DNA from: Methylomarinum sp. Ch1-1
Lineage (GTDB): Bacteria; Pseudomonadota; Gammaproteobacteria; Methylococcales; Methylomonadaceae
Direction: 5' to 3'
DNA: 64,000 bases
Assembly (NCBI RefSeq): GCF_030717995.2
Contig: NZ_CP157743.1
Coordinates: 2,630,501-2,694,500 of the forward strand
Shown piece by piece: positions 1 through 64,000 of this stretch (positions are counted from its first letter, which is position 1; the number at the start of each line of letters is the position of its first letter). A program made the translations under genes and the position numbers. The notes beneath the pieces are model-generated. The model was not told the origin of the DNA. It saw only the letters and a program-made list of their open reading frames with translations, and did no database searches.

Positions 1-1054
1 AGACGCTCGCGCCTATAGCCGGCTGGAAAAACTGAATAAGTCCGACCAGGCGGTCAGGGAATGGCGGGTCAGGGCGGCGTTGACCGAGCAGCATTGGCCG
101 CATGTGGCTGCGGCGCTGGATAAGCTCGATGTCAAGGAAAAACAGCAAGCTAATTGGCAATACTGGCGGGCCAGAAGTTATGATCAAGACGGTAAGCATC
201 AGCAGGCCCTGCAGCTGTTCAATCAGTTAGCCGGCGATCGCAGCTTTTATGGTTTTTTATCGGCCTATAAACTGAATCAAGAAATCCGTATCGGTGATCG
301 GCCGATCAGCGTTTCAGCAACCGAAATTGCCGAGCTGGCGTCTCACAAGGATTTTCAGATGATCGAAGAATTGCGCGCAATTGACCGCAATCAAGAGGCT
401 AAGAGGCAGTGGTGGTATGCGGTGTCGCGGCTGAAAAAAAATGACATCCTGGTTGCGGCAAAGCTGGCTCAGCATTGGCAATGGGATCAGGTGGCTATCT
501 TTACCATCGCCAAGGCTAAATATTGGGATGATGTAGACTTGAGGTTTCCGGTTAAATATTTGGACCAAGTTAAAGTCAATGCAAGACTGCATGAATTGGA
601 TCCGGCCATAGTGTTCGGCTTGATTCGGCGGGAAAGCGCCTTCAACGAAAAAGCACGATCGCCGGTTGGGGCTAGAGGCTTAATGCAGATCATGCCGAGA
701 ACCGGCAGGCAGATCGCCCGCGACTTAAAAGAGCAGTGGCGGAGTGCGCAGAGCCTGTTTAATCCGGAAGTGAACGTCAAGTACGGCACTTACTATTACA
801 AAAAACTGTTACAGCAGTTTAATGGACATTACGCTTTGGCTGCGGCGGCCTACAATGCCGGACCGCATCGCGTCGAAGGCTGGTTGCCCGATGAAAATGC
901 GGTTGCGGCCGATATTTGGATCGAAACGATTCCTTTCAAGGAGACGCGCGCCTATGTTTCCGCGGTGTTGACTTATGCGTTGATTTATCAGCAGCGGATG
1001 CAGCGAAATATGTTAAAAATTAAAGATTTTATGCGCGATATTTTGCCAAACTGA
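1..1054 (+). CDS. slt: Soluble lytic murein transglycosylase, 5'-truncated by window edge
   Basis: Periplasmic enzyme that cleaves the MurNAc-GlcNAc bond of peptidoglycan to form 1,6-anhydro ends. The frame is open from base 2, so the N-terminus and signal peptide lie outside the window; the TTG at 80 is only an internal codon. The visible part is the end of the superhelical alpha-solenoid, then the lysozyme-like SLT domain. Supporting motifs are RRESAFNEKA with the catalytic Glu codon at 632-634, the GLMQIMP motif and the AYNAGPHRV motif, in the order expected for family 1A. A 74-bp gap separates it from fabA, which probably has its own promoter. Confidence 0.93.
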   Translation, partial: DARAYSRLEKLNKSDQAVREWRVRAALTEQHWPHVAAALDKLDVKEKQQANWQYWRARSYDQDGKHQQALQLFNQLAGDRSFYGFLSAYKLNQEIRIGDRPISVSATEIAELASHKDFQMIEELRAIDRNQEAKRQWWYAVSRLKKNDILVAAKLAQHWQWDQVAIFTIAKAKYWDDVDLRFPVKYLDQVKVNARLHELDPAIVFGLIRRESAFNEKARSPVGARGLMQIMPRTGRQIARDLKEQWRSAQSLFNPEVNVKYGTYYYKKLLQQFNGHYALAAAAYNAGPHRVEGWLPDENAVAADIWIETIPFKETRAYVSAVLTYALIYQQRMQRNMLKIKDFMRDILPN

Positions 1055-1128
1055 AAATTGAGCTGATTTTTTTCTACGACTGTAAGATAATATGAGGTTG
1101 ATTAGAATAATTAGCCAGGTATATTTTA

Positions 1129-1644
1129 ATGGAGAAACAGCATAGTTTTACGCGCGACGAATTATTAATGTCCGGACGGGGCGAGTTGTATGGTCCGGAG
1201 AACGCGCAGTTACCTCTTCCCAATATGTTAATGATGGATCGAATAACGCATATTTCGGATGAAGGCGGTAAGTATGGTAAAGGCGAAATCATTGCTGAAC
1301 TCGATATTACTCCCGACTTGTGGTTTTTCGATTGTCATTTTCAGGGCGACCCGGTCATGCCGGGCTGTCTCGGCCTCGATGCCATGTGGCAGTTAATCGG
1401 ATTTTATTTGTGTTGGTTGGGAGGTCCGGGCAAAGGGCGCGCCTTGGGATGTGGAGAGGTGAAATTTACCGGACAAGTGCTCCCGACTGCGAAGAAAGTC
1501 ACCTATAAAATCGATCTGAAACGTGTCATTATGCGCAAATTGGTGATGGGTATTGCTGATGCCACGATGACTGTGGATGGTAAAACCATTTATGAGGCGA
1601 ATGATCTACGAGTTGGCTTGTTTACTTCAACAAAAGATTTCTAA
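1129..1644 (+). CDS. fabA: 3-hydroxydecanoyl-ACP dehydratase/isomerase FabA
   Basis: Cytosolic type II fatty acid synthesis enzyme. It dehydrates 3-hydroxydecanoyl-ACP and isomerises trans-2- to cis-3-decenoyl-ACP, the branch point to unsaturated fatty acids made without oxygen. At 171 residues it has the normal family length. The active-site pair is visible as His70 in [12 protein letters not shown] and Asp84 in GLDAMWQ, the same numbering as in E. coli. It is followed after 12 bp by fabB, so the two form the classical fabAB operon. No clear FabR or FadR operator was identified by eye. Confidence 0.97.
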
Positions 1645-1656
1645 AGGTTTAACAAC

Positions 1657-2877
1657 ATGAGAAGAGTCGTCGTAACAGGTTTGGGCATTGTGTCCAGTAT
1701 CGGGAATAATCGCGATGAAGTGGTTGATGCTCTAAAACAAGGGCGATCAGGCATCGCATTTGCGGAAGATTACCAAGAACTGGGGTTCCGTAGTCATGTT
1801 CGGGGTCCTATTAGCATTGATCTGAATGAATTCATCGATCGTAAGGTCAAACGCTTCATGGGCGATGGCGCCGCATTCAATTATATCGCCATGCAACAGG
1901 CGATTGCCGATTCCGGTCTTGCCGATAATGAAGTATCTAACCATCGCACCGGGCTGGTGATGGGGTCGGGCGGACCGTCTACCTCGAATCTGGTTGAGGC
2001 GGCCGATATCCTGCGCTCAAAGGGGGTTAAAAAAGTTGGTCCTTACATGGTGCCGAGAACGATGTCCAGCACCAACACCGCTTGTCTGGCCACGCCATTT
2101 AAAATCAAAGGCGTCAATTACAGTATCAGTTCCGCCTGCGCGACCAGCGCGCATTGTATTGGCCATGCGATGGAGTTGATTCAGCTAGGCAAGCAGGATG
2201 TCGTCTTCGCCGGCGGCGGTGAAGAGGTGCATTGGTCGATGTCGGTCTTGTTCGATGCGATGGGCGCCTTGTCGTCAAAGTATAACGATACGCCGGAAAC
2301 CGCCTCCAGGCCCTATGATGAAACCCGCGATGGCTTCGTGATTTCCGGTGGCGGCGGCGTGCTGGTCATCGAGGAATTGGAGCACGCCAAAGCCCGCGGA
2401 GCGAAAATCTATGCGGAACTGGTCGGTTACGGCGCCACTTCCGATGGTTACGACATGGTGCAGCCGTCCGGGGAAGGCGCGGTACGCTGTATGCAACAGG
2501 CAATGGCGACCGTGGATGGCGACATCGATTACATCAATGCCCACGGCACTAGCACACCGGTTGGCGATATGCGGGAGTTGGAGGCTTTGCGCACCGTTTT
2601 CGGCGACGATAACGTGCCGGCGGTCAGCTCCACGAAGTCGTTAACCGGTCACGCGCTAGGCGCGGCTGGCGTCAATGAGGCGATTTATTCGCTATTGATG
2701 ATGGAAGAAAGCTTCCTCAGCGCTTCGGCCAATATCACTCAATTGGACCCTGAGGCGAAGGGCATACCCATCGTTCGCGAACGTCAGGATGGCGTGACGC
2801 TGAATACCATTATGTCGAACAGCTTCGGTTTCGGCGGCACCAATGCCACGCTGATTTTACAGCGCTATAACGGCTAG
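1657..2877 (+). CDS. fabB: 3-oxoacyl-ACP synthase I FabB
   Basis: Condensing enzyme that elongates the cis-3-decenoyl-ACP made by FabA and so commits carbon to unsaturated chains. The 406-residue length fits the family. The Cys-His-His triad is complete: Cys161 in SSACATSAH, His296 in NAHGTSTP and His332 in [10 protein letters not shown]. The C-terminal [10 protein letters not shown] loop is also present. FabB rather than FabF is inferred from the neighbouring fabA. No strong terminator follows; the next 0.8 kb is repeat-rich. Confidence 0.96.
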
Positions 2878-2988
2878 ACGATCAAAAGACGGGCGCTGTC
2901 AATGCGTCCGTGCCTTGCAGTACTAGCTCATCCTTGTCCTCACGCTAAGGTCGGACAGGCGCCGTTAGATCAAAAGGCCTAGTACAAC

Positions 2989-3069
2989 ATAGTCAATATT
3001 ATTCTGTCGGCCATTGTGAATGTAGGTGCGGATTTAGCCGCGCAATGCGATTAAATTCGCACCTATCGC
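2989..3069. repeat. GTAG-marked hairpin repeat, copy 1
   Basis: An 81-bp dispersed repeat. It begins ATAGTCAATATTATTCTGTC and then holds a long stem, with TAGGTGCGGATTTA at about 3022-3035 pairing with TAAATTCGCACCTA at about 3051-3064. The left arm follows a G, giving the GTAG mark typical of REP sequences. A related copy lies at 62192-62271, and the first 29 bases recur inverted at 30550-30578. Confidence 0.8.
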
Positions 3070-3073
3070 AGCC

Positions 3074-3604
3074 GTTTCCAGTTTGGCGTTCAAAAAGGGC
3101 ATGGGGTGTGTTTGGCGAGGATATCGGCAGCAAGGATGCAGCTTTGGGTGAGTCGGGTGTAGCGGCGGATATTGGTGTGTTTGGCGAGGATATCGGCAGC
3201 AAGGATGCAGCCGTCAAGCCCCCAGCGCCTAAATTCCATGGCTTTTGGGCGCTACATTTTACTTTTAGGCGCGGGTGCGCCACTCCTCGGCAGACACGCC
3301 CTAAACACAACGTCAGTTCCGGATAATATAATTCTATATTGCCAAGGGTTAAGACGGTATCAGCTCGCTCTGGAAAAAGTGTGCGCGGCATTTCCACTAT
3401 CCCTGGTGGTCAGATTCCGCGCTCAAGCTCACATGGACGTATTCACCCAGCACCTAAATTCCATAGGCTAATGGCTGCGATAAATCATCTTCGTTTATTT
3501 AGGTGCTGGGTGAACGGCGTCTTCTGGAAGCGCTACCTGATACAGTTTTCTTAATCCGAACTCAGATTAGACACAGCAAAAATGCTCAAACTGGGAAACT
3601 TCAG
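3074..3604. repeat. Composite nest of palindromic repeats downstream of fabB
   Basis: The outer parts (about 3074-3097 and 3579-3604) are the two arms of a hairpin that is intact at 42807-42855. The loop of that hairpin is filled by other repeats: an element starting GGGCATGGGGTGTGT at 3098; a direct duplication of about 37 bp at 3105-3141 and 3174-3210 (period 69); a decayed copy of the 73-bp palindrome at about 3221-3280; and an intact copy at 3442-3514. Open frames here run through these repeats and are not believable genes. Confidence 0.7.
3442..3514. repeat. 73-bp palindromic element, copy A
   Basis: Perfect 18-bp inverted ends TTCACCCAGCACCTAAAT and its complement surround a 37-bp centre. 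Copies of exactly the same length occur at 14043-14115 and 31326-31398. Confidence 0.9.
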
Positions 3605-3645
3605 TAAAAGTAGCCTGCAGTAAAAGTAGCCTGTCCCCTTTTTCC
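3605..3645. repeat. Solo end of the second REP-transposase element
   Basis: Two tandem copies of AAAAGTAGCCTG, the second continuing as GTAGCCTGTCCCCTTTTT. The same tandem arrangement forms the right end of the transposase element at 45328-46102. There is no transposase gene here, so this is a solo terminal repeat lying just upstream of the toxin-antitoxin promoter. Confidence 0.7.
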
Positions 3646-3655
3646 CTCTTTTTAA

Positions 3656-3685
3656 TTGACCGACGACCTGTTTTTGGACTATATT
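3656..3685 (+). promoter_or_regulatory. Predicted sigma-70 promoter of the toxin-antitoxin operon
   Basis: A -35 box TTGACC at 3656-3661 and a -10 box TATATT at 3680-3685 are 18 bp apart. They end 21 bp before the antitoxin ATG. The Shine-Dalgarno AGAGG is at 3697-3701. Confidence 0.65.
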
Positions 3686-3706
3686 TGGTCTTAATGAGAG
3701 GTGTTT

Positions 3707-3982
3707 ATGAAATTATCAGATCAAATCAAGCCTATTAGCTACTTGAAAGCCCATGCCGCTGAAGTCGTGCGTAATCTGTCGACTCAGATGGAGCCCTTGG
3801 TGATTACCCAAAATGGTGAAGCTAAGGCTGTAATGCTGGACATTAAAAGCTACGAGCAAACGCAGGAAACTATGGCGCTTTTGAAGATGCTTGCGCTAGG
3901 TCAGCGCCAGATCGACGAAGGGAAAGTTCAGCCAGCCGCTGATGTTGTTGCCAAGCTGCGTAGTCGGAGCAAAAATCGGTAA
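3707..3982 (+). CDS. Phd/YefM-family antitoxin
   Basis: A 91-residue labile antitoxin and likely operon autorepressor. The N-terminal region (KPISYLKAHAAEVVRNLS, then PLVITQNGEAKAVMLD) is the Phd/YefM DNA-binding fold, and the C-terminal helix would wrap the toxin. The ATG at 3707 was chosen over a GTG at 3701 because AGAGG lies 5 bp before it. The stop overlaps the toxin start by one base (TAATG), which implies translational coupling. This is a small accessory module between repeats and the tmRNA gene, typical of recently acquired DNA. Confidence 0.88.
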   Translation: MKLSDQIKPISYLKAHAAEVVRNLSTQMEPLVITQNGEAKAVMLDIKSYEQTQETMALLKMLALGQRQIDEGKVQPAADVVAKLRSRSKNR

Positions 3983-4308
3983 TGAGTTATCAGGTATTTC
4001 TTACTGACGACGCGGCTTACGATCTTGAGGATTTGTACGACTATATTGAATCCTATGATTCGCTAGAAAAGGCTGACTACGTTCTCGACAAAATAGAAGA
4101 GACATTTTCAAGCCTTGTCGATAATCCAGAGCGCGGTGCTTATCCAAATGAGTTATTAGCTGTTGGCTTGCGCGAATATCGAGAAGTCTATTTCAAGCCC
4201 TACCGTATTATTTATCGGGTTATTGCTCAGCATGTCTATGTTATGGTGATTGCTGATGGTCGTCGTGACATGCAAGCTCTTTTGCAGCGTCGCCTGCTTC
4301 AAGCCTAA
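3982..4308 (+). CDS. RelE/ParE-family toxin
   Basis: A 108-residue partner of the upstream antitoxin. Family features are the N-terminal helical hairpin (DDAAYDLEDLYDYIES), the helix with LVDNPERGAYP, the strand LREYREVYFKPYRIIYRV and the C-terminal VIADGRRDMQALLQRRL. These match the ParE/RelE fold. Whether it cleaves mRNA on the ribosome (RelE) or inhibits gyrase (ParE) cannot be decided from the sequence; the GRRDM segment near the end is common in ParE-like members. No gene follows directly. Confidence 0.87.
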   Translation: MSYQVFLTDDAAYDLEDLYDYIESYDSLEKADYVLDKIEETFSSLVDNPERGAYPNELLAVGLREYREVYFKPYRIIYRVIAQHVYVMVIADGRRDMQALLQRRLLQA

Positions 4309-4984
4309 ACTATCGCCATGTCTGATCTTAGTGGCGCCGATACTTTGATCAACCCTTGCTTAAGCGCTGTGCTATTTACTCATGCTCCTCTGTAGAAAAA
4401 GATAATCGCGATCCGTTCGATTCAGTTAGTGCTCAGTTTATGGCTTGTGCTGAATTTATCGGCTTACAGGTTAGCCAGGGTTGGCGGTTGGTGGATATAA
4501 TCTAAGAAGATAGAGGCTATTCTGGCAGTCATATGCGCCGAGGGCTCCTGGCGGTGCAAGCAGTGTCATTACGGTTACTAGGCAGCCAAAGCAGCTTTCA
4601 AAAGCCACTCGCCAGCTGGTGGATACCTGGGACTCGGAGTGGCAACTCTTACAACTAGCGCGCCACTATTTCTGCGAAAGCTTGTTTTGGGCATCCCAGC
4701 CCAAGCAAGCGGCAGAAATTACGTGGCGATTATTGCCTCCGGCGGCCCCGATTCGTCCTGCGTCCGTGCCACTCCGCCATATCATCGTAAACTCGATGCG
4801 GGCTCCGTCGCACTCCCACAAATGACTTGACGGCGTTTCGGGAGACCTTTTATTTTGTCTCCACCTTCGCTCTCGCTTCGATTCCGACAAAACAATCGGC
4901 CCTACGCCTATCGGGGACTAAAAATCTTCACTTCGCTGCCGCTCCGTTTCCAAGATTTTCAGCGGTCGCGCAGGACAGTTTGGG
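4309..4984. other. Intergenic region, no supported gene
   Basis: About 0.7 kb between the toxin and the small zinc-ribbon frame. Short open frames at about 4619-4830 overlap on both strands, have unlike compositions, and show no ribosome-binding site or motif. It is probably a graveyard of decayed genes. Confidence 0.5.
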
Positions 4985-5155
4985 CTAAATAGACCGGCCT
5001 TCCTCATCCCAGGTTGTTTGGAATTGCGTGAAGCTCGCGCCGCTTTGCCACCATGAACCGCTCCAGTTAGAGCCTTTGTCGAGAACTTTCTGCGACTCGC
5101 TGGTTCCACATTTCGGGCAAGTGAGCGTGTAGGTCGTTTGATCGATGATTCCCAT
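4985..5155 (-). CDS. Small zinc-ribbon protein, possibly truncated
   Basis: A 56-codon frame beginning MGIIDQTTYTLTCPKCGTSE, with AGAGAG 3 bp before the ATG. The CPKCG pair looks like half of a zinc ribbon, and the later WSGSWWQSGASFTQF stretch is rich in Trp, Ser and Gly. A TAG ends it, but the same frame continues for 18 codons (PKLSCATAEN and so on) to a TGA. The usual second Cys pair is therefore not completed. It could be a decayed gene with a premature stop or a genuine small protein; function unknown. Confidence 0.4.
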   Translation of the reverse strand: MGIIDQTTYTLTCPKCGTSESQKVLDKGSNWSGSWWQSGASFTQFQTTWDEEGRSI

Positions 5156-5397
5156 GAACTCTCTTGATGGATGCAGAAATGCTCATCCTACCAATTCTGG
5201 GAAACAACCGCTTGATCGATCAATATGAGGCGTGACGCTTGTGGACTTCGGGCGGTTTTATGGCGGTAAGGAAGGAGAGAGGAATGGCCCCGAGAGAGCG
5301 TCATGTGGCCACAGGTAGGCAGCAGGCCAGACTGTCGAAGTCCCCAAACCTATTTAGTGTTCCGCGCGTGTTCGCGGGGTCTGGCGGGAGCACATAA

Positions 5398-5430
5398 TAA
5401 AAAACCCCAACCGAGAGTGGTTGGGGTTTG
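5398..5430 (-). terminator. Rho-independent terminator of ssrA
   Basis: The stem AAACCCCAACC pairs with GGTTGGGGTTT around the loop GAGAGT. On the minus strand the stem is followed by a T tract, seen as an A run at about 5398-5404. It starts 6 bp beyond the tmRNA 3' end. Confidence 0.9.
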
Positions 5431-5435
5431 GGTAT

Positions 5436-5813
5436 TGGTGGAGGCGGCGGGAATTGAACCCGCGTCCGCAAGTACTCCGCCACAAGGTCTACATGCTTAT
5501 CCCGCACTTTTAATTTAACCGTTGACTACCCGACGGGCCAGGAAGATCAGCGGCGATTTCGATTGGTTTTAACGCTGTTGGCTCCGAACAAAGCCTTGGC
5601 GCGATCTTATGTCAGATGACCCCTGAATGTTCCGAAGAACCTACACGCATAAGCACATGTAGTCAGAGGAGTGGTGCAGGTTTTAAGCTGCTAAAGCCAC
5701 TGAGTAGTTTTCGTCGTTTGCGAATACTTTAAATATCAGTATATTTTACGAGATGTACTGTCCTCGGCATGCACTCGAGGTTTTGCTACCCACGTCGAAG
5801 CCAGGTCGCCCCC
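5436..5813 (-). ncRNA. ssrA: Transfer-messenger RNA (one-piece tmRNA)
   Basis: 378-nt tmRNA that rescues stalled ribosomes and tags the unfinished protein for proteolysis. The 5' end GGGGGCGACCTGGCTTCGAC pairs through GGGGGCG with CGCCTCC of the 3' end. The T-arm GGTTCAATTCCCGCC is present and CCA is encoded. The resume codon GCA at 5721 starts the tag ANDENYSVALAA, ending in TAA at 5685-5683. The tag has two residues (SV) more than the common gammaproteobacterial ANDENYALAA. Pseudoknot-rich sequence follows the tag. No SmpB gene is in the window. Confidence 0.97.
5683..5721 (-). other. tmRNA proteolysis-tag reading frame
   Basis: Twelve codons plus TAA encode ANDENYSVALAA. The C-terminal LAA is the ClpXP/ClpAP recognition end; the ANDENY start matches the SspB-binding part known from E. 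coli. Confidence 0.92.
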
Positions 5814-5824
5814 AAGAAACTGTA

Positions 5825-5830
5825 ATTATA
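5825..5830 (-). promoter_or_regulatory. -10 element of the ssrA promoter
   Basis: A perfect TATAAT on the minus strand lies 11 bp before the mature 5' end. The best -35 candidate (TCGAAA) is 4/6, so transcription probably begins a few bases upstream and the 5' end is matured by RNase P. Confidence 0.55.
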
Positions 5831-5839
5831 CTCAAAAGT

Positions 5840-6158
5840 TATTGTGCTTTTCGACAAGTTTATTTGTAAAAGTTCAATAAATTTCATTTTTCCAGCTTAG
5901 CGTCTGTTGTTGGCTAAGCAGCGGAATAGACGAATAATTAGTCGCAATATAGCAAAGAAAGTTCCGGCAAAGGTCTTGCTGAAAGAGCCGAATAAACATT
6001 TTGCAGCCCCTCGGAACAGGTGTAAGATGAAAAGGATGACTATGATGGGTCGGAGGTTTTTCGTATTTTTTTCGATGAAAATGATCTCAGTCCTTTACAG
6101 AGGTGAGGTTAAATCAATACAATATCGATTCGATACTTAAAAAATCAGGGGAGGTTTT
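5840..6158. other. Intergenic region between ssrA and the secreted protein gene
   Basis: No gene is supported. A 77-codon open frame at 5907-6140 is very basic, lacks a ribosome-binding site and shows no family features. The Shine-Dalgarno of the next gene (GGGGAGG, about 6148-6154) closes the region. Confidence 0.5.
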
Positions 6159-6725
6159 ATGAAAATTCAGACTGCATGTATTTCGCTGTTGTTCGGCAGT
6201 GTGTTGAACGCGGCGGTTTATGCCGGCGACAAAGCCGATTATCTGCAATTAAAAAGCGTGGAAACGGAAGTTGAAGCGGAAAACGGTAAAAAAACCTTAG
6301 AGCTGGAGATCAAGACGCAGGGCAATATCCCGATGGATGGGAAATCCGGCGCCTTTGGTTATGCCGCTCTTAGCGATGGTCCTAACAATCTGTTGGTCGC
6401 GGTGACCCATTTGCCGATAGACGACAGTTCTCATGAAAACGCGACGAGTGGCTTTCATACTCATGTATTGGATTTGAAAGAACCGACCCAAGCCTGTGAA
6501 GGCGCCAATTTTGAGGTCGATCTGGATAATTCCGGTAAAAACAAGGCCTTTGACGCCGATTACAAGTGGTCGGTGAGAAAAAACAAGATTAAGGTGGAAG
6601 ATGTCCCGGTAGCCGATTTAGGCGATGCCGGCGTCGAAGCGGTGGTTTCTTTCACGTTGAAGCCGATATTGGATGACAAAGGCAGTCCGACCAATCTTTG
6701 CGTCCATGTCGTCGATCAGAAATAA
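6159..6725 (+). CDS. Secreted protein of unknown function
   Basis: 188 residues with a clear Sec signal peptide: KI(Q), a hydrophobic core, and a cleavage site after AVYA, leaving a mature start at GDKADY. The mature part is acidic and beta-rich, with two cysteines (in QACEGANFEVD and NLCVHVVDQ) that could form a disulphide. A GFHTHVLDL segment contains two His. No family is recognised. It is monocistronic, with a strong ribosome-binding site and its own terminator, so an abundant periplasmic protein is plausible. Confidence 0.8.
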   Translation: MKIQTACISLLFGSVLNAAVYAGDKADYLQLKSVETEVEAENGKKTLELEIKTQGNIPMDGKSGAFGYAALSDGPNNLLVAVTHLPIDDSSHENATSGFHTHVLDLKEPTQACEGANFEVDLDNSGKNKAFDADYKWSVRKNKIKVEDVPVADLGDAGVEAVVSFTLKPILDDKGSPTNLCVHVVDQK

Positions 6726-6792
6726 AGACCGTGATCTGTTAATCTCGGTTTGACTCAACAAGTTTTTTAGAATTTGTCAAACCACATCATAG

Positions 6793-6823
6793 GATGCGCC
6801 GACCTCGGGAGGCGCATCTTTTT
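6793..6823 (+). terminator. Rho-independent terminator
   Basis: GATGCGCC and GGCGCATC form an 8-bp stem around a 10-base loop and are followed by TTTTT. It terminates the secreted-protein gene. Confidence 0.92.
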
Positions 6824-6930
6824 GCTCCTGCGAACGAGGCTATTGATCGTTCCGCAGAAAATTAATCTTGAAAACCCCGCGTTACGTGGTAAAACTTGTC
6901 GTTAAGCCTAATTGACAAGGTCCTTTACCG

Positions 6931-8940
6931 TTGACCGAACCTATCGCCGTCAAAGCCGTTTTAATTTATCCGCGGTTTGATACCTCGGATACCTTTTGGA
7001 GTTACGCCCGAAGTCTGGGTTTATATGCGTCCGGAAATCGCTTCGGTTTGCCGAAAAGACTGTTGCCGCCGCTAGGGCTGTTGGGCCTGTATCGACATCT
7101 GAAACCTTATTATCGGGAAATTGAGCTGATCGACCGAAATGTCGATCCCAGACCATTGGCGGAGCAGATCGGCGATGCCGATCATGTCTATATGGGCGGC
7201 ATGTCTGCGCAGCAACACAGTCTTTATCGCGATGCCGAACAGGTTAGGCAAAGCGGCAAGACCTTGATTGTCGGCGGAACGGCAGTCACCCCGGATTCGC
7301 CGCTGCTCGACGTCGCCGATCATCTGATCGAGAATGAAGCGGAAATGGTCATAGACGATTTATTGCAGGGACTAAGCGATGGCAGCGCACGGCATTACTA
7401 CCGGGGGGCTGTCACGCCGGCCGACCGATTCTTTCAACCGGACTTTTCCGCCATCGATTTGCAAGATTATGCCCACATGGCTTTGCAGATCAGTCGCGGT
7501 TGTCCCGAGTCTTGCGAATTCTGCGATATTCCGTCCCGATTCGGGAAAAATTATCGAGTCACGCCATGGCGGCAGACCGCGGCGGCGTTTCGTCAATTGA
7601 CCGAGCTGGGCTGGTCCGGGCCGGTGTTTATCGTCGACGATAATTTCATCGGCAATCCGCGCAAGGCGCTGGAAGCCCTGCGCCATCTTTATCATATCGG
7701 CGAGGATTTGGGCATACATCACCCCAAATATACCGAAATGACGCTGAGATTCGCCGATGATTCGACGGTGATGCAGGAACTGCGGCATTGGTTCAGGCGC
7801 TGCAATTTCAGTCAGAGCTTCTACGGTGTGGAAACGCCGAACAAGGCTGCGCTCAGGGAAACGGACAAGCAGCAGAATCTGCGCGGCGACAAGGGCCTGG
7901 TGGAAAAACTGGCCTATATCAGCGAACAGACCGGTTCCGGCGTCATGATGGGAATGATCTATGGTTTCGATCATGACAGCGACGATACCGTCGAGCCGTT
8001 CATCGATTTTGTCAACGCCACCCATGCGCCGATTGTCATGGCGGGTTTGTTGAATGCGTTGCCGCGCACCGCTCTGATGGAACGCCTGAAAAAAGAAGGG
8101 CGTTTCATCCAGCACAGCAGCGGCAACAACTCCGATGGTGTGATCAATTTCATTCCGCTGAATTTCTCCATCGAACAGGCGGAACGCAATTATCTTAAGA
8201 TCCTGCAAGCCATTTATCACCCGGACGCCTATTTCAAGCGGGTGATGCGGCACTTGCAGCGCGTCGATCCGCTGCTAAAGGGGGACTTTCGCGATCGCCG
8301 TGAACAGCTGTCGGCCGTCATCAAGATTCTGAGCCGTCAAAACGCCTTGAATTACTGGCGCTACCTGTTCCAGGCGCTGAAAATCGCCGGCCGCCGGTTT
8401 CCGGCGGGCAGTGCGGCCTACACAGCGTTGACGGCCGAATATTTCGCCTTATGCGCGCAATACACTCATTTCATCGGCCAGACCCGGGCCTTGCAGCGGC
8501 AAATCGAGCACAGGCGATACCAAGGCTGGCAGCGCTGTTCCTGGCGACAAGTATTGGCGGCCGAGATTGAAGCGGTCGAATTATTACAGGCCCACCCGGA
8601 TACGCCGCTGCTCGATACGATCCGCCTCGATTTAGCGCTCGATCATTGCTTGACCGGGACGCGGCTCCAGCTGATGGAGTATTACTGCGAGCCGTTGATA
8701 TGGCAGGCGTTTGCCGATGGCGCCGACGCGATGCCGTCAGACCGGCAGTTTGTGGCGCTGCAAATCGAGGCCTTTGCCGCGGTATACCGGCAAAGAACGG
8801 CCATCGCCGGCGGCATCGCTTGGGAAGAGATAGAACGCCATCTTCAGGCCACGCTGGCGCAAAATCACGACTTCGTTCTGCAAATGCGGCGGCGGTTCCG
8901 TAAATTCTTGGCGTTGAAGGCGCTTAGCGATGAGTGCTAA
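6931..8940 (+). CDS. B12-binding-type radical SAM protein (DUF4070-like)
   Basis: 669-residue radical SAM enzyme, first gene of a four-gene operon. Residues 1-150 form a Rossmann-like cobalamin-binding-type domain (PPLGLLGLYRHL, ELIDRNVDP, LIVGGTAVTPDSP), but the classic DxHxxG cobalamin motif is not seen. The cluster Cys191-x3-Cys195-x2-Cys198 sits in SRGCPESCEFCDIPSRFG. The helical C-terminal half resembles the DUF4070 part of hopanoid methylase relatives. The start is TTG with AAGG 9 bp upstream; no earlier in-frame ATG exists. It could be a methylase or another radical-based modifying enzyme; the substrate is unknown. Confidence 0.85.
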   Translation: MTEPIAVKAVLIYPRFDTSDTFWSYARSLGLYASGNRFGLPKRLLPPLGLLGLYRHLKPYYREIELIDRNVDPRPLAEQIGDADHVYMGGMSAQQHSLYRDAEQVRQSGKTLIVGGTAVTPDSPLLDVADHLIENEAEMVIDDLLQGLSDGSARHYYRGAVTPADRFFQPDFSAIDLQDYAHMALQISRGCPESCEFCDIPSRFGKNYRVTPWRQTAAAFRQLTELGWSGPVFIVDDNFIGNPRKALEALRHLYHIGEDLGIHHPKYTEMTLRFADDSTVMQELRHWFRRCNFSQSFYGVETPNKAALRETDKQQNLRGDKGLVEKLAYISEQTGSGVMMGMIYGFDHDSDDTVEPFIDFVNATHAPIVMAGLLNALPRTALMERLKKEGRFIQHSSGNNSDGVINFIPLNFSIEQAERNYLKILQAIYHPDAYFKRVMRHLQRVDPLLKGDFRDRREQLSAVIKILSRQNALNYWRYLFQALKIAGRRFPAGSAAYTALTAEYFALCAQYTHFIGQTRALQRQIEHRRYQGWQRCSWRQVLAAEIEAVELLQAHPDTPLLDTIRLDLALDHCLTGTRLQLMEYYCEPLIWQAFADGADAMPSDRQFVALQIEAFAAVYRQRTAIAGGIAWEEIERHLQATLAQNHDFVLQMRRRFRKFLALKALSDEC

Positions 8941-8976
8941 AGGTTTAGCTCGAATGTCTGCGAGTAGAGGGCGGTG

Positions 8977-10734
8977 ATGAGACGCTATTACATCGGTTTG
9001 TCGGTCACCTATCATGATCCCGCCATGGCCATTGTCGATGAAAAGGGCCGGGTTTTGTTCGCCGAGGCCGGCGAGCGGTATTTGCAGCACAAGCGCGCGT
9101 TGAATTGCGAGGCGGATCCGTTGTTGCGCGTGCCGGAGTTATTGGCCGAGCATTGTCGTTTTCCCTGTCAAATCACGATCGCGATCAACTGGCGCAAACG
9201 TCGGCCCTGGTATGAAAACGTCGTCGCCGCGCTGGGGTGTCTGGATGCGCCGGGCTTGATGAAGCAGGGCATCAAACGTCTGCGCTCGCCTTTGCCCAAT
9301 TATCAGCTGCATCACATGATCGCCTGTCAGCGCAGCAAGATTAAGACGGCCGGTTTGAATCTGGTGCGTATTCTTCGGCAATCTTATCCACAGACGCCGC
9401 TGCGTTTCGCCGACTTTGCCCATCATCTGACCCATGCGGCCTGCGCCTGTTATAGCAGTCCTTTTAGCGAAGCCGCCTGCGCGGTGGTCGATTCGTTTGG
9501 CGAGAACGGATCAATGGCGTTCTATCATTTTCGCAACGGCCGATTGCAACTGATCCATGAAAACCGTGGCGCCGGCAGCATCGGTTTCTATTATATGAAA
9601 ATCACCGAATTATGCGGTTTCGACTGGCTAAAAGGGGAAGAATGGAAGGTCATGGGCTTGGCGCCTTATGGCAAGTTGAACCCGGAACTCTATGAATTGT
9701 TGAAGTCTTTGATCGTGGTCGAGGGACTGAGCTGCAAGCATCCGGGGCGCAGGCTGTTCGAGCGAGTCGACGAGCTGGCGCGTTTCCAGCGGCAAAAAGA
9801 CCAATCGATCGAACAGGCCGCCGATATCGCCTTTACCGGACAGTTTTTTTTCGCCGAACTGGTCGGCCGTTTGTTGGGCAATCTGCAGGACATGACCGGC
9901 TCGAAACAACTGGCGCTGGCCGGCGGCTGCGCGCTGAATTCAGCCTTCAACGGCCAGATCGTCGAGCGCACCGGCTTCGAGCGCGTCCATATTCCATCGG
10001 CGCCGGCCGACGACGGCACAGCATTGGGCGCAGCCTGGTTGGCTTTGCGCCAGGATAATCCGTCTGTCGCGTTGGGCGGCGCCGCCTTGACGCCTTATCT
10101 AGGCTCGACGATTCCCGATGCGGCGCTGCAGCAGTTTAAAAAATATAACCGCAGCCTGAAGGTTCGGCATTTGCCGGATAGTCTTTGTCACACTGTCGCC
10201 CGCTTGCTGACCGATGGCGATTTGATCGCTTGGGTGCAGGGCAGGGCGGAATTCGGGCCGCGCGCCTTGGGCAACCGGTCGATACTGGCCGATCCCAGGC
10301 GGGCCTCGACCAAGGATCGGATCAATGCGACGATCAAGTTCCGCGAACAGTTCAGGCCTTTCGCGCCGGCGTTGCTGGCCGAATGCGCCGAGGATTTTTT
10401 TGACCATAGTCAGAGTTCGCCTTATATGGACAAGACCCTGAGTATTAGGGCCGATAAACGCGACAGCCTGGCCGCTGTTTGCCATGTCGATGGAACCGGA
10501 CGTCTGCAAACGGTCACTAAGGAGTTTAATCCGCGTTTTTATCAATTGATCGTGGAATTTCATCGCTTAACGGAGGTGCCGGCCTTGTTGAACACCAGTT
10601 TCAATGTCATGGGGAAACCGATGGTGCATAGCCTGGAAGATGCGCTTGCGGTGTTTTTGACCAGCGGGCTCGACCATCTGGTGATTAACGATTATCTGAT
10701 TAGCAAGCCGAAGGGTCATGAGTCGAGCCGCTGA
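8977..10734 (+). CDS. NodU/CmcH-family carbamoyltransferase
   Basis: 585-residue enzyme of the family that moves the carbamoyl group of carbamoyl phosphate, via carbamoyl-adenylate, to a hydroxyl. The N-terminal Kae1-like part has FAHHLTHAACA (metal-binding His pair), VDSFGENGS, the glycine-rich GGCALNSAFNG and PADDGTALGAA. The C-terminal YrdC-like part has VQGRAEFGPRALGNRSI and NTSFNVMGKPMV. ATG 8977 was chosen over GTG 8974 because GAGG lies 6 bp before it. Family members act in natural-product tailoring (Nod factor, cephamycin, tobramycin). The end overlaps the next gene by 17 bp. Confidence 0.9.
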   Translation: MRRYYIGLSVTYHDPAMAIVDEKGRVLFAEAGERYLQHKRALNCEADPLLRVPELLAEHCRFPCQITIAINWRKRRPWYENVVAALGCLDAPGLMKQGIKRLRSPLPNYQLHHMIACQRSKIKTAGLNLVRILRQSYPQTPLRFADFAHHLTHAACACYSSPFSEAACAVVDSFGENGSMAFYHFRNGRLQLIHENRGAGSIGFYYMKITELCGFDWLKGEEWKVMGLAPYGKLNPELYELLKSLIVVEGLSCKHPGRRLFERVDELARFQRQKDQSIEQAADIAFTGQFFFAELVGRLLGNLQDMTGSKQLALAGGCALNSAFNGQIVERTGFERVHIPSAPADDGTALGAAWLALRQDNPSVALGGAALTPYLGSTIPDAALQQFKKYNRSLKVRHLPDSLCHTVARLLTDGDLIAWVQGRAEFGPRALGNRSILADPRRASTKDRINATIKFREQFRPFAPALLAECAEDFFDHSQSSPYMDKTLSIRADKRDSLAAVCHVDGTGRLQTVTKEFNPRFYQLIVEFHRLTEVPALLNTSFNVMGKPMVHSLEDALAVFLTSGLDHLVINDYLISKPKGHESSR

Positions 10735-12862
10735 TTTGCCATTTAAACCGTCCTCGGCCACCGGGCAGTCTGTCACGTCTGTGTCGATTGGCGGCAGGGC
10801 GTTGTTTTATCGCTTGTTGCATTTCAACGTCTTTCTCGACAATCAGCAGCTTGCTCAGGCTTTTTTGAACCAAAGCTTAGAACGGGCCGGACGGCATTAT
10901 TACAATCGATACACCGAGCTTGGCGACGACCCCATGGCGTCTTTGACTGTCGAGTCTAATATCGAGCCTATGTCGGTCGGCGAGGCCGGCTTCGTGGAAA
11001 GCTTGAGACAGTCGGCGCCGGTGCTACTGACCGAACCCTGCTGGCTGCAGGATGTTTGTCAGGCGACCAGCAATCAGGAAGTCACGGCCGCCGCGTTGAT
11101 GCGGGTTTATTTGGCCTTGAGCGCGGCCCATTTGGACGATGCTTACCGAGCCTTGCTAGCGCAGTTCGGCCTTGCGTCGCCGCCATTGCATAGCGCCTCT
11201 TATAGCCAGCGTAAAGATTTGTTGAGCGGTTTCATCGATTTCGCGGCGGTACAGCTGGCGCTGGCGGACAATCCTCGGCGCTATGAGGCCGAACTCTTGG
11301 GTTTTACGCTGGCTTATTGCCGCTCATCGACGCCGGTGGAGCAGTATTTTCCGGATCAAACCGGACAAACTGATTTTTTCCGCAGGCGGCGGGCGCTGCT
11401 CGCCTGTCAATCTGAGGGGGTGGCCCGGATGCTCGATGACTGGCTGGCATTGAATGCGGGGCCTAAGGCACAGGCTTGGCAGCGAATCCAGGCCGGTTTC
11501 TGGCTGTATAGGGACTTGGTTGAGCGCTGCCGTAGCCAACTGGGAAGGCATCTGCTGCACCATCCTTCCGCCACCGAGGCGATGCTACAACTGCTGCAAC
11601 GCAAGACGGCCGCCGCCATCGGTCATCACCATCGGGTACAATTACAAGGGCAAAACCTCGATGACTGGTTCAGGGGGCTGCCGGAGACTGGAGGCGAGCT
11701 GTTGACGGCGTTGCGCCGCTCTTCCTATGTCGATGCCGCTGAGCCGCAAAACAGCCGCTTGTTAAAGCTGTTCGAATTCAACGGCCCGATGTTCGGAATT
11801 CTCGACCAACAGGAATTGGCTGTCGTCAAAAACTGGCTGTCGGATCAATCCACGGCGACAGCCGAACCGTTGAACCCGCGCTCCGATCACGAAGACAGAC
11901 CAGTCCGCTTCGTTGTCTCTAAATCTGAAGACTTGGGGCGCTTGTCGAATCGTCAGTTATATTATTATCTGCTCAATGCGGAATATTACCCACAGGTTTT
12001 GCCGCCAGCGGCCGCTAAGGTCAGCCGGCAACTGGCGATTTTCGGCCGGCTCAGTCGCTTGCCTTTTAAACGCTACAGTCATGCTCGATTCGAACGGTAT
12101 TTGCACGCGACTTATCAACACGAAATGGCCGCTTATCGGCCCCTGTCCGGCAAGCCGAATATTTCCCGGGCGGCCTATCGCTGGGGGTTGAAGCAGATCG
12201 CTCCGACGGTATTAATCGATGGTGTCTGGCTGCAGCATTGCAGCCGGCTGCGTTGCAGCCATCCGGAGATCGCAGCGATTTTAACCGGCATTTATGCCGA
12301 TGAGCTGGGTCGCGGACGGTTGCAACAGAGTCACCCGGTCGTTTTCAGCAATCTGTTGGAAGCCTTAGGGATCGATCTGCCGCCTATCGCCAGCAAGGCA
12401 TTTAGTGAACATGAAAATTTCGTCGACAGCGCCTTCGATCTGCCGGTTTTCATGCTGGCGCTGGCCAAGTTTCCGCAGCGTTTTCTGCCCGAGTTGTTGG
12501 GCTTGAACATGGCGATAGAATTGAGCGGGCTGGGGCGGGGCTATCTGTCGCTGATCGATGAACTGAATTACTGGGGCATCGATGCCACGATTGCCCGTTT
12601 GCATGTCACCATCGATAATTTTGCCGATGGCCATGCCGCCCAAGCTAAAGAGGCGATCAAGCTGTATTTGGACGAGGTTCTGGTCGGCCAGGGCGAGCAG
12701 GCCATGCAGCAACACTGGCGTAGAATATTCAGCGGATACGTATCGCTGAATCGAATCTGCTGGCGTTTTAAACTGGCGGTGCCGGCGGTTTATATGTTCA
12801 ATAAGATGACTCGCCGGTCTCTGATATCAGATAACAATAATAAAAAAAACTCCTCGCTATGA
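10718..12862 (+). CDS. Tandem haem-oxygenase-like di-iron oxidase (iron-containing redox enzyme family)
   Basis: 714 residues. The C-terminal domain (about 400-680) carries the ligand pattern of the HDO superfamily: Glu529 in ADELGRGR, His539 in QQSHP, Glu601 in MAIELS, then His629, Asp633 and His639 in LHVTIDNFADGH. Characterised relatives are N-oxygenases, C-C lyases and fatty acid decarboxylases (SznF, BesC, UndA). Residues about 120-220 repeat the same helical pattern (AHLDDAYRALLAQFGL against VVFSNLLEALGI; YEAELLGFTLAYC against FLPELLGLNMAIEL) but lack most ligands, so the N-terminal copy looks structural. The gene overlaps both neighbours, implying coupled translation. Substrate unknown. 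Confidence 0.75.
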   Translation: MSRAADLPFKPSSATGQSVTSVSIGGRALFYRLLHFNVFLDNQQLAQAFLNQSLERAGRHYYNRYTELGDDPMASLTVESNIEPMSVGEAGFVESLRQSAPVLLTEPCWLQDVCQATSNQEVTAAALMRVYLALSAAHLDDAYRALLAQFGLASPPLHSASYSQRKDLLSGFIDFAAVQLALADNPRRYEAELLGFTLAYCRSSTPVEQYFPDQTGQTDFFRRRRALLACQSEGVARMLDDWLALNAGPKAQAWQRIQAGFWLYRDLVERCRSQLGRHLLHHPSATEAMLQLLQRKTAAAIGHHHRVQLQGQNLDDWFRGLPETGGELLTALRRSSYVDAAEPQNSRLLKLFEFNGPMFGILDQQELAVVKNWLSDQSTATAEPLNPRSDHEDRPVRFVVSKSEDLGRLSNRQLYYYLLNAEYYPQVLPPAAAKVSRQLAIFGRLSRLPFKRYSHARFERYLHATYQHEMAAYRPLSGKPNISRAAYRWGLKQIAPTVLIDGVWLQHCSRLRCSHPEIAAILTGIYADELGRGRLQQSHPVVFSNLLEALGIDLPPIASKAFSEHENFVDSAFDLPVFMLALAKFPQRFLPELLGLNMAIELSGLGRGYLSLIDELNYWGIDATIARLHVTIDNFADGHAAQAKEAIKLYLDEVLVGQGEQAMQQHWRRIFSGYVSLNRICWRFKLAVPAVYMFNKMTRRSLISDNNNKKNSSL

Positions 12863-13899
12863 AATATCTGTGCAGTTTTATCTTTCCGCTTTGTGTCTTG
12901 TTGTTTCTTTACAGCGGTCCGCATGGTGTTGCCGCGGCGTTATCGTGGACGCTGCCGTTATGGCTGCTGTGTCTCGCCGACCGTTACAGCCCCAAGCTGA
13001 ATCAGGCCAGCAACCCTCCGCTCAAGCAAACTTTTTGGTTCGATTGGATACTGGTGCTGCTGGCGATGATCCAATTCGTCAATATCTTTTTGTTGTTGCG
13101 TTATGCGGCGCAATTACCATGGTCTAGCCTCAGCGAGACGGCCGTTTCCATCGTCAATTTGATCGTATTGAGGATATTGGTCGGCACCAGTTCCGGCAGC
13201 TCGGCGATCATCGTCGCGCATGAATTGATTCATCGTCGCCAAAAAATATTGAGAGGGCTGGGGCATGGACTGCTTTATACTGTTTGCTACGATCATTTCG
13301 CCATCGCCCATCTGCAAGGTCATCATCAGCAGGTGGCGACGCCCGAGGATATCTCAACGGCTCGTCTCGGCGAAAGTTTCGACAGTTATTGGCAGAGAGT
13401 CGTTAAGGGGCAGTTCCGTTATGCCTGGCGGTATGAGATGGCGCGGCTCGGGATCGTCAGTCAGACCCGATCGATGTTCTTATGGGCGAAAAACCGGGTG
13501 CTGCAAGGCATCGTGATCGAAGCCTGGCTGGTGGTGATGATTATTGTCCAGTTCGGCTGGGTGGCGGCCTTTATTTTTCTCTACCAGGCCTTGGCGGCGG
13601 TGCGTTTGCTGGAAACGATCAATTATTTTCAGCATTGGGGGCTGGCGGACCGGCAAGGCGATGAAGAATTGGCTTGGGTCAACCGCTCGTGGCTGACTCA
13701 GTATGCCTTGGTCGGCTTATCGAAACATATCGGCCATCATCGGCATGCGGGCATGGCCTTCCCGGAAACGCCTTATTTGGAGCAAGGGCCGGTTATGCCT
13801 TACGGCTATTTCGCCACTAATCTTTGGGTGAAATGGCGCAACCGTTCTTACCAAGAAACCTCGGCACGGGTATTGTCGATATATCATCATTTCTGGTAA
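12859..13899 (+). CDS. AlkB-like integral-membrane di-iron monooxygenase
   Basis: 346 residues with several hydrophobic membrane segments. Histidine boxes are HELIHRR (His121), HLQGHHQ (His151), NYFQHWGL and KHIGHHRHA (about 290-298). The segment VATPEDISTARLGES is a close match to the alkane 1-monooxygenase/xylene monooxygenase family, which hydroxylates terminal methyl or fatty chains. The usual EHYG of the third box is QHWG here, and the usual LQRHSDHH is LSKHIGHH, so it is a divergent member. It starts on the ATGA overlap with the preceding oxidase. No rubredoxin gene is adjacent. Confidence 0.85.
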   Translation: MKYLCSFIFPLCVLLFLYSGPHGVAAALSWTLPLWLLCLADRYSPKLNQASNPPLKQTFWFDWILVLLAMIQFVNIFLLLRYAAQLPWSSLSETAVSIVNLIVLRILVGTSSGSSAIIVAHELIHRRQKILRGLGHGLLYTVCYDHFAIAHLQGHHQQVATPEDISTARLGESFDSYWQRVVKGQFRYAWRYEMARLGIVSQTRSMFLWAKNRVLQGIVIEAWLVVMIIVQFGWVAAFIFLYQALAAVRLLETINYFQHWGLADRQGDEELAWVNRSWLTQYALVGLSKHIGHHRHAGMAFPETPYLEQGPVMPYGYFATNLWVKWRNRSYQETSARVLSIYHHFW

Positions 13900-13900
13900 T

Positions 13901-14172
13901 TATTCAGCGTAGTTTTACTAAGAGGGAGTAGGTTGTTGATTTATCGGGCTGTCTGCAACAGGACGTTGCAGTCAGAGCTTACGCCGCACAAGGAAGTGCA
14001 AGTGCCGCGTGAAGCAGGATGCTGTTAGCTGCCAGGGAAGTATTCACCCAGCACCTAAATACCCTAGGTTATTGGCTATGATTAATAATCTTCGTTAATT
14101 TAGGTGCTGGGTGAACGCGTCCCGAGAAATCAATGACCTACTGCCTAAAACCCGAAAGATGCTGAATAGTTA
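13901..14172. mobile_element. MITE-like element, TATTCAGC family, copy 1
   Basis: Ends TATTCAGC and GCTGAATAGTTA are inverted. The interior is non-coding, 272 bp in total, and holds a nested 73-bp palindrome at 14043-14115. The GGACGTTGCAGTCAG interior motif is shared with the copy at 33539-33717. Confidence 0.75.
14043..14115. repeat. 73-bp palindromic element, copy B
   Basis: Same 18-bp inverted ends and total length as copy A at 3442-3514. It is inserted within the TATTCAGC element. Confidence 0.9.
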
Positions 14173-14332
14173 CCATTTCTGAACCTTTTTAGTGCTCGAT
14201 TGCCTTAAGTTGCACTTAATTGGGGCATTAGGAGGCCATTCAAGGGGTAATGGGCGCTATCCGCGTGGCTTAGTATTTGCTTTCACGGCTTGATAAGTCT
14301 TTAAAACTATTCGTAAAAAGAAGGAGCGAGGT

Positions 14333-15631
14333 ATGACCGAGCACACTACAGCCACTTTGTCTTTGACCGGTAATGAAATTCCCGCTGAATTGCCGGTATT
14401 GTCCGGTACAATGGGCCCCGATGTGATCGACATCAGAGCCTTGCATAAGAAAACCGGAGCGTTCACTTACGACCCTGGGTTCACTTCAACCGCCAGTTGC
14501 AGTTCTAAAATCACCTTCATAGACGGCGATAAAGGGATATTATTGTACCGTGGCTACCCGATCGAGCAAGTGGCGGAAAAATGCGACTTTCTCGAAGCCT
14601 GTTATTTGTTGTTAAACGGGGAGTTGCCCGATGGCCGGGAGATGAAGGAATTTGTCAATTCGATTACTCAGCATACCTTGGTGCATGAACAATTAACCCA
14701 TTTTTTTAATGGTTTCCGCCGAGACGCCCATCCGATGGCGATATTAGTCGGTGTGATCGGCGCGATGTCGGCCTTTTATCATGAATCGATGGATGTCAAG
14801 GACGAAGAGTTTCGCAAATTGTCGGCGATACGGCTGATTGCGAAAATGCCGACCATCGTTGCGATGTGTCACAAATACAGCACCGGTTTACCGTTCATGT
14901 TTCCGAAAAACAGTCTGGGGTATAGCGAAAATTTCATGCGTATGTTGCATGGCACGCCGTGTGACGAATATTTGCCGAATCCGGTTTTGACCCGGGCGTT
15001 GGACAGAATTTTGATTTTGCATGCCGATCATGAACAGAATGCTTCGACCTCGACGGTCAGGCTGGCCGGCTCCAGCGGCGCCAACCCCTATGCCTGTGTC
15101 GCGGCCGGCATCGCCTGTTTATGGGGGGCGGCGCATGGCGGCGCCAATGAGGCGGTATTGTTGATGTTGGAGGAGATCGGCGATGTTTCGCGCATCGATC
15201 AATATATAAAAAGAGCCAAAGACAAGGAAGATTCGTTTAAACTAATGGGGTTCGGGCATCGGGTGTATAAAAATTTCGACCCGAGGGCGATCTTGATGCG
15301 GCAAACTTGTCATGAGGTTTTGAATGAGTTGGGGTTGCATGACGACAAGTTATTCAAACTGGCGATGCAATTGGAAAAGATTGCGTTGGAGGATGAATAC
15401 TTCATTGCCAAGAAGCTTTATCCGAATGTCGATTTTTATTCCGGCATCGTCTTGCGCGCGCTCGGGATTCCTACCGACTTGTTTACCGCGATCTTCGCGA
15501 TGGCCAGGACCGTCGGCTGGATCGCACAATGGGATGAGATGATCACCGATAGCGAACAAAAAATAGGACGTCCAAGACAACTCTATAAAGGCGCGGCGAA
15601 GCGGGATGTCGTGCCGATAGCCAACAGATAA
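14333..15631 (+). CDS. gltA: Citrate synthase (type II)
   Basis: Condenses acetyl-CoA and oxaloacetate to citrate, entering the TCA cycle. 432 residues, the size of the hexameric NADH-sensitive type. Catalytic residues are His268 in [10 protein letters not shown], His309 in [14 protein letters not shown] and Asp367 in NVDFYSG. The ribosome-binding site AGGAGCGAGG precedes the ATG. The MITE-like element at 13901-14172 lies in its upstream region, so it may affect expression. dnaQ begins only 4 bp after the stop, so the two are probably co-transcribed. Confidence 0.97.
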
Positions 15632-15635
15632 GCAC

Positions 15636-16346
15636 ATGAAAAAAATAAACAGACAGGTGGTTCTCGACACCGAGACCACCGGCCTTAATCCGAAAGAAGG
15701 TCACAGGATTATTGAAATCGGCTGTGTCGAATTGATCAATCGGCGGTTAACCAACAACCGTTTCCATGTCTATATCAACCCCGATCGCATCATCGATGAC
15801 GGCGCGATTGAAGTGCATGGCATCACCAACGAATTCTTACAGGACAAACCGCGCTTCGCCGATATCGTCGAAGATTATCTCGAATTTACCCGTGGCGCCG
15901 AGTTGGTCATCCATAATGCGCCGTTCGATGTCGGTTTTCTCGATCATGAATTGTCCTTGTTGGAAGGCGAGGAGCGTCGGACCGAAATGCTCAGTGGTGT
16001 TTTCGATACGCTGACTTACGCCCGAAAAAAACATCCGGGCGCCAGAAACACCTTGGATGCCTTGTGTAAGCGTTACGGCATCGATAATAGCCATCGCGAA
16101 TTGCACGGCGCCCTGTTGGATGCCGAGATTCTGGCCGATGTTTATTTGCTGATGACCGGCGGACAGGCGTCTTTATTGGAAGAGGAAGAGACAAATGATA
16201 CAGAGGGCGGACAGCAGATCATTCGGCTGTCGACGGACAGGCCTAGACTGAAAGTCATACGCTGTTCCGATGACGAGCTGAGCGCCCATGAAAAACACCT
16301 GCAACATCTGCAGGACGCCAATGGCGCCTGCATGTGGCTGAAATAG
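15636..16346 (+). CDS. dnaQ: DNA polymerase III epsilon subunit (3'-5' proofreading exonuclease)
   Basis: 236 residues, DEDDh exonuclease. Exo I is VLDTETTGL (Asp11, Glu13), Exo II is HNAPFDVGFLDHEL, and Exo III is HGALLDAEILADVY. After the catalytic domain, GGQASLLEEE resembles the beta-clamp-binding segment, and the remaining C-terminal tail would bind the alpha subunit. In E. coli dnaQ lies next to rnhA; here it directly follows gltA with a 4-bp gap, an uncommon partnership, and rnhA is absent. Confidence 0.96.
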   Translation: MKKINRQVVLDTETTGLNPKEGHRIIEIGCVELINRRLTNNRFHVYINPDRIIDDGAIEVHGITNEFLQDKPRFADIVEDYLEFTRGAELVIHNAPFDVGFLDHELSLLEGEERRTEMLSGVFDTLTYARKKHPGARNTLDALCKRYGIDNSHRELHGALLDAEILADVYLLMTGGQASLLEEEETNDTEGGQQIIRLSTDRPRLKVIRCSDDELSAHEKHLQHLQDANGACMWLK

Positions 16347-16365
16347 AAGGCTTTTCTTATTATCC

Positions 16366-17445
16366 ATGTCCGTCGTAAACACCGTTAAAACCCCCTCTGT
16401 CTTGAATAAGCTGGCTTCGTTGACTCGAATCAGGGATGTCGAGGCCTTTGAGTTAAGCGTATTGAAAACGTTGGCCGAGCTTTTGAAAATAAAGCAATTG
16501 TCGATGTATAAAGTCGACGATAGGCATTCGTCATGTTACTTGTTAACTTACACCGCCGAGAATGATAATCAGCAGGCGAGTCAGGGCGATGGCGTGGAAT
16601 TCCACAAAGCCCTGATTTCTGATGACGATATTCCGGGCTATGTCAAAACGGCTTTTGCGTGGATCGAGTCGACCAACTCACCTTATACTTTAGCGCAGGA
16701 TGATGTTTATCAGACTGTCTATCCGGTGATCGGCGCGAAAAATATTGTCGGTTACATTTCATTGCAATTGCCGCATCGCTTAAATGAAACGGAAGCATTG
16801 GTGATCAACAGTATACTCAGTATTGCCCATAATTTTCATATCCTTTTACAAGAAAACCAGGAAGATAAATTAACCGGCTTGTTGAATCGTAAAACCTTCG
16901 AGGACAGCATCAATAAAATACAGGCGCTATTGACGCAGGGCGAAGTTGACGAGCGCTATAGCGGTATTGAAAAAAGACGGGCGGATTCAGCCGGCCATTT
17001 TTGGTTGGCGATTATGGATATCGATCATTTTAAGCGTATCAATGATAATTATGGCCATGTCTACGGTGATGAAGTCTTGCTGTTGGTGGCACAGCTGATG
17101 CGGGAAAGTTTTCGCGGCGAAGATTTACTGTTTCGTTTTGGGGGCGAGGAATTTGTCGTCATATTGAAGGGGGACGCTGTCGAAGGTGTCGCTAAGGTAT
17201 TGGAGCGTTTTCGCCGGAATGTCGAGACTTATCATTTTCCGCAAATCGATTTCGTAACCATCAGCATAGGCGCGACGCAGGTGACCGAGCGACATGCCAT
17301 CCCTGCCGATATCGTCGGCCGAGCGGATCAGGCGCTTTATTACGCCAAAGCACAGGGCAGGAATCAGTTGCGCTTTTATGAGGACTTGGTCGCTTCCGGT
17401 TCCATAAAGGAGCGTATCGAAGAAGGAACGATTGAACTGTTTTAA
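16366..17445 (+). CDS. GAF-GGDEF diguanylate cyclase
   Basis: 359-residue cytosolic protein that would make cyclic di-GMP from two GTP. Residues 1-160 form a GAF-like sensor with no membrane segment. The GGDEF domain starts at DKLTGLLNRKTFE; the active-site loop is FRFGGEEFVVIL (Gly259-Phe263), and metal-binding Asp is in MDIDHFKRINDNYGH. The inhibitory RxxD I-site is not evident before GGEEF (VAQLMRESFRGED), so product inhibition may be absent. The start is 19 bp after dnaQ. Confidence 0.93.
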   Translation: MSVVNTVKTPSVLNKLASLTRIRDVEAFELSVLKTLAELLKIKQLSMYKVDDRHSSCYLLTYTAENDNQQASQGDGVEFHKALISDDDIPGYVKTAFAWIESTNSPYTLAQDDVYQTVYPVIGAKNIVGYISLQLPHRLNETEALVINSILSIAHNFHILLQENQEDKLTGLLNRKTFEDSINKIQALLTQGEVDERYSGIEKRRADSAGHFWLAIMDIDHFKRINDNYGHVYGDEVLLLVAQLMRESFRGEDLLFRFGGEEFVVILKGDAVEGVAKVLERFRRNVETYHFPQIDFVTISIGATQVTERHAIPADIVGRADQALYYAKAQGRNQLRFYEDLVASGSIKERIEEGTIELF

Positions 17446-17538
17446 CTCGGCGTTTAAGATCGCTTGTATTCACCCTTTGAAAGTAACAAGCCATTGCGCT
17501 TGATGACAGTAAAATTTAAGCTGGGTTAAGTGTCTTTG

Positions 17539-17675
17539 TAACTATTCAGCATAAGAATACTTTTACTATCAGTTACTTGCTAAAGAAGATGCCGTATAAT
17601 CCCTGTCGCATACACTTCTTCCATAAGCAATTGATAGTAAAAGAAATATTATCTCGGTATCAAGCTGAATAGTTA
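17539..17675. mobile_element. MITE-like element, TATTCAGC family, copy 2
   Basis: Perfect 12-bp inverted ends TAACTATTCAGC and GCTGAATAGTTA. The 137-bp element carries an internal palindrome (ACTATCAGTTACTTGC against GCAATTGATAGT). It is non-coding and lies 30 bp before ppgK. Confidence 0.85.
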
Positions 17676-17705
17676 GTGTCTTTAATCAACAGATAAGGAA
17701 AATTC

Positions 17706-18470
17706 ATGCATATTCTTGGTGTAGACGTCGGCGGGTCCGGCATTAAGGGCGCTATCGTTGATACTGAAACGGGTGAGTTTGTAGGCGAACGTCACAGGAT
17801 AGCAACGCCGAAACCGGCGACGCCTGAAGCCGTGGCGGCAGTTATTGCGCAATTGGTCAATCATTTTAACTGGGAAGGCCCGGTGGGTTGCGGTTTCCCG
17901 GCATCAATTCAGCATGGCGTAGCTCGAACCGCGGCTAATCTTTCTTCTTCGTTCATTGGCGCCAATATCGATGCATTGTTCTCCGACGTGACGAAATGTT
18001 CTTGTTTCAATCTCAATGATGCCGACGCCGCCGGAATCGCCGAGATGAATTTTGGCGGAGGTGTCGGACAATCCGGCGTTGTCCTGCTTATTACCATCGG
18101 CACCGGCCTGGGTACGGCGTTTTTTTCCGATGGCGTGCTATTGCCCAATACCGAATTGGGGCACCTTTATCTGCCGAATGGCAAAAAAGGCGAGCACTTT
18201 GCGTCGGATGCGGTGAGAAAAAGCGAAGATCTCGGCTGGAAAAGTTGGGGCAAACGTTTCGATAAATATCTCCAGCAAATGGAGGCGCTGTTTTGGCCCG
18301 ATTTGATCATACTGGGCGGCGGTGCTAGCAAAAAATTTGATAAATTCAAGCACCAAATTAGCATTAATACCCCGGTAAAACCGGCGGAATTGTTGAATCA
18401 GGCAGGCATCGTCGGCGCCGCGCTTCATGCGCATTCAAAGAGCAGTCAATCGGTCCAATCAAAAGGCTAA
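17706..18470 (+). CDS. ppgK: Polyphosphate glucokinase (ROK family)
   Basis: 254-residue cytosolic kinase that phosphorylates glucose with polyphosphate (and often ATP). The ASKHA-fold phosphate loop is [15 protein letters not shown] at the N-terminus; the second loop is [17 protein letters not shown]. The catalytic-base region is [33 protein letters not shown] fits polyphosphate glucokinases rather than ordinary ROK glucokinases, which carry a CxCGxxGC zinc motif that is missing here. The stop codon lies within the probable left end of the ISL3-type element that follows. Confidence 0.92.
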
Positions 18471-18512
18471 CCCCGGATATTTCACAAAGGTGGGGAAGAC
18501 GGGGTCAGTTCT

Positions 18513-19835
18513 GAATGGCACTTACTTAAGCGATAACTAGTTGAAAGTATTAAAAAAGGCAGAAGAAGTGATAAACTTATTGTGACGAAACAAAGAAGCA
18601 ATCACCAAGCCCCCTGCCTTAATGTTCATTAATAACAAACTTATTCACGCCCAGCAACAAAGAATTCAGAAGTACAGAAAAGAAACTCATTCGTATAGTT
18701 TTTTTAATCTTCTAACCAGTCCGGAATTATTATCCTCAAATTAGTTTGTCGAACAGGCGAACTTATTGATAAGGAAGTGCCTACTCAATGGCGTTGGCGA
18801 GGAAAGCGTGTTCATCTAATAGATGGAACGACTGTTACGATGCCTGACACAGCAGAAAACCAGGCCGTTTATCCCCAGCAAAGTTGTCAGAAGCCTGGGC
18901 TTGGTTTTCCTATCTGCCGTCTTGTAGGTGTCATCTGTCTGGCGAGTGGAGCCGTTTTAAATGCGTCTATCGGACCTTTCAAAGGGAAAGGAGGCGATGA
19001 ACAAAGTCTACTTCGTAACATGCTGGGAACCTTTAATACCGGAGACCTTGTTCTAGGAGATGCCTATTATGGCACTTATTTTTTGTTGGCATCGCTACAG
19101 GAGAAAGGTGTTGATGCCGTATTTGAACAAATGGGAGCACGTAAACGGACAACAGATTTCAGTAAAGGCAAACAGTTAGGTGACGAAGACCACCTGGTGA
19201 CACTCAAAAAACCAAAGAAAAAACCTGACTGGATGGAGCAAAGCCAATATGATGATGCGCCTGAGACACTCCTTATTCGCGAGGTAAGCGTAAAAGGAAA
19301 ATTACTTATAACCACACTCCTTTCACCTAAAGAGGCTTCTAAATCTGAGTTAAAAGCGTTATATAAAAACGCTGGCAAATTGAAGTTGATTTCGCAATAT
19401 AAAAACAACCATGGGAATGGAAACTTTAAGCTGTAAAACGCCCGAAATGACTGAGAAAGAAATATGGGTTTATTTTTTAGCGTATAACTTAATACGGCTA
19501 TTGATGGCTCAGTCCGCATTATTAGCCGATATATTGCCTCGCCAGCTGAGTTTTAAACATACATTACAATGCTGGTTAGCCTGGAATCAACAAAGTGTTT
19601 TTATTGATATCGGAACAAGTGAAGAGCTGTTATTCATATTAATTGCTCAAAGACGAATTGGAAATCGTTCGGGACGAATAGAGCCCCGTGCAGTAAAAAG
19701 GAGGCCAAAACAGTTCTCTTTACTAACAAAACCTAGAAATGAAGCAAGAGCAGATATTAGAAAGAATGGCCACCCAAAGAAAGTAAAATAAGTGGTTGTT
19801 ATTAAAAGAGTTATGGGCTTAAGTAAGTGCCATTC
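18513..19835 (+). mobile_element. IS4-family insertion sequence
   Basis: 1323 bp with perfect 18-bp inverted ends GAATGGCACTTACTTAAG. It is flanked by an exact 11-bp target duplication GGGTCAGTTCT (18502-18512 and 19836-19846), so the insertion is recent or well preserved, although its transposase gene is broken. Confidence 0.95.
18622..19791 (+). pseudogene. IS4-family transposase, inactivated
   Basis: DDE transposase in pieces. The N-terminus (from MFINNKLIHAQQQ) hits a TAG near 18745, then the frame resumes at LVCRTGELIDKEV, suggesting an internal deletion. DDE residues are visible in LIDGTTVTMPD, LVLGDAYYGTYF and the later RWQIEVD. Two single-base losses follow: one in an A run near 19370 (needed to read YKKRWQIEVD) and one near 19393 (needed to read DFRNIKTTMG). 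The last frame ends in a lysine-rich tail. Not functional by itself. Confidence 0.9.
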
Positions 19836-19863
19836 GGGTCAGTTCTCACATTCCAACATGACA

Positions 19864-20706
19864 TTATTGTCCTTCATGTTTTTTTACAGCTCGGCTGACA
19901 GTCATATAGTGGACGCCAAAATGCCGGCCGATTTCCGCCATCGTATAGGTCCCGGATAAATACGCATTCGCCATCGCCTCATCCCTGTCTGGATAGCGGC
20001 TTTGATACGCTGACAGCGTCAGTGCGACCGCTCGTTTATGCGCCCTGGAGACATCCCGCAACGCGTCCGGCTTTTCGACAGGCTGCTGATGCGCGGCGAT
20101 AAAAGCCTCATCACCCAGAAACAGTTGGTGTCTTACCTGCGCCTTCGGGTCGGGCAGCCCTTTCCCTGCCATCACAAATTGCCGATACGCAGCCACGGCT
20201 TGGGTCCGGCTCATCCCGAATTGGCTCAACGTCCAGTTGACATCCAACCAGCGCGGCTCGCTGGCAGCCTGGATCATCGCCCGGTAGCTGCTCCACGCCC
20301 AGTCCTCCGGTCGCATCACCATGCCCGCCCGCACCGGATTCAACACCACATAGCGCGTGAGTTCCAACAAATGGCTGTCCTTTTGGACGAGAATTGCTTT
20401 ATAGCGTCCTTGAAACAAGTGCCCCGTTTCATGATGCCGGTGATTAAATTGCTGCGTATAGACTCCGTTGAGCTGCCGCATGCCGCGCGACAAATGCCCA
20501 TCGAGAGTTTCAACCAGCAAGTGATAATGGTTGGTCATTTGGCAATAGCCGTGAATCACCCAATTAAACCGCTCACAGACCTGCCCCAGCACGTCTAACC
20601 AGAGCTGCCGTTCATCATCGTTGGAATAGATCGCCTCGCGCCGGTCTCCCCGTGAAGTGATGTGGTATAGTCCGCCAGCAAATTCTAATCGTAAAGGGCG
20701 TGCCAT
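19864..20706 (-). CDS. REP-associated tyrosine transposase (Y1, IS200-like), copy 1
   Basis: 280-residue HUH-type single-strand transposase. The Y1 core has GGLYHITSRGDRREAIY, the HUH motif in TNHYHLLVET, and the region of the catalytic Tyr in LELTRYVVLNPVRAGMV. A C-terminal helix-turn-helix (YTMAEIGRHFGVHYMTVSRA) is typical of the longer members. The frame appears intact. Its cognate repeats would be the GGGGTCAGTTCT ends that flank it. Confidence 0.92.
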   Translation of the reverse strand: MARPLRLEFAGGLYHITSRGDRREAIYSNDDERQLWLDVLGQVCERFNWVIHGYCQMTNHYHLLVETLDGHLSRGMRQLNGVYTQQFNHRHHETGHLFQGRYKAILVQKDSHLLELTRYVVLNPVRAGMVMRPEDWAWSSYRAMIQAASEPRWLDVNWTLSQFGMSRTQAVAAYRQFVMAGKGLPDPKAQVRHQLFLGDEAFIAAHQQPVEKPDALRDVSRAHKRAVALTLSAYQSRYPDRDEAMANAYLSGTYTMAEIGRHFGVHYMTVSRAVKKHEGQ

Positions 20707-20757
20707 GGTTAAAATAGCCTCCTCAATGTTGGAATGTTAGAACTGACCCCGTGCTGT

Positions 20758-21984
20758 TCACACATCGAGCCAAATATGCTGAAACAATCGGCCCAAGTTA
20801 TAGATACCGTAGCAGCGGCGCTTGATCACTTTGATTTTGTTATTCAATCCTTCAACAAACCCGCTGGTTTCACGACGAATAAAATAGTTGGTGATGTGAT
20901 CACGCCAGTTGCCCAAGGTGGTCACAAAGGGCGAGAAACACTCCAATCCCAATTCCGCAATCCTGTTCAGCCACTGCGTTAACGCGTGTTCGGCCTGTGT
21001 TTTGGACAGGTTTTGTTCAAAGAGACCGGTCAGGACTTCACGTTGTACATAGACCTCTTTCAGTACCGGTGCCTGCCGGAATAACGCCAATAAAACGATT
21101 TGCTGTTCTTCGGTCAAGCGATTCCAAGGCTTTCGAAACGCCCACATGGCGCCTTTCAGTTGAGCATACTCCGATTCCGGTAAGGTTTGTTTCAGTTGCT
21201 TCATTTCGGCTTTGCGCGCTTTATCGGCACAGTCACGATAATGTTTGGCGACATGAAAGCGGTCTACCACAACCTGAGCGTTGGGTAGGGTTTCTTGAGC
21301 GGCATTACAGTAACCTTCGTTCATATCGATGCAGACACGACGGATGCTTTGGCATTGCCGAGGCGGCAGCGTCTTTAAAAAGGCCTTGACGGTTTCTTTT
21401 TTGCGATCCGGTAACACCGCCAAGAGATACTTTTCACGTTGCGCCGTCAGTCCGGACACGATGACGACAAAATCCTTATGGCCTTTCTTCAAGGCAATTT
21501 CATCAATTCCAATCAACTCTAAATCGGGCACTGTCGACCAGTCCACTTGGCGCTGAATATGCCGATCGAGGATGCCTTCAATACAACCGATGCTGAGATT
21601 CCGTTTCAGGCTGACGTCACTGAGCGTGCTATTGACCAACTCGCGTAAAATCCAATTCTCATAGGCTTTGGTATGCGGGCTCTTGGGATCGTACCACTCG
21701 CAACGTTGCGTTGTCGTTGGCCCTTTGTCACAGTAGGGACATTGAAAACGCTTCGGCCGGATGCGAATCCAGACCGGTCGGTCAAAAATCGGTAGATGCC
21801 GTAGCGTAATCGCTTTGTCGTAACCGTGAAATTTGTCGATCGTCCGTCCGCAGTGACGACATACCCCCGTATCACGGGTACTGACAACAGTGATCACCAG
21901 ACCCTTATCGGTTTGTTCGTATTTTTCGACGCTAACATTGGGCAAGTCTAACGGTATTTGTATCTGCGGTTGATTCATTGGCAT
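20758..21984 (-). CDS. ISL3-family transposase
   Basis: 408 residues with no internal stop. The N-terminal zinc-finger pair is CRHCGRTID and CPYCDKGPTT; a DDE-type core follows with LELIGIDEIALKKGH, VCIDMNEGY, VVVDRFHVAKHY and the C-terminal ETSGFVEGLNNKIKVIKRR. The chain ends at HIWLDV, a little shorter than some family members, so a slight C-terminal loss cannot be excluded. It probably encodes an active enzyme, but the element is split by the nested insertion. Confidence 0.93.
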   Translation of the reverse strand: MPMNQPQIQIPLDLPNVSVEKYEQTDKGLVITVVSTRDTGVCRHCGRTIDKFHGYDKAITLRHLPIFDRPVWIRIRPKRFQCPYCDKGPTTTQRCEWYDPKSPHTKAYENWILRELVNSTLSDVSLKRNLSIGCIEGILDRHIQRQVDWSTVPDLELIGIDEIALKKGHKDFVVIVSGLTAQREKYLLAVLPDRKKETVKAFLKTLPPRQCQSIRRVCIDMNEGYCNAAQETLPNAQVVVDRFHVAKHYRDCADKARKAEMKQLKQTLPESEYAQLKGAMWAFRKPWNRLTEEQQIVLLALFRQAPVLKEVYVQREVLTGLFEQNLSKTQAEHALTQWLNRIAELGLECFSPFVTTLGNWRDHITNYFIRRETSGFVEGLNNKIKVIKRRCYGIYNLGRLFQHIWLDV

Positions 21985-22347
21985 TCAAAGAAAAAGTCGT
22001 GTCGTTCTGGTATTTTACATGAGGCTCCCGTTGCGGTCTCCTAACATACTATATGTTGTGGTCTCCCACGGGAAATCCGGAAGAGCCGTAAAAACCGGAA
22101 ATAATGGTTCTCAAGGTATGACTGAAAGGCTAATTAGATGATTTTTGTCGTGTACAGAGATCAAGTAATCATTGTGCTCCTGAAATTACCATGCTATAAG
22201 TAAGGTTCTGTTGATTTGTTTTCTCTCGATAACTTTATAATATTGGCTTTTATAAGGTGGTATAAAGTGAAACTGAATTAATAGATATTTACATAATATA
22301 ATCGCACTTTTACTACAGGTGCAAATATTACAAAAATGGGGAAAATA

Positions 22348-22455
22348 ATGAAAAAAGTATTCGCAATTTTAGCTGTTACATTAATGCTTGTTGGTTTAAC
22401 TGGTTGTATGGATGATCCTGACGAGTCGAATCAACATGTTACAAGAAACAATTAA
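22348..22455 (+). CDS. Tiny lipoprotein (35 residues)
   Basis: A lipoprotein signal peptide, starting MKKVFAILAV and ending in the lipobox LTGC, is followed by only 15 acidic/polar residues (MDDPDESNQHVTRNN). GGGGA lies 5 bp before the ATG, and TATAAT occurs at about 22296 upstream. It resembles entericidin-like or other stress-induced mini-lipoproteins only in size and layout. Codon use is AT-rich, like the neighbouring integron and unlike the core genes. Function unknown. Confidence 0.65.
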   Translation: MKKVFAILAVTLMLVGLTGCMDDPDESNQHVTRNN

Positions 22456-22769
22456 TAGTTAGTGGTTTAATTTTCTTTGATTTTTAGTACTGAGAATTAT
22501 ACAGCACTGAAAATAAAGGAATAAACTATCTGGTCTAAAATTGACATAATCAGGTTTTTAGATTTGTCTTTCAAAATTGAAGCCCGGATAAAACCGTTGG
22601 AATACGATTTGAGAAGATGATAAATTAATCAGCCTCGATTCTTCTTTAATCTAAATGCTGCCGGTCATGGACAAAAGGACGTTTGTTGTAGTAAACGAAC
22701 ATTGTAAATCAAATTATTGTATAGACATGTTCTTTACTGTAAAGGGATGTTGGTAATTTCTTCCAATTT
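22456..22769. other. AT-rich non-coding stretch
   Basis: No reading frame is supported. Together with the terminator at 22770 it could be a long 3' leader or a small RNA, but no conserved structure is recognised. Confidence 0.4.
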
Positions 22770-22800
22770 AACCTGGCAGATTTATTTACCAGGTTTTTTT
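22770..22800 (+). terminator. Rho-independent terminator
   Basis: AACCTGG and CCAGGTT form a 7-bp stem around a 12-base AT-rich loop, with a run of eight T. It ends the transcript that includes the tiny lipoprotein gene. Confidence 0.85.
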
Positions 22801-22849
22801 TGGTCGATAAATTAAGATATATTAATAAAATATTTAGTTTAATCTAATT

Positions 22850-22911
22850 CAATAACCAAAAAGGGGCAGACACCTTTGGATCTGCACGTCCCTTTGACCG
22901 ACTTGTTAGTC
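22850..22911 (-). other. attC-like recombination site, last in the array
   Basis: On the minus strand it begins with GACTAAC (R''-like) just 11 bp after the stop of the upstream cassette gene and ends with GTTATTG. The inner arms CAAAGGG and CCCCTTTTTG can pair. Each core box departs from the RYYYAAC/GTTRRRY consensus at one or two positions. Confidence 0.5.
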
Positions 22912-22922
22912 AAATGAAGTAC

Positions 22923-23777
22923 CTATACAGATTGCATTTGGTATCGGACTAAATCGATTCTATACTCCTCATTACTATCAAAGTTACAGAAAAGATTATG
23001 ATAATTCGCTGCCCATACATATTTTTCCAAAATGTCTGGCTTGTCATAATATTTTTGTAGTTTATTTTCTATCACCTTTTTGTGCATATCCAATTCATTC
23101 AAAAACGGAGCGTCCGAAATATTGATAGATTCAAGGTAATTGAGAAAAAGAAGTCCATCACTATCCCTATACAAATACTGCTTTAAATAGTTGTTATACT
23201 TATTCAATTGAAAATCTTTGTCGATTTCGACAAACATGGCTTCTGCTGATTTCGTCAGAATAATACGCGGATATTTGGCCTGCTTTGATTCCGCTTCATA
23301 AGCATCTATAAGACCAATTCCATAAATAGTCCTTTCATCCATGTAAAGTTCACCAACAGTAATAGCGCCACGAACAAAAAAACCACGATTTACCAGTTGC
23401 GACTGAATTAAATAAAGAGTTCTGAATACAGTCCAAAACGCATCAAGTCCTTTTATCAACGTACCATAATGGAAACTATCGCCGATTGGGCAACCGATTA
23501 AGATACAGTCCGTAAAAACACGAAACTTGTGCTTAGCTTTTATTTCCGATGAATTACTAGATAAATTATACAAATCATCGGCGAAGTGATCTGTTAAGCT
23601 AAAGTTAGCTTCCTTTAACGCATCTTGAAATTTTGCAAATAATTGTTGTGATTTACCATCTTTTTTTGCATCTCGAACAAGTTCTTTAAATCCAAGAACA
23701 TCAAGAAAAGCTACTATAGAGTTACTTAACTCAACTTGACCTTCTGTGTTTAAATAAGGATTTAACTTATCGTTCAT
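22923..23777 (-). CDS. Cassette gene: possible class III nucleotide cyclase-like protein
   Basis: 284 residues, soluble. The layout resembles a divergent class III cyclase catalytic domain: IVAFLDVLGFKELV near the N-terminus (Asp26), VFTDCILIG (Asp90) where the second metal-binding Asp would be, then RGFFVRGAITVGELY and IYGIGLIDAYEAE, reminiscent of the RxGixxGxV...G..vn.A.R motif. The residues that set purine specificity are not clear, so catalysis is unproven. It is a minus-strand integron cassette gene, AT-rich, followed by an attC-like site. If it is a cyclase, a signalling or anti-phage role would be a guess only. Confidence 0.5.
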   Translation of the reverse strand: MNDKLNPYLNTEGQVELSNSIVAFLDVLGFKELVRDAKKDGKSQQLFAKFQDALKEANFSLTDHFADDLYNLSSNSSEIKAKHKFRVFTDCILIGCPIGDSFHYGTLIKGLDAFWTVFRTLYLIQSQLVNRGFFVRGAITVGELYMDERTIYGIGLIDAYEAESKQAKYPRIILTKSAEAMFVEIDKDFQLNKYNNYLKQYLYRDSDGLLFLNYLESINISDAPFLNELDMHKKVIENKLQKYYDKPDILEKYVWAANYHNLFCNFDSNEEYRIDLVRYQMQSV

Positions 23778-23838
23778 ATGACTATTCTAATTCTATTATT
23801 GCAGTATTGGAGCCTGACCCTTTCGACTTCTAAAATAG

Positions 23839-24540
23839 TTATTGAGCAATAATAAATTTGTTTACCCCTCCATTAGAAACAAGTACATGACGCTCGATCC
23901 ATCCTCCTTGTAGGTTACTTGTTGTATAGTAATAATTTCCTATGTTATTAACAGAAGGAACATCCCAAGACACAATTGCTTGAATTATCCACTTACCAGC
24001 AGGTATATCATGAAATTCAAAGTTTCCTTGTGCATCACATACACTTGACTTTAATAGATCTTTTGCCTCTCCATCTAGTTTTTCAATCGAAAGTATATAT
24101 TTATCATAGTCTATATACTCTTTAAAATATGCACTATCAGGATACATTAAAACATCTCGTCCAGCACATGTAACTATTCCCCCTCCCTTTTGCCTTAAAA
24201 AAGCTTGACCAGTTACGATATTAGAACCTGATTGATATTCTTCTTTGATGAATTTTGGAGGCACGTAATGAGGGAGCCCAGGCTTACAATAAAAGTATTT
24301 CCCTATAGGAGATCCATTTTTTTGCACATACATTTCTACTGTATTTGAATCTACTAGTGTTGCTCTTTTTCTAAACCAATCTTTGCATTCACTAACTGAA
24401 TAAATACATCTTTCTTTAGATTTTCTTTCAATGCACGGTTTATTTTCTACCGAATTTTCTATTTTAATTTCTTCCCATCCAGGATATTTCATGCTTGCGC
24501 AACCTTCAATTAAAATTAGAGTATAAATAATTTTTTTCAT
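23839..24540 (-). CDS. Cassette gene: lipoprotein with a carboxypeptidase-regulatory-like domain
   Basis: 233 residues. A short lipoprotein signal ends at LIEGC (Cys14). The C-terminal half (VTGQAFLRQKGGG, then FEFHDIPAGKWIIQA) resembles the transthyretin-like fold found in many surface proteins. It carries several further Cys (CIERKSKERCIYSVSEC) that may form disulphides. Likely a periplasmic-facing lipoprotein of unknown function. AT-rich, like the other cassette genes. Confidence 0.7.
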   Translation of the reverse strand: MKKIIYTLILIEGCASMKYPGWEEIKIENSVENKPCIERKSKERCIYSVSECKDWFRKRATLVDSNTVEMYVQKNGSPIGKYFYCKPGLPHYVPPKFIKEEYQSGSNIVTGQAFLRQKGGGIVTCAGRDVLMYPDSAYFKEYIDYDKYILSIEKLDGEAKDLLKSSVCDAQGNFEFHDIPAGKWIIQAIVSWDVPSVNNIGNYYYTTSNLQGGWIERHVLVSNGGVNKFIIAQ

Positions 24541-24549
24541 ATTTAAATT

Positions 24550-24736
24550 AAATAACGTTTATCACAACCAGTTTTAAGAAATCCAATGCACGTCTACTCA
24601 GGATCCAGAGGCAATCGAAACCAATCGAGTCCGACCCTTTCTACTTTTTTTTACAGGCCGCCTAGAGCCGTATGGCGCAATAGAACAAAGGTGTCTGACC
24701 CTTTCGATGTTCCCTTTCGATGTTCCTTGGTTAGGT
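24550..24736 (-). other. Degenerate attC-like region
   Basis: On the minus strand ACCTAAC, a perfect R'' consensus, overlaps the stop codon of the upstream cassette gene, as at the better attC. A weak R' (GTTATTT) is at 24550-24556. The 187-bp length exceeds normal attC, and the interior holds repeated CCCTTTCGATGTTCC stretches, so an attC that has received other repeats is the likeliest reading. Confidence 0.4.
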
Positions 24737-25483
24737 TTTATCATAGCTTACTCCTGATTGCTTTTCGAAGTAATTACGAAATTTGATTACCTTATAAAAA
24801 CAACTTTGATCTTCGAATGCTTTTGCTGCAAACCCAAACGCAAGGATACTTCTATAAAAGTAATTCCACATATCTGAACGATGCTCTTCTTCTCTAGGTG
24901 TATTGAGCATTCCCGATACTTGAAATCTTGGAGGAATACCTCCAAACATATCCATAATGTGAGGTGATGCACCATGAACAAAACCAGAATATGCTTTATT
25001 TATTGTTCTGGACAACTCTACTCCTGTACTCGGGTCTAATTCTTGCCCATTAATTTTTGAAACATAAGCACGAATTTTTTTTCTTGAAACCATACCCCTT
25101 TTCTGTGTGGATTTTAGTGCAGAATCTTGGTTATCAAATTCCTCTTTATAAAACTCGTCCAGATAATCTTTATGAATTTGCGTTATTTCTCCATTTGTAA
25201 GTCCATAAACAAGAAATAAAATATCTTCCTGAAACTCATCTAGCATTCGCTGTATAGCTGCTTGGTCTTGAAAAAGACCATTATCCGTTAACACTTTTAT
25301 TGAATGCAGACTTGTAACCATACGAGCTAATTTTTGTACTATGGCTTGTAATATTGATTGCTCTTCATATCGAAACACAAAACTATCTTTAAAGGGAACC
25401 TGTTTTGGTGGTGGCACATTCCCTGAAAAATAGTTTACAGCATGCTCCATGAATTTTAAGGTTTCTTTATATAGTTCATTCAT
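24731..25483 (-). CDS. Cassette gene: unknown soluble helical protein
   Basis: 250 residues, predicted mainly helical, with no signal peptide or membrane segment. No family is recognised. Segments such as YSGFVHGASPHIMDM and the long central helices suggest a structural or abortive-infection-type helical domain only in the loosest sense. Its start lies 10 bp after the attC at 25493-25580 and its stop overlaps another attC core, the classical one-gene cassette layout. Confidence 0.7.
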   Translation of the reverse strand: MNELYKETLKFMEHAVNYFSGNVPPPKQVPFKDSFVFRYEEQSILQAIVQKLARMVTSLHSIKVLTDNGLFQDQAAIQRMLDEFQEDILFLVYGLTNGEITQIHKDYLDEFYKEEFDNQDSALKSTQKRGMVSRKKIRAYVSKINGQELDPSTGVELSRTINKAYSGFVHGASPHIMDMFGGIPPRFQVSGMLNTPREEEHRSDMWNYFYRSILAFGFAAKAFEDQSCFYKVIKFRNYFEKQSGVSYDKT

Positions 25484-25492
25484 ACGCGAAAA

Positions 25493-25580
25493 ACATAACG
25501 ACCAAGCTCACCGGCAAAATAAAGCGTAGCGAGGAACGAGCGCAGCTTTATTTTGTCCGAGTGCAGCGCCTTGTTATACG
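25493..25580 (-). other. Integron attC site
   Basis: 88 bp on the minus strand, from CGTATAACAAGGCGCTGC (R''-side) to GCTTGGTCGTTATG (R'-side). The long imperfect hairpin includes GACAAAATAAAGC pairing with GCTTTATTTTG. The R'' box contains the stop codon of the preceding cassette gene, and the next gene begins 10 bp after the R' box. Each core box deviates at one position from RYYYAAC/GTTRRRY. Confidence 0.85.
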
Positions 25581-25780
25581 CTTTTGTATGCAGACTCCCA
25601 GAAGTAGTCAATGGCTTTAACCTCAGCTTCAAAAACCGATTTTTCAATTTGTTTATGGTTTTTAATCGCAGTTAAGGTTTTCTCGTTTTCAGAGCCATCA
25701 ATAACGCATGCAAAACCAATGTAGTATTTAAAACTCGTCTTTGGTAGTGGTCTCGGGGCGATTAACCGTTCTCCTTCCAT
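25574..25780 (-). CDS. Cassette gene: small protein of unknown function
   Basis: 68 residues with alternating charged and aromatic residues (KYYIGFACVIDG, then AEVKAIDYFWESAY). No known family. The stop codon lies within the attC R'' box, which supports it as a true cassette gene. The IS66-type element ends 44 bp upstream and has separated it from the attC of the previous cassette. Confidence 0.65.
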   Translation of the reverse strand: MEGERLIAPRPLPKTSFKYYIGFACVIDGSENEKTLTAIKNHKQIEKSVFEAEVKAIDYFWESAYKSV

Positions 25781-25823
25781 AGCACCACGCTGAAATAAAA
25801 CTAATATTTCCTTGAGTTTAACT

Positions 25824-27495
25824 GTAAGTATTCACACACCCTAGCTGAAAATACAAAATAATTGACAAACCGACACAAGAACATTGTACAAATCCATTAA
25901 GAAGCCTTAGTATTTATCCCATGCAACTCAGTAACCAGGACCTAAGCCAAATCGATGAAGACGAGCTTCTCAATTTACCGGAAGAGGAATTACGTTACCT
26001 ATCGATTAAGTTACTTAACGACCTAAAAGAAGCGCGTGAGCGCTTAAGCCAAAATTCGCGCAACAGCTCTCGTCCACCTAGCAGCGAAGCGCCTTGGGAT
26101 AAAGCAGCTACAGATAATACAAACGATCAAGAACAAACGGAGATCGATAAGTCTGCTGAAACGGAAGACACCGTCACCCCCCCGTCGCCTTCTAAAAAAG
26201 ATCAGCAACAGTCCGCTGATCCTAACAATGAACATCAAGAACCCCGCAAACCCGGCAAACAACCAGGCGCACAAGGCTTTGGCCGGACACAAAAGCTAGC
26301 CATTACCCACTATCAAGATCATTACCCTGAAATATGTGCCTGCTGCCATCAAACATTAGAGCCGCGTCATGCTATCGCCTATGCCGCGTATGAAACAATC
26401 AATGTCGAATGGGGCGATGTTGAGCATCCAGGCATTCTAGTCACCCATACCAAGCACACTCTCTATGAAGTAGTGTGCGCCAATGGACATATCACGCGCA
26501 AAGAAGTCAGTCGTAGCAGTCATGCTCAATTGCCGGGTATTAGCCGAACTGAATGGCGTTTAGTGGGGCCTGGACTGGCAGCAATGATTGTTTGTCTTGC
26601 CTACCGTATGCGCCTATCGCGTGAGCGTATTCAGGAATTTTTATATGACTGGTTAGGTATTAAATTAAGTGTTGGCACCATCAATAATACCCTGCATGAA
26701 AGTGGCGCAGCGGCTATGCCGCTTGAAGATGAGTTTGCACAAGAAATCATTAACAGCGAATTGCTGCATGTAGACGAAACCTCCTGGATGGAGCACACGA
26801 CTTTTCTTTGGTTATGGGTGTTCAGTACGAATCGCGTCACAGCCTATTGGATTGCTACGCGTAGCGCTGAATTATTGGAAAATCTTTTAGGCGACGACTT
26901 TAATGGTTGGTTAATGAGCGATGGCTACACGGTTTATCGCAAATATCTGAGTCGGTTACGTTGCTGGGCTCATCTTCTGCGTAAAGCGAAAGGGCTCAAT
27001 GAAAGCTTAAACAGAGACGCCCAGCTTTTGGTCAACAAACGCACGATTTACTGGCTGTGTTGATAGGTGCGGTACGCAAAGCGCGAATAACACCACCTGA
27101 TACGCCACTTTCTGAAACTTATCGCCTGCAATTACTGCTCTATCAGCAGATGTGTATACAAATGAAAACCCATGAACATAAGAAAACAGCAGCATTAGCC
27201 ACGGAAATGCTAAATGACTGGACAGCTATTTTTCAAGTTCTGGATCAACCGCATCAGCCCTTAACGAATAATGAAGCGGAGCGAGCGTTGCGCCACTGGG
27301 TTATTTTACGCGGCATTTGCTATGGCACGCGCTCGGAAAATGGGACGCGTGTGTTCGCTATTTTAATCAGCGTCATTGAAACCTGCCGCAAAAGAAATCA
27401 GTCACCGTGGATTTATTTGGCACAAGTGATCGCAAGTCAGCGGTCAGGCTTGCCGGTACCGGCCTTGCCAATTGTTAGGGTGTCTGAATAATTAC
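25824..27495 (+). mobile_element. IS66-family insertion sequence in the integron array
   Basis: 1672 bp with imperfect 22-bp inverted ends (GTAAGTATTCACACACCCTA against GTAATTATTCAGACACCCTA). It is flanked by an exact 8-bp target duplication GTTTAACT (25816-25823 and 27496-27503), the duplication size of IS66. Only the transposase gene is present; the tnpA/tnpB accessory genes of larger IS66 elements are missing, as in the short IS66 subgroup. Confidence 0.93.
25921..27491 (+). pseudogene. IS66-family transposase with a single-base frameshift
   Basis: The first part (25921-27063) has the leucine-rich N-terminus, the SSRPPSSEAPWDK linker, a zinc-binding CACCHQTL, and DDE residues in LLHVDETSWME and LMSDGYTVYRKY. 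A one-base loss at the T run near 27027 ends the frame; restoring it joins AQLFGQQTHDLLAVLIGAVRK to the second part. That part holds LTNNEAERALRHWVI with the last catalytic Glu and ends at 27491. A programmed -1 frameshift is conceivable, but a decay mutation is simpler. Confidence 0.85.
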
Positions 27496-27528
27496 GTTTA
27501 ACTCGGTTTGTTTGGACTCTTAGATAAA

Positions 27529-28455
27529 TCAAAATAAGTCCGCCTGCTTTGTTGTGTCAGACTTTTTGTTTACCTCCACACCGTATTTTTCCTTTACTGC
27601 TTTCTTGAAAACCTCAAGTGCATTTTCATGGTTGTTCAAGAACCAATGAATATGATTTTCTAAATATTCGTCCCGTATTTCTGGCTTTCGGAGATCATTA
27701 GGTACACGCTCCATTCTTGGGTCAACACTATCAAAGCCTACAAACTTCTCCCTTAATCTGGCGTGAGTCATTTCGACATATTCTGGATTTAATTCAAATC
27801 CAATAGCATTTCTATGAGTCTGCTGACAAACCCGCAAGGTCGTTCCGCTTCCAGAAAACGGGTCAAGAATATTCCCTCCCTCATTACTAGATGCCAAAAT
27901 CATTCGCTCGATTAAGCCCTCTGGTTTTTGTGTAGGGTGATTTTGCCTGTTGGGATTACAGTAATGTACATGGGAGAACTTCCACACATCCCCTGGATTA
28001 GCACCACGCATATTGTTGCGAGCACGATAATATTTCTGAGGTACACGGACATTGTCCAGATTGAACGTGTGCTTATTTGTTTTTGTGAACATAAGAATAT
28101 CATCATGCCTAGGGGAGAAGCCCTTGGTTTTTCCTAAACCTTGCGTGTAATGCCAGACTATCCAACTGTTAAAAAACATCTCTAAATCTCTATCTAGGAT
28201 GTCGTACAAATAGGAAATAAACCGAACCCCCATAAACACATATATTGTGCCTTCAGGTTTTAATACACGCTTTGCTTCAGATAGCCATAGTCTTGAAAAA
28301 TCTAAATATTCATCAAACCCCTTCAAATCATGATTGTTGCCATAGTCTTTACCAAGGTTATAAGGTGGGTCTGCGATAACAACGTCAATTGAATTGCTAT
28401 CTATTTCTTTGAATAGATCAAGTGCATCGCCGCAACGTAAATCAATTGACTTCAT
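27529..28455 (-). CDS. Type II DNA methyltransferase, beta class
   Basis: 308 residues. Motif IV is DPPYNLG (Asp29-Tyr32), followed by a target-recognition region, then motif X and the SAM-binding FSGSGTT near residue 200; this order defines the beta class of N6-adenine/N4-cytosine methylases. It starts 5 bp after the stop of the restriction enzyme gene and would protect host DNA from it. The recognition sequence cannot be read from the sequence. The pair occupies the first cassette position after attI. Confidence 0.92.
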   Translation of the reverse strand: MKSIDLRCGDALDLFKEIDSNSIDVVIADPPYNLGKDYGNNHDLKGFDEYLDFSRLWLSEAKRVLKPEGTIYVFMGVRFISYLYDILDRDLEMFFNSWIVWHYTQGLGKTKGFSPRHDDILMFTKTNKHTFNLDNVRVPQKYYRARNNMRGANPGDVWKFSHVHYCNPNRQNHPTQKPEGLIERMILASSNEGGNILDPFSGSGTTLRVCQQTHRNAIGFELNPEYVEMTHARLREKFVGFDSVDPRMERVPNDLRKPEIRDEYLENHIHWFLNNHENALEVFKKAVKEKYGVEVNKKSDTTKQADLF

Positions 28456-28460
28456 TTACT

Positions 28461-29222
28461 TTATCCACCCATTCTGTTCTGCATATTCAAGCCATTGTCC
28501 ATAGCCTTTTTTTGACGCAAAAAATTCTTGTCTAGTAATTGACAAAATTCCCATGTGGTTCTTTTGACAATTGTTACATAATGAATGTCTCTAACTTGGA
28601 TTTGACCTGTCCCAAGTGCAGGGTTGTAGCTAATATCACTGTCTGATAAATATTTTAAATCGTATGCATTAAAGTCAACCACTTCCATAACGCCCATCAT
28701 CATTTTCGTCTCTTCATCACGAGCACTAAATACTCTGTGCTTAATTGAAAGAATTACAAAGATAAAATCAGGATCTTTGACATAAGCACTCCTAATTCTT
28801 GCATACGACGTAATGTTTGGTGATTTACCGCTTCCTTCTATATCTTTTGATGTGGCTTTTACATCAACATGACCTGTTACAGCACTACTCCTTTTCCTTG
28901 TTTTTTTGAACTGAAGAATGACATCAGCCATATTTAAGCGTTCACCAGCTTCCACATTTATTAGGTCATATCTATTCTCACCATCCTCAAGAGACTCCGT
29001 AAAAATCTCAAATGCCCAAGCTTCTACAAAAGGGCCTGCTATTTTATTGACATTCTCCATCGGAATACCGAGTTTAAGATTTGTATTAATTTCTATTCTG
29101 TTTCGGCCAGTATCCATTGCCTCTTTCATAATTGACTCAATAGAGGAGACCACAAACTCAGAACAATCCTGATAGTCTTCAGATTCAACGGGTTTTTTTA
29201 GATCGTGACTTTCGTATGTCAT
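28461..29222 (-). CDS. Type II restriction endonuclease
   Basis: 253 residues. The start ATG at 29222 was chosen because TTAGGAA lies 4 bp upstream; an upstream extension to 29288 would cover the attI core. A PD-(D/E)xK-like core is suggested by FVEAWAFEIF, then NMADVILQFKK and GHVDVKATS (Asp...Asp-Val-Lys). Assignment rests mainly on this motif and on coupling to the methylase gene downstream. AT-rich, like the other cassette genes. Confidence 0.75.
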   Translation of the reverse strand: MTYESHDLKKPVESEDYQDCSEFVVSSIESIMKEAMDTGRNRIEINTNLKLGIPMENVNKIAGPFVEAWAFEIFTESLEDGENRYDLINVEAGERLNMADVILQFKKTRKRSSAVTGHVDVKATSKDIEGSGKSPNITSYARIRSAYVKDPDFIFVILSIKHRVFSARDEETKMMMGVMEVVDFNAYDLKYLSDSDISYNPALGTGQIQVRDIHYVTIVKRTTWEFCQLLDKNFLRQKKAMDNGLNMQNRMGG

Positions 29223-29263
29223 ATTATTCCTAATTTTGGTTGATGCTGTAACTCTGTGTTGGC

Positions 29264-29416
29264 GTATAACTATATTATTATCAGGCACAATCGCCCTGAT
29301 ATTCCACAGTACTCACCGATAAATTAGGCACATTTGACAGGATATTAATATCCTAGCCTTTTGCCTTGTTTCTCTACGGTATTGACCGGCAAATCAGGCA
29401 CCTTTGCCTGCTATCC
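29264..29416 (-). other. attI-like primary recombination site
   Basis: Between intI and the first cassette gene. On the minus strand, core GTTATAC at 29270-29264 is the same 7-mer found in the attC at 25573. Two direct repeats, beginning ACCGATAAATTAGGCAC (29315) and ACCGGCAAATCAGGCAC (29385), are 70 bp apart and are candidates for integrase-binding DR sites. The exact limits are inference. Confidence 0.6.
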
Positions 29417-29502
29417 AATTTATCCTGTCAAATTAACCTGATAATTGATATTATCCGCTTAATCATGAAAAATAGTACCAAAAGTAATTCCTTTTAATTG
29501 TT

Positions 29503-30483
29503 ATGTCAACCTTAGATTCCGGAAAAAGCCTGCTGGAGGAAATGCGCAACACTATGCAGCGTCTGCATTACTCCATTCATACTGAGCGCTCCTATTGCGA
29601 TTGGGTGGCGCGCTATATCCGTTTTCATCATTTACAGGAGAGAAGTGCTTTATTGATTGAGCCTGAGAAAAAAGTTGAGGATTTTTTAACGCATTTAGCG
29701 GTTCAGGCGAATGTGGCGGCGTCTACTCAAAATCAAGCGTTTAATGCTCTAGTTTTTTTGTACAGGCGGATACTTGAATCGCCTTTGGAGGGCGTGGAGG
29801 CTGCACGAACACGTAAAGAAAAGCGAATTCCTGTGGTCTTGACGCGCGAAGAAGTTAAGCGGGTGCTGGTTTTTTTGGAAGGCACGCCAGAATTATTGGT
29901 AAAGTTATTGTATGGCAGTGGTTTGCGGATTACTGAGGCGGTTCGTTTACGCGTGCAGGATATTGATTATGGTTATAAACAAATAACAGTACGCAATGGT
30001 AAAGGCATGCAGGATCGCGTCACTCCGTTCCCAGAAAGTTTAACGCCCTTATTGCTTAATCATTTGGAGCGGGTTAAAGCGATTCATGAGCAGGATTTAG
30101 CGCTGGGATTGGGCGCTGTTTATTTACCCTATGCGTTGGAGAGAAAATATCCAAATGCGGAAAAAGCGTGGTCGTGGCAGTATGTTTTTCCCAGTCGTAA
30201 TTTATCTGTCGATCCGCGTAGCGGGGTTACTCGGCGGCATCATATTGATCAATCGGTGGTGAATAAAGCCATTAAACAGGCGGTAGTTAAAGCAGGCATC
30301 ACGAAAAAAGTGAGTGCGCATACTTTTCGCCATAGCTTTGCCACCCATTTGTTGCAGCGCGGTACTGATATTCGGACCATTCAATCGTTGCTTGGACACA
30401 AGGATTTAGAAACGACAATGATTTATACGCATGTTTTACAGTTGGGTGGGGAGGGGGTCGTTAGTCCGCTGGATGATTTGTAA
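29503..30483 (+). CDS. intI: Integron integrase
   Basis: 326-residue tyrosine recombinase that moves gene cassettes between attI and attC. Catalytic set: Arg142 in GSGLRITEA, His273 and Arg276 in [12 protein letters not shown], His299 in [10 protein letters not shown], Tyr308 in IYTHV. The IntI-specific extra helix is present ([21 protein letters not shown] region, about 213-234), which separates it from XerC/D. It faces away from the cassettes, as in class 1 integrons. The frame is intact, so the platform may be active. A LexA box was not found by eye. Confidence 0.95.
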
Positions 30484-30549
30484 GGCGAAAAAAGAAAGGG
30501 TAATGCAAATTATAGCAACGAAAGTAGAACAAAAGGGGTCAACGCATTT

Positions 30550-30578
30550 ACAATTGCCGACAGAATAATATTGACTAT
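30550..30578. repeat. Fragment of the GTAG-marked hairpin repeat
   Basis: Inverted 29-bp copy of the first part of the repeats at 2989 and 62192 (complement of ATAGTCAATATTATTCTGTC and onward). The hairpin part is missing. Confidence 0.75.
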
Positions 30579-30631
30579 GTGTCAGGGGGCTGAGATCTTA
30601 TGGCTTCGATGCAAAAAGAGAGGAACAGTGT

Positions 30632-31171
30632 ATGCAGACTTATATTGAAAATCAAACGATTAAGAGCTTGCTCGCCTTAGCGGTCATGAGTTTATTTCTG
30701 GCGGCTTGTGACAGCCAGAAATCGAATAAACCCGCCATCAAGATGCCGGTGCAAAGCTATAAGCAAGCAATAACGTTGGAAGGCGTGGTTATGGATGAAA
30801 ACGGTCCTGTATTAGAGGGGGAAGTTAAAGTCGCGGATAGTTCTGGGCGTATTGTTGCGACGACCCAGCTCAACAACAGCAAGCATTACTCGGTAGAAGT
30901 TCCAGCGGGCACCGAGTTGCCGGTCGTCTTGAGTATTCGTGTCAAAGGGATGGCGGAGCCGTTGAAAGCGGTTGGCGTTTCCGCGGCAGTGTCTAGCTAC
31001 GATATCACCCCGTTAACCACAACCATCGCCAAACGCGCCAAAGAATTGGGCGGCTATACGTATTCCAACATGGTGTTAGCCGCCGATAGCACCGTCGGCG
31101 TGCCTGACGCCAATAAAACGACGACCGGTTTTCGTGGCGACCCCACGAAGCAATATGGCGGTTGGCATTAA
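30632..31171 (+). CDS. Lipoprotein with a carboxypeptidase-regulatory-like domain
   Basis: 179 residues. The signal peptide ends in the lipobox LAAC (SLFLAACDSQK); the second residue is Asp, which in E. coli would retain the lipoprotein in the inner membrane. The domain at about 48-115 (LEGVVMDENGPVLEGEVKVAD, then YSVEVPAGTELPVVLSI) has the repeat-of-strands pattern of transthyretin-like folds. The tail is rich in Thr and Lys. No partner gene is adjacent. Function unknown. Confidence 0.8.
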   Translation: MQTYIENQTIKSLLALAVMSLFLAACDSQKSNKPAIKMPVQSYKQAITLEGVVMDENGPVLEGEVKVADSSGRIVATTQLNNSKHYSVEVPAGTELPVVLSIRVKGMAEPLKAVGVSAAVSSYDITPLTTTIAKRAKELGGYTYSNMVLAADSTVGVPDANKTTTGFRGDPTKQYGGWH

Positions 31172-31257
31172 GGGATTGTTTCCCGGGTCCCGAATTCGGC
31201 AATTTACGGCGCCGAGGCGGTAAATAAGTCTCGAATGCAAGTTAAAACCGCTGATTT

Positions 31258-31493
31258 GCAGAAATTCCCAGTTTGAGTATTTTTGCGGGGTTTAGGGCAT
31301 GGGGTGTGTCTGTCGAGGAGCGCCGTTCACCCAGCACCTAAATTATGCTGGAATGTAAAATATAGTCCAGTAGCCATGGAATTTAGGTGCTGGGTAAACC
31401 CATCCCTGGGGGCTTGACGGCAGCATCCTTGCTGCCGACATCCTCGCCAAACACACCCCATGCCCTTTTTGAACGCCAAAGTGGGAATTGCTG
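31258..31493. repeat. 49-bp hairpin split by a 171-bp palindromic insertion
   Basis: The outer arms CAGAAATTCCCAGTTTG (31258) and CAAAGTGGGAATTGCTG (31477-31493) are the hairpin seen whole at 42807-42855. The insertion 31295-31465 has inverted ends GGGCATGGGGTGTGT and ACACACCCCATGCCC and itself contains the 73-bp palindrome at 31326-31398. Three palindromic layers can therefore be read. Confidence 0.8.
31326..31398. repeat. 73-bp palindromic element, copy C
   Basis: The left end TTCACCCAGCACCTAAAT is identical to copies A and B; the right end has one mismatch. The 37-bp centre differs from those of the other copies. Confidence 0.88.
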
Positions 31494-31622
31494 GCTGATT
31501 TTGCCATGAAGCGCATGATTCTATATTCATGCGCTTCATGGCGCTTTCTTCAGAATCTTGGGAAGGCGTTTCGGAGGGTGCGCATTGCGCACCGAGCTCT
31601 CTTCTCTTTGTGGCGCTGCGGC

Positions 31623-33359
31623 TTAATCCGCCGCTTTGTTTTTGCTGCGTCTGGATTTCGAGCCGACGCGTTTCTTGCTTTTGGCCTTCTTGATTAACGC
31701 CTTGTCCATGCGCGATATGTTCAGCGGACGACCGACGACGCGAACTTTTTTCAAGGCGTTGAACAGCTCTTTCGGCATGCCGGCCGGCAGTTCCACCGTG
31801 CTGTAATTCTCTTCGATTTTGATTTGCGCGATGTGTTCGCCGTCGATGCCGGTTTCATTGGCGATGGCGCCAACGATATTGCCAGGCTTGACGCCATCAT
31901 TGCGACCGACCTCTAAACGAAAAATCTCCATCGCCATGCGGCCGCTTCTTTCCTTTCTCGCCTGTCGCTCTTTCGGTCCTGATTCTTTTTGACCTTTAGG
32001 CGCTTCCTGGCGATTGCGCGATTTCTTTGGCAGTTCTTTCAATAGCAGAGGCGTGTCTCCTTGAGACAGTTTGGCCAAGGCGGCGGCGATATCGACGGCC
32101 GGCACATCGTGTTCAAGTTGATACTGTTCGATCAGTTGGATGAAAAAGCTTAATTCTTCACTGGCCAGCGTGTCGCTGATGCGTTGCTTAAAGCGTTTGA
32201 TGCGCTCATTGTTGATGAACTCCGTCGAAGGCAGTTGCATTTCCTCGACTTTTTGCCGGGTGGCGCGTTCGATATTGCCGAGCAGGCGTTTTTCTCGAGG
32301 CGATACAAATAAAATTGCGTCCCCGGTTCGGCCGGCGCGGCCGGTCCGGCCGATGCGGTGTATATAGGATTCGGTGTCGTAAGGAATATCGTAGTTGACG
32401 ACATGAGTGATTCGGTCGACATCCAGGCCGCGTGCGGCGACATCGGTGGCGATCAAGATATCGAGTTTGCCGTTTTTTAAGTTGTCGATGGCGCGTTCCC
32501 GTAACGCCTGTGACATGTCGCCATTGATCGCCGAGGCCGAATAGCCGCGCGCTTCCAGTTTTTCCGCCAGTTCCACGGTCGCCGTCTTGGTTCTGACGAA
32601 AATAATCATGCCGTCAAAACTCTCCGCTTCCAGAATGCGGGTCAATGCGTCTAGTTTATGCGTGCCGCTGACGAACCAATAACGTTGACGGATATTTTCA
32701 GCAGTCGTGGTGGTAACCTTGATGGTGACTTGTTCCGGATTATCCAGGTATTTCTGGGCGATTTTACGGATGGCCGTCGGCATGGTCGCCGAAAATAGAG
32801 CCGTTTGCCGGCCCTTCGGCGTTTGTTCCAGGATCCATTCGACATCGTCGATAAAGCCCATGCGTAACATTTCATCGGCTTCGTCTAAGACCAGAGTGTT
32901 GAGCTGGTCCAATTTTAACGTGCCTTTGCGCATATGATCCATGACCCGGCCCGGCGTGCCGACGACGACATGGACGCCGCGCTTCAATTGCCGCAACTGA
33001 GTGCTATAATCCTGTCCGCCATAAATGGGCAAAACATGGAAGCCGTTCAGTTTTGAGGCGTAGCGTTGAAAGGCTTCGGCCACCTGTATCGCCAGTTCGC
33101 GGGTCGGCGCTAACACCAAGACTTGCGGGTTTTTTTGGCTGATATCCAGGCGCGACAATATGGGGAGGGCGAAAGCGGCGGTTTTGCCGGTGCCGGTTTG
33201 CGCTTGTCCGAGCACATCGCGGCCGGCCAAGACAAAGGGGATGATTTGCGCCTGTATCGGTGATGGGGTTTCGTAACCGACGCTTTCAAGAGCTTTTAAT
33301 ACCGGGGCGGACAAACTCAGTTCTTGAAAAGAAGGGACGGTGGAATTGGTTTCGGGCAT
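31623..33359 (-). CDS. deaD: ATP-dependent RNA helicase DeaD/CsdA
   Basis: 578-residue DEAD-box helicase acting in 50S ribosome assembly, mRNA decay and cold adaptation. The Q motif (PSPIQAQIIP), Walker A (AQTGTGKTAAF), VLAPTRELA, DEAD (VLDEADEML), SAT and HRIGRTGRAGR are all present. The C-terminal RNA-binding domain (RLEVGRNDGVKPGNIVGAI onward) and a basic tail (KKAKSKKRVGSKSRRSKNK) define the DeaD subgroup. The ATG at 33359 (MPETNSTVPS) was preferred to an upstream start because a purine-rich GCAGG lies before it and homology begins there. Confidence 0.95.
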   Translation of the reverse strand: MPETNSTVPSFQELSLSAPVLKALESVGYETPSPIQAQIIPFVLAGRDVLGQAQTGTGKTAAFALPILSRLDISQKNPQVLVLAPTRELAIQVAEAFQRYASKLNGFHVLPIYGGQDYSTQLRQLKRGVHVVVGTPGRVMDHMRKGTLKLDQLNTLVLDEADEMLRMGFIDDVEWILEQTPKGRQTALFSATMPTAIRKIAQKYLDNPEQVTIKVTTTTAENIRQRYWFVSGTHKLDALTRILEAESFDGMIIFVRTKTATVELAEKLEARGYSASAINGDMSQALRERAIDNLKNGKLDILIATDVAARGLDVDRITHVVNYDIPYDTESYIHRIGRTGRAGRTGDAILFVSPREKRLLGNIERATRQKVEEMQLPSTEFINNERIKRFKQRISDTLASEELSFFIQLIEQYQLEHDVPAVDIAAALAKLSQGDTPLLLKELPKKSRNRQEAPKGQKESGPKERQARKERSGRMAMEIFRLEVGRNDGVKPGNIVGAIANETGIDGEHIAQIKIEENYSTVELPAGMPKELFNALKKVRVVGRPLNISRMDKALIKKAKSKKRVGSKSRRSKNKAAD

Positions 33360-33538
33360 GAAAAAAACCTGCAAAATAAAATGGAGACTTTGCCTGAAGC
33401 AAAGATAACAGAGCATTATACTATAATAGATACAGTTATAAATATATTGTTTGTCTGTTTCTGTTTTCTGGGCGGGTTAATGCTTTAAATTGGCTGAGTT
33501 TTCAAGTTTTGCTTGTTATAATATTCAGGTTTTGTATC

Positions 33539-33717
33539 TATTCAGCAAAATTATAGAGAATGGAGCGGGGCATTGGTTGATCGGGCCGCCCTTTCGCCGT
33601 CCCTGGCGGTCGGACGTTGCAGTCAGTGTTGATAAGGACGTATGCGCACGATTTTAAACTGCCGGAAACGGCAACATCAATGCCCTTTGTCTCAACGCGG
33701 AAAACACTGAATAGTTA
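33539..33717. mobile_element. MITE-like element, TATTCAGC family, copy 3
   Basis: Ends TATTCAGC and ACTGAATAGTTA (one change from the other copies) enclose 179 bp in total. The interior motif GGACGTTGCAGTCAG is shared with copy 1 at 13901. It lies 39 bp before dapA and covers the space where its promoter would be. Confidence 0.75.
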
Positions 33718-33756
33718 CCCCCTTTTTAATGTTTTATTTGTGGACGAGAGATTTGC

Positions 33757-34632
33757 ATGATTCAAGGTAGTATCGTTGCTTTAGTAACGCCGATGAATGA
33801 AGATGGAAGCGTGGATAAGGCCAGTCTGAAGAAGCTGGTTGAGTTTCATATCGAGCAAGGCACAGATTCGCTGGTCGCGGTAGGAACGACGGGCGAATCG
33901 GCAACCCTTGATGAGGATGAGCATTGTGATTTCATCGAGTCGGTCGTCGAATATGTCGACGGTAGAATGCCCGTGATTGCCGGCACCGGGGCTAATTCAA
34001 CCCGCGAGGCGATCGATCTGACTGAACGGGCCAAGCAGGCCGGCGCCGATGCTTGCCTGCTGGTGACGCCTTATTACAATAAGCCTACCCAGGAAGGCTT
34101 GTATCTGCATCATAAGGCGGTGGCCGAAGCGGTCGATATTCCTCAGATTTTGTACAATGTGCCCGGTCGAACCGCCTGCGACATGTTGCCTGAAACGATA
34201 GGCCGGTTGGCGAAGATCGCGAACATTGTCGGGGTCAAGGAGGCCACCGGCGATTTGCAACGAGTACAGCAGATTCGCCAATTGACCGGCGATGATTTCG
34301 CGATTTACACCGGCGATGACGCAACTAGCCGCGAGTTCTGTTTGCTGGGCGGGAACGGCAGTATTACCGTGACCGGCAATGTGGCGCCTAAGTTGTCGCA
34401 TGAAATGGTGACCGCGGCGATCAACGGCGATCGGGAAACGGCGGAAGCGATCGACCAAAAATTAGCCGGTTTGCATAAGGCGCTGTTTATCCAGTCCAAT
34501 CCGATTCCGGTCAAGTGGGCCGTCGCCGAAATGGGCTTGATGGGGCAAGGTATCCGCTTGCCGATGACGTGGTTGACGGAAGATTGCTATGAAACCGTGC
34601 GGCAAGCGATGCGGCAGGCCGGCGTCATATAA
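33757..34632 (+). CDS. dapA: 4-hydroxy-tetrahydrodipicolinate synthase
   Basis: Condenses pyruvate with aspartate semialdehyde, the first committed step to lysine and meso-diaminopimelate for peptidoglycan. 291 residues, a TIM barrel of normal length. The Schiff-base lysine is Lys161 (GVKEATGD), Tyr133 is in LYNVPGRTACDM, and the GTTGESATL loop is near residues 43-51. Followed after 4 bp by bamC, as in many gammaproteobacteria. Confidence 0.97.
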   Translation: MIQGSIVALVTPMNEDGSVDKASLKKLVEFHIEQGTDSLVAVGTTGESATLDEDEHCDFIESVVEYVDGRMPVIAGTGANSTREAIDLTERAKQAGADACLLVTPYYNKPTQEGLYLHHKAVAEAVDIPQILYNVPGRTACDMLPETIGRLAKIANIVGVKEATGDLQRVQQIRQLTGDDFAIYTGDDATSREFCLLGGNGSITVTGNVAPKLSHEMVTAAINGDRETAEAIDQKLAGLHKALFIQSNPIPVKWAVAEMGLMGQGIRLPMTWLTEDCYETVRQAMRQAGVI

Positions 34633-34636
34633 GTCT

Positions 34637-35296
34637 ATGAAGGCGACAACTTGGTTAATGGTGCTAGGGGCGGCGGTGTTGGTCAATACCAGCGCTTGCA
34701 GTCGCATCAAAAGTTATTTTCCCGACAAGCAGAAGGAATATCAGTACACCACTCAGATCCCCCCACTGCAACTGCCGTCCGATTTGCAAAATAACGCCAT
34801 CGTTGACAAGCCGCTGGTTGCGGAGCCGTTGCCTAGGCCGAGATCACCGGTCTATGACGAGGACGCTAAACCCGTCGTCGAAACGACGGAAGACTTTATT
34901 CCTGTCGAACTGGTCGACTTCGACGGCGGGGCGACCCGCCTGCGCATCGAAGAGCCGATGGTCAGGGCTTGGCGTCTTGTCGGCAAGGCGCTGAGTCGAC
35001 ATTCGATAGAAATCACCAGCCGCAACGAGCAGGAACATCTTTATGTGGTGCAGTACGACCCTGACGCCCAAAAAGTCGAAGACGGCGCCATCTGGGATGA
35101 GTTGGTGTTTTTTTTCGGGGAGGACCCGGCCCAGGAAAAAGAATTCCGGATCAGAATGTCTGAAAAAAACGCCCGCCTAACCGAGGTGATCGTCTTGGAT
35201 AAGCACGACACCCCATTGTCCCAGGGAGCCGGATTGAAGTTGCTGAATTTGCTGAAAAATACGATCAACGAAGATCTGGCCAATAAAAAGCAATAA
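34637..35296 (+). CDS. bamC: Outer-membrane assembly lipoprotein BamC
   Basis: 219-residue lipoprotein of the BAM complex. The signal peptide MKATTWLMVLGAAVLVNTSAC ends in a lipobox (NTSAC, slightly atypical). The N-terminal unstructured segment with PPLQLPSDLQN is the part known in E. coli to bind BamD. A helix-grip domain follows (VRAWRLVGKALSRHSIEITS, then FRIRMSEKNARLTEVIVLD). It is shorter than E. coli BamC (about 344 residues), so probably only one helix-grip domain is present. The ATG at 34637 was chosen because translation from 34589 would add a non-secretory leader. Confidence 0.85.
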   Translation: MKATTWLMVLGAAVLVNTSACSRIKSYFPDKQKEYQYTTQIPPLQLPSDLQNNAIVDKPLVAEPLPRPRSPVYDEDAKPVVETTEDFIPVELVDFDGGATRLRIEEPMVRAWRLVGKALSRHSIEITSRNEQEHLYVVQYDPDAQKVEDGAIWDELVFFFGEDPAQEKEFRIRMSEKNARLTEVIVLDKHDTPLSQGAGLKLLNLLKNTINEDLANKKQ

Positions 35297-35367
35297 CCAA
35301 GCCGTTCGGCCATGCTGACGCTGTCGCCAGATTAACCGATACCCTTTTACTGAACCCTCTGAATTAA

Positions 35368-38300
35368 ATGATCATCATTCCCGGAACCTCCGCACTTTCA
35401 AATTTCCGTATTAACAAATTACTGGGCGAGTTGCAGACTCTCGACGCCGGCATCGAAGCGGTGACGGCGCGCTTTATCCATTTCATCGATGCGGCAGCCG
35501 AACTGTCCGAACAGGAAACGCAAATCCTGCGGCGTTTGCTGGATTACGGTTACGCCGCACCCGACGAGGAAATTCAGGGCCAGACCTTGTTGGTGATACC
35601 ACGACCCGGCACCATTTCACCGTGGTCCAGCAAGGCCAGCGAAATCGCCGAGCGTTGCGGACTGGGAAAAATCAGACGCATCGAGCGCGGCATCGAATAT
35701 CGTATTGACGGCAAAAACGCCTTGGCGAGCGAAACCCGCGAACAGATTCATGCGCTGATTCATGACCGCATGATACAGAGCGTCGTCGACAGCGCCGAAG
35801 GTTTGAACCTGTTCGAAGAGCATGAGCCAAAACCGCTGCAAACGGTGGCGATCATCGAACAGGGCAGGGCGGCCTTGGTGGCCGCCAATAGCGAACTTGG
35901 GCTGGCCTTGTCGGATGACGAAATCGATTATTTGACCGATAGTTTTAGTCGCTTGGGCCGAAATCCGACCGATGTCGAGCTGATGATGTTCGCCCAAGCC
36001 AATTCCGAACATTGCCGGCACAAGATATTCAACGCCAGCTGGACCATCGATGGCGTGGATCAAGCGCAGTCATTGTTTCGCATGATACGGAATACCGCCG
36101 AGCAGAGTCCGGCGGGCATCTTATCCGCATACAGCGACAATGCCTCGGTGGTCGAAGGCAGTCGCGGTCAAGTGTTTGTCCGCGACGCCGCGAGCGGCGA
36201 ATACGGCTATGTCGAAGAGCAGGCGCATCTGTTGATGAAGGTGGAAACCCATAATCATCCGACCGCAATTTCCCCGCATCCGGGCGCGGCGACCGGTTCC
36301 GGCGGCGAAATTCGCGACGAAGGCGCAACCGGCCGGGGCTCAGCTACCAAGGCCGGCTTAACCGGTTTCAGCGTCTCGCATCTGAAGATTCCCGGTTACC
36401 CACAGCCTTGGGAAGAGGATTTCGGCAAGCCGGGACGGATCGCCTCGGCCTTGGATATCATGCTGGAAGGGCCGATTGGCGGCGCGGCGTTCAATAATGA
36501 ATTCGGCCGCCCCAATATCGCCGGTTATTTCCGCACTTTCGAACAGCCCTCCGAAACCGGCGAGACTAACGCCTATCGCGGTTATCACAAGCCGATCATG
36601 ATTGCCGGCGGCATGGGCAATATCCGTCCGATGCTGGTCGACAAACAGCCGATCCCGGCCGGTTCATTGATCATCATACTCGGCGGTCCGGCGATGCTGA
36701 TCGGCCTGGGCGGCGGCGCGGCGTCATCGCAAACCTCGGGCGAAAGCGCCGAGGAGCTCGATTTCGCTTCGGTGCAGCGCGAGAATCCGGAAATGGAACG
36801 GCGTTGTCAGGAAGTGATCAACCATTGTAACTCGCTGGGCGACGACACCCCGATCGTTTCGATACACGATATCGGCGCCGGCGGCTTATCCAATGCGGTG
36901 CCGGAAATCATCCATGACTGTGATCGCGGCGGCCGCTTCGAATTGCGCGACGTGCAGAACGCCGACAAAGGCATGTCGCCGATGCAGATTTGGTGTAACG
37001 AAGCCCAGGAACGCTATGTCGTCGCGATCAAGCCGGAATCGCTGGCGCTGTTCAAGTCGTTCTGTGAGCGCGAACATTGCTTGTATGCGGTGATCGGCGA
37101 AGCCACCGACGAAGAGCATCTGACGCTGAGCGACTCCTGGCTGGGCGGCAAGCCCGTCGATCTGCCGATGTCGGTGTTGTTCGGCAAGCCGCCGAAGATG
37201 CATCGCGATGTGAGCCATCAGGACAAAACGCTGGCGGGGCTGGATTTGACCGGTTTATCGCTGGATGACGCCGTCAAGCGCGTGCTGTCTTTCCCGGCCG
37301 TGGCCGACAAAAGCTTTTTGATTCATATTGGCGACCGCTCGGTGACCGGGTTGGTGGCCAGGGATCAGATGGTCGGTCCTTGGCAGGTGCCGGTGGCCGA
37401 TGTCGCGGTGACCGCGACAGGCTTTCAGGCCTTGACCGGCGAGGCGATGGCGATGGGCGAGCGGACGCCGCTGGCCTTGATCGATGCGCCGGCTTCCGGC
37501 CGCATGGCGATCGCCGAAGCGTTAACCAACCTGGCGGCGACTCGCATCGAATCGCTGAACAAGGTGAAACTTTCCGCCAACTGGATGGCGGCGGCCGGCA
37601 GCGCAGGCGAGGATGCGGCGTTGTTCGATACCGTCAAGACGGTCGGTATGGAGCTGTGTCCTGAACTGGGCATCGCGATACCGGTCGGCAAAGACTCGTT
37701 GTCGATGAAGACGGTGTGGAAGGACGCTAGCGGCGAGAAAACGATGACGTCGCCGCTGTCATTGATTATCACCGCCTTTGCGCCGGTGGCCGATATCAGT
37801 CGGACGCTGACTCCGCAATTGCAAGCTGGCGACAGCGACTTGTTGTTGATCGACTTGGGCGAAGGCAAAAACCGTCTAGGCGGTTCGGTGCTGGCTCAGG
37901 TTTACAAGCAGTTGGGCAATGAAGCGCCCGATGTTAATGCGGCCTTATTGAAGGCCTTTTTCGAGGTCATCCAGGCCCTGAACGGCGAAGACAAGTTGCG
38001 CGCCTATCACGACCGTTCCGACGGCGGCTTGTTGGCTTCCGTTGCGGAAATGGTCTTCACCGGCCGTCAAGGTGCGGAGCTAAATTTAGACAGTCTAGGT
38101 GATGATGCCTGGGCGACCTTGTTCAACGAGGAATTGGGCGCGGTGATCCAGGTTAACAGCGCCGATTGCGCGTATGTCTTGGATCGGCTGGAACAAGCCG
38201 GCTTAGGCCATTGCAGCCATCAAATCGGACGCGTGACGGATCGCCAGCAGCTGACGATATCTCATCGAGGTCAGACGATCTATGCCAATAATCGGGCCGA

Positions 38301-39228
38301 GCTGCAGCAAACCTGGTCGGAGCTCAGCTACCGGATGCAGGCCTTGCGGGATAATCCCGATTGCGCCAGAAAACAGTTCGAACGCATCGCCGATGACAAT
38401 GATCCGGGGTTGTCGGCAAGCCTGAGTTTCGACGTCAATGACGATGTCGCGTCCCGATTTGCCGACGCCGAACGGCCGCAGGTGGCGATCTTGCGCGAGC
38501 AGGGCGTCAATGGCCATGTCGAAATGGCGGCCGCCTTCGACCGCGCCGGCTTCAAGGCGATCGATGTGCATATGAGCGACATCATTCATGGCCGCGTGAC
38601 GCTGCGCGACTTCACCGGTCTGGTTGCCTGCGGCGGTTTCTCTTATGGTGACGTGCTCGGCGCCGGCGGCGGCTGGGCCAAATCGATCCTGTTCAATGAT
38701 CAGGCGCGCGATGAATTTGCCGCATTCTTCCAGCGTCAAGACACCTTCGGATTAGGGGTCTGTAACGGTTGTCAGATGATGTCCGGACTGAAGGAAATCA
38801 TACCGGGCGCCGAGCATTGGCCGGCTTTCAAACGCAACGATTCCGAGCAGTTCGAAGCGCGCGTCGCGATGGTCAAGGTGCAGGAATCGCCGTCGATCCT
38901 GTTGCAGGGCATGGCCGGATCGATGCTGCCGGTAGTTGTTGCGCATGGGGAAGGACGCGCCGAATTCTCCGGTGATCCGCATGAGGCCCAGGTGGCCTTG
39001 AGTTATGTCGATAACTACGGCCGGGTGACGACCGACTTCCCGGCCAATCCTAACGGTTCGCCGTTCGGCATCACCGGCTTGACGACGCTCGACGGCCGAT
39101 TCACGATCATGATGCCGCATCCGGAACGCTGTTTCAGGACGCTGCAGAATTCCTGGCATCCCGATGATTGGCGCGAAGACGGCGCCTGGATGAGGATGTT
39201 TAGAAACGCCAGAGTCTGGGTGGGTTGA
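35368..39228 (+). CDS. purL: Phosphoribosylformylglycinamidine synthase (large PurL)
   Basis: 1286-residue single-chain enzyme for the fourth step of purine synthesis (FGAR + Gln + ATP to FGAM). Domain order: an N-terminal PurS-like domain (1-150), a linker with [16 protein letters not shown], two AIRS-type ATP-binding halves ([20 protein letters not shown]; later [16 protein letters not shown]), and a C-terminal class I glutaminase with the nucleophile Cys in [13 protein letters not shown] and the HPE motif in MMPHPERCF. All parts appear intact. It lies 71 bp after bamC; in E. coli the next gene there is purC. Confidence 0.97.
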
Positions 39229-39368
39229 AAACCAAAAAAAAGATGCCATATTCATTGCTGAAAACGTTTTCCAAGTGAATAATGAAACGAGGTGAGATCA
39301 ATTCGCCTCGTTCCATCGTATGCAGATAATGCATAGTGAAGTTTTTCCGCAACTAACTGGAGAATAAT

Positions 39369-39806
39369 ATGGCTATTACACGTTACGAACCCTGGAACCT
39401 GTTGAATCAATTGCAGCGTGAACTGGATCGCATGCACGAAGGCGATACCGAAGGCGGCTCCATCGCGACCGCGGAATGGGCGCCGGCGGTGGATATTAAA
39501 GAGGATAACGATCGTTTCACCTTATATGCCGATATCCCCGGCGTTAAACCGGAAGATATGGATGTCAGCATGGAAGAAGGCGTGCTGACGATCAAGGGTG
39601 AAAAGGAAAGCGAAACTAGCACCGAAAAAGAAGGTTACAAGCGCATCGAGCGGACTTCCGGCTCGTTTTATCGTCGCTTCAGCTTGCCCGATACCGCGGA
39701 TGCCGAGGCGATTACCGCAAAATCAAAAAATGGCGTGCTGGAAATCGTGATACCGAAGCGGGAAGCGGTCAAACCGAAAAAAATCAGCGTCGCCGCTGAG
39801 GAATAA
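39369..39806 (+). CDS. Small heat-shock protein (Hsp20/alpha-crystallin)
   Basis: 145-residue ATP-independent holdase chaperone that keeps unfolded proteins soluble. The alpha-crystallin domain spans about 37-130 (PAVDIKEDNDRFTLYADIPG to NGVLEIVIPKRE) with the conserved NGVLEIVIPK end. The N-terminal arm is short (MAITRYEPWNLLNQLQREL), and the usual C-terminal IxI is represented by KKISVAAEE. The gene is monocistronic, with ACTGGAG before the ATG and its own terminator. A heat-shock sigma promoter is expected but not clearly seen. Confidence 0.95.
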   Translation: MAITRYEPWNLLNQLQRELDRMHEGDTEGGSIATAEWAPAVDIKEDNDRFTLYADIPGVKPEDMDVSMEEGVLTIKGEKESETSTEKEGYKRIERTSGSFYRRFSLPDTADAEAITAKSKNGVLEIVIPKREAVKPKKISVAAEE

Positions 39807-39810
39807 GACA

Positions 39811-39836
39811 GAAACGGAGCCTTAGGGCTCCGTTTC
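39811..39836 (+). terminator. Terminator hairpin of the Hsp20 gene
   Basis: GAAACGGAGCC and GGCTCCGTTTC form an 11-bp stem around a 4-base loop. The T tract is short and interrupted. The stem is symmetric enough to serve the convergent sixA gene too. Confidence 0.8.
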
Positions 39837-39866
39837 AGTTTGAACGAGGCGGCTCCTCGGCCTTTT

Positions 39867-40376
39867 TCAAGACAATGACGAGGCGCGGATAAGGCTAACG
39901 AGCTGGGCGGCGCCGTTAGCCAGTTTCGTCCAGTCATCCGGCATATTCAACATTGCCAGTGTCGCGGTGGCCAGCAATTTGCCGTCTTTCGGAGGCGCCA
40001 AGGTTCCCGCCTGGAGATAAAGCAGCAGCTGTTCCAGGCCGGGGTTATGGCCGACCAATAACACCCGTTCGGCGCCCGCAGGGCAATCGCTCAGCACCGC
40101 CTTCAGGTCGCCTAGACCGGCCTCATAGAGGCGAGGATCATAATGTATAGACCGCGTGTCCAACTCAATCGCCTTGCTTAATCGTTTAGCGGTCGCTTTA
40201 GCTCTTTCCGCCGGTGAACTGACGATATAATCGGGGATCAACTGTCGATCTTTCAGCCAAATTCCGATGCGCTTGGCCCCGAGTTTGCCGCGTTTTTTCA
40301 GCGGGCGGTCGAAATCGTCGACATCGACACGCCAATCCGATTTGCCATGGCGCAATAACAGTAATTGTTTATGCAT
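39867..40376 (-). CDS. sixA: SixA-type histidine phosphatase
   Basis: 169-residue member of the histidine phosphatase superfamily. The RHG motif with the phospho-accepting His10 is LLLLRHGKSDW; a second catalytic His lies in LLVGHNPGLEQL. E. coli SixA dephosphorylates phosphohistidine on phosphotransfer proteins such as PtsO. Length and layout fit SixA rather than phosphoglycerate mutase. It converges on the Hsp20 gene. Confidence 0.9.
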   Translation of the reverse strand: MHKQLLLLRHGKSDWRVDVDDFDRPLKKRGKLGAKRIGIWLKDRQLIPDYIVSSPAERAKATAKRLSKAIELDTRSIHYDPRLYEAGLGDLKAVLSDCPAGAERVLLVGHNPGLEQLLLYLQAGTLAPPKDGKLLATATLAMLNMPDDWTKLANGAAQLVSLIRASSLS

Positions 40377-40399
40377 GGGTAATTATTCAGAGCGTGGTT

Positions 40400-40507
40400 A
40401 GGGTCAGGTCTAGAAAAATAGCTATAACCAACACTCGAAATTTAAAGCGATAATGAGTTTACCCTCTTTATTTTTGATAAAACAGCTATAAATCTAGACC
40501 TGACCCT
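40400..40507. repeat. 108-bp palindromic element with AGGGTCAGGTCTAGA ends
   Basis: The inverted ends AGGGTCAGGTCTAGA plus about 9 more partly matched bases enclose a 60-bp non-coding AT-rich centre. The GGTCAG-type end resembles those of REP-transposase elements, but no gene is inside. Immediately after it, at about 40508-40580, is a worn remnant of the GGGCATGGGG-type element. Confidence 0.75.
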
Positions 40508-40579
40508 GTTCGCACCTGCCGCCGACATCCTAGCCGAACACACCCTAAGCCCTCTTTTTTCAAATTCGGAATGGCTGGC

Positions 40580-42601
40580 TTAAAAGGGAATGAAGAGCAG
40601 ACAGACAACATCGTTGCGATAATTGTCGACCGTTTTGTATTCACGATAGCCTTGCGATACGGCGATGCCCAGGATGTATTTTTTGCCTTGGTAGTCGATG
40701 ACTTCCGACGCACGCTGGCCCGCCGTTAAGTTAAAATAGCGTTCCGCTAGCTCCAGCCGGGCGCCGCTGCGTAACTCGGCATGATTGGCGACGGCGATGA
40801 TGGTTTGTTGCCTGTCGGCGAAAAGCGCGAAACAGCCGTCGATCAGCCGGCCTTTTTTATTGCGTGGCAAGGCGTCTTCCAGCATCGAGCGGAATTGCGG
40901 CTCGCTGTCAAAGACGATGCCGATGCCGCCGAGAATGTTGGCGCTATGATTCAGCTCGCTAATCGAGGCATTGTAGATATAGGTATGGCGGCCGCCATAA
41001 AAACTGGATTCGACAAACGGCGAAACGGCGTATTGCTGGCTATCGTGGATTCTCAATGCGTTATAGGCCGCCGTCTGTTCAGGCAACAGCTGGCCGACGA
41101 TATGTTGTTCGCTCGGGTTGGAAACCGCTAAGATCTCCCCTTTTTGGTCATAGACATAAAGATTCGTGTAAACGGTGTATAAGTCATTGATGTAGCATAG
41201 GATATTGGCGATATGCTGTTTGTCTTCATTGTTTATTTCGGCCTGATTCAAGATCCGTCTGAATTCGGTGGTCAAGGCCCACCAACGGCAATCATTGGCG
41301 CGTTCGTAGAGGTTGCGGTCCATGATATCGACCGCCAGGGCGGCCAGAAAGCCGGCATTGTCGAGATGGGACGACATGACCGTCACTTCTTGCAGCGAAT
41401 CGACCGATTCGGTAAAGATGTCGGCTATGTCGGAGCCGATCTTCTTGATGGCGTCCAAGACCGGCATGAATTCGGCGGCATTCTTGCGGGCCGATGTGAT
41501 CTGGCCGTTCAGCACCAGCAAACTCAAATCCGTGTTGACGTCCAGCGATGCTTGACGGATCTCTTTTAACTCCGGAGTAAAATGGCTGGCCTGATTGATG
41601 ATCTCCGCATAATTCCGGCCGTTATCGCGTTGTTTTTGATCGTCTTTAAAGGCCAGATTCAACGGTGTCATCATCTGACCCCGCCAGCCCAGGCCGAAAA
41701 AACCCTGATAACCGTTGGTCCGGCAGGTGCTGGTGATGTATTTCTGGCCTTTAAACGTCACGATGCTCAGCGGATCATGGGTATTGAGGGTCGCGGCCGG
41801 CGGTATCTTGTTATTGTCGCTGCTGGCGATGACCTTGCCCCGTTTGTCCAGTATCATCAGCACCCCGATATCGTCGGGCCGCATTAAATTGTCGAAGATC
41901 CCCGTCATCTCATCGTCGAAACGAAAACAAAGGCATAGAACGCCCAGAACTTCAGAGGCTGCGTCATTGGTTGCGGTAATTTTGCTGGAATAGATCAATG
42001 AATGCGGCTTATTCGATTGCAGATCGCTGTAGCGAAAGGTTTCGACATACTCCGTATCGCTGTTCAGGGTTTCCCGAATCAAAGCATCTTTCGAATGCTT
42101 AATCGGGTTAGCGTGATCCAGATGGGCCCTGACGTTGCCATGGGTATCCAAAATGATGATTTCGTCATAAACGGAATATTTTTTCACATACTCTTGCAGG
42201 CGCAAGGCTATGAATGACTCGTCGATGTCGCCTGTCGCCGATAAAAATGAGCGTATATCGTCGTCGGTGGCTAAAAAACCGACATCGGCGGTGCGTTCAA
42301 ACAGGTTTCGAATCAGGATATCGACCGCCACCTGGGCCTTCGAGGCGTTATCGAGAGTCAGTTTTTGCAGATTTTCCAATAACAGGTTATCGGTCAATTT
42401 GTTCTGCAACTCGCCGAATTTATCCTTGGTGCGCTGCATGTCTTCCAGTATCGTCGAAGCGATGTTGTGGCTGTTGATTTTGCCAATTAAGGCGATTTTC
42501 CCCCACCAGTTGTTCAGCGAGTCCAAGCGCTTTTCATAGTTTTGCACTAAAGGCATGGCTTGCATCAGGGTATTGGAATGTTTATTTAAGAATGCTTGCA
42601 T
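40580..42601 (-). CDS. Soluble protein with repeated Cache-like sensor domains
   Basis: 673 residues with no signal peptide and no convincing membrane helix. At least two double-Cache-like blocks can be seen: one around YSVYDEIIILDTHGNVRAHL and VLMILDKRGKVIASS, another around YTNLYVYDQKGEILAVSNP and LFADRQQTIIAVANH. Each block is preceded by a helical segment containing a similar phrase (AVDILIRNLFERTADVGFLA; AVDIMDRNLYERANDCRWWA), an internal duplication. There is no HAMP, kinase, GGDEF or chemoreceptor signalling domain. A cytosolic ligand sensor or chemotaxis accessory is possible. Function unknown. Confidence 0.7.
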   Translation of the reverse strand: MQAFLNKHSNTLMQAMPLVQNYEKRLDSLNNWWGKIALIGKINSHNIASTILEDMQRTKDKFGELQNKLTDNLLLENLQKLTLDNASKAQVAVDILIRNLFERTADVGFLATDDDIRSFLSATGDIDESFIALRLQEYVKKYSVYDEIIILDTHGNVRAHLDHANPIKHSKDALIRETLNSDTEYVETFRYSDLQSNKPHSLIYSSKITATNDAASEVLGVLCLCFRFDDEMTGIFDNLMRPDDIGVLMILDKRGKVIASSDNNKIPPAATLNTHDPLSIVTFKGQKYITSTCRTNGYQGFFGLGWRGQMMTPLNLAFKDDQKQRDNGRNYAEIINQASHFTPELKEIRQASLDVNTDLSLLVLNGQITSARKNAAEFMPVLDAIKKIGSDIADIFTESVDSLQEVTVMSSHLDNAGFLAALAVDIMDRNLYERANDCRWWALTTEFRRILNQAEINNEDKQHIANILCYINDLYTVYTNLYVYDQKGEILAVSNPSEQHIVGQLLPEQTAAYNALRIHDSQQYAVSPFVESSFYGGRHTYIYNASISELNHSANILGGIGIVFDSEPQFRSMLEDALPRNKKGRLIDGCFALFADRQQTIIAVANHAELRSGARLELAERYFNLTAGQRASEVIDYQGKKYILGIAVSQGYREYKTVDNYRNDVVCLLFIPF

Positions 42602-42932
42602 GGTGTTGCGCGGTTTATTGAAGTTATGGTTCTGTAAGGCTGCGATTGAAAACAGGGCTTAAGCAATAAATATGCCTTGCTAACATGGACCTGGTATGTG
42701 AGGCGCCCTAGCGTGCGTTACTAGATCATCGGTTTAAGCGACAGTTGATTGATTTGCACCAAATGGGGTCGTGGATGCGTGAATGTGGTGCGTCGATCTG
42801 CAGCATCAGCAATTCCCAATTTGAGTATTTTTGAACGCCAAAGTGGGAATTGCTGTTGCAGCATACTCAGCATGTCATTCTTTTGCTGGTCTGATAATAT
42901 GGAAGCCTTTTCAGGAGCAGTGGATTATCATC
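42602..42932. other. Intergenic region with a 49-bp hairpin (42807-42855)
   Basis: CAGCAATTCCCAATTTG and CAAAGTGGGAATTGCTG form a 17-bp near-perfect stem. This is the uninterrupted form of the hairpins found split at 3074-3604 and 31258-31493. It lies in the upstream region of the aldo/keto reductase gene, so that gene's apparent upstream extension to 42831 is not coding. Nothing else is supported in the region. Confidence 0.7.
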
Positions 42933-43970
42933 ATGCGTTATCGACTATTGGGCCGTTCCGACCTGAAGGTCAGCGAAATTTGTTTGGGCACGATGACTTT
43001 CGGTCAGCAGAATAACGAGGCGGAAGGGCATGCTCAACTGGATATGGCGCTGGATCACGGCGTCAATTTTATTGATACGGCGGAAATGTACGCCATTCCT
43101 CCGCGCGCGGAAACCTATGGCGAAACCGAACGCATCATCGGTAATTGGCTGCATAAAACCGGCAAACGCGATCGAATCATCCTCGCCTCCAAGGTGATCG
43201 GCCAGGCCGAGTGGATGTCCTATGTCCGTAACGGCCGGGCTTGTTTGGACCGGGCCAACATTGAGCAAGCGATAGACGACAGCCTGCGCCGGCTGCGAAC
43301 CGGTTATCTGGATTTATATCAGCTGCACTGGCCTGATCGGCAAACCAATTTTTTCGGCAAGCTCGGTTATCAATATGCGCAACAATCGCCGCCGACGACG
43401 ATCGAAGAAACCCTGCAGGTGTTAGCGGATTTGGTGAAGGCCGGCAAGGTCAGATATGTTGGTGTTTCCAATGAAACGCCTTGGGGGGTGATGGAATATC
43501 TACGCTGCAGTGAAAGACTGGATTTGCCGCGCATCGTCTCGATACAGAATCCCTATAGTTTGCTCAATCGCAGCTATGAGGTCGGTTTGGCGGAAATCAG
43601 TCGGCAGGAACAATTGCCTCTGTTGGCTTATTCGCCGTTGGGATTCGGCGTGTTGACCGGAAAGTACATCGGTCAGCAGCCGGAGCAGGCTCGTCTCAGT
43701 CTGTTCAATAACTATCAGCGTTATTCCACCGACAACGGCGTCGCCGCCACCGCCGATTATGTCGCACTGGCGCGCAAACATCGATTGTCGCCTGCGCAGA
43801 TGGCGCTCGCCTTCGTCAACAGCCGGCCTTTCGTCGGCGCGACGATTATCGGCGCAACCAATCTGGAGCAATTAAAGGAAAACCTCGCCAGCGTCGAGTT
43901 GGAATTGAACGAGGAGTTATTGCAGGACATCGAGGAGATTCATCGACGTTATCCGAACCCTTGTCCGTAA
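42933..43970 (+). CDS. NADP(H)-dependent aldo/keto reductase, Tas-like
   Basis: 345-residue TIM-barrel reductase. The N-terminus MRYRLLGRSDLKVSEICLGT is typical. The catalytic tetrad is Asp in NFIDTAEMY (with Tyr), Lys in ILASKVIG and His in YQLHWPDR. The long insert (RTGYLDLYQLHWPDRQTNFFG) and the C-terminal VGATIIGATNLEQLKENL NADPH-binding segment resemble E. coli Tas. The ATG at 42933 is where homology starts; AGGAG lies 14 bp upstream, farther than usual. The physiological substrate is unknown. Confidence 0.93.
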   Translation: MRYRLLGRSDLKVSEICLGTMTFGQQNNEAEGHAQLDMALDHGVNFIDTAEMYAIPPRAETYGETERIIGNWLHKTGKRDRIILASKVIGQAEWMSYVRNGRACLDRANIEQAIDDSLRRLRTGYLDLYQLHWPDRQTNFFGKLGYQYAQQSPPTTIEETLQVLADLVKAGKVRYVGVSNETPWGVMEYLRCSERLDLPRIVSIQNPYSLLNRSYEVGLAEISRQEQLPLLAYSPLGFGVLTGKYIGQQPEQARLSLFNNYQRYSTDNGVAATADYVALARKHRLSPAQMALAFVNSRPFVGATIIGATNLEQLKENLASVELELNEELLQDIEEIHRRYPNPCP

Positions 43971-43994
43971 TCATCAAACCGTTGAGGAGAAACG

Positions 43995-44342
43995 ATGCCA
44001 TACTTGAAACTGAAAACCAATATTGCCGTCAGTCAGGAACAATCGCCGAAGTTGCTTGCGGAGTTGTCGCAAATGCTTGCCAGCGAGACCGGTAAACCCG
44101 AGCGCTATGTCATGGTGGAAATGAGTTCCGGGCGGACGATGCTTTTTTCCGGCACCGACGAGCCGTTGGCGTATCTGGAATGCAAGAGCATCGGCTTGAC
44201 CTCGGCCCAGGTCAAGGCCTTGTCCGCGTCTATCAGTCAGGTGCTGCAAACCCGGCTGCAATTAGCGCCGGACCGGGTTTATATCGAATTCAGCAACTGT
44301 CCGGCCGAACACTGGGGCTGGAACGGTTCAACATTCGGCTGA
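43995..44342 (+). CDS. MIF/phenylpyruvate tautomerase family protein
   Basis: 115 residues of the tautomerase superfamily. After Met removal the catalytic base would be Pro1 (MPYLKLKTN). The family pattern continues with LAELSQMLASETGKPERYVMV and ends VYIEFSNCPAEHWGWNGSTFG, the MIF signature with the NWGWNG-like loop. Bacterial relatives may tautomerise keto-enol substrates; no substrate is suggested here. It starts 24 bp after the aldo/keto reductase, with GAGGAG before the ATG, probably the same transcript. Confidence 0.93.
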   Translation: MPYLKLKTNIAVSQEQSPKLLAELSQMLASETGKPERYVMVEMSSGRTMLFSGTDEPLAYLECKSIGLTSAQVKALSASISQVLQTRLQLAPDRVYIEFSNCPAEHWGWNGSTFG

Positions 44343-44348
44343 GAATTG

Positions 44349-45356
44349 TTAGTTGCTGGACAGGGAAAGGGTGTTGATGTTCAGCATCTGCTGAGCGCGC
44401 TTATCGGCGCCGGAAGGCAGGGGTATCGTGCTGGATTCGATCCAGGCCGCGATGTCACGCCATAAAACCGGCGCCTGCAGATCTCGCAACAGCATGTGGT
44501 AACCGTCCTGATAGAAGGCGATGGTTTTATCGCTCGGGTCGGCGCTCAGCAAATTCCGCAAAAACAGATAGGTCGGCTGTCGCGGTATGATTTCATCCTT
44601 TTCCCCGTACAATATCAGCGTGTCGACGTTCAGTAATTCCGCATTGTCCAGCGCCTGGTCCATCAGGTTGGTCAAGCCGTAGATGGCGTCCACCCGGGTT
44701 TTTTTGATCACCAACGGGTCCTGACCCAGGGCCTTCAGCATCTCGATGTTGTCCGAAGGGGTAATTTCCAGGTCCTCGCCGGTCAGCGTCAGCCAGGGCA
44801 GGCTGTGCGATAACGACCAAAGCAAGGCGGTTTGGTACCAAGGCATGGTTTTTCTACCCCAGACGGCAGGCGCGGCCAGGATGATGCCGTTGACCCGCGG
44901 TTTTATCGATCGCGTCATCGTGTTGATGATCACCGCTCCCCCCATGCTTTCACCGAGCAGATAAACAGGCGTATCGGGATGGCGAGCTTTGATCAGGTTT
45001 ACGAATGTGGCTAGATCTTCGCAATAGGTTTCGATGCCGCTCCAGTAACCGCGCTTGGGACTTTCGCCGAAGCCGCGCTGATCATAGGCATAGGAGGTGA
45101 TGTTGCGCCGAGCAAAATAGTCGCCGGGTTTATCGAAAAAATTCCGGTAATCATTAAAACCATGCAGGGCGATCAACACCGCCTCGATATCGTTCGCCTG
45201 CCAGCTTCGCAAAGCTAATTTCACGCCGTCCTCGGTAACAAAGGCATGCTCCGTCAAATAACCATGGCCGACATCCGGCCCGGGTTTGATCACGACCGGC
45301 GTACACCCGTATACAATCAACAACAAAAAAAGGGGACAGGCTACTTTAATTTTCAT
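44349..45356 (-). CDS. Alpha/beta-hydrolase lipoprotein (lysophospholipase/monoacylglycerol lipase type)
   Basis: 335 residues. The catalytic Ser is in LLGESMGGAVI, the oxyanion region is LIALHGFNDYRNFF, Asp is likely in LILYGEKDEIIP and His in DGYHMLLRD. The lipobox is IVYGC. The gene start overlaps the end of the REP-transposase element: the bases of its GTAGCCTGTCCCC end are translated as VACPL within the signal peptide, so the original 5' end and promoter seem to have been replaced. ATG 45356 was chosen; a GTG at 45362 overlaps the transposase stop. Confidence 0.88.
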   Translation of the reverse strand: MKIKVACPLFLLLIVYGCTPVVIKPGPDVGHGYLTEHAFVTEDGVKLALRSWQANDIEAVLIALHGFNDYRNFFDKPGDYFARRNITSYAYDQRGFGESPKRGYWSGIETYCEDLATFVNLIKARHPDTPVYLLGESMGGAVIINTMTRSIKPRVNGIILAAPAVWGRKTMPWYQTALLWSLSHSLPWLTLTGEDLEITPSDNIEMLKALGQDPLVIKKTRVDAIYGLTNLMDQALDNAELLNVDTLILYGEKDEIIPRQPTYLFLRNLLSADPSDKTIAFYQDGYHMLLRDLQAPVLWRDIAAWIESSTIPLPSGADKRAQQMLNINTLSLSSN

Positions 45357-46102
45357 CTTCACTTTCTGTTCGGTCTTCCACGCTTATTGAGTGTCGACAA
45401 AAGGCCAAATTCCGCTGCCGTCTTCTGCTGCCAATGTTCAACACCCAGCGGAGCTTGACGATTGACGCTGTTGCGTATTTTAACCAGTTCTTTGGCGTAG
45501 ATAGGTTTATTGACATAGCCTGTCCAGGCATCGTTTGGCTTTATCAAGGAAGTGTTGAGCAGATCCCTGTTTTTATGAAGACGTTCATAGAGAGAACTAT
45601 AGGGCCAATCTTCGGCGTTCTTGACCAGGTTCGCCCTTTTGGCGTTCGCTTCGATGTAACGCATCAGCGTGATATAGTAGCTTTCCCGTTCGACAATAAA
45701 GCTTTTGTAGCGTCCTTGCCATACATGGCCGGAAGTATTGTTCTTTTTATGGTAATAGCGAACATGCGATGTCAACACCCACTGCATGAACCGGCTGAGG
45801 CTTTTTTCCCGATGAGGAACCAGCATACAATGAAAGTGGTTGGGCATCAGGCAATAGGCATGGATCTCGATAGCTTCTTTTTGCTTGGCGGTTTTCAGCA
45901 GTTCCAGAAAATAGTCATAGTCCTCTTCATCATCATAGACTCGCATCTGCCTATTGCCGCGGTTGATGATATGGTAAATTCCGCCTGCCTTCTCTCCGCG
46001 CGCTATACGGGGCATATTTCACCTCTGTTAGAGCTAGCATTACGATGATTTTAACGGATTTATCTAAAGTAGTCTGATTTTAAAGTAGCCTGTCCCCTTT
46101 TT
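45328..46102 (-). mobile_element. REP-associated transposase element 2
   Basis: 775 bp with near-perfect inverted ends of about 22 bp, GTAGCCTGTCCCCTTTTT facing outward on both sides (complement at 45328-45347; direct at 46085-46102). The right side has an extra half copy (AAAGTAGTCTG at 46066). A solo end occurs at 3605-3645. It lies between the lipase and the alkaline phosphatase genes. Confidence 0.85.
45359..46015 (-). CDS. REP-associated tyrosine transposase, copy 2
   Basis: 218-residue Y1/HUH transposase: GGIYHIINRGNRQMRVYD, the HUH pair in MPNHFHCMLVPH, and the Tyr helix LMRYIEANAKRANLV. WQGRYKSFIVERESYY is the usual central motif. The frame is intact. Sequence and termini differ clearly from copies 1 and 3, so three separate lineages are present. 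The stop overlaps the alternative start of the downstream lipase gene. Confidence 0.93.
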   Translation of the reverse strand: MPRIARGEKAGGIYHIINRGNRQMRVYDDEEDYDYFLELLKTAKQKEAIEIHAYCLMPNHFHCMLVPHREKSLSRFMQWVLTSHVRYYHKKNNTSGHVWQGRYKSFIVERESYYITLMRYIEANAKRANLVKNAEDWPYSSLYERLHKNRDLLNTSLIKPNDAWTGYVNKPIYAKELVKIRNSVNRQAPLGVEHWQQKTAAEFGLLSTLNKRGRPNRK

Positions 46103-46117
46103 CTTTGAGGTGAGAAT

Positions 46118-47743
46118 ATGGAAACAATCATGAAACGTTTGTTAATTTTTATTGCCATCAGTTACGGATTGCTGCTGACGGCTTGCAGTCAACCGCTGGT
46201 TAAACAAGACAGGCAGGTTCGCCAGCCGGTTAAAAATCTGATTCTGATGATCGGCGACGGCATGGGGCCTCAACAACTAGGGCTGCTGCGAGAATATGCC
46301 CGCCGAGCTCAGTCTTCTCGCTATCTCGCTCAAAATGGCAAGACGGCGTTTGACCGTTTTGCCGAGCAGGGCTTAGTCGGCCTGTCGTCAAATGGGCCGG
46401 CCGATGCGTTGGTCGTCGATTCCGCCTGTTCTGCTTCGCAGCTGGCCAGCGGCATCAGTTCCAATAGTGAAATGATCGGTCTGGATCAGTGGGGTAATCC
46501 GGTCGAAACGATATTGGAAAAGGCCAAACAGCAGGGTAAGGCGACGGGCCTGGTTTCCGACACCCGCATCACTCATGCGACACCCGCGGCCTTTGCCAGC
46601 CATCAACGCCACCGTTCGCTGGAAAATGCGATTGCCGACGAGATGCTGAGCGGCAATCAGGTTGATGTGATGTTATCCGGCGGCTTGCGTCATTGGCTGC
46701 CACAGTCGGTCAACACAATGGCTGAGACTAGGGCGGCTATCGCCCGCTTGATCGATGAGCCGGCCATCGAATTGGTCTCGGCCAGACGGGACCAACACAA
46801 CCTGCTGGAGCAGGCTAGGCGTCAGGGTTATGCGCTGGCCTTCAACCGCAGGCAGCTGCAACAGGCGAAGGGAGGAAAAATAGTGGGCTTGTTCGCCTCC
46901 TCGGCGATGCAGGATGCCTTGGACGATCATCATCGACGCAATCCTCACCAGCCTTCGCTGGCCGAGATGACGAAAAAGGCGCTGGAGGGTCTGGAACAAA
47001 ATCCAAACGGATTTTTTCTGATGGTCGAAGGCGGCCAGATCGATTGGGCGGGACATAATAATGACGCCGGCGAGCTACTGCATGAAATGATACGATTCGA
47101 ACAGGCCGTGGCCGCGGTGTTTGCCTGGGCGAAACATCGCCAGGATACCCTGGTCATCATCACCGCCGATCATGAAACCGGCGGCTTCGGTTTCAGCTAT
47201 AGTCGCTATCGTGTTCCCGAGGCCAAGCCTTTGCCCGGAGCGGCGTTCGCCGAGCATCTCTACCAACCGAATTTCAATTTCGCCGACCCGGTCGTATTGG
47301 ACCGTCTTTACGCCCAGAAAAAGAGTTTTTATCAGATCTGGCGTCAGGCCAAGGGCGAAAGGGCGGCGCCGGACGCAGATTCATTGTTGGCCGCGATAAA
47401 TGCCAACAGCGCCTATAAAATCGACAAACTGGCGGCGGGCAGGATACTGGAAAAAGAAGCCAACGCCTATTACAGGCCGGGCCATCGCTATCTGAAGGCG
47501 AAGCAATTTCCCAAAGTCGATGATTTCGAAGAATTTTATGTTTACGGCGACGGTGTCCATCTGGACCTGATCGGGCGGGCGCTGGCCAAACAGCAAAATA
47601 TCGTCTGGGCGACCGGCACGCATACCCATACGCCGGTGCCGGTGATTGCCTGGGGACCGGAACGCCATGTCCGCCGTTTTTCCACGTTGTCCCACCATAC
47701 CGAAATAGGACTATGGATGATGGAGGCATTAACGAGTCAATGA
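46118..47743 (+). CDS. Alkaline phosphatase, lipoprotein
   Basis: 541-residue PhoA-type metal phosphomonoesterase with a lipoprotein signal (lipobox LLTAC). First metal ligand in LILMIGDGMGPQQ, nucleophile Ser in VVDSACSASQLASG, metal ligands in HATPAAFASHQ, EGGQIDWAGHNND, TADHETGGFG and the C-terminal THTHTPVPV. The length exceeds E. coli PhoA because of inserts around 330-450. GAGG lies 8 bp before the ATG at 46118. It begins 15 bp after a REP-transposase element, so its promoter may lie within that element. No Pho box is recognised. Confidence 0.92.
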   Translation: METIMKRLLIFIAISYGLLLTACSQPLVKQDRQVRQPVKNLILMIGDGMGPQQLGLLREYARRAQSSRYLAQNGKTAFDRFAEQGLVGLSSNGPADALVVDSACSASQLASGISSNSEMIGLDQWGNPVETILEKAKQQGKATGLVSDTRITHATPAAFASHQRHRSLENAIADEMLSGNQVDVMLSGGLRHWLPQSVNTMAETRAAIARLIDEPAIELVSARRDQHNLLEQARRQGYALAFNRRQLQQAKGGKIVGLFASSAMQDALDDHHRRNPHQPSLAEMTKKALEGLEQNPNGFFLMVEGGQIDWAGHNNDAGELLHEMIRFEQAVAAVFAWAKHRQDTLVIITADHETGGFGFSYSRYRVPEAKPLPGAAFAEHLYQPNFNFADPVVLDRLYAQKKSFYQIWRQAKGERAAPDADSLLAAINANSAYKIDKLAAGRILEKEANAYYRPGHRYLKAKQFPKVDDFEEFYVYGDGVHLDLIGRALAKQQNIVWATGTHTHTPVPVIAWGPERHVRRFSTLSHHTEIGLWMMEALTSQ

Positions 47744-47849
47744 TAGCGGCATTTTTGCCTCGTTTATCAATCCATTTGTCGGTGTTATGCACAAAATGGT
47801 TTTTGCTCGCTATCTTTTTGCCGTCGACAGGGCAGAGAAGCTGAAAAAT

Positions 47850-47998
47850 AGCTATTGACTTTTTTATCTTATTGATAAATATAGATAAAGTTTAATTGAC
47901 TAAAAAAGATACAATTTAACAAAACTGTAATAAATACGTGGTCTCAGGACCGATTTGGACATGCTATCCACAAAGTTATCCACAGGTTTTGTGGGTAA
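47850..47998. other. AT-rich stretch with three DnaA boxes (origin-like)
   Basis: About 95 bp of AT-rich DNA (47850-47945, with TTATC and GATAA repeats) precede three DnaA-box matches within 35 bp: CTATCCACA (47964-47972, one mismatch), TTATCCACA (47976-47984, perfect) and TTACCCACA on the minus strand (47990-47998, one mismatch). The layout resembles an unwinding element plus DnaA array, but no dnaA, dnaN or gidA gene is near. It could be a replication origin, a DnaA-titration site or a DnaA-regulated promoter. The remaining bases to 48250 hold no gene. Confidence 0.45.
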
Positions 47999-48250
47999 CT
48001 GCAAAATTTTTAATCGTTATCGGCAGTTAGCGATTTTTTGTATAAACAACTGGCAAATGATGTGATAAATTGTGCGTTTTTTTGACGGTCGGCGGTTAAA
48101 GAATTTTGGCTCGACTGGGTTGGTGTTTTCGCCGACTGAAACAGCAGCGATTAACCGTCGGACGATGATTCAATGCTGTCCGAGCAAGCTAAGTCGTTAC
48201 ATCCGCGCCGGTCGCGTTACAATATCGCTCGCTATGAACCGAGAAGATCG

Positions 48251-48889
48251 ATGACGAATGAAATTAAAGTACTGTTAGTCGACGACCATGCCGTGGTCAG
48301 AGCCGGCTTCAAGATGCTGCTGTCGGCGGTGGCGGGCATGGATGTCTGCGGCGAAGCCGAGCGCGGCGAGCAGGCGATTCAACTGTATCAGGATTTGCAG
48401 CCCGATATCGTCGTGATGGATTTATCGATGCCCGGTATCGGCGGACTGGAAACGATACGCCGCCTGTTGCAGCGCTATGATCATATCAACATTCTGGTGT
48501 TCAGCGTTCATCATGAACAGGTTTATGTGAACAGGGCGTTATCGGCCGGCGCCAAAGGCTATATCACCAAAAACAGTGCGCCGGAAATTCTGCCTGAAGC
48601 GATTGAAAACATCGTGCAGGGGCAACGCTATATCGAAGTCGGACTGCTGAAGGAATCATCGGGACAGGATTATCAGGCGATAGTCGACGCCTTCTCGGCG
48701 CGGGAATTCGATGTATTCAGGTTGCTGGCCAAAGGCCTGACGGTGCAGAAAATTGCCGGGGAGCTCTGTCTTGGCTATAAGACCGTCGCCAATTACGCCA
48801 CCCAAATCAAGAAAAAATTGCAGGCCGAGAGTATTGCCGAGCTGCCGCAGATCGCGCAAGCGCTCGGCATAAACGTAATGCCGGAATAA
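48251..48889 (+). CDS. NarL/LuxR-family response regulator
   Basis: 212 residues. The receiver has the acidic pair in LLVDDHAVVRAGF, the phospho-acceptor Asp in DIVVMDLSMPG, a Ser in LVFSVHHEQ and Lys in AKGYITKNSA. The LuxR-type HTH is in FSAREFDVFRLLAKGLTVQKIAGELCLG and KTVANYATQIKKKL. Overall it resembles UvrY/GacA. No histidine kinase gene is adjacent. Start ATG 48251 gives the normal receiver N-terminus; the upstream extension to 48173 is not conserved-looking. The SMC operon begins 40 bp downstream. Confidence 0.92.
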   Translation: MTNEIKVLLVDDHAVVRAGFKMLLSAVAGMDVCGEAERGEQAIQLYQDLQPDIVVMDLSMPGIGGLETIRRLLQRYDHINILVFSVHHEQVYVNRALSAGAKGYITKNSAPEILPEAIENIVQGQRYIEVGLLKESSGQDYQAIVDAFSAREFDVFRLLAKGLTVQKIAGELCLGYKTVANYATQIKKKLQAESIAELPQIAQALGINVMPE

Positions 48890-48929
48890 TTGCAGCGCGG
48901 CCTGACAGCAACAAGAACGAGGGAACGCC

Positions 48930-49736
48930 TTGGCTTTCGACGAACGGATTGCACATTATCTCGATAACATTATCGCCGCCAAACCGGTCAATTTCGATCG
49001 TTTGCGTCAGCTGCTGAATCGGCAAGGCTATGACGATCAGACGCTGTTCAAGATCTTTGCCGTCGACAAGACTTCCCGGTCTCGTTACCGGATCAGCATC
49101 CTAGACCGACGATTGTTCGCCCAGCTGCAGGCTGATTTCCCCGTCTATCCAGTCAACGATAGAGTCAGCGCCGCGCGCGCCGGCGATAGTCATAAGCGTC
49201 CGGTCAGTCGGGCGATGATCATCCTGTGGCCTAGCCAGCAGGAGCATCCGGTCGTCGTCATCAATGATGCGGACGGCATTAACACGCCGATGGCCTTGGC
49301 GAAACGCCTGCTGATTGTCGAGAACCAGGAAAACTTCGTGCAAAAACAGCGCACGCTAGCTTTTCTGCGCCATCAGTATGCCGATTTCGCCGACATCGAG
49401 CTCGATATCGCTCATGGCGCCGGCAACGCGATCACTAACCGTCTGAACAAGGCCTTCTTCGATCGTTATCAACGGATCGACTGCCTGTTGGACCTGGATC
49501 TAGGCGGGCTGGAAATATTTGCTAATTTGCATAAATTGACCGATCATGCCCGGCTGCATTTTATGCTGCCGCCTTGCGCCGAAAAATTGTTGGCTCAATC
49601 CAAGCTGAAGCTTGCGGAGAAGCATCTGCCGGCCTTGCGCAAGCACCACGATCACTATCCGGCATTGCGGCCGGCCATAGAGCTGATCGTCAGGCAGCAA
49701 CGCATGCTGGAACAGGAAATGTATTTACAGGAATAA
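48930..49736 (+). CDS. JetD/MksG-like Toprim nuclease subunit of the SMC system
   Basis: 268 residues. The C-terminal half is Toprim-like (DUF2220 type): Glu in LLIVENQENFVQKQ, then GAGNAITNRLNKAFF and the DxD in LLDLDLGGLEIFANL. In Wadjet systems this subunit cuts plasmid DNA handed to it by the SMC complex. The N-terminal half is shorter than in typical JetD. The TTG start has GAGGGA 5 bp before it. The stop overlaps the next start by one base (TAATG). Its place as first gene is unusual, as jetD is normally last. Confidence 0.78.
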   Translation: MAFDERIAHYLDNIIAAKPVNFDRLRQLLNRQGYDDQTLFKIFAVDKTSRSRYRISILDRRLFAQLQADFPVYPVNDRVSAARAGDSHKRPVSRAMIILWPSQQEHPVVVINDADGINTPMALAKRLLIVENQENFVQKQRTLAFLRHQYADFADIELDIAHGAGNAITNRLNKAFFDRYQRIDCLLDLDLGGLEIFANLHKLTDHARLHFMLPPCAEKLLAQSKLKLAEKHLPALRKHHDHYPALRPAIELIVRQQRMLEQEMYLQE

Positions 49737-52648
49737 TGTTGGAAAATTTGGAATTATTGGAAAAAAAGACCGCCTATGCGGTCAATAAGCTGATCGCGAT
49801 CAACTCGATCAGTTACTGTTATGTCGAGTTGCCCATAGACCGCCATTGCGCGCTGTTCGGACGCAACAATTTGGGCAAGACTTCGTTGCTGAACGCGTTG
49901 AAGCTGCATTTGTTTCCGGAGATCAGTTTCAACGATTGTAAGGGTAAATTTGCCTTCAAGTCATCGAAGGGGGAGCTGTATTCCAGCGAAGACAGTTACA
50001 GCTATTATTTCCCCAGCGACAGCAGTTTTCTGATTCTGGAGGCGGAAAACATCCACGGCCCTTTCTGCCTGATTCTGTTCAAATCCAACAGCAGCTTCGG
50101 TTATCAGCGATTGGCTTTGCCCTGCGCTTATGACGAGATCCGCGGGCAATTCTGGGATATCGACAACACCGAGATTAATAACGGGCTGGGCAGCCCGGTG
50201 GCGGATCTGGGCATTCCTAAAATTCTTGCCCTGTATCAGCAGTATAAAGCGGCCGGCGCGGTCATCCTGAAGACTAAAAAAGACATCAAGGACAAGCTGT
50301 TCAGCCATAGCCCGCTGCAGCGGGCCAAGGGCCGTTACTGTCTGGTTCCGTTGAAGGAAGGCGGCATGGAGCGCGAATTGAGCGCCTTTCGCCAGCTGAT
50401 GAATTTTACCTTCGAAATCGCCAAGACCGACACCAAGGGGCTGACCGACACCTTCGCGACGATCATCGAAAGCGGCAAAATCAACACCCAGGACAAACTG
50501 CACCAGGATTTGCAGGTGATTATGGATGACTATAACGAACTGCGCCAGAGCCAGGATAAGCTGAAGGCGATCGCCAATTATCGTGACGACTTCAGTCAAT
50601 TACAGACGATGCATCAACGCCGGAACGAGCAGAGACAAGCCTTCGCCGCGACGTTCGCAGCCTATGATGTTTGTTTGCGCAACACCGAAACGGAATGCCG
50701 TCGCTTAGTCGGGCAGCTCGAACCCGAGGTCGACAGATTGTATGCCTCACAGCAACGGCTCGGCCAACAAGACATCGAGCTGCAAAAACAGCACAGCGAA
50801 TTGGGCGGTCAGCTGAAGACCTTGAACAAGGATAGTCAGCAGTTGAAACTGGCCGTAGAGCAGTTCGAGAACATCCACAACCAATATCCCGAAGCGTCAC
50901 TGATCGAGCTACGCAAGCTGTTGCAAGATCGGGAGGAGGCGCTGAAGCAGAAAATCGATCATCTTCAGGACAATCAGCAGGCGATCGCGGCGCTGAGCGC
51001 CAAGGTCGGTGTGCAAAAAAGCAAGAATGCCGAGCGCAGCCGCAAAAAACAAGCGCTGGAGCAATACCAGCAATTGCTGGTCAGTCAACTCGATGAACAT
51101 AGCGCGGCGGTGCTGAGCAACCTGAATAGGCAGTTCGCCGAATTGATCGTCGATGTCGACGGGCGACAACGCGAAACCATCGAACGTTTCGCCGATCTGT
51201 TCAGCATCGAAGCGAATGGCCTGAATTTCCTCGGCGCAGCATTCGGCAGCGAGCCGGTCAAGTCGCCTCAGCAGTTTAAGGAGCAACTGCAAGGGGAGCT
51301 TGTACAGCTCGATCAAGCATTATTGCAACTGGATAGAGAGATTCTGGAACTGCAAAAAATCGCCAGCGCTTCCGGCGACGCCCAACAGCAGCAGTTGCAG
51401 CAGGCCGAGCAAGAAAGAATCAAGATCCATGAACAGTTGTTGATCGTCAACGGCATCGAATCGACCCGGCAACAGCAACAGGCCAGAACCGTCGAAATCG
51501 AGGAGCTCGAAAACGCCAGGGGGCAACTGGAAAAAGACCGGGAACGGATCCAAGTCGAACTGGAACAAAATCGCAGCGAGCACGCCGCCGGCAAGGAAAA
51601 ATTGCTAGCATTGCATAAGCGCTTGAAAGAGGCGACGGCGCTGATTCAGCGCCTGCAGAGTCTGAAGCCGCCGGAAGCGAACACCGCCGAATTTAAATCC
51701 GTCGACAGTGTTACGGCCGCCGACCTGAGCGAACTGGAAGGGGAGCGGGCCAAACTGGTCAAACTGAAGGAAGGCCTGGATGAGAACATCAACATCTTCG
51801 TTCAGTGCGGTCATTTCCATCTGCCGGTGGAGATCGCCTACAGCAGTTACAGCGATGAACAGCAAGAGGCCATCCTCGTGGCGCTGAACAACACTTTCGT
51901 CGCCTTGCCGCATCAATTGGAAACCCTGCAAAGCCGGGTCATCGAACATAACAAGATGACTGGCGCGAAGATTTCCGAGCTGACCGGCAACCGCAGCCAT
52001 ATTCGCGCCTTCATCAACAAGGTCAACAAACAATTCGAGCACTATCCCGTTTCCAACCTGCAAGACATCCGGGTGGAAATCGAGCTGGACCCGCGTTTCG
52101 AGGAGCTGATCGACGAGCTGGAGCAGACCAATCTGAACACCACCGATATTCATGACGACGCCTTGTATCAACGGCTGAATGCCTTCTGCGAGGATTTTTT
52201 CACCGGCGTGCGCGACAATCGCATCCTGGAGATGGGCAAAATCATCAAAAATGTTAAATACAGCTATCGCAAGGCCCATCGCGACCAACGCGAAGACAAG
52301 GACCAGAGCACCGGCACCAACGCCCTGATCAATTGCACCTTGTTGACGATTCTGCTCGGCGATCTGTTGGCGCAGGACAGCAAGCTGACCTTGCCGGTGA
52401 TTTTCGACGAGTTCACGGCGCTGGACGAATACAATCAGCGCACCGCGATCAAGGCCGCCGGCGAACACGGCTTCGCACTGTTCTGCGCCTCGCCCACCGA
52501 CACCGCGGAAGTGGTCTCAGTGGTCGATTATTACATCCATCTGGACGATTTTCACGTCAACACGCTGTACGACGCCAGCGGCGAGCGCGATGTCGTGTTT
52601 CATCATTTTCAGGAGCGTCTGTATCAGGAAACGGAGCGCCCGGCATGA
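49736..52648 (+). CDS. SMC-like ATPase subunit JetC/MksB
   Basis: 970 residues. Walker A is GRNNLGKTS at 42-50, two long coiled-coil arms run from about 320 to 700 around a short hinge, the ABC signature-like QSTGTNALI is near 865, and Walker B is VIFDEFTALDE (Asp891, Glu892). It forms the motor that extrudes DNA loops with the JetA/JetB kleisin module. ATG 49736 overlaps the previous stop; the longer upstream frame is not coding. It ends in an ATGA overlap with the next gene. Confidence 0.88.
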   Translation: MLENLELLEKKTAYAVNKLIAINSISYCYVELPIDRHCALFGRNNLGKTSLLNALKLHLFPEISFNDCKGKFAFKSSKGELYSSEDSYSYYFPSDSSFLILEAENIHGPFCLILFKSNSSFGYQRLALPCAYDEIRGQFWDIDNTEINNGLGSPVADLGIPKILALYQQYKAAGAVILKTKKDIKDKLFSHSPLQRAKGRYCLVPLKEGGMERELSAFRQLMNFTFEIAKTDTKGLTDTFATIIESGKINTQDKLHQDLQVIMDDYNELRQSQDKLKAIANYRDDFSQLQTMHQRRNEQRQAFAATFAAYDVCLRNTETECRRLVGQLEPEVDRLYASQQRLGQQDIELQKQHSELGGQLKTLNKDSQQLKLAVEQFENIHNQYPEASLIELRKLLQDREEALKQKIDHLQDNQQAIAALSAKVGVQKSKNAERSRKKQALEQYQQLLVSQLDEHSAAVLSNLNRQFAELIVDVDGRQRETIERFADLFSIEANGLNFLGAAFGSEPVKSPQQFKEQLQGELVQLDQALLQLDREILELQKIASASGDAQQQQLQQAEQERIKIHEQLLIVNGIESTRQQQQARTVEIEELENARGQLEKDRERIQVELEQNRSEHAAGKEKLLALHKRLKEATALIQRLQSLKPPEANTAEFKSVDSVTAADLSELEGERAKLVKLKEGLDENINIFVQCGHFHLPVEIAYSSYSDEQQEAILVALNNTFVALPHQLETLQSRVIEHNKMTGAKISELTGNRSHIRAFINKVNKQFEHYPVSNLQDIRVEIELDPRFEELIDELEQTNLNTTDIHDDALYQRLNAFCEDFFTGVRDNRILEMGKIIKNVKYSYRKAHRDQREDKDQSTGTNALINCTLLTILLGDLLAQDSKLTLPVIFDEFTALDEYNQRTAIKAAGEHGFALFCASPTDTAEVVSVVDYYIHLDDFHVNTLYDASGERDVVFHHFQERLYQETERPA

Positions 52649-54033
52649 TGCATGTCGCCCTGGACCGTACGCTGATCCTGTTGATCGAGCATAAGGAGCT
52701 GATGTTCAGACTGATCGACTACATGGACGGCAATCAGCGCCGGGACTTGCCGGCCGAGGTCTTTTTCAACAGTCTGCGCGCCAAGCTGGAGAGTCTGGCC
52801 AGCAGAACGGAGAGCGAACGTCTCGGCGACGCCTTCGATCTGGACAACCTGATCAAGACCGGCATCGTCGCCGAATTCAATCAGTCGCGCGGCACGATCG
52901 CCTTGCAACCGGCGGTGCTCGATATCTTTAGGTTGTTCGACAAGGAGCGGGTGCGCGGATTGCGCAGCGCGGAGTTGGAAAACATCCGCATCCAGCTGGA
53001 AAACGCCTATCGTCAGCATCAAACATTGAGCTTCGCCGACGACAACATCGCCTTCCTGGAGCAACGCGATCATCTGTTCGATTTGCTGCGCAGGATCAAC
53101 AGCCAGATTCAGAACAACACCGCCCATTTGCAGCATCAGGCCGACCGCCTGTCGAAACGGCTGGATCATGATCCGACGCTATTGTCGCTCGATGAGTCGC
53201 GCCAACATCGAGACATGCTGGTGCAGGTCAAGCAAATTTACGACCGCGAAATCATTCCGACGCTGGAGTTTCTGAACAGCCGGGAATACAGCAAGGTCAA
53301 GGCGCCGCTGATCCTGATCGACGAGCTTAGCAGACTCTACGACCTCCGCGGCTATGAAGACGACAGCTATTACATAGACCAATATAAGCTGTCGATCCTC
53401 AGTCATTACAAATCGGTCGAGAAAGTCAAACAAACGCTGCAGCGTTATTTGCACCAGGAGCGCCGGCACCGGCTGACCTACAACGCCATCGAACAAGCTT
53501 ATCTGCATTTGCAGCAGCTGGCGCAGGGCACCTTCACCGAGAAATTGAAAGACAAATATATCTTCAAGGCGCTGGAGCAGGACATGCTGTATTTCAACGG
53601 ACTGAAGACTCATGCCGCGGCCCAGGATGCGCGTATTGAATGGAATCCTCGCAATCATGTGATTTATTTCAACGAATATCTGGTCAACCGGCAGGCGCGC
53701 AGGCGCAGCGACAGCCCGGCCGAGATCACCACCTTCGATAAGGAACGGCTGACCGAGCCGAACAACGCCTTGAAACGCCGAATCAGACAACTGGTCGACC
53801 TATGCCATATCGAACCGCCGGTGGATGATCTCTATGCCGAACTTCACCATTATCTCGCCGAACATCTGTCGCGGGATTATCAATTGCCTTATCTGCTCTA
53901 TGGCGTCAGCTGCTTCAAGCAGCGGCATGGCGCTAAGTTCAAAATAAAGGTCGCATTCGAACGGCCGCAGCGGCGGATCCGATATCACAATCACGTCCTG
54001 GAATACAACAAACGCCTGTTATCCGATGATTAG
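52645..54033 (+). CDS. Kleisin-like subunit JetA/MksF
   Basis: 462 residues, almost entirely helical, with a winged-helix-like N-terminus (LILLIEHKELMFRLIDYMDG) and a central coiled coil (about 110-190, NIRIQLENAYRQHQTLS and QHQADRLSKRLDHD). The C-terminal part would contact the ATPase head. Assignment depends on operon position between the SMC ATPase and the small JetB-like gene. It starts in the ATGA overlap with jetC. Confidence 0.78.
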   Translation: MMHVALDRTLILLIEHKELMFRLIDYMDGNQRRDLPAEVFFNSLRAKLESLASRTESERLGDAFDLDNLIKTGIVAEFNQSRGTIALQPAVLDIFRLFDKERVRGLRSAELENIRIQLENAYRQHQTLSFADDNIAFLEQRDHLFDLLRRINSQIQNNTAHLQHQADRLSKRLDHDPTLLSLDESRQHRDMLVQVKQIYDREIIPTLEFLNSREYSKVKAPLILIDELSRLYDLRGYEDDSYYIDQYKLSILSHYKSVEKVKQTLQRYLHQERRHRLTYNAIEQAYLHLQQLAQGTFTEKLKDKYIFKALEQDMLYFNGLKTHAAAQDARIEWNPRNHVIYFNEYLVNRQARRRSDSPAEITTFDKERLTEPNNALKRRIRQLVDLCHIEPPVDDLYAELHHYLAEHLSRDYQLPYLLYGVSCFKQRHGAKFKIKVAFERPQRRIRYHNHVLEYNKRLLSDD

Positions 54034-54592
54034 CAACGAACTCAGTCAAGCCATTTACAACCTGCTGATCAATGGCAAAGTCATCAGCAAGCATCGCTAT
54101 CTCGCCAAATGCAACGAGCTGGAGGAAAATCCGTTGTATAACGAGATTTTTATCAATTTCGACGAATACCGCCAGCTGTATCAGCGCATCAATTTCGAGC
54201 TGGTGCATCAAGACGGCGGTTTTTTCTTTATCCGTGAGCTCGGCGGCGAACAGGCCAACGACGTGACGATCAAGATCCAGGCGCTGCTGATCATAATCGG
54301 CCGCATCGTCACCGAGCAGGGTTATCTGTTCGAGGTGCTGACCGACCATCGCGCCGGCATCCGCCCTAAAGACCTGGCGGCTGCAGCCGGCGAAGAGCGC
54401 TATCTGGACATCCTGCATACCTGTAAATTATGCAAATCACGCGGCATCGACGAGGAGATCAACAATCATCTGGTCGCCCGCGGCCTGATGTTTATCAACA
54501 GTCGGGGCCATTATGTGCTGAGCGACGCCGGAGCCGCCTTTTTCCGTGAATTGAGCGAGGCATACAATCCATCGGCCGGTGTGCAACCGTGA
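54026..54592 (+). CDS. Small KITE-like subunit JetB/MksE
   Basis: 188 residues with two winged-helix-like parts: ISNELSQAIYNLLINGKVIS at the start and ILHTCKLCKSRGIDEEINNH near the end. MksE/JetB proteins pair with the kleisin and are of this size (DUF4194 type). It overlaps jetA by 8 bp, making the whole operon D-C-A-B with every junction overlapping. The first hairpin repeat starts about 10 bp after its stop. Confidence 0.78.
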   Translation: MISNELSQAIYNLLINGKVISKHRYLAKCNELEENPLYNEIFINFDEYRQLYQRINFELVHQDGGFFFIRELGGEQANDVTIKIQALLIIIGRIVTEQGYLFEVLTDHRAGIRPKDLAAAAGEERYLDILHTCKLCKSRGIDEEINNHLVARGLMFINSRGHYVLSDAGAAFFRELSEAYNPSAGVQP

Positions 54593-54599
54593 TAATGCC

Positions 54600-55312
54600 T
54601 TATCGATGCTTGGTGCGCTTCACGTTGTTCAGCGGCGCCCTACAAGGTCATGAATGGCAGGAATGTAGGGTGCTGCCGACGCAGGAGGCGCACCGTCGAA
54701 GTTTTTGGCCGAACCGCTGGGCTTGATTCGCCTGACATGGTTACAGGCTTGGCTTTTGACCTCGATGAGGCGAAGGGGCATCATCGAGGCTTGGTGCGCT
54801 TCACGTTGTTCAGCGGCACCCTACAAGGTCATGAATGGCAGGAATGTAGGGTGCTGCCGACGAAGGAGGCGCACCGTCAAGTTTTTTGGCGGAACCGCTG
54901 GGCTTGATTCGCCTGATATGGTTGCAGGCTTAGCTTTTGACCTCGATGAGGCGAAAGGACATTATCGAGGCTTGGTGCGCTTCACGTTGTTCAGCGGCAC
55001 CCTACAAGGTCACGAGTGGCAGGGATGTAGGGTGCTGCCGACGCAGGAGGCGCACCGTCGAAGTTTTTGGCGGAACCGCAACGCTTGATTCGCCTGATAT
55101 GGTTGCAGGCTTGGCTTTTTGACCCCGATGAGGCGAAAAGTATTATCGAGGCTTGGTGCGCTTCACGTTGTTCAGCGGCACCCCCTACAAGGTCACGAGT
55201 GGCAGGAATGTAGGGTGCCGCCGACGAAGGAGGCGCACCGTCGAAGTTTTTGGCGGAACCGCTGGGCTTGATTTGCCCTAGACGGTTATAGAGAGCATCG
55301 CACCATTGAAAT
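54600..55312. repeat. GTAG hairpin repeat array 1 (four units, period 181 bp)
   Basis: Units start at about 54611, 54792, 54973 and 55154. Each unit holds two facing REP-like hairpins: GTAGGGTGC...GCGCACC in one direction, and GGTGCGC...GCACCCTAC in the other. The spacer encodes nothing. The array fills the convergent gap between jetB and rlmA. Open frames through it repeat the same peptide in shifted frames and are artefacts. Confidence 0.93.
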
Positions 55313-55319
55313 GCTAGGT

Positions 55320-56144
55320 TCAACGTTTAGTCGCCAGCGTAATGATGAAATCGGTTTCGATTTCCAAGTCCTGGGCGCGTTGAATACGGCTCTGGATTTC
55401 GCCTTTGGCTCGCCATGCGAACGGCGTCATCTGCAATAAGGCCATGCGGTGTTCCTGGTCGGGCGTGATCGTATAGCTGAGTCGTCGGCTGTCGATTTGT
55501 TCGTAGCCCTCAGGCAAGTCGATCTCGACTTTATGCTCTTTGACCTCTTTATAAATAAACTCCTTCAATTGCCATAAATGGCGCGGGCCGGGCGTCACCG
55601 TCAACAACAAGCCGTCTGTTTTCAACAGACGCACGACTTCGGCATCATTAGCCGGAGCGTAAACTATGACGATCAGATCGAAATAATGATCGGCATAAGG
55701 CATGCGCTTGTTGCTGGCGACGATGAAATGGGCGTTAGGTTGTTTCTTGGCGGCCGCCAAAATGGCATTTTTGGCGATATCGATGCCGTGTAAATCCAGC
55801 TGCTCGGGGTGTTGGCACAAGGCTTCGATTTGCCGGCTGTAATAACCTTCGCCGCAGCCCATGTCGAGGATATGCATCGGAGGCTGCACCGTTCGGTGTT
55901 GGTCTATTAAGGCTGTGATCGTTTGAGCCAGAGGCTGATAGAAACCGGCTTCGAGAAAACTGCGTCGGGAACGCATCATGGCTCGGCTGTCGCCCGGTTC
56001 CTTCGATTTCTTATGCTGCACCGGCAGCAGATTGAGATAGCCTTCCTTGGCGATGTCGAAGTGATGTTTGTTTTCGCAATAATAACCTTTGGAAGGCAGA
56101 TGTTGCTGCAGCGGACTTTGGCAAATAGGACAGATATAGGTCAT
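55320..56144 (-). CDS. rlmA: 23S rRNA (guanine-N1)-methyltransferase RlmA
   Basis: 274 residues. The N-terminal zinc ribbon has CPICQSPLQ and YCENKHHFD. The SAM-binding Rossmann part follows with ILDMGCGEGYYSRQIE, DLHGIDIAKNAI and FDLIVIVYAPA. In E. coli RlmA methylates G745 of 23S rRNA. Length and domain order match. It is a single gene bounded on both sides by hairpin repeat arrays. Confidence 0.94.
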   Translation of the reverse strand: MTYICPICQSPLQQHLPSKGYYCENKHHFDIAKEGYLNLLPVQHKKSKEPGDSRAMMRSRRSFLEAGFYQPLAQTITALIDQHRTVQPPMHILDMGCGEGYYSRQIEALCQHPEQLDLHGIDIAKNAILAAAKKQPNAHFIVASNKRMPYADHYFDLIVIVYAPANDAEVVRLLKTDGLLLTVTPGPRHLWQLKEFIYKEVKEHKVEIDLPEGYEQIDSRRLSYTITPDQEHRMALLQMTPFAWRAKGEIQSRIQRAQDLEIETDFIITLATKR

Positions 56145-56221
56145 CGTGATAAATGGTTTGCAGGGGGCGGTAATTTTATAACATTTGTCTCCGGCTTGGT
56201 TAATCGCTTGCCGGTTTTCTT

Positions 56222-56757
56222 ATTGCGCATGGTATGGATGTAGGGTGCTGCCGACGAAGGAGGCGCACCGTCTGGGCTTGATTTGCCTGACATGGTTGCA
56301 GGCTTGGCTTTTGACCTCGATGAGGCGAAGGGGCATTATCGAGGCTTGGTGCGCTTCACGTTGTTCAGCGGCACCCTACAAGGTCACGAGTGGCAGGAAT
56401 GTAGGGTGCTGCCGACGCAGGAGGCGCACCGTCTGGGCTTGATTCGCCTGACATGGTTGCAGGTTTGGCTTATGACCTCGATGAGGCGAAGGGGCATTAT
56501 CGAGGCTTGGTGCGCTTCACGTTGTTCAGCGGCACCCTTCAAGGTCACGAGTGGCAGGAATGTAGGGTGCCGCCGACGAAGGAGGCGCACCGTCTGGGCT
56601 TGATTTGCCTGACATGGTTGCAGGCTTGGCTTTTGACCTCGATGAGGCGAAGGGGCATTATCGAGGCTTGGTGCGCTTCACGTTGTTCAGCGGCACCCTA
56701 CAAGGTCACGAGTGGCAGGGATGTAGGGTGCTGCCGACGCAGGAGACGCACCACTAG
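56222..56757. repeat. GTAG hairpin repeat array 2 (three units, period 161 bp)
   Basis: Units at about 56347, 56508 and 56669, plus a partial first unit. They are 20 bp shorter than array 1 units because the TTTTTGGCGGAACCG segment is missing after the first hairpin. The array leads directly into the third REP-associated transposase gene. Confidence 0.93.
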
Positions 56758-56779
56758 ATTGAATTATTGAGAGCACACA

Positions 56780-57310
56780 ATGAGCGAATATCACAGGCTT
56801 TATATTCCCGGCGCCAGCTGGTTTTTTACCGTGGTTGTGGCCGATAGAAAGAAACGATCACTGTTGCTCGACAATATCGCTACCCTGCGTCAGGCCTTCC
56901 GTTATGTGAAACAGCGTCATCCGTTCAACATCGATGCGGTGGTTGTTTTGCCGGATCATTTGCATTGCATGTGGACGTTGCCGGAGGGAGATAGCGATTT
57001 TTCGACGCGTTGGAATTTACTGAAAGGCCATTTTTCCCGATCGCTGGAAGAAGGGGAGCGAGTCATAAACAGCCGATCAAAACGAGGGGAGCGAGGTATT
57101 TGGCAGCGTCGGTTCTGGGAGCACATGATCCGCGACCAAGTCGATTTTAATCAGCATGTCGATTATATTCATTGGAATCCGGTCAAACATGGTTATGTGG
57201 CAAAGGTTTCCGATTGGCCCTATTCCAGCTTTCATCGTTATGTTAAGGCTGGAATTTACTCGGAAAATTGGGGGCATGCGGGGGATTTTGAGTTGGAGAC
57301 CGGAGAATAA
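56780..57310 (+). CDS. REP-associated tyrosine transposase, copy 3
   Basis: 176-residue short RAYT: LYIPGASWFFTVVVADRKKRS at the start, the HUH pair in LPDHLHCMWTLP, and the Tyr in HVDYIHWNPVKHGYV. RRFWEHMIRDQVDFNQ is the usual RAYT segment. It is bracketed by its probable cognate repeats: a GTAGGGTGC hairpin ends about 30 bp before the ATG, and another starts 22 bp after the stop. The frame is intact and may still drive spread of these repeats. Confidence 0.95.
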   Translation: MSEYHRLYIPGASWFFTVVVADRKKRSLLLDNIATLRQAFRYVKQRHPFNIDAVVVLPDHLHCMWTLPEGDSDFSTRWNLLKGHFSRSLEEGERVINSRSKRGERGIWQRRFWEHMIRDQVDFNQHVDYIHWNPVKHGYVAKVSDWPYSSFHRYVKAGIYSENWGHAGDFELETGE

Positions 57311-57324
57311 GATATTGTTTTAAA

Positions 57325-57857
57325 TGTTAGAAATGTAGGGTGCTGACGACGCAGGAGGCGCACCGTTGAGGTTTTTGGCGGAACCGCTGGGCTTGATCGC
57401 CTGAGATGGTTGCAGGCTTGGCTTTGGACCTCGATGAGGCGAAGGGACATCATCGATGCTTTGGTGCGCTTCACGTTGTTCAGCGGCACCCTACCGGGTA
57501 ATGAATGGCAGGAATGTAGGGTGCTGCCGACGAAGGAGGCGCACCGATGAGATTTTTGGCGCTTGATCCGTCTGGCATGTTTACAGGGCTAGGTTCTTTA
57601 CCCCGATGAGGCGAAAGGACATCATCGATGCTTTGGTGCGCTTCACGTTGTTCAGCGGCACACTACCGGGTAATGAATGGCAGGAATGTAGGGTGCTGCC
57701 GACGAAGGAGGCGCACCGTCGAGGTTTTTGGCGGAACCGCTGGGCTTGATTCGCCTGACATGGTTGCAGGCTTGGCTTTTGACCTCGATGAGGCGAAAGG
57801 ACATTATCGAGGCTTGGCGCGCTTCACGTTGTTCGGCGGCGCCCTACGGTGCAATGG
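57325..57857. repeat. GTAG hairpin repeat array 3 (about three units)
   Basis: Hairpins at about 57336, 57516 and 57687; facing partners at about 57462, 57634 and 57815 (periods 172 and 181). It stops 9 bp before the sbcC stop codon. Some hairpins show changes that keep pairing. Confidence 0.9.
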
Positions 57858-57865
57858 ATGTAAAA

Positions 57866-60800
57866 TCACAACACAAACTCGGCCGAACTGCCGTTGGCGG
57901 TTTTGCTGACCACCAATTGCGCGTCGATGCGCTCCTTCAATTCGTTGACGTGGCTGATCACGCCGACCAGGCGGCCGTCGCCGCTGAGCATGGTCAACAC
58001 ATTGATGGCCTGTTCCAACGCCTCGTCGTTCAATGAACCGAAGCCTTCGTCGATGAACAGCGTGTCCAGCTGTATGCCGCCGGCGTTGCTGCGCACCACC
58101 TCGCTCAGGCCTAAGGCCAACGACAGAGAAGCCAAAAAGCCTTCGCCGCCGGAAAAAGTGCTGACCGATCTTTTTTGACCGGTATAGGCGTCGGTCAATT
58201 CGATGTCCAGACCGAAGGCCGAACGTTTGTTGGCTTGGTCCAATTTGCGGATCAGCCGATAACGGCCTTCGCTCATGATATACAGCCGGCTGGAGGCGGA
58301 TTGCAGGATCTCATCGAGCAGTCGGCCCAATAAATAGCGGCTGAAACTGAGCTTGCTGCCCTGATGACCGCTGCCGTTGGCGATGCGGGACAGATGGCTG
58401 GCCTGTTCATACTCCTGCGTCGCGGCCTCCAACGCTTGTTGTTCTTTGGCAATTTTGTTGATCAGCTTATCCAGTACGCGATGCTGTTCATCGAGGCGAA
58501 TTCTGCGTTCCAAGCAATCATTTTTGTGCGTCTGCGCCTGCCGATAGGCGTCTTGCAACGGCGCCAGATCCGGATTGGCTTTTCCTGTCAATTGCGTCGC
58601 CAATTCATCCAAGCGGCTTTCGATGCGCCGTGTTTCTTCACGGTAATGCTCCACTTGCTCGGTTTGACTGCGGACCTCTTGTTCGGTCAGTTTGGATGAC
58701 TTCAACGCGGCGATATCGGCAAAAGGCGACTGTTCGATCAAGCCGGTAATCAGCCTTTGCTTGCTCTCGAAATCGGCGGATGCCTGTAGACGTTGTTTCT
58801 GCGCGCCGTTCAGCACACCCTGGGCGGTATTGAACCGCTGCTGGGCGGCATGATGGGCGCGGCTCGCTTCGTCGAGACGGCGGTCGAACTGCTGGATTTG
58901 CCGTTCCAGAGCCGCGATTTCCGGATTCAAGTCGGCTTTATCCCGATACAGTTCGGGAATTCGTTCCAATTGGCTTTGGATCTGCCCAGCCAGCGTGCTG
59001 ACTTGTGACTGACATTCGCCGAGTCGTGTTCGCAAGCCGGTCAGCGCGTCTTCGTCGTTCTTGATCGCCGTCTTCAACTGTCCTTGACGGTTCTTTAACA
59101 GTTGTTTTTGTTCGGCTTGCAACGTTAGTTCATGGGCCTGACGCTTCAGTAGATCGATGTCCGCCTGACAGTCGTCGCGGCTGATTTCGGACTCCGCGCC
59201 TACTGTCTTCAACTCGTCCAGGACGCCGGCGATGCGGTCCAGTTCGCGCCGTTGATGATCGAAGTCTTGACGTATCTCCGACAATTGCTTTTCTGCCGCC
59301 TGCAAGTTTTGCCGGGCCGCCTCGAGTTGTTCATCGGCAGGAATATGCGCCGGCGGCGTGGCGGGCAGGGGATGGTCATGGCTGCCGCAGACGGCGCAGG
59401 GCTGACCCTGTTGCAGTTGCGCGGCCAGATGCGAAGCGATGTCCTGCATGCGCGCCTGTTCCAATTGTTGCAGCGCGCCTGCCGAGCTATCGACCTCTTG
59501 CTGCCGTGTCTCTAACTGTCGTTGCAAGGCTCGTAGTTTTTTTGTCGCGTTTTCTAGTTCGCGCTGTTTGTTCTCTATGCGTTGTATTTGTTTCAGTTGT
59601 TCCTGCTTTTTTTCCAGGTGATGCCGGGTTTGCAGCAGCGCGGCGTCGCAGGAACCGAGGGTTTCCAGTTCCGTTTCGCTTTTTTCCAATGCCGAGCGTT
59701 GTTCCTGCAGTTTTGTCTCGGCCTGGCTCAGTGCTTGTTGGGCCGTTTGCAACGATGTATTCGCTTGATGCTGTTTTTGCCTATCGCCGGCCAGCGAGGC
59801 GAGTGCGGCATGGGTTTGCCGCAGCGACTGCAGTTCCCGCTTTCTTTGTTCCTGCGCCGGTTTTTCTTGCTCCAATGTCGTTAATTGTTCGGTGGCCTCG
59901 ATGGCGATGCGCTGCCGCGCCTCATGTTCATGTCGGGCCTCGGCCAAGGCCTCATCGGCCGATTTCAACGCCTTGTCGGCTTCTTCGTATAAGCGGTAAT
60001 CCGGCCAGAGCTTTTCCGCCTCGCCGTGCCGTTGCAGCGCGGCGGCCAGCGCCTCGATGCGATCTTTTTGCTCGACTAACGCTTGTCGGGACAGCAGCAA
60101 TTGCCGCTGCTGAGCAAACAGGTCTTTCAGCGCCGTCGCCTCGTTCAGCTCGGCTTCGGCCTTGCCCCGTAGCCGTTCGGCATCGTCGATTTGCCGTTCC
60201 GCATCTAGCCGTTGTCGTTTGATCTCCTCGATTTGCGGCAGCAGTTGATCGGCGTGTTCGACATTCTCGCTTTTCAGCAGGCCCTTGATCTGCGCCTCGA
60301 GATTGACGACCGATTGTTTCAATTCGGTCTCCAGCGTCTTCAGCTTGCGCTCGAAGCGGGACAGGAACTCGGTATCGACCAGGGTTTTCAGGATTTCCTC
60401 GCGTTCGGCCGAATTGGCATTCAATAGCTCCCTGAACTTGCCTTGCGCCAGCATCACCACCTGGCGGAACTGGTGGACGTTGAAGCCGATCAAGGCTTCG
60501 ATCTCAGGGCGGGTCTTGCTGATGCTTTCGCTGACCAGCAAGGCTTGTTCGCCGGGCTGGTCGACAAAGTCGATTTTGTACAAGGCCGATTGCACGGTTT
60601 GTTCGGTGTAGCCTTCGCCGCGTTTTTTCGGGATGCTTTGCCGCGGCGAAAAGCAGGCGCGATAAAGCTCGCCCTGGATCTCGAATTCCAGCGTGATCTC
60701 GGTGCGGGTATCCGGATCGGCATGGTGTGAACGCATTTCCTCGACGGTGCGTTCTCCGCCGGAGGTTTCCCCGTACAAGGCGCAGCAGATCGCATCGAAG

Positions 60801-60931
60801 ATCGTGGTCTTGCCGGCGCCGATATCGCCGCTGATCAGAAACAGGTTGCGGTCCTCCAGCAGCCGGAAATCGAATAGCTGCTCGCCGGCATAGGGGCCGA
60901 AGGCGCTGAGCGTTAATTTCAAGGGTCTCAT
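57866..60931 (-). CDS. sbcC: SbcC, ATPase subunit of the SbcCD nuclease
   Basis: 1021-residue Rad50-like ATPase. Walker A is GDIGAGKTTIFDAI, long coiled coils flank the zinc hook Cys512-AV-Cys515 (QPCAVCGSHDHP), then the signature FSGGEGFLASLSLALGL and Walker B LDTLFIDEGFGSLN. With SbcD it opens DNA hairpins and degrades blocked ends. It starts 12 bp after the sbcD stop. Its 3' end abuts a hairpin repeat array. Confidence 0.97.
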   Translation of the reverse strand: MRPLKLTLSAFGPYAGEQLFDFRLLEDRNLFLISGDIGAGKTTIFDAICCALYGETSGGERTVEEMRSHHADPDTRTEITLEFEIQGELYRACFSPRQSIPKKRGEGYTEQTVQSALYKIDFVDQPGEQALLVSESISKTRPEIEALIGFNVHQFRQVVMLAQGKFRELLNANSAEREEILKTLVDTEFLSRFERKLKTLETELKQSVVNLEAQIKGLLKSENVEHADQLLPQIEEIKRQRLDAERQIDDAERLRGKAEAELNEATALKDLFAQQRQLLLSRQALVEQKDRIEALAAALQRHGEAEKLWPDYRLYEEADKALKSADEALAEARHEHEARQRIAIEATEQLTTLEQEKPAQEQRKRELQSLRQTHAALASLAGDRQKQHQANTSLQTAQQALSQAETKLQEQRSALEKSETELETLGSCDAALLQTRHHLEKKQEQLKQIQRIENKQRELENATKKLRALQRQLETRQQEVDSSAGALQQLEQARMQDIASHLAAQLQQGQPCAVCGSHDHPLPATPPAHIPADEQLEAARQNLQAAEKQLSEIRQDFDHQRRELDRIAGVLDELKTVGAESEISRDDCQADIDLLKRQAHELTLQAEQKQLLKNRQGQLKTAIKNDEDALTGLRTRLGECQSQVSTLAGQIQSQLERIPELYRDKADLNPEIAALERQIQQFDRRLDEASRAHHAAQQRFNTAQGVLNGAQKQRLQASADFESKQRLITGLIEQSPFADIAALKSSKLTEQEVRSQTEQVEHYREETRRIESRLDELATQLTGKANPDLAPLQDAYRQAQTHKNDCLERRIRLDEQHRVLDKLINKIAKEQQALEAATQEYEQASHLSRIANGSGHQGSKLSFSRYLLGRLLDEILQSASSRLYIMSEGRYRLIRKLDQANKRSAFGLDIELTDAYTGQKRSVSTFSGGEGFLASLSLALGLSEVVRSNAGGIQLDTLFIDEGFGSLNDEALEQAINVLTMLSGDGRLVGVISHVNELKERIDAQLVVSKTANGSSAEFVL

Positions 60932-60943
60932 CGTGTCGATCCT

Positions 60944-62092
60944 TTAATGATCTGTCTGTTCGAGCTGTTCGACGATCGTCTTGACGAATTGCCGTTGAGG
61001 GTCATTCAACGGCTCCGCGCAAACATGCCGGTAAAATTCGTCGAACAGTTCGGTGACATCCTGTTTATGCAGTTCGTGAAAGCTTTTGTCGCCGCTTATG
61101 CCTTGAGGGCTGCTTTGAACGACGTATTTGATTTCCAGGGTATTGGGGTAGACTTCCTGCAGGCGCCTCATCGGCTCGTACAGCGCGCCTTCGTCCAACA
61201 ATTCGGCGCAGATATAATCGTCGCTGCAGGCATCCAGGCGGGCCTGTTGCACAATCTCTTCCAGTCTGCCGCGAACGATGCGCATGTTGCGTAAGGGCTG
61301 CAGCGGCACCGACAAGCATTCGGCAAAACCGTCGCCGTCCAGCACTACCTCGGTCACGCCCTTGTGATGATGGACTTCGCTGAAACTGTATTTCAGCAAC
61401 GAGCCCGAATAGCGGATATGATCGCCGCCCGTGGCCTGGGGTCTATGCAGATGCCCCATCGCGACATAATCGAAATCCCGCAGGATGCCGGCGTCGATCT
61501 GCGAGGCGCCGCCGACGGTCAACTGGCGCTCCGAGTCGCTTTCCTCGGCGCCGCCGACGAATTCATGCATGATCAATACCTTGCGTTTATCGGTGGGGTG
61601 TTCGGCGTTTATGCAGTCAATTTGACGCCGGATAACATCCTGATGAGTCTTGATATCGGCGTCTCGGTACAGGGACCTGGCCGCCAGCGGCGACAGATAG
61701 GGCAGGGGGTAAAAATACACCTCGCCGTGTTCGTCGGTTAGGATGATCGGCCGGGTTTCGAGCTCGGCCTTGCCGACGATATGCACCGAGGCCTTGGCCA
61801 GCAGGCCGGAGGCGAAGCTCAGGCGGGCGCCGCTGTCGTGATTGCCGCTGATCATGATGAGCGGCACATTCAACGCCCCGCCGACCTGCTGGATGAAGTC
61901 CTCCAGCAGGCGTATCGCCCCTTCCGAAGGAATGGCTTTGTCATAGACATCGCCGGCGACGATCAGCGCATCCGGCTGACGTTGCTCAACAGTCAGGATC
62001 AGCTGGTCGAGTATATGTTGTTGGTCTTCCAGCAATGACGCATTATGAAAAACGCGGCCCAGATGCCAGTCCGCGGTGTGTATGAAACGCAT
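60944..62092 (-). CDS. sbcD: SbcD, nuclease subunit of SbcCD
   Basis: 382-residue Mre11-like metallophosphoesterase, an ATP-dependent dsDNA exonuclease and hairpin endonuclease with SbcC. Metal-binding motifs: HTADWHLGR, VAGDVYDKAIP, ISGNHDSGARL, LIMHEFVGG and MGHLHRPQ. The C-terminal capping region (FAECLSVPLQPLRNMR onward) is complete. It is the first gene of sbcDC. Confidence 0.97.
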   Translation of the reverse strand: MRFIHTADWHLGRVFHNASLLEDQQHILDQLILTVEQRQPDALIVAGDVYDKAIPSEGAIRLLEDFIQQVGGALNVPLIMISGNHDSGARLSFASGLLAKASVHIVGKAELETRPIILTDEHGEVYFYPLPYLSPLAARSLYRDADIKTHQDVIRRQIDCINAEHPTDKRKVLIMHEFVGGAEESDSERQLTVGGASQIDAGILRDFDYVAMGHLHRPQATGGDHIRYSGSLLKYSFSEVHHHKGVTEVVLDGDGFAECLSVPLQPLRNMRIVRGRLEEIVQQARLDACSDDYICAELLDEGALYEPMRRLQEVYPNTLEIKYVVQSSPQGISGDKSFHELHKQDVTELFDEFYRHVCAEPLNDPQRQFVKTIVEQLEQTDH

Positions 62093-62191
62093 GGTGTTTG
62101 GGGTTTATCGGATAAACAGAGGAGTATCATGATAGCAAAAAAACGGCGTAGTTTCCGGCATTTCGCGTGGGCTGCAAACCAAAACGAGTAT

Positions 62192-62271
62192 ATAGTCAGT
62201 ATTATTTTGTCGGTAATTGTGAATGTAGGCCAGATTTAGCCGCGCACTGCGAATAAATTCGCGCCTACCGC
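62192..62271. repeat. GTAG-marked hairpin repeat, copy 2
   Basis: Matches the repeat at 2989-3069, with several substitutions that weaken the stem (TAGGCCAGATTTA against TAAATTCGCGCCTA). It lies about 100 bp upstream of sbcD. Confidence 0.75.
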
Positions 62272-63010
62272 GCCAGGCAATCCGCCTGGATACGCACAAC
62301 GGCCAATTTTACCCTGGTAGCGGTTTTTGGCGGCTTGCTTCGCGAAGCCGCCCTACGATGCGGTAGGGTGTGCTGACGATAGGAAGCGCACCATGTTTCG
62401 ATGTGCTTCAAGACAATCGGCTTTACATGGGCATCGCAACCGTAGGGCGGATTCGCCGCCAGGCAATCCGTCTGGATACGCACAACGGCCAATTTTACCC
62501 CGGTGGCGGTTTTTGGCGGCTTCGCGAAGCCGCCCTACGTTGGCGGATCCGCTGCGCTTGATCCGCCCTACGATGCGGTAGGGTGTGCTGACGATAGGAA
62601 GCGCACCATGTTTCGATGTGCTTCAAGACAATCGGCTTTACATGGGCATCGCAACCGTAGGGCGGATTCGCCGCCAGGCAATCCGTCTGGATACGCACAA
62701 CGGCCAATTTTACCCCGGTGGCGGTTTTTGGCGGCTTGCTTCGCGAAGCCGCCCTACGTTGGCGGATCCGCTGCGCTTGATCCGCCCTACGATGCGGTAG
62801 GGTGTGCTGACGATAGGAAGCGCACCATGTTTCGATGTGCTTCAAGACAATCGGCTTTACATGGGCATCGCAACCGTAGGGCGGATTCGCCGCCAAGCAA
62901 TCCGCTTGGATACGCACAACGGCTAATTTTGCCCCGGTGGCGGTTTTTGGCGGCTTGCTTCGCGAAGCCGCCCTACGGTGCGGGGTGTGCTGACGACGGG
63001 CAGACTTTGG
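62272..63010. repeat. GTAG hairpin repeat array 4 (period 215-219 bp)
   Basis: Three near-identical units start with CGGTAGGGTGTGCTGACG at 62361, 62576 and 62795; a decayed fourth begins near 62975. Each unit holds a GTAGGGTGTGCT...AGCGCACC hairpin, a GTAGGGCGGATTCGCCGCC hairpin and a GGCGGCTT...AAGCCGCCCTAC hairpin. The 4-bp period change is a TTGC insertion before TTCGCGAAGC. Frames through it are artefacts. The rest to 63259 holds only worn repeat traces. Confidence 0.92.
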
Positions 63011-63259
63011 CGGAGCCGCGGCGCAAGTAGCCGCATGTCGCTATGCGAAATGCAGGTCAACGAGGTCCTGAACGATTCAACCGTGACTAGAGTAAGTTAA
63101 ACGTTTGGGGCGGGTTAAATAACCCGCCCGCCCAGAGTTTTACTGCGTTCAGCGGCGCCCTGCAAAGGATGGGCGGAGTTTGAATAGTTGAATAGAGCGG
63201 CGATGGATATCGCCGGCGAAGTTACGGTATCATGAAACGGTGCTTTCTTGGGAGCTATC

Positions 63260-63994
63260 ATGATCGACTATCTTTATGACTTGCTGGCCAACGTAGGGTA
63301 TATTCATCCGCTGCATCCGCCGCTGACCCATGGACCCATCGGCGCAGTGATCGTGGCTTTTTTGTTGGGGATTGCCGCTAAGCTATGGCCGAACAAAAAT
63401 TTTCAGCAGTCGGCATATTATGCTGTGATCATTGCATTTATCCTGTATTTTCCGACCGTTGTGCTCGGCTTTCTGGATTGGCAACATTATTATTACGGCG
63501 CCTATATTTATCCGATCAGGATGAAAATTGCGCTGGCGGCCGGTCTGTTGTTGCTGCTTGTCATCACCTTGATTGTTGGCCGCAACCCGAAAACCCCGAC
63601 CTGGATCGTCAGCACGCTTTTTTCCCTCTGCTTGTTCAATGTGCTGGGATTGGGCTATTTCGGCGGTCAGCTGGTCTATGAAGGTAGGGTCCCGGAAGCA
63701 GGCGAACGTTTCTCTCAGGGCCGACAAATATTCATCAGACGCTGTTCTGGATGTCATGTCAACGGCGGTAATATTATTTACCCGAACCTGCCGTTGCGTT
63801 CGGCCCCTCAGCTGGAAAGTTATGAGCAATTTATTCGATTCATTCGAAATCCGAGACTGCCCAATGGTGAAAAAGGTCCGATGCCGGCTTTTAAGGCAAA
63901 AAAACTTTCCGACCAGCACGTTCTAGAATTGTACAACTATATCATCCACGGCTTGGCCAAACCGACCCGCAGCAGTGGGCGGAAGGAACGCTGA
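63260..63994 (+). CDS. Membrane-anchored cytochrome c with a DUF2231-like domain
   Basis: 244 residues. Four hydrophobic segments (about 20-40, 48-68, 85-105, 112-135) make a small membrane domain starting HPLHPPLTHGPIGAVIVAF, whose His residues might bind haem b. A periplasmic cytochrome c domain follows: haem attachment CSGCH in IRRCSGCHVNGG and the axial Met probably in GPMPAFKAKKLSD. GGGAG lies 5 bp before the ATG at 63260. It is likely an electron carrier at the inner membrane; the partner is unknown. A 10-bp tail to the window end shows no further gene. Confidence 0.85.
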   Translation: MIDYLYDLLANVGYIHPLHPPLTHGPIGAVIVAFLLGIAAKLWPNKNFQQSAYYAVIIAFILYFPTVVLGFLDWQHYYYGAYIYPIRMKIALAAGLLLLLVITLIVGRNPKTPTWIVSTLFSLCLFNVLGLGYFGGQLVYEGRVPEAGERFSQGRQIFIRRCSGCHVNGGNIIYPNLPLRSAPQLESYEQFIRFIRNPRLPNGEKGPMPAFKAKKLSDQHVLELYNYIIHGLAKPTRSSGRKER

Positions 63995-64000
63995 CACCGA

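Follow-up and report, generated by a model that had tools for sequence, protein, structure and literature searches.

A conserved module of carbamoyltransferase, doubled heme-oxygenase-like diiron oxidase and AlkB-like hydroxylase genes in Methylococcales, with a possible role in tailoring a hydrophobic molecule

Three genes form a constant set across the methanotroph order Methylococcales, encoding a carbamoyltransferase, a heme-oxygenase-like diiron oxidase (HDO) of doubled architecture and a membrane hydroxylase resembling AlkB; they are described here from a 64,000-nucleotide stretch of Methylomarinum sp. Ch1-1 DNA (hereafter the window). We tentatively read this set as a methanotroph tailoring module that would hydroxylate its substrate, O-carbamoylate it and then oxidize the product, possibly at the carbamate nitrogen.

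The gene cluster and its conservation within the order

All four genes of the cluster lie on the + strand of the window as intact open reading frames (ORFs): gene 1, an accessory radical SAM gene (6931..8940, 669 aa, TTG start); gene 2, the core carbamoyltransferase (8974..10734, 586 aa, with a GTG start or an ATG at 8977); gene 3, the core doubled HDO (10718..12862, 714 aa); and gene 4, an AlkB-like membrane non-heme diiron hydroxylase (12859..13899, 346 aa) that is core within the order. Genes 2 and 3 overlap by 17 bp and genes 3 and 4 by 4 bp, while the gap between genes 1 and 2 is 33 bp to the GTG and 36 bp to the ATG. The ORF coordinates thus bear out an earlier note on this DNA, which had described four genes on one strand with these two overlaps; its 36 bp spacing matches the ATG start at 8977, and its four family assignments agree with the Pfam matches, that for radical SAM falling just below cut-off. 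It is also true of the window that no NRPS, PKS or RiPP gene is adjacent. An adenylation ligase and a carrier protein are present at one pair of related loci (L099 of Methylocaldum and its near relative L119).

Among 61 Methylococcales genomes, we found the HDO in 36, the carbamoyltransferase in 35, the AlkB-like gene in 35 and all three in 34, counts that omit AlkB-like matches in G042 (1e-23), G053 (4e-21) and a fragment in G023 (3e-16), as well as distant carbamoyltransferases at 1e-60 to 1e-93. None of the 61 had a carbamoyltransferase or AlkB-like gene without an HDO at E 1e-120 or 1e-50, both cut-offs having been chosen after the lists were inspected. Of 35 loci in 34 other genomes of the order, 31 hold genes 2–4 as a group, a linkage far beyond chance. 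Unlinked genes in close relatives would have refuted the earlier note; within the order, genes 2–4 stay linked, even where the layout changes. Six of the order's eight sampled families carry the module, which occurs in free-living and symbiotic lineages alike.

For finer comparison we used 54 loci with single full-length copies (53 of 80 loci plus the window; loci with truncated, split, multiple or missing copies were dropped). In all 54, the ORFs for carbamoyltransferase and HDO either overlap or are separated by no more than 16 bp; the AlkB-like gene follows downstream in 33 of these loci and is oriented divergently in 21. Divergence in one of the three proteins tracks that in the others across these loci (r 0.94, uncorrected for shared ancestry, which contributes). 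Some genomes depart from the arrangement: G004 and G034 have an HDO with no carbamoyltransferase nearby (in G004 none genome-wide at 1e-60), the HDO locus L100 of G233 also has none, Methylotetracoccus has the carbamoyltransferase and AlkB-like genes together with the HDO on another contig, and Methylolobus has the HDO alone, both partners being absent.

An accessory radical SAM gene

The earlier note had taken the four genes as one set, of which the linkage of genes 2–4 stands and the membership of gene 1 does not. Orthologues of gene 1 occur in nine of the 61 genomes (a count that omits weaker matches, at 1e-56 to 1e-69, in another five genomes); in a sister genome a transposase-like ORF splits gene 1 and leaves genes 2–4 intact, and in G034 gene 1 sits beside the carbamoyltransferase, apart from genes 3 and 4. 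Gene 1 is therefore accessory rather than part of the constant set, and we reject a fixed four-gene unit.

The protein scores 28.2 bits against the Pfam Radical_SAM model, slightly below the cut-off of 29.5, and carries a DUF4070 domain at residues 380–526 (77.8 bits) and a CxxxCxxC motif at residues 191–198 whose cysteines (C191, C195, C198) are invariant in seven of seven sequences. Neither a B12-binding Pfam domain nor a DxHxxG motif was found in its N-terminal part, which is partly covered by weak matches to B12/SAM NCBIfam models. The CxxxCxxC motif and the DUF4070 C-terminal domain are common to HpnP-type enzymes, HpnP being a hopanoid C-2 methylase that we take as an example of the DUF4070 radical SAM family. 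Unlike those enzymes, however, gene 1 is above cut-off for no NCBIfam model (e.g. HpnR, 21 versus 650 bits). Where it is present, a DUF4070-type enzyme may add an extra step, probably a C-methylation.

The carbamoyltransferase

Gene 2 is by sequence an O-carbamoyltransferase of the NodU/TobZ/GdmN type. Both Pfam domains, PF02543 (Carbam_trans N, 105 bits) and PF16861 (Carbam_trans C, 232 bits), are above cut-off and are common to the novobiocin, GdmN, TobZ and NodU O-carbamoyltransferases, and among solved structures it matches decarbamoylnovobiocin carbamoyltransferase (E 4e-77) as well as GdmN and TobZ. Its HHLTHA motif spans residues 150–155, and H150, H151, H154, D173, D346 and D347 are invariant in 54 of 54 sequences; we take the HHxxHA and aspartate positions to be the metal-site residues of NodU/TobZ-type enzymes. 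It differs from NodU itself, scoring 168 bits against an NCBIfam cut-off of 1000, and from all four in its genomic partners.

The doubled HDO

Gene 3 matches Pfam Haem_oxygenas_2 (PF14518, E 1e-19) over residues 489–671 only, and its AF2 model has a mean pLDDT of 91.3. The profiles of residues 86–375 (the first half, 10973..11842, + strand) and residues 404–714 (the second half, 11927..12859, + strand) match each other with an hhalign probability of 99.9 and E 1e-30, as expected from the doubling recognized in the earlier note. In the second half, three histidines and five carboxylates are candidate ligands (D501, E529, H539, E592, E601, H629, D633, H639), and all eight are invariant in 48 of 48 sequences (the window plus 47 of 62 HDO ORFs; subsets of 32 and 28 of those 48 served for two further comparisons). 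In a second set of 54 HDOs the same residues recur in all 54, except E529 in 53 (D in L109). Among the predicted ligand positions of the first half, the counterpart of E592 (E192) alone is conserved. The second half is thus the predicted catalytic diiron site, whereas the degenerate first half appears to have lost its ligands and might act as a scaffold; a doubled HDO with one apparently dead half is a variant that goes unmentioned in the accessible part of a 2026 HDO review (PMC13108848).

The predicted ligand set would fit either a 3H/3C or a 3H/4C requirement. D501, E529 and H539 align with E189, E215 and H225 of SznF, of which E189, the counterpart of D501, is presumably the fourth carboxylate ligand; the spacing of the last ligands in SznF, which we take to be H-x3-D-x2-H, differs from that of H629-D633-H639. 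According to the review sections available, 3H/4C sets were first recognized in the N-oxygenase SznF, while HrmI is an N-oxygenase with a 3H/3C set (PMC13108848), and the ligand count therefore leaves the HDO reaction unsettled.

Structural comparison of the second half placed RohS first (Z 22.8, 267 residues, 4.0 A), followed by HrmI (22.7, 276 residues, 3.7 A), SznF (22.2, 272 residues, 5.2 A), FlcD (18.4, 266 residues, 3.7 A), CADD (15.6, 199 residues, 3.4 A), BesC (13.9, 201 residues, 3.5 A) and UndA (13.8, 211 residues, 3.8 A), a ranking that gives longer chains an advantage. The N-oxygenases RohS, SznF and HrmI thus share the heme-oxygenase-like fold of the second half at Z 22–23; RohS also shares the DE-x-G-x-G-x5-H stretch, and SznF the DE-x-G-x-G and the histidine. 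At the sequence level, SznF and RohS are matched weakly (E 0.02–0.2), the best Foldseek match has E 0.005, and the full-length profile, run against solved structures, reached no better than E 0.034 with RohS. Gene 3 differs from the three N-oxygenases in its length of 714 aa, with the ligand-poor half in front, and in its linkage to a carbamoyltransferase and an AlkB-like enzyme. Together, the fold ranking and the E189 counterpart hint that the HDO may N-oxygenate a substrate nitrogen.

Alternatively, the HDO could be an UndA-like lyase or desaturase acting on a fatty acyl chain, giving with the AlkB-like enzyme an alkene or diol as the substrate for later carbamoylation, the nitrogen staying unoxidized. 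UndA is a fatty-acid HDO, as the available part of the review has it (PMC13108848), and alkyl chains are suggested by the AlkB-like enzyme and by the fatty acyl-AMP ligase-like protein of Rugamonas. Yet RohS, HrmI and SznF all score above UndA and BesC, in part a length effect, and E189 of SznF has an aligned counterpart in the additional invariant carboxylate; we consider this alternative unlikely.

The AlkB-like hydroxylase

Gene 4 belongs to the Pfam FA_desaturase family, has histidine boxes HELIH (121), HLQGHH (151), NYFQH (255) and HIGHH (290), and ten histidines are invariant in 54 of 54 sequences. Among solved structures it matches two alkane 1-monooxygenases only, at E 3e-29 (AlkB, 8f6t) and 2e-20. 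With AlkB it shares the family, the histidine boxes and the ATPED and GES stretches, but it is shorter and has NYFQHWG in place of NYIEHYG. The signature of AlkB alkane 1-monooxygenase is NYxEHYG, which gene 4 does not have, and we therefore call it AlkB-like rather than AlkB.

Relatives outside Methylococcales and neighbouring genes

The module was rarely found outside Methylococcales, in a class-level sample of 274 genomes (E <= 1e-120) and in a pattern-limited scan, with E-values computed for candidates only, in which named carriers among the best 80 of 81 relatives are mostly of this order. Methylococcus capsulatus Texas carries the module (L091). Two methanotrophs of the USCγ family, which lies outside the order, carry both carbamoyltransferase and HDO genes, although in one (L103) the HDO ORF has 460 aa and its match begins at residue 272, so that most of the first half is missing. 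The AlkB-like gene has no match at E <= 1e-10 in either USCγ-family genome or in Rugamonas and is therefore not part of every version of the module, a possibility we had entertained and reject. The carbamoyltransferase–HDO pair seems to be the oldest part of the module. In Rugamonas (L127, a distant relative), the pair is accompanied by proteins resembling fatty acyl-AMP ligase and KAS III and by two members of the desaturase family. No close carbamoyltransferase was found near the myxobacterial and actinobacterial HDO relatives.

Among 18 genomes with a match to methane monooxygenase (PF02461), the pair was present in five and not in 13 (one, G070, was searched for the carbamoyltransferase only), so that methane monooxygenase is rejected as sole predictor of the module. 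The most frequent neighbour of the module is gene 1 (11 of 81 loci), every other family being found at eight or fewer; beyond gene 1, no recurring family names a substrate. Like the 54-locus comparison and the listing of HDO ORFs, this survey took ORFs from their longest starts, which in GC-rich loci sometimes gives the wrong frame (e.g. the L112 carbamoyltransferase), and it therefore undercounts. What emerges is a compact, ordered group of enzymes for demanding chemistry across a methanotroph order, its carbamoyltransferase–HDO part extending to soil USCγ.

A proposed pathway and its alternatives

In the tailoring route that we tentatively favour, the AlkB-like membrane enzyme would first hydroxylate an unactivated C–H bond of a hydrophobic substrate. 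The carbamoyltransferase, by analogy with its family, would then transfer carbamoyl from carbamoyl phosphate onto the new alcohol (R-O-CO-NH2), and the HDO would oxidize the product, most simply at the new carbamate nitrogen, to give an N-hydroxycarbamate, which would be a hydroxamate-like metal ligand. In USCγ, the AlkB-like step might be replaced by another enzyme, or the substrate might already be hydroxylated. That these three steps yield an alkyl N-hydroxycarbamate conserved among gammaproteobacterial methanotrophs, or a more highly oxidized form of it, serving as a membrane-linked hydroxamate-like metal ligand or signal is a more specific proposal that we regard as quite doubtful.

The literature searched contained neither a biosynthetic route to alkyl N-hydroxycarbamates by these steps nor, in agreement with the earlier note, any described pathway with this gene set, and 'carbamoyl' does not occur in the accessible part of a survey of methanotroph secondary metabolites (PMC11964084). 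The Pbo cluster of P. syringae, as far as the material available describes it, has a different gene set and was rejected as a counterpart. The carbamidocyclophane cluster of Nostoc pairs a hydrophobic product with an assigned carbamoyltransferase, as proposed here; the available text gives the activity of that enzyme as still unproven, and it presents the cluster as PKS-based with a putative halogenase and names no HDO or AlkB-like enzyme (PMC4728517).

The lipid substrate suggested in the earlier note is plausible, given the AlkB-like membrane enzyme and the Rugamonas cluster, and a hopanoid, which that note named as an example, is a possible substrate that nothing singles out. If the product is a lipid, it might serve as a methane-oxidation biomarker. 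Carbamoyl- and methylcarbamate-type bacteriohopanepolyols (BHPs) are known lipids to which the accessible parts of two reports assign no gene (PMC12583986, PMC5100885), and the module could make them; methylcarbamate-aminoBHP, itself a tentative assignment, would be isomeric with an O-(N-methylcarbamoyl)-BHP. Squalene-hopene cyclase is present in 36 of 36 HDO carriers, and the seven cyclase-less genomes among the 61 all lack the HDO (P 0.001 if genomes were independent, which they are not); both USCγ-family genomes also have the cyclase. The parts of these reports available to us further describe C-35 carbamoyl-BHPs in alphaproteobacteria, where the neighbourhood of the hpn cluster yielded no obvious new candidates (PMC12583986), and methylcarbamate-BHPs in Type I methanotrophs (PMC5100885). 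However, the latter are given there for every Type I strain examined, Methylomonas methanica among them (PMC5100885), whereas no Methylomonas isolate is among the matches listed (80 named loci, pattern-limited scan), and 18 cyclase-positive genomes lack the HDO. Moreover, the recurring-neighbour count gave no sign of linkage to a further gene family (flanks were not annotated for hpn genes singly), and a relative of the doubled HDO occurs in the distantly related Nocardia and Rugamonas, neither of which has a cyclase match. A link to hpnR is rejected, as this gene is above cut-off in seven of 36 HDO carriers and two of 18 other cyclase carriers, with no association. On balance, we think it improbable that the module serves BHP synthesis.

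Alternatively, the module could be the tailoring core of a small, soluble, secreted metallophore or signal instead of a membrane lipid, a reading to which we give little weight. An N-oxygenated carbamate would chelate metals, and such a chelator could bear on copper or lanthanide supply for methane oxidation. Although no transporter family is found in more than eight of 81 loci, and the TonB-dependent receptor of L099/L119, used as a query against 115 loci and the window, matched those two only, plus weakly the myxobacterial L125 (unrelated receptors could escape), the module of Methylocaldum L099 and its near relative L119 does lie beside this receptor, together with a P450, a luciferase-like monooxygenase, an amino-acid-type adenylation ligase, a carrier protein and acetyltransferases.

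The four-gene operon and its surroundings

Four ORFs occupy positions 6931-13899 of the forward strand, placed and spaced as the earlier note had read them: gene 2 begins 33 bp after gene 1 (36 bp to its ATG), genes 2 and 3 overlap by 17 bp and genes 3 and 4 by 4 bp. Their Pfam matches are to DUF4070 and Radical_SAM in gene 1 (the latter at 28.2 bits, below the cut-off of 29.5), to the N and C domains of Carbam_trans in gene 2, to Haem_oxygenas_2 at residues 489-671 of gene 3 (the heme-oxygenase-like diiron oxidase, HDO) and to FA_desaturase in gene 4 (AlkB-like). The operon's neighbours are ordinary, with a 188-aa protein without a Pfam match upstream and citrate synthase 433 bp downstream. 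Further upstream lie a Phd-type antitoxin gene followed by a RelE/StbE-like toxin gene (3701-4308; the toxin scored below the NCBIfam cut-off) and, ~4 kb before gene 1, a fabA-fabB pair for unsaturated fatty acid synthesis (1129-2877). At other loci, the only fabB matches around the module are at 29-30%, in L044 and L111.

A constant core and an accessory radical SAM gene

Among 61 genomes compared, HDO was matched in 36, carbamoyltransferase in 35 (E <= 1e-120), the AlkB-like gene in 35 (E <= 1e-50) and all three in 34; G004 lacks the carbamoyltransferase, and G023 has HDO and the AlkB-like gene as fragments only. The earlier note had taken all four genes as one set. Linkage holds for genes 2-4, which lie together in 31 of 35 loci from 34 other genomes, but not for gene 1, whose orthologues occur in nine of the 61, always within 1.4 kb of the carbamoyltransferase. 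The 31 include one locus with the AlkB-like gene ~4 kb off (L040) and one with a partial carbamoyltransferase match (L047); in the other four, the carbamoyltransferase (L022, L029), the AlkB-like gene (L041) or both (L042) are missing nearby. HDO directly follows the carbamoyltransferase in 54 of 54 loci, with the AlkB-like gene downstream in 33 and divergent in 21, and the pairwise divergences of the three core proteins are correlated (r 0.935-0.941, reached by none of 500 permutations).

Gene 1, in contrast, is separable. In the sister genome G001 (L013, G001:C1:673000-692000, 12187-15794) it is interrupted by an ORF of 456 aa resembling, by eye, an IS transposase; the core trio there is intact. 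In G034 gene 1 and the carbamoyltransferase share a contig different from that of HDO and the AlkB-like gene.

A second, separate radical SAM gene adjoins a carbamoyltransferase in two genomes of family f2, G044 (L134, 8224-11781) and G037 (L136, 3850-5430, with G037:C88:2011-3735). This pair is more distant (29-30% identity to gene 1, 47-48% to gene 2); the G044 pair has no HDO or AlkB-like neighbour in L134, and the G037 pair lies on a contig of only 5.6 kb. Elsewhere in G044 (L135, G044:C79, 5584-12373), three ORFs that by eye resemble pmoC, pmoA and pmoB precede two tandem radical SAM genes with 31-32% identity to gene 1.

Distribution among methanotrophs

A pattern scan with an HDO profile over representatives of 84,980 species found at least 81 relatives, of which 80 were kept. 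Among the matches listed, 67 of the 80 named loci carry Methylococcales-type or methanotroph-symbiont labels, five are unspecified Gammaproteobacteria, and eight carry other labels: three Myxococcales MAGs, Nocardia yamanashiensis, Halopolyspora, Rugamonas rubra, a USCγ 'Chromatiales' MAG and a 'Methyloversatilis' MAG. Methanotroph and Methylococcales labels dominate these loci, and in the window's 4.77-Mb genome PF02461 matches a subunit A of the methane monooxygenase type (E 7e-128), which makes a Type I methanotroph the very likely host. The genome also has a squalene-hopene cyclase.

In a class-wide sample of 274 genomes, carbamoyltransferase occurs in four: the window's genome, one more Methylococcales genome and two USCγ-family genomes outside the order (G088, G233), which also have PF02461 and squalene-hopene cyclase. 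Neither USCγ genome matches the AlkB-like gene at E <= 1e-10. At the USCγ locus L103 (9004-12157), probably that of G088, HDO directly precedes the carbamoyltransferase, the reverse of the usual order, and is a 460-aa ORF whose match begins at residue 272, most of the first half being missing; in G233 the two genes lie apart. HDO locus L100 has no carbamoyltransferase within it, and the cyclase matches of its genome (G332) are identical to those of G233. Outside the order and this family, one of 11 genomes searched (G070) has a weaker PF02461 match.

In the order itself, Methylotetracoccus (G339) carries HDO on one contig and, side by side on another, carbamoyltransferase and the AlkB-like gene; Methylolobus (G340) lacks the latter two. 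The seven genomes of families f7 and f8 lack HDO, although six of them match PF02461. In three loci, L100 (4550-6400), L103 (4841-6673) and L080 (1-1470), the module has close to it a protein family that by eye resembles a PQQ methanol dehydrogenase.

A doubled oxidase with one predicted metal site

An AlphaFold2 model of gene 3, built from 48 sequences, has a mean pLDDT of 91.3. Compared by VIA-align, its second half most resembles the N-oxygenases RohS, HrmI and SznF (Z 22-23), followed by an unassigned P. aeruginosa protein (18.9), FlcD (18.4), CADD (15.6), BesC (13.9) and UndA (13.8), the gap to the small proteins being partly one of size, as Z rises with chain length. Foldseek returned nothing under E 0.001 (best 0.005). 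In a profile search D501, E529 and H539 align with SznF E189, E215 and H225, which we take to be metal ligands. An HDO review describes ligand sets of the 3H/3C type, with a 3H/4C minority first seen in SznF (PMC13108848). D501, E529, H539, E592, E601, H629, D633 and H639 are invariant in all 48 HDO sequences; in a second set (n = 54) only E529 varies among them (D in L109). The first half matches the second, and retains of these eight residues only E192, the counterpart of E592.

Proposed chemistry

By family, AlkB-like enzymes act at the membrane on unactivated C-H bonds, which they hydroxylate; enzymes of the NodU/TobZ type transfer a carbamoyl group from carbamoyl phosphate to hydroxyls, and the HDOs nearest to gene 3 oxygenate nitrogen. 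What was observed here is gene content, linkage and residue conservation, while each reaction and the order of the steps are inferred; the simplest joint chemistry would run C-H -> C-OH -> C-O-CO-NH2 -> N-oxidised carbamate. The AlkB-like first step is the least certain, because the USCγ genomes have carbamoyltransferase and HDO without it.

The module might instead tailor hopanoids. Parts of three papers describe carbamoyl- and methylcarbamate-bacteriohopanepolyols with no gene assigned (PMC12583986, PMC5100885, PMC11844350), and squalene-hopene cyclase occurs in all module carriers. However, the cyclase is also present in 18 of 25 genomes without HDO, and the distribution of hpnR does not track the module; hopanoid tailoring is therefore kept as a rival to the N-oxidised carbamate, not as the lead.

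Each enzyme family is already known; the novelty lies in how they are combined, in an HDO of two halves, one of them dead, and in a distribution tied to methanotrophs. Searches of open-licence PMC papers turned up no account of this gene set, in line with the earlier note, which knew of no such pathway.

Loci with extra genes

The Rugamonas rubra locus L127 (52-12678), with a carbamoyltransferase 46% and an HDO 27% identical, looks like an uncharacterised lipid pathway: it also encodes a short ValRS-like protein, two FA_desaturase proteins, KAS III-like and fatty acyl-AMP ligase-like proteins and a hydrolase, and the locus hints at a fatty substrate. The three Myxococcales MAGs (L118, 5644-11767; L122, 8761-15232; L125, 8719-15294) share a different set, of a doubled HDO, an asparagine-synthase-like protein, a 301-aa protein (no Pfam match in L118) and one further conserved ORF.

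An expanded cluster surrounds the module in Methylocaldum L099 (1003-15635) and its relative L119 (941-14345). L119 comes from a MAG labelled Methyloversatilis universalis, probably wrongly; the locus is nearly Methylocaldum-like, with a 91% identical TonB receptor, and squalene-hopene cyclase is present. Besides the AlkB-like, carbamoyltransferase and HDO genes, both clusters encode a TonB receptor, a P450, a luciferase-like monooxygenase, an amino-acid-type adenylation ligase, a carrier protein and acetyltransferases; the module can therefore be built into larger pathways.
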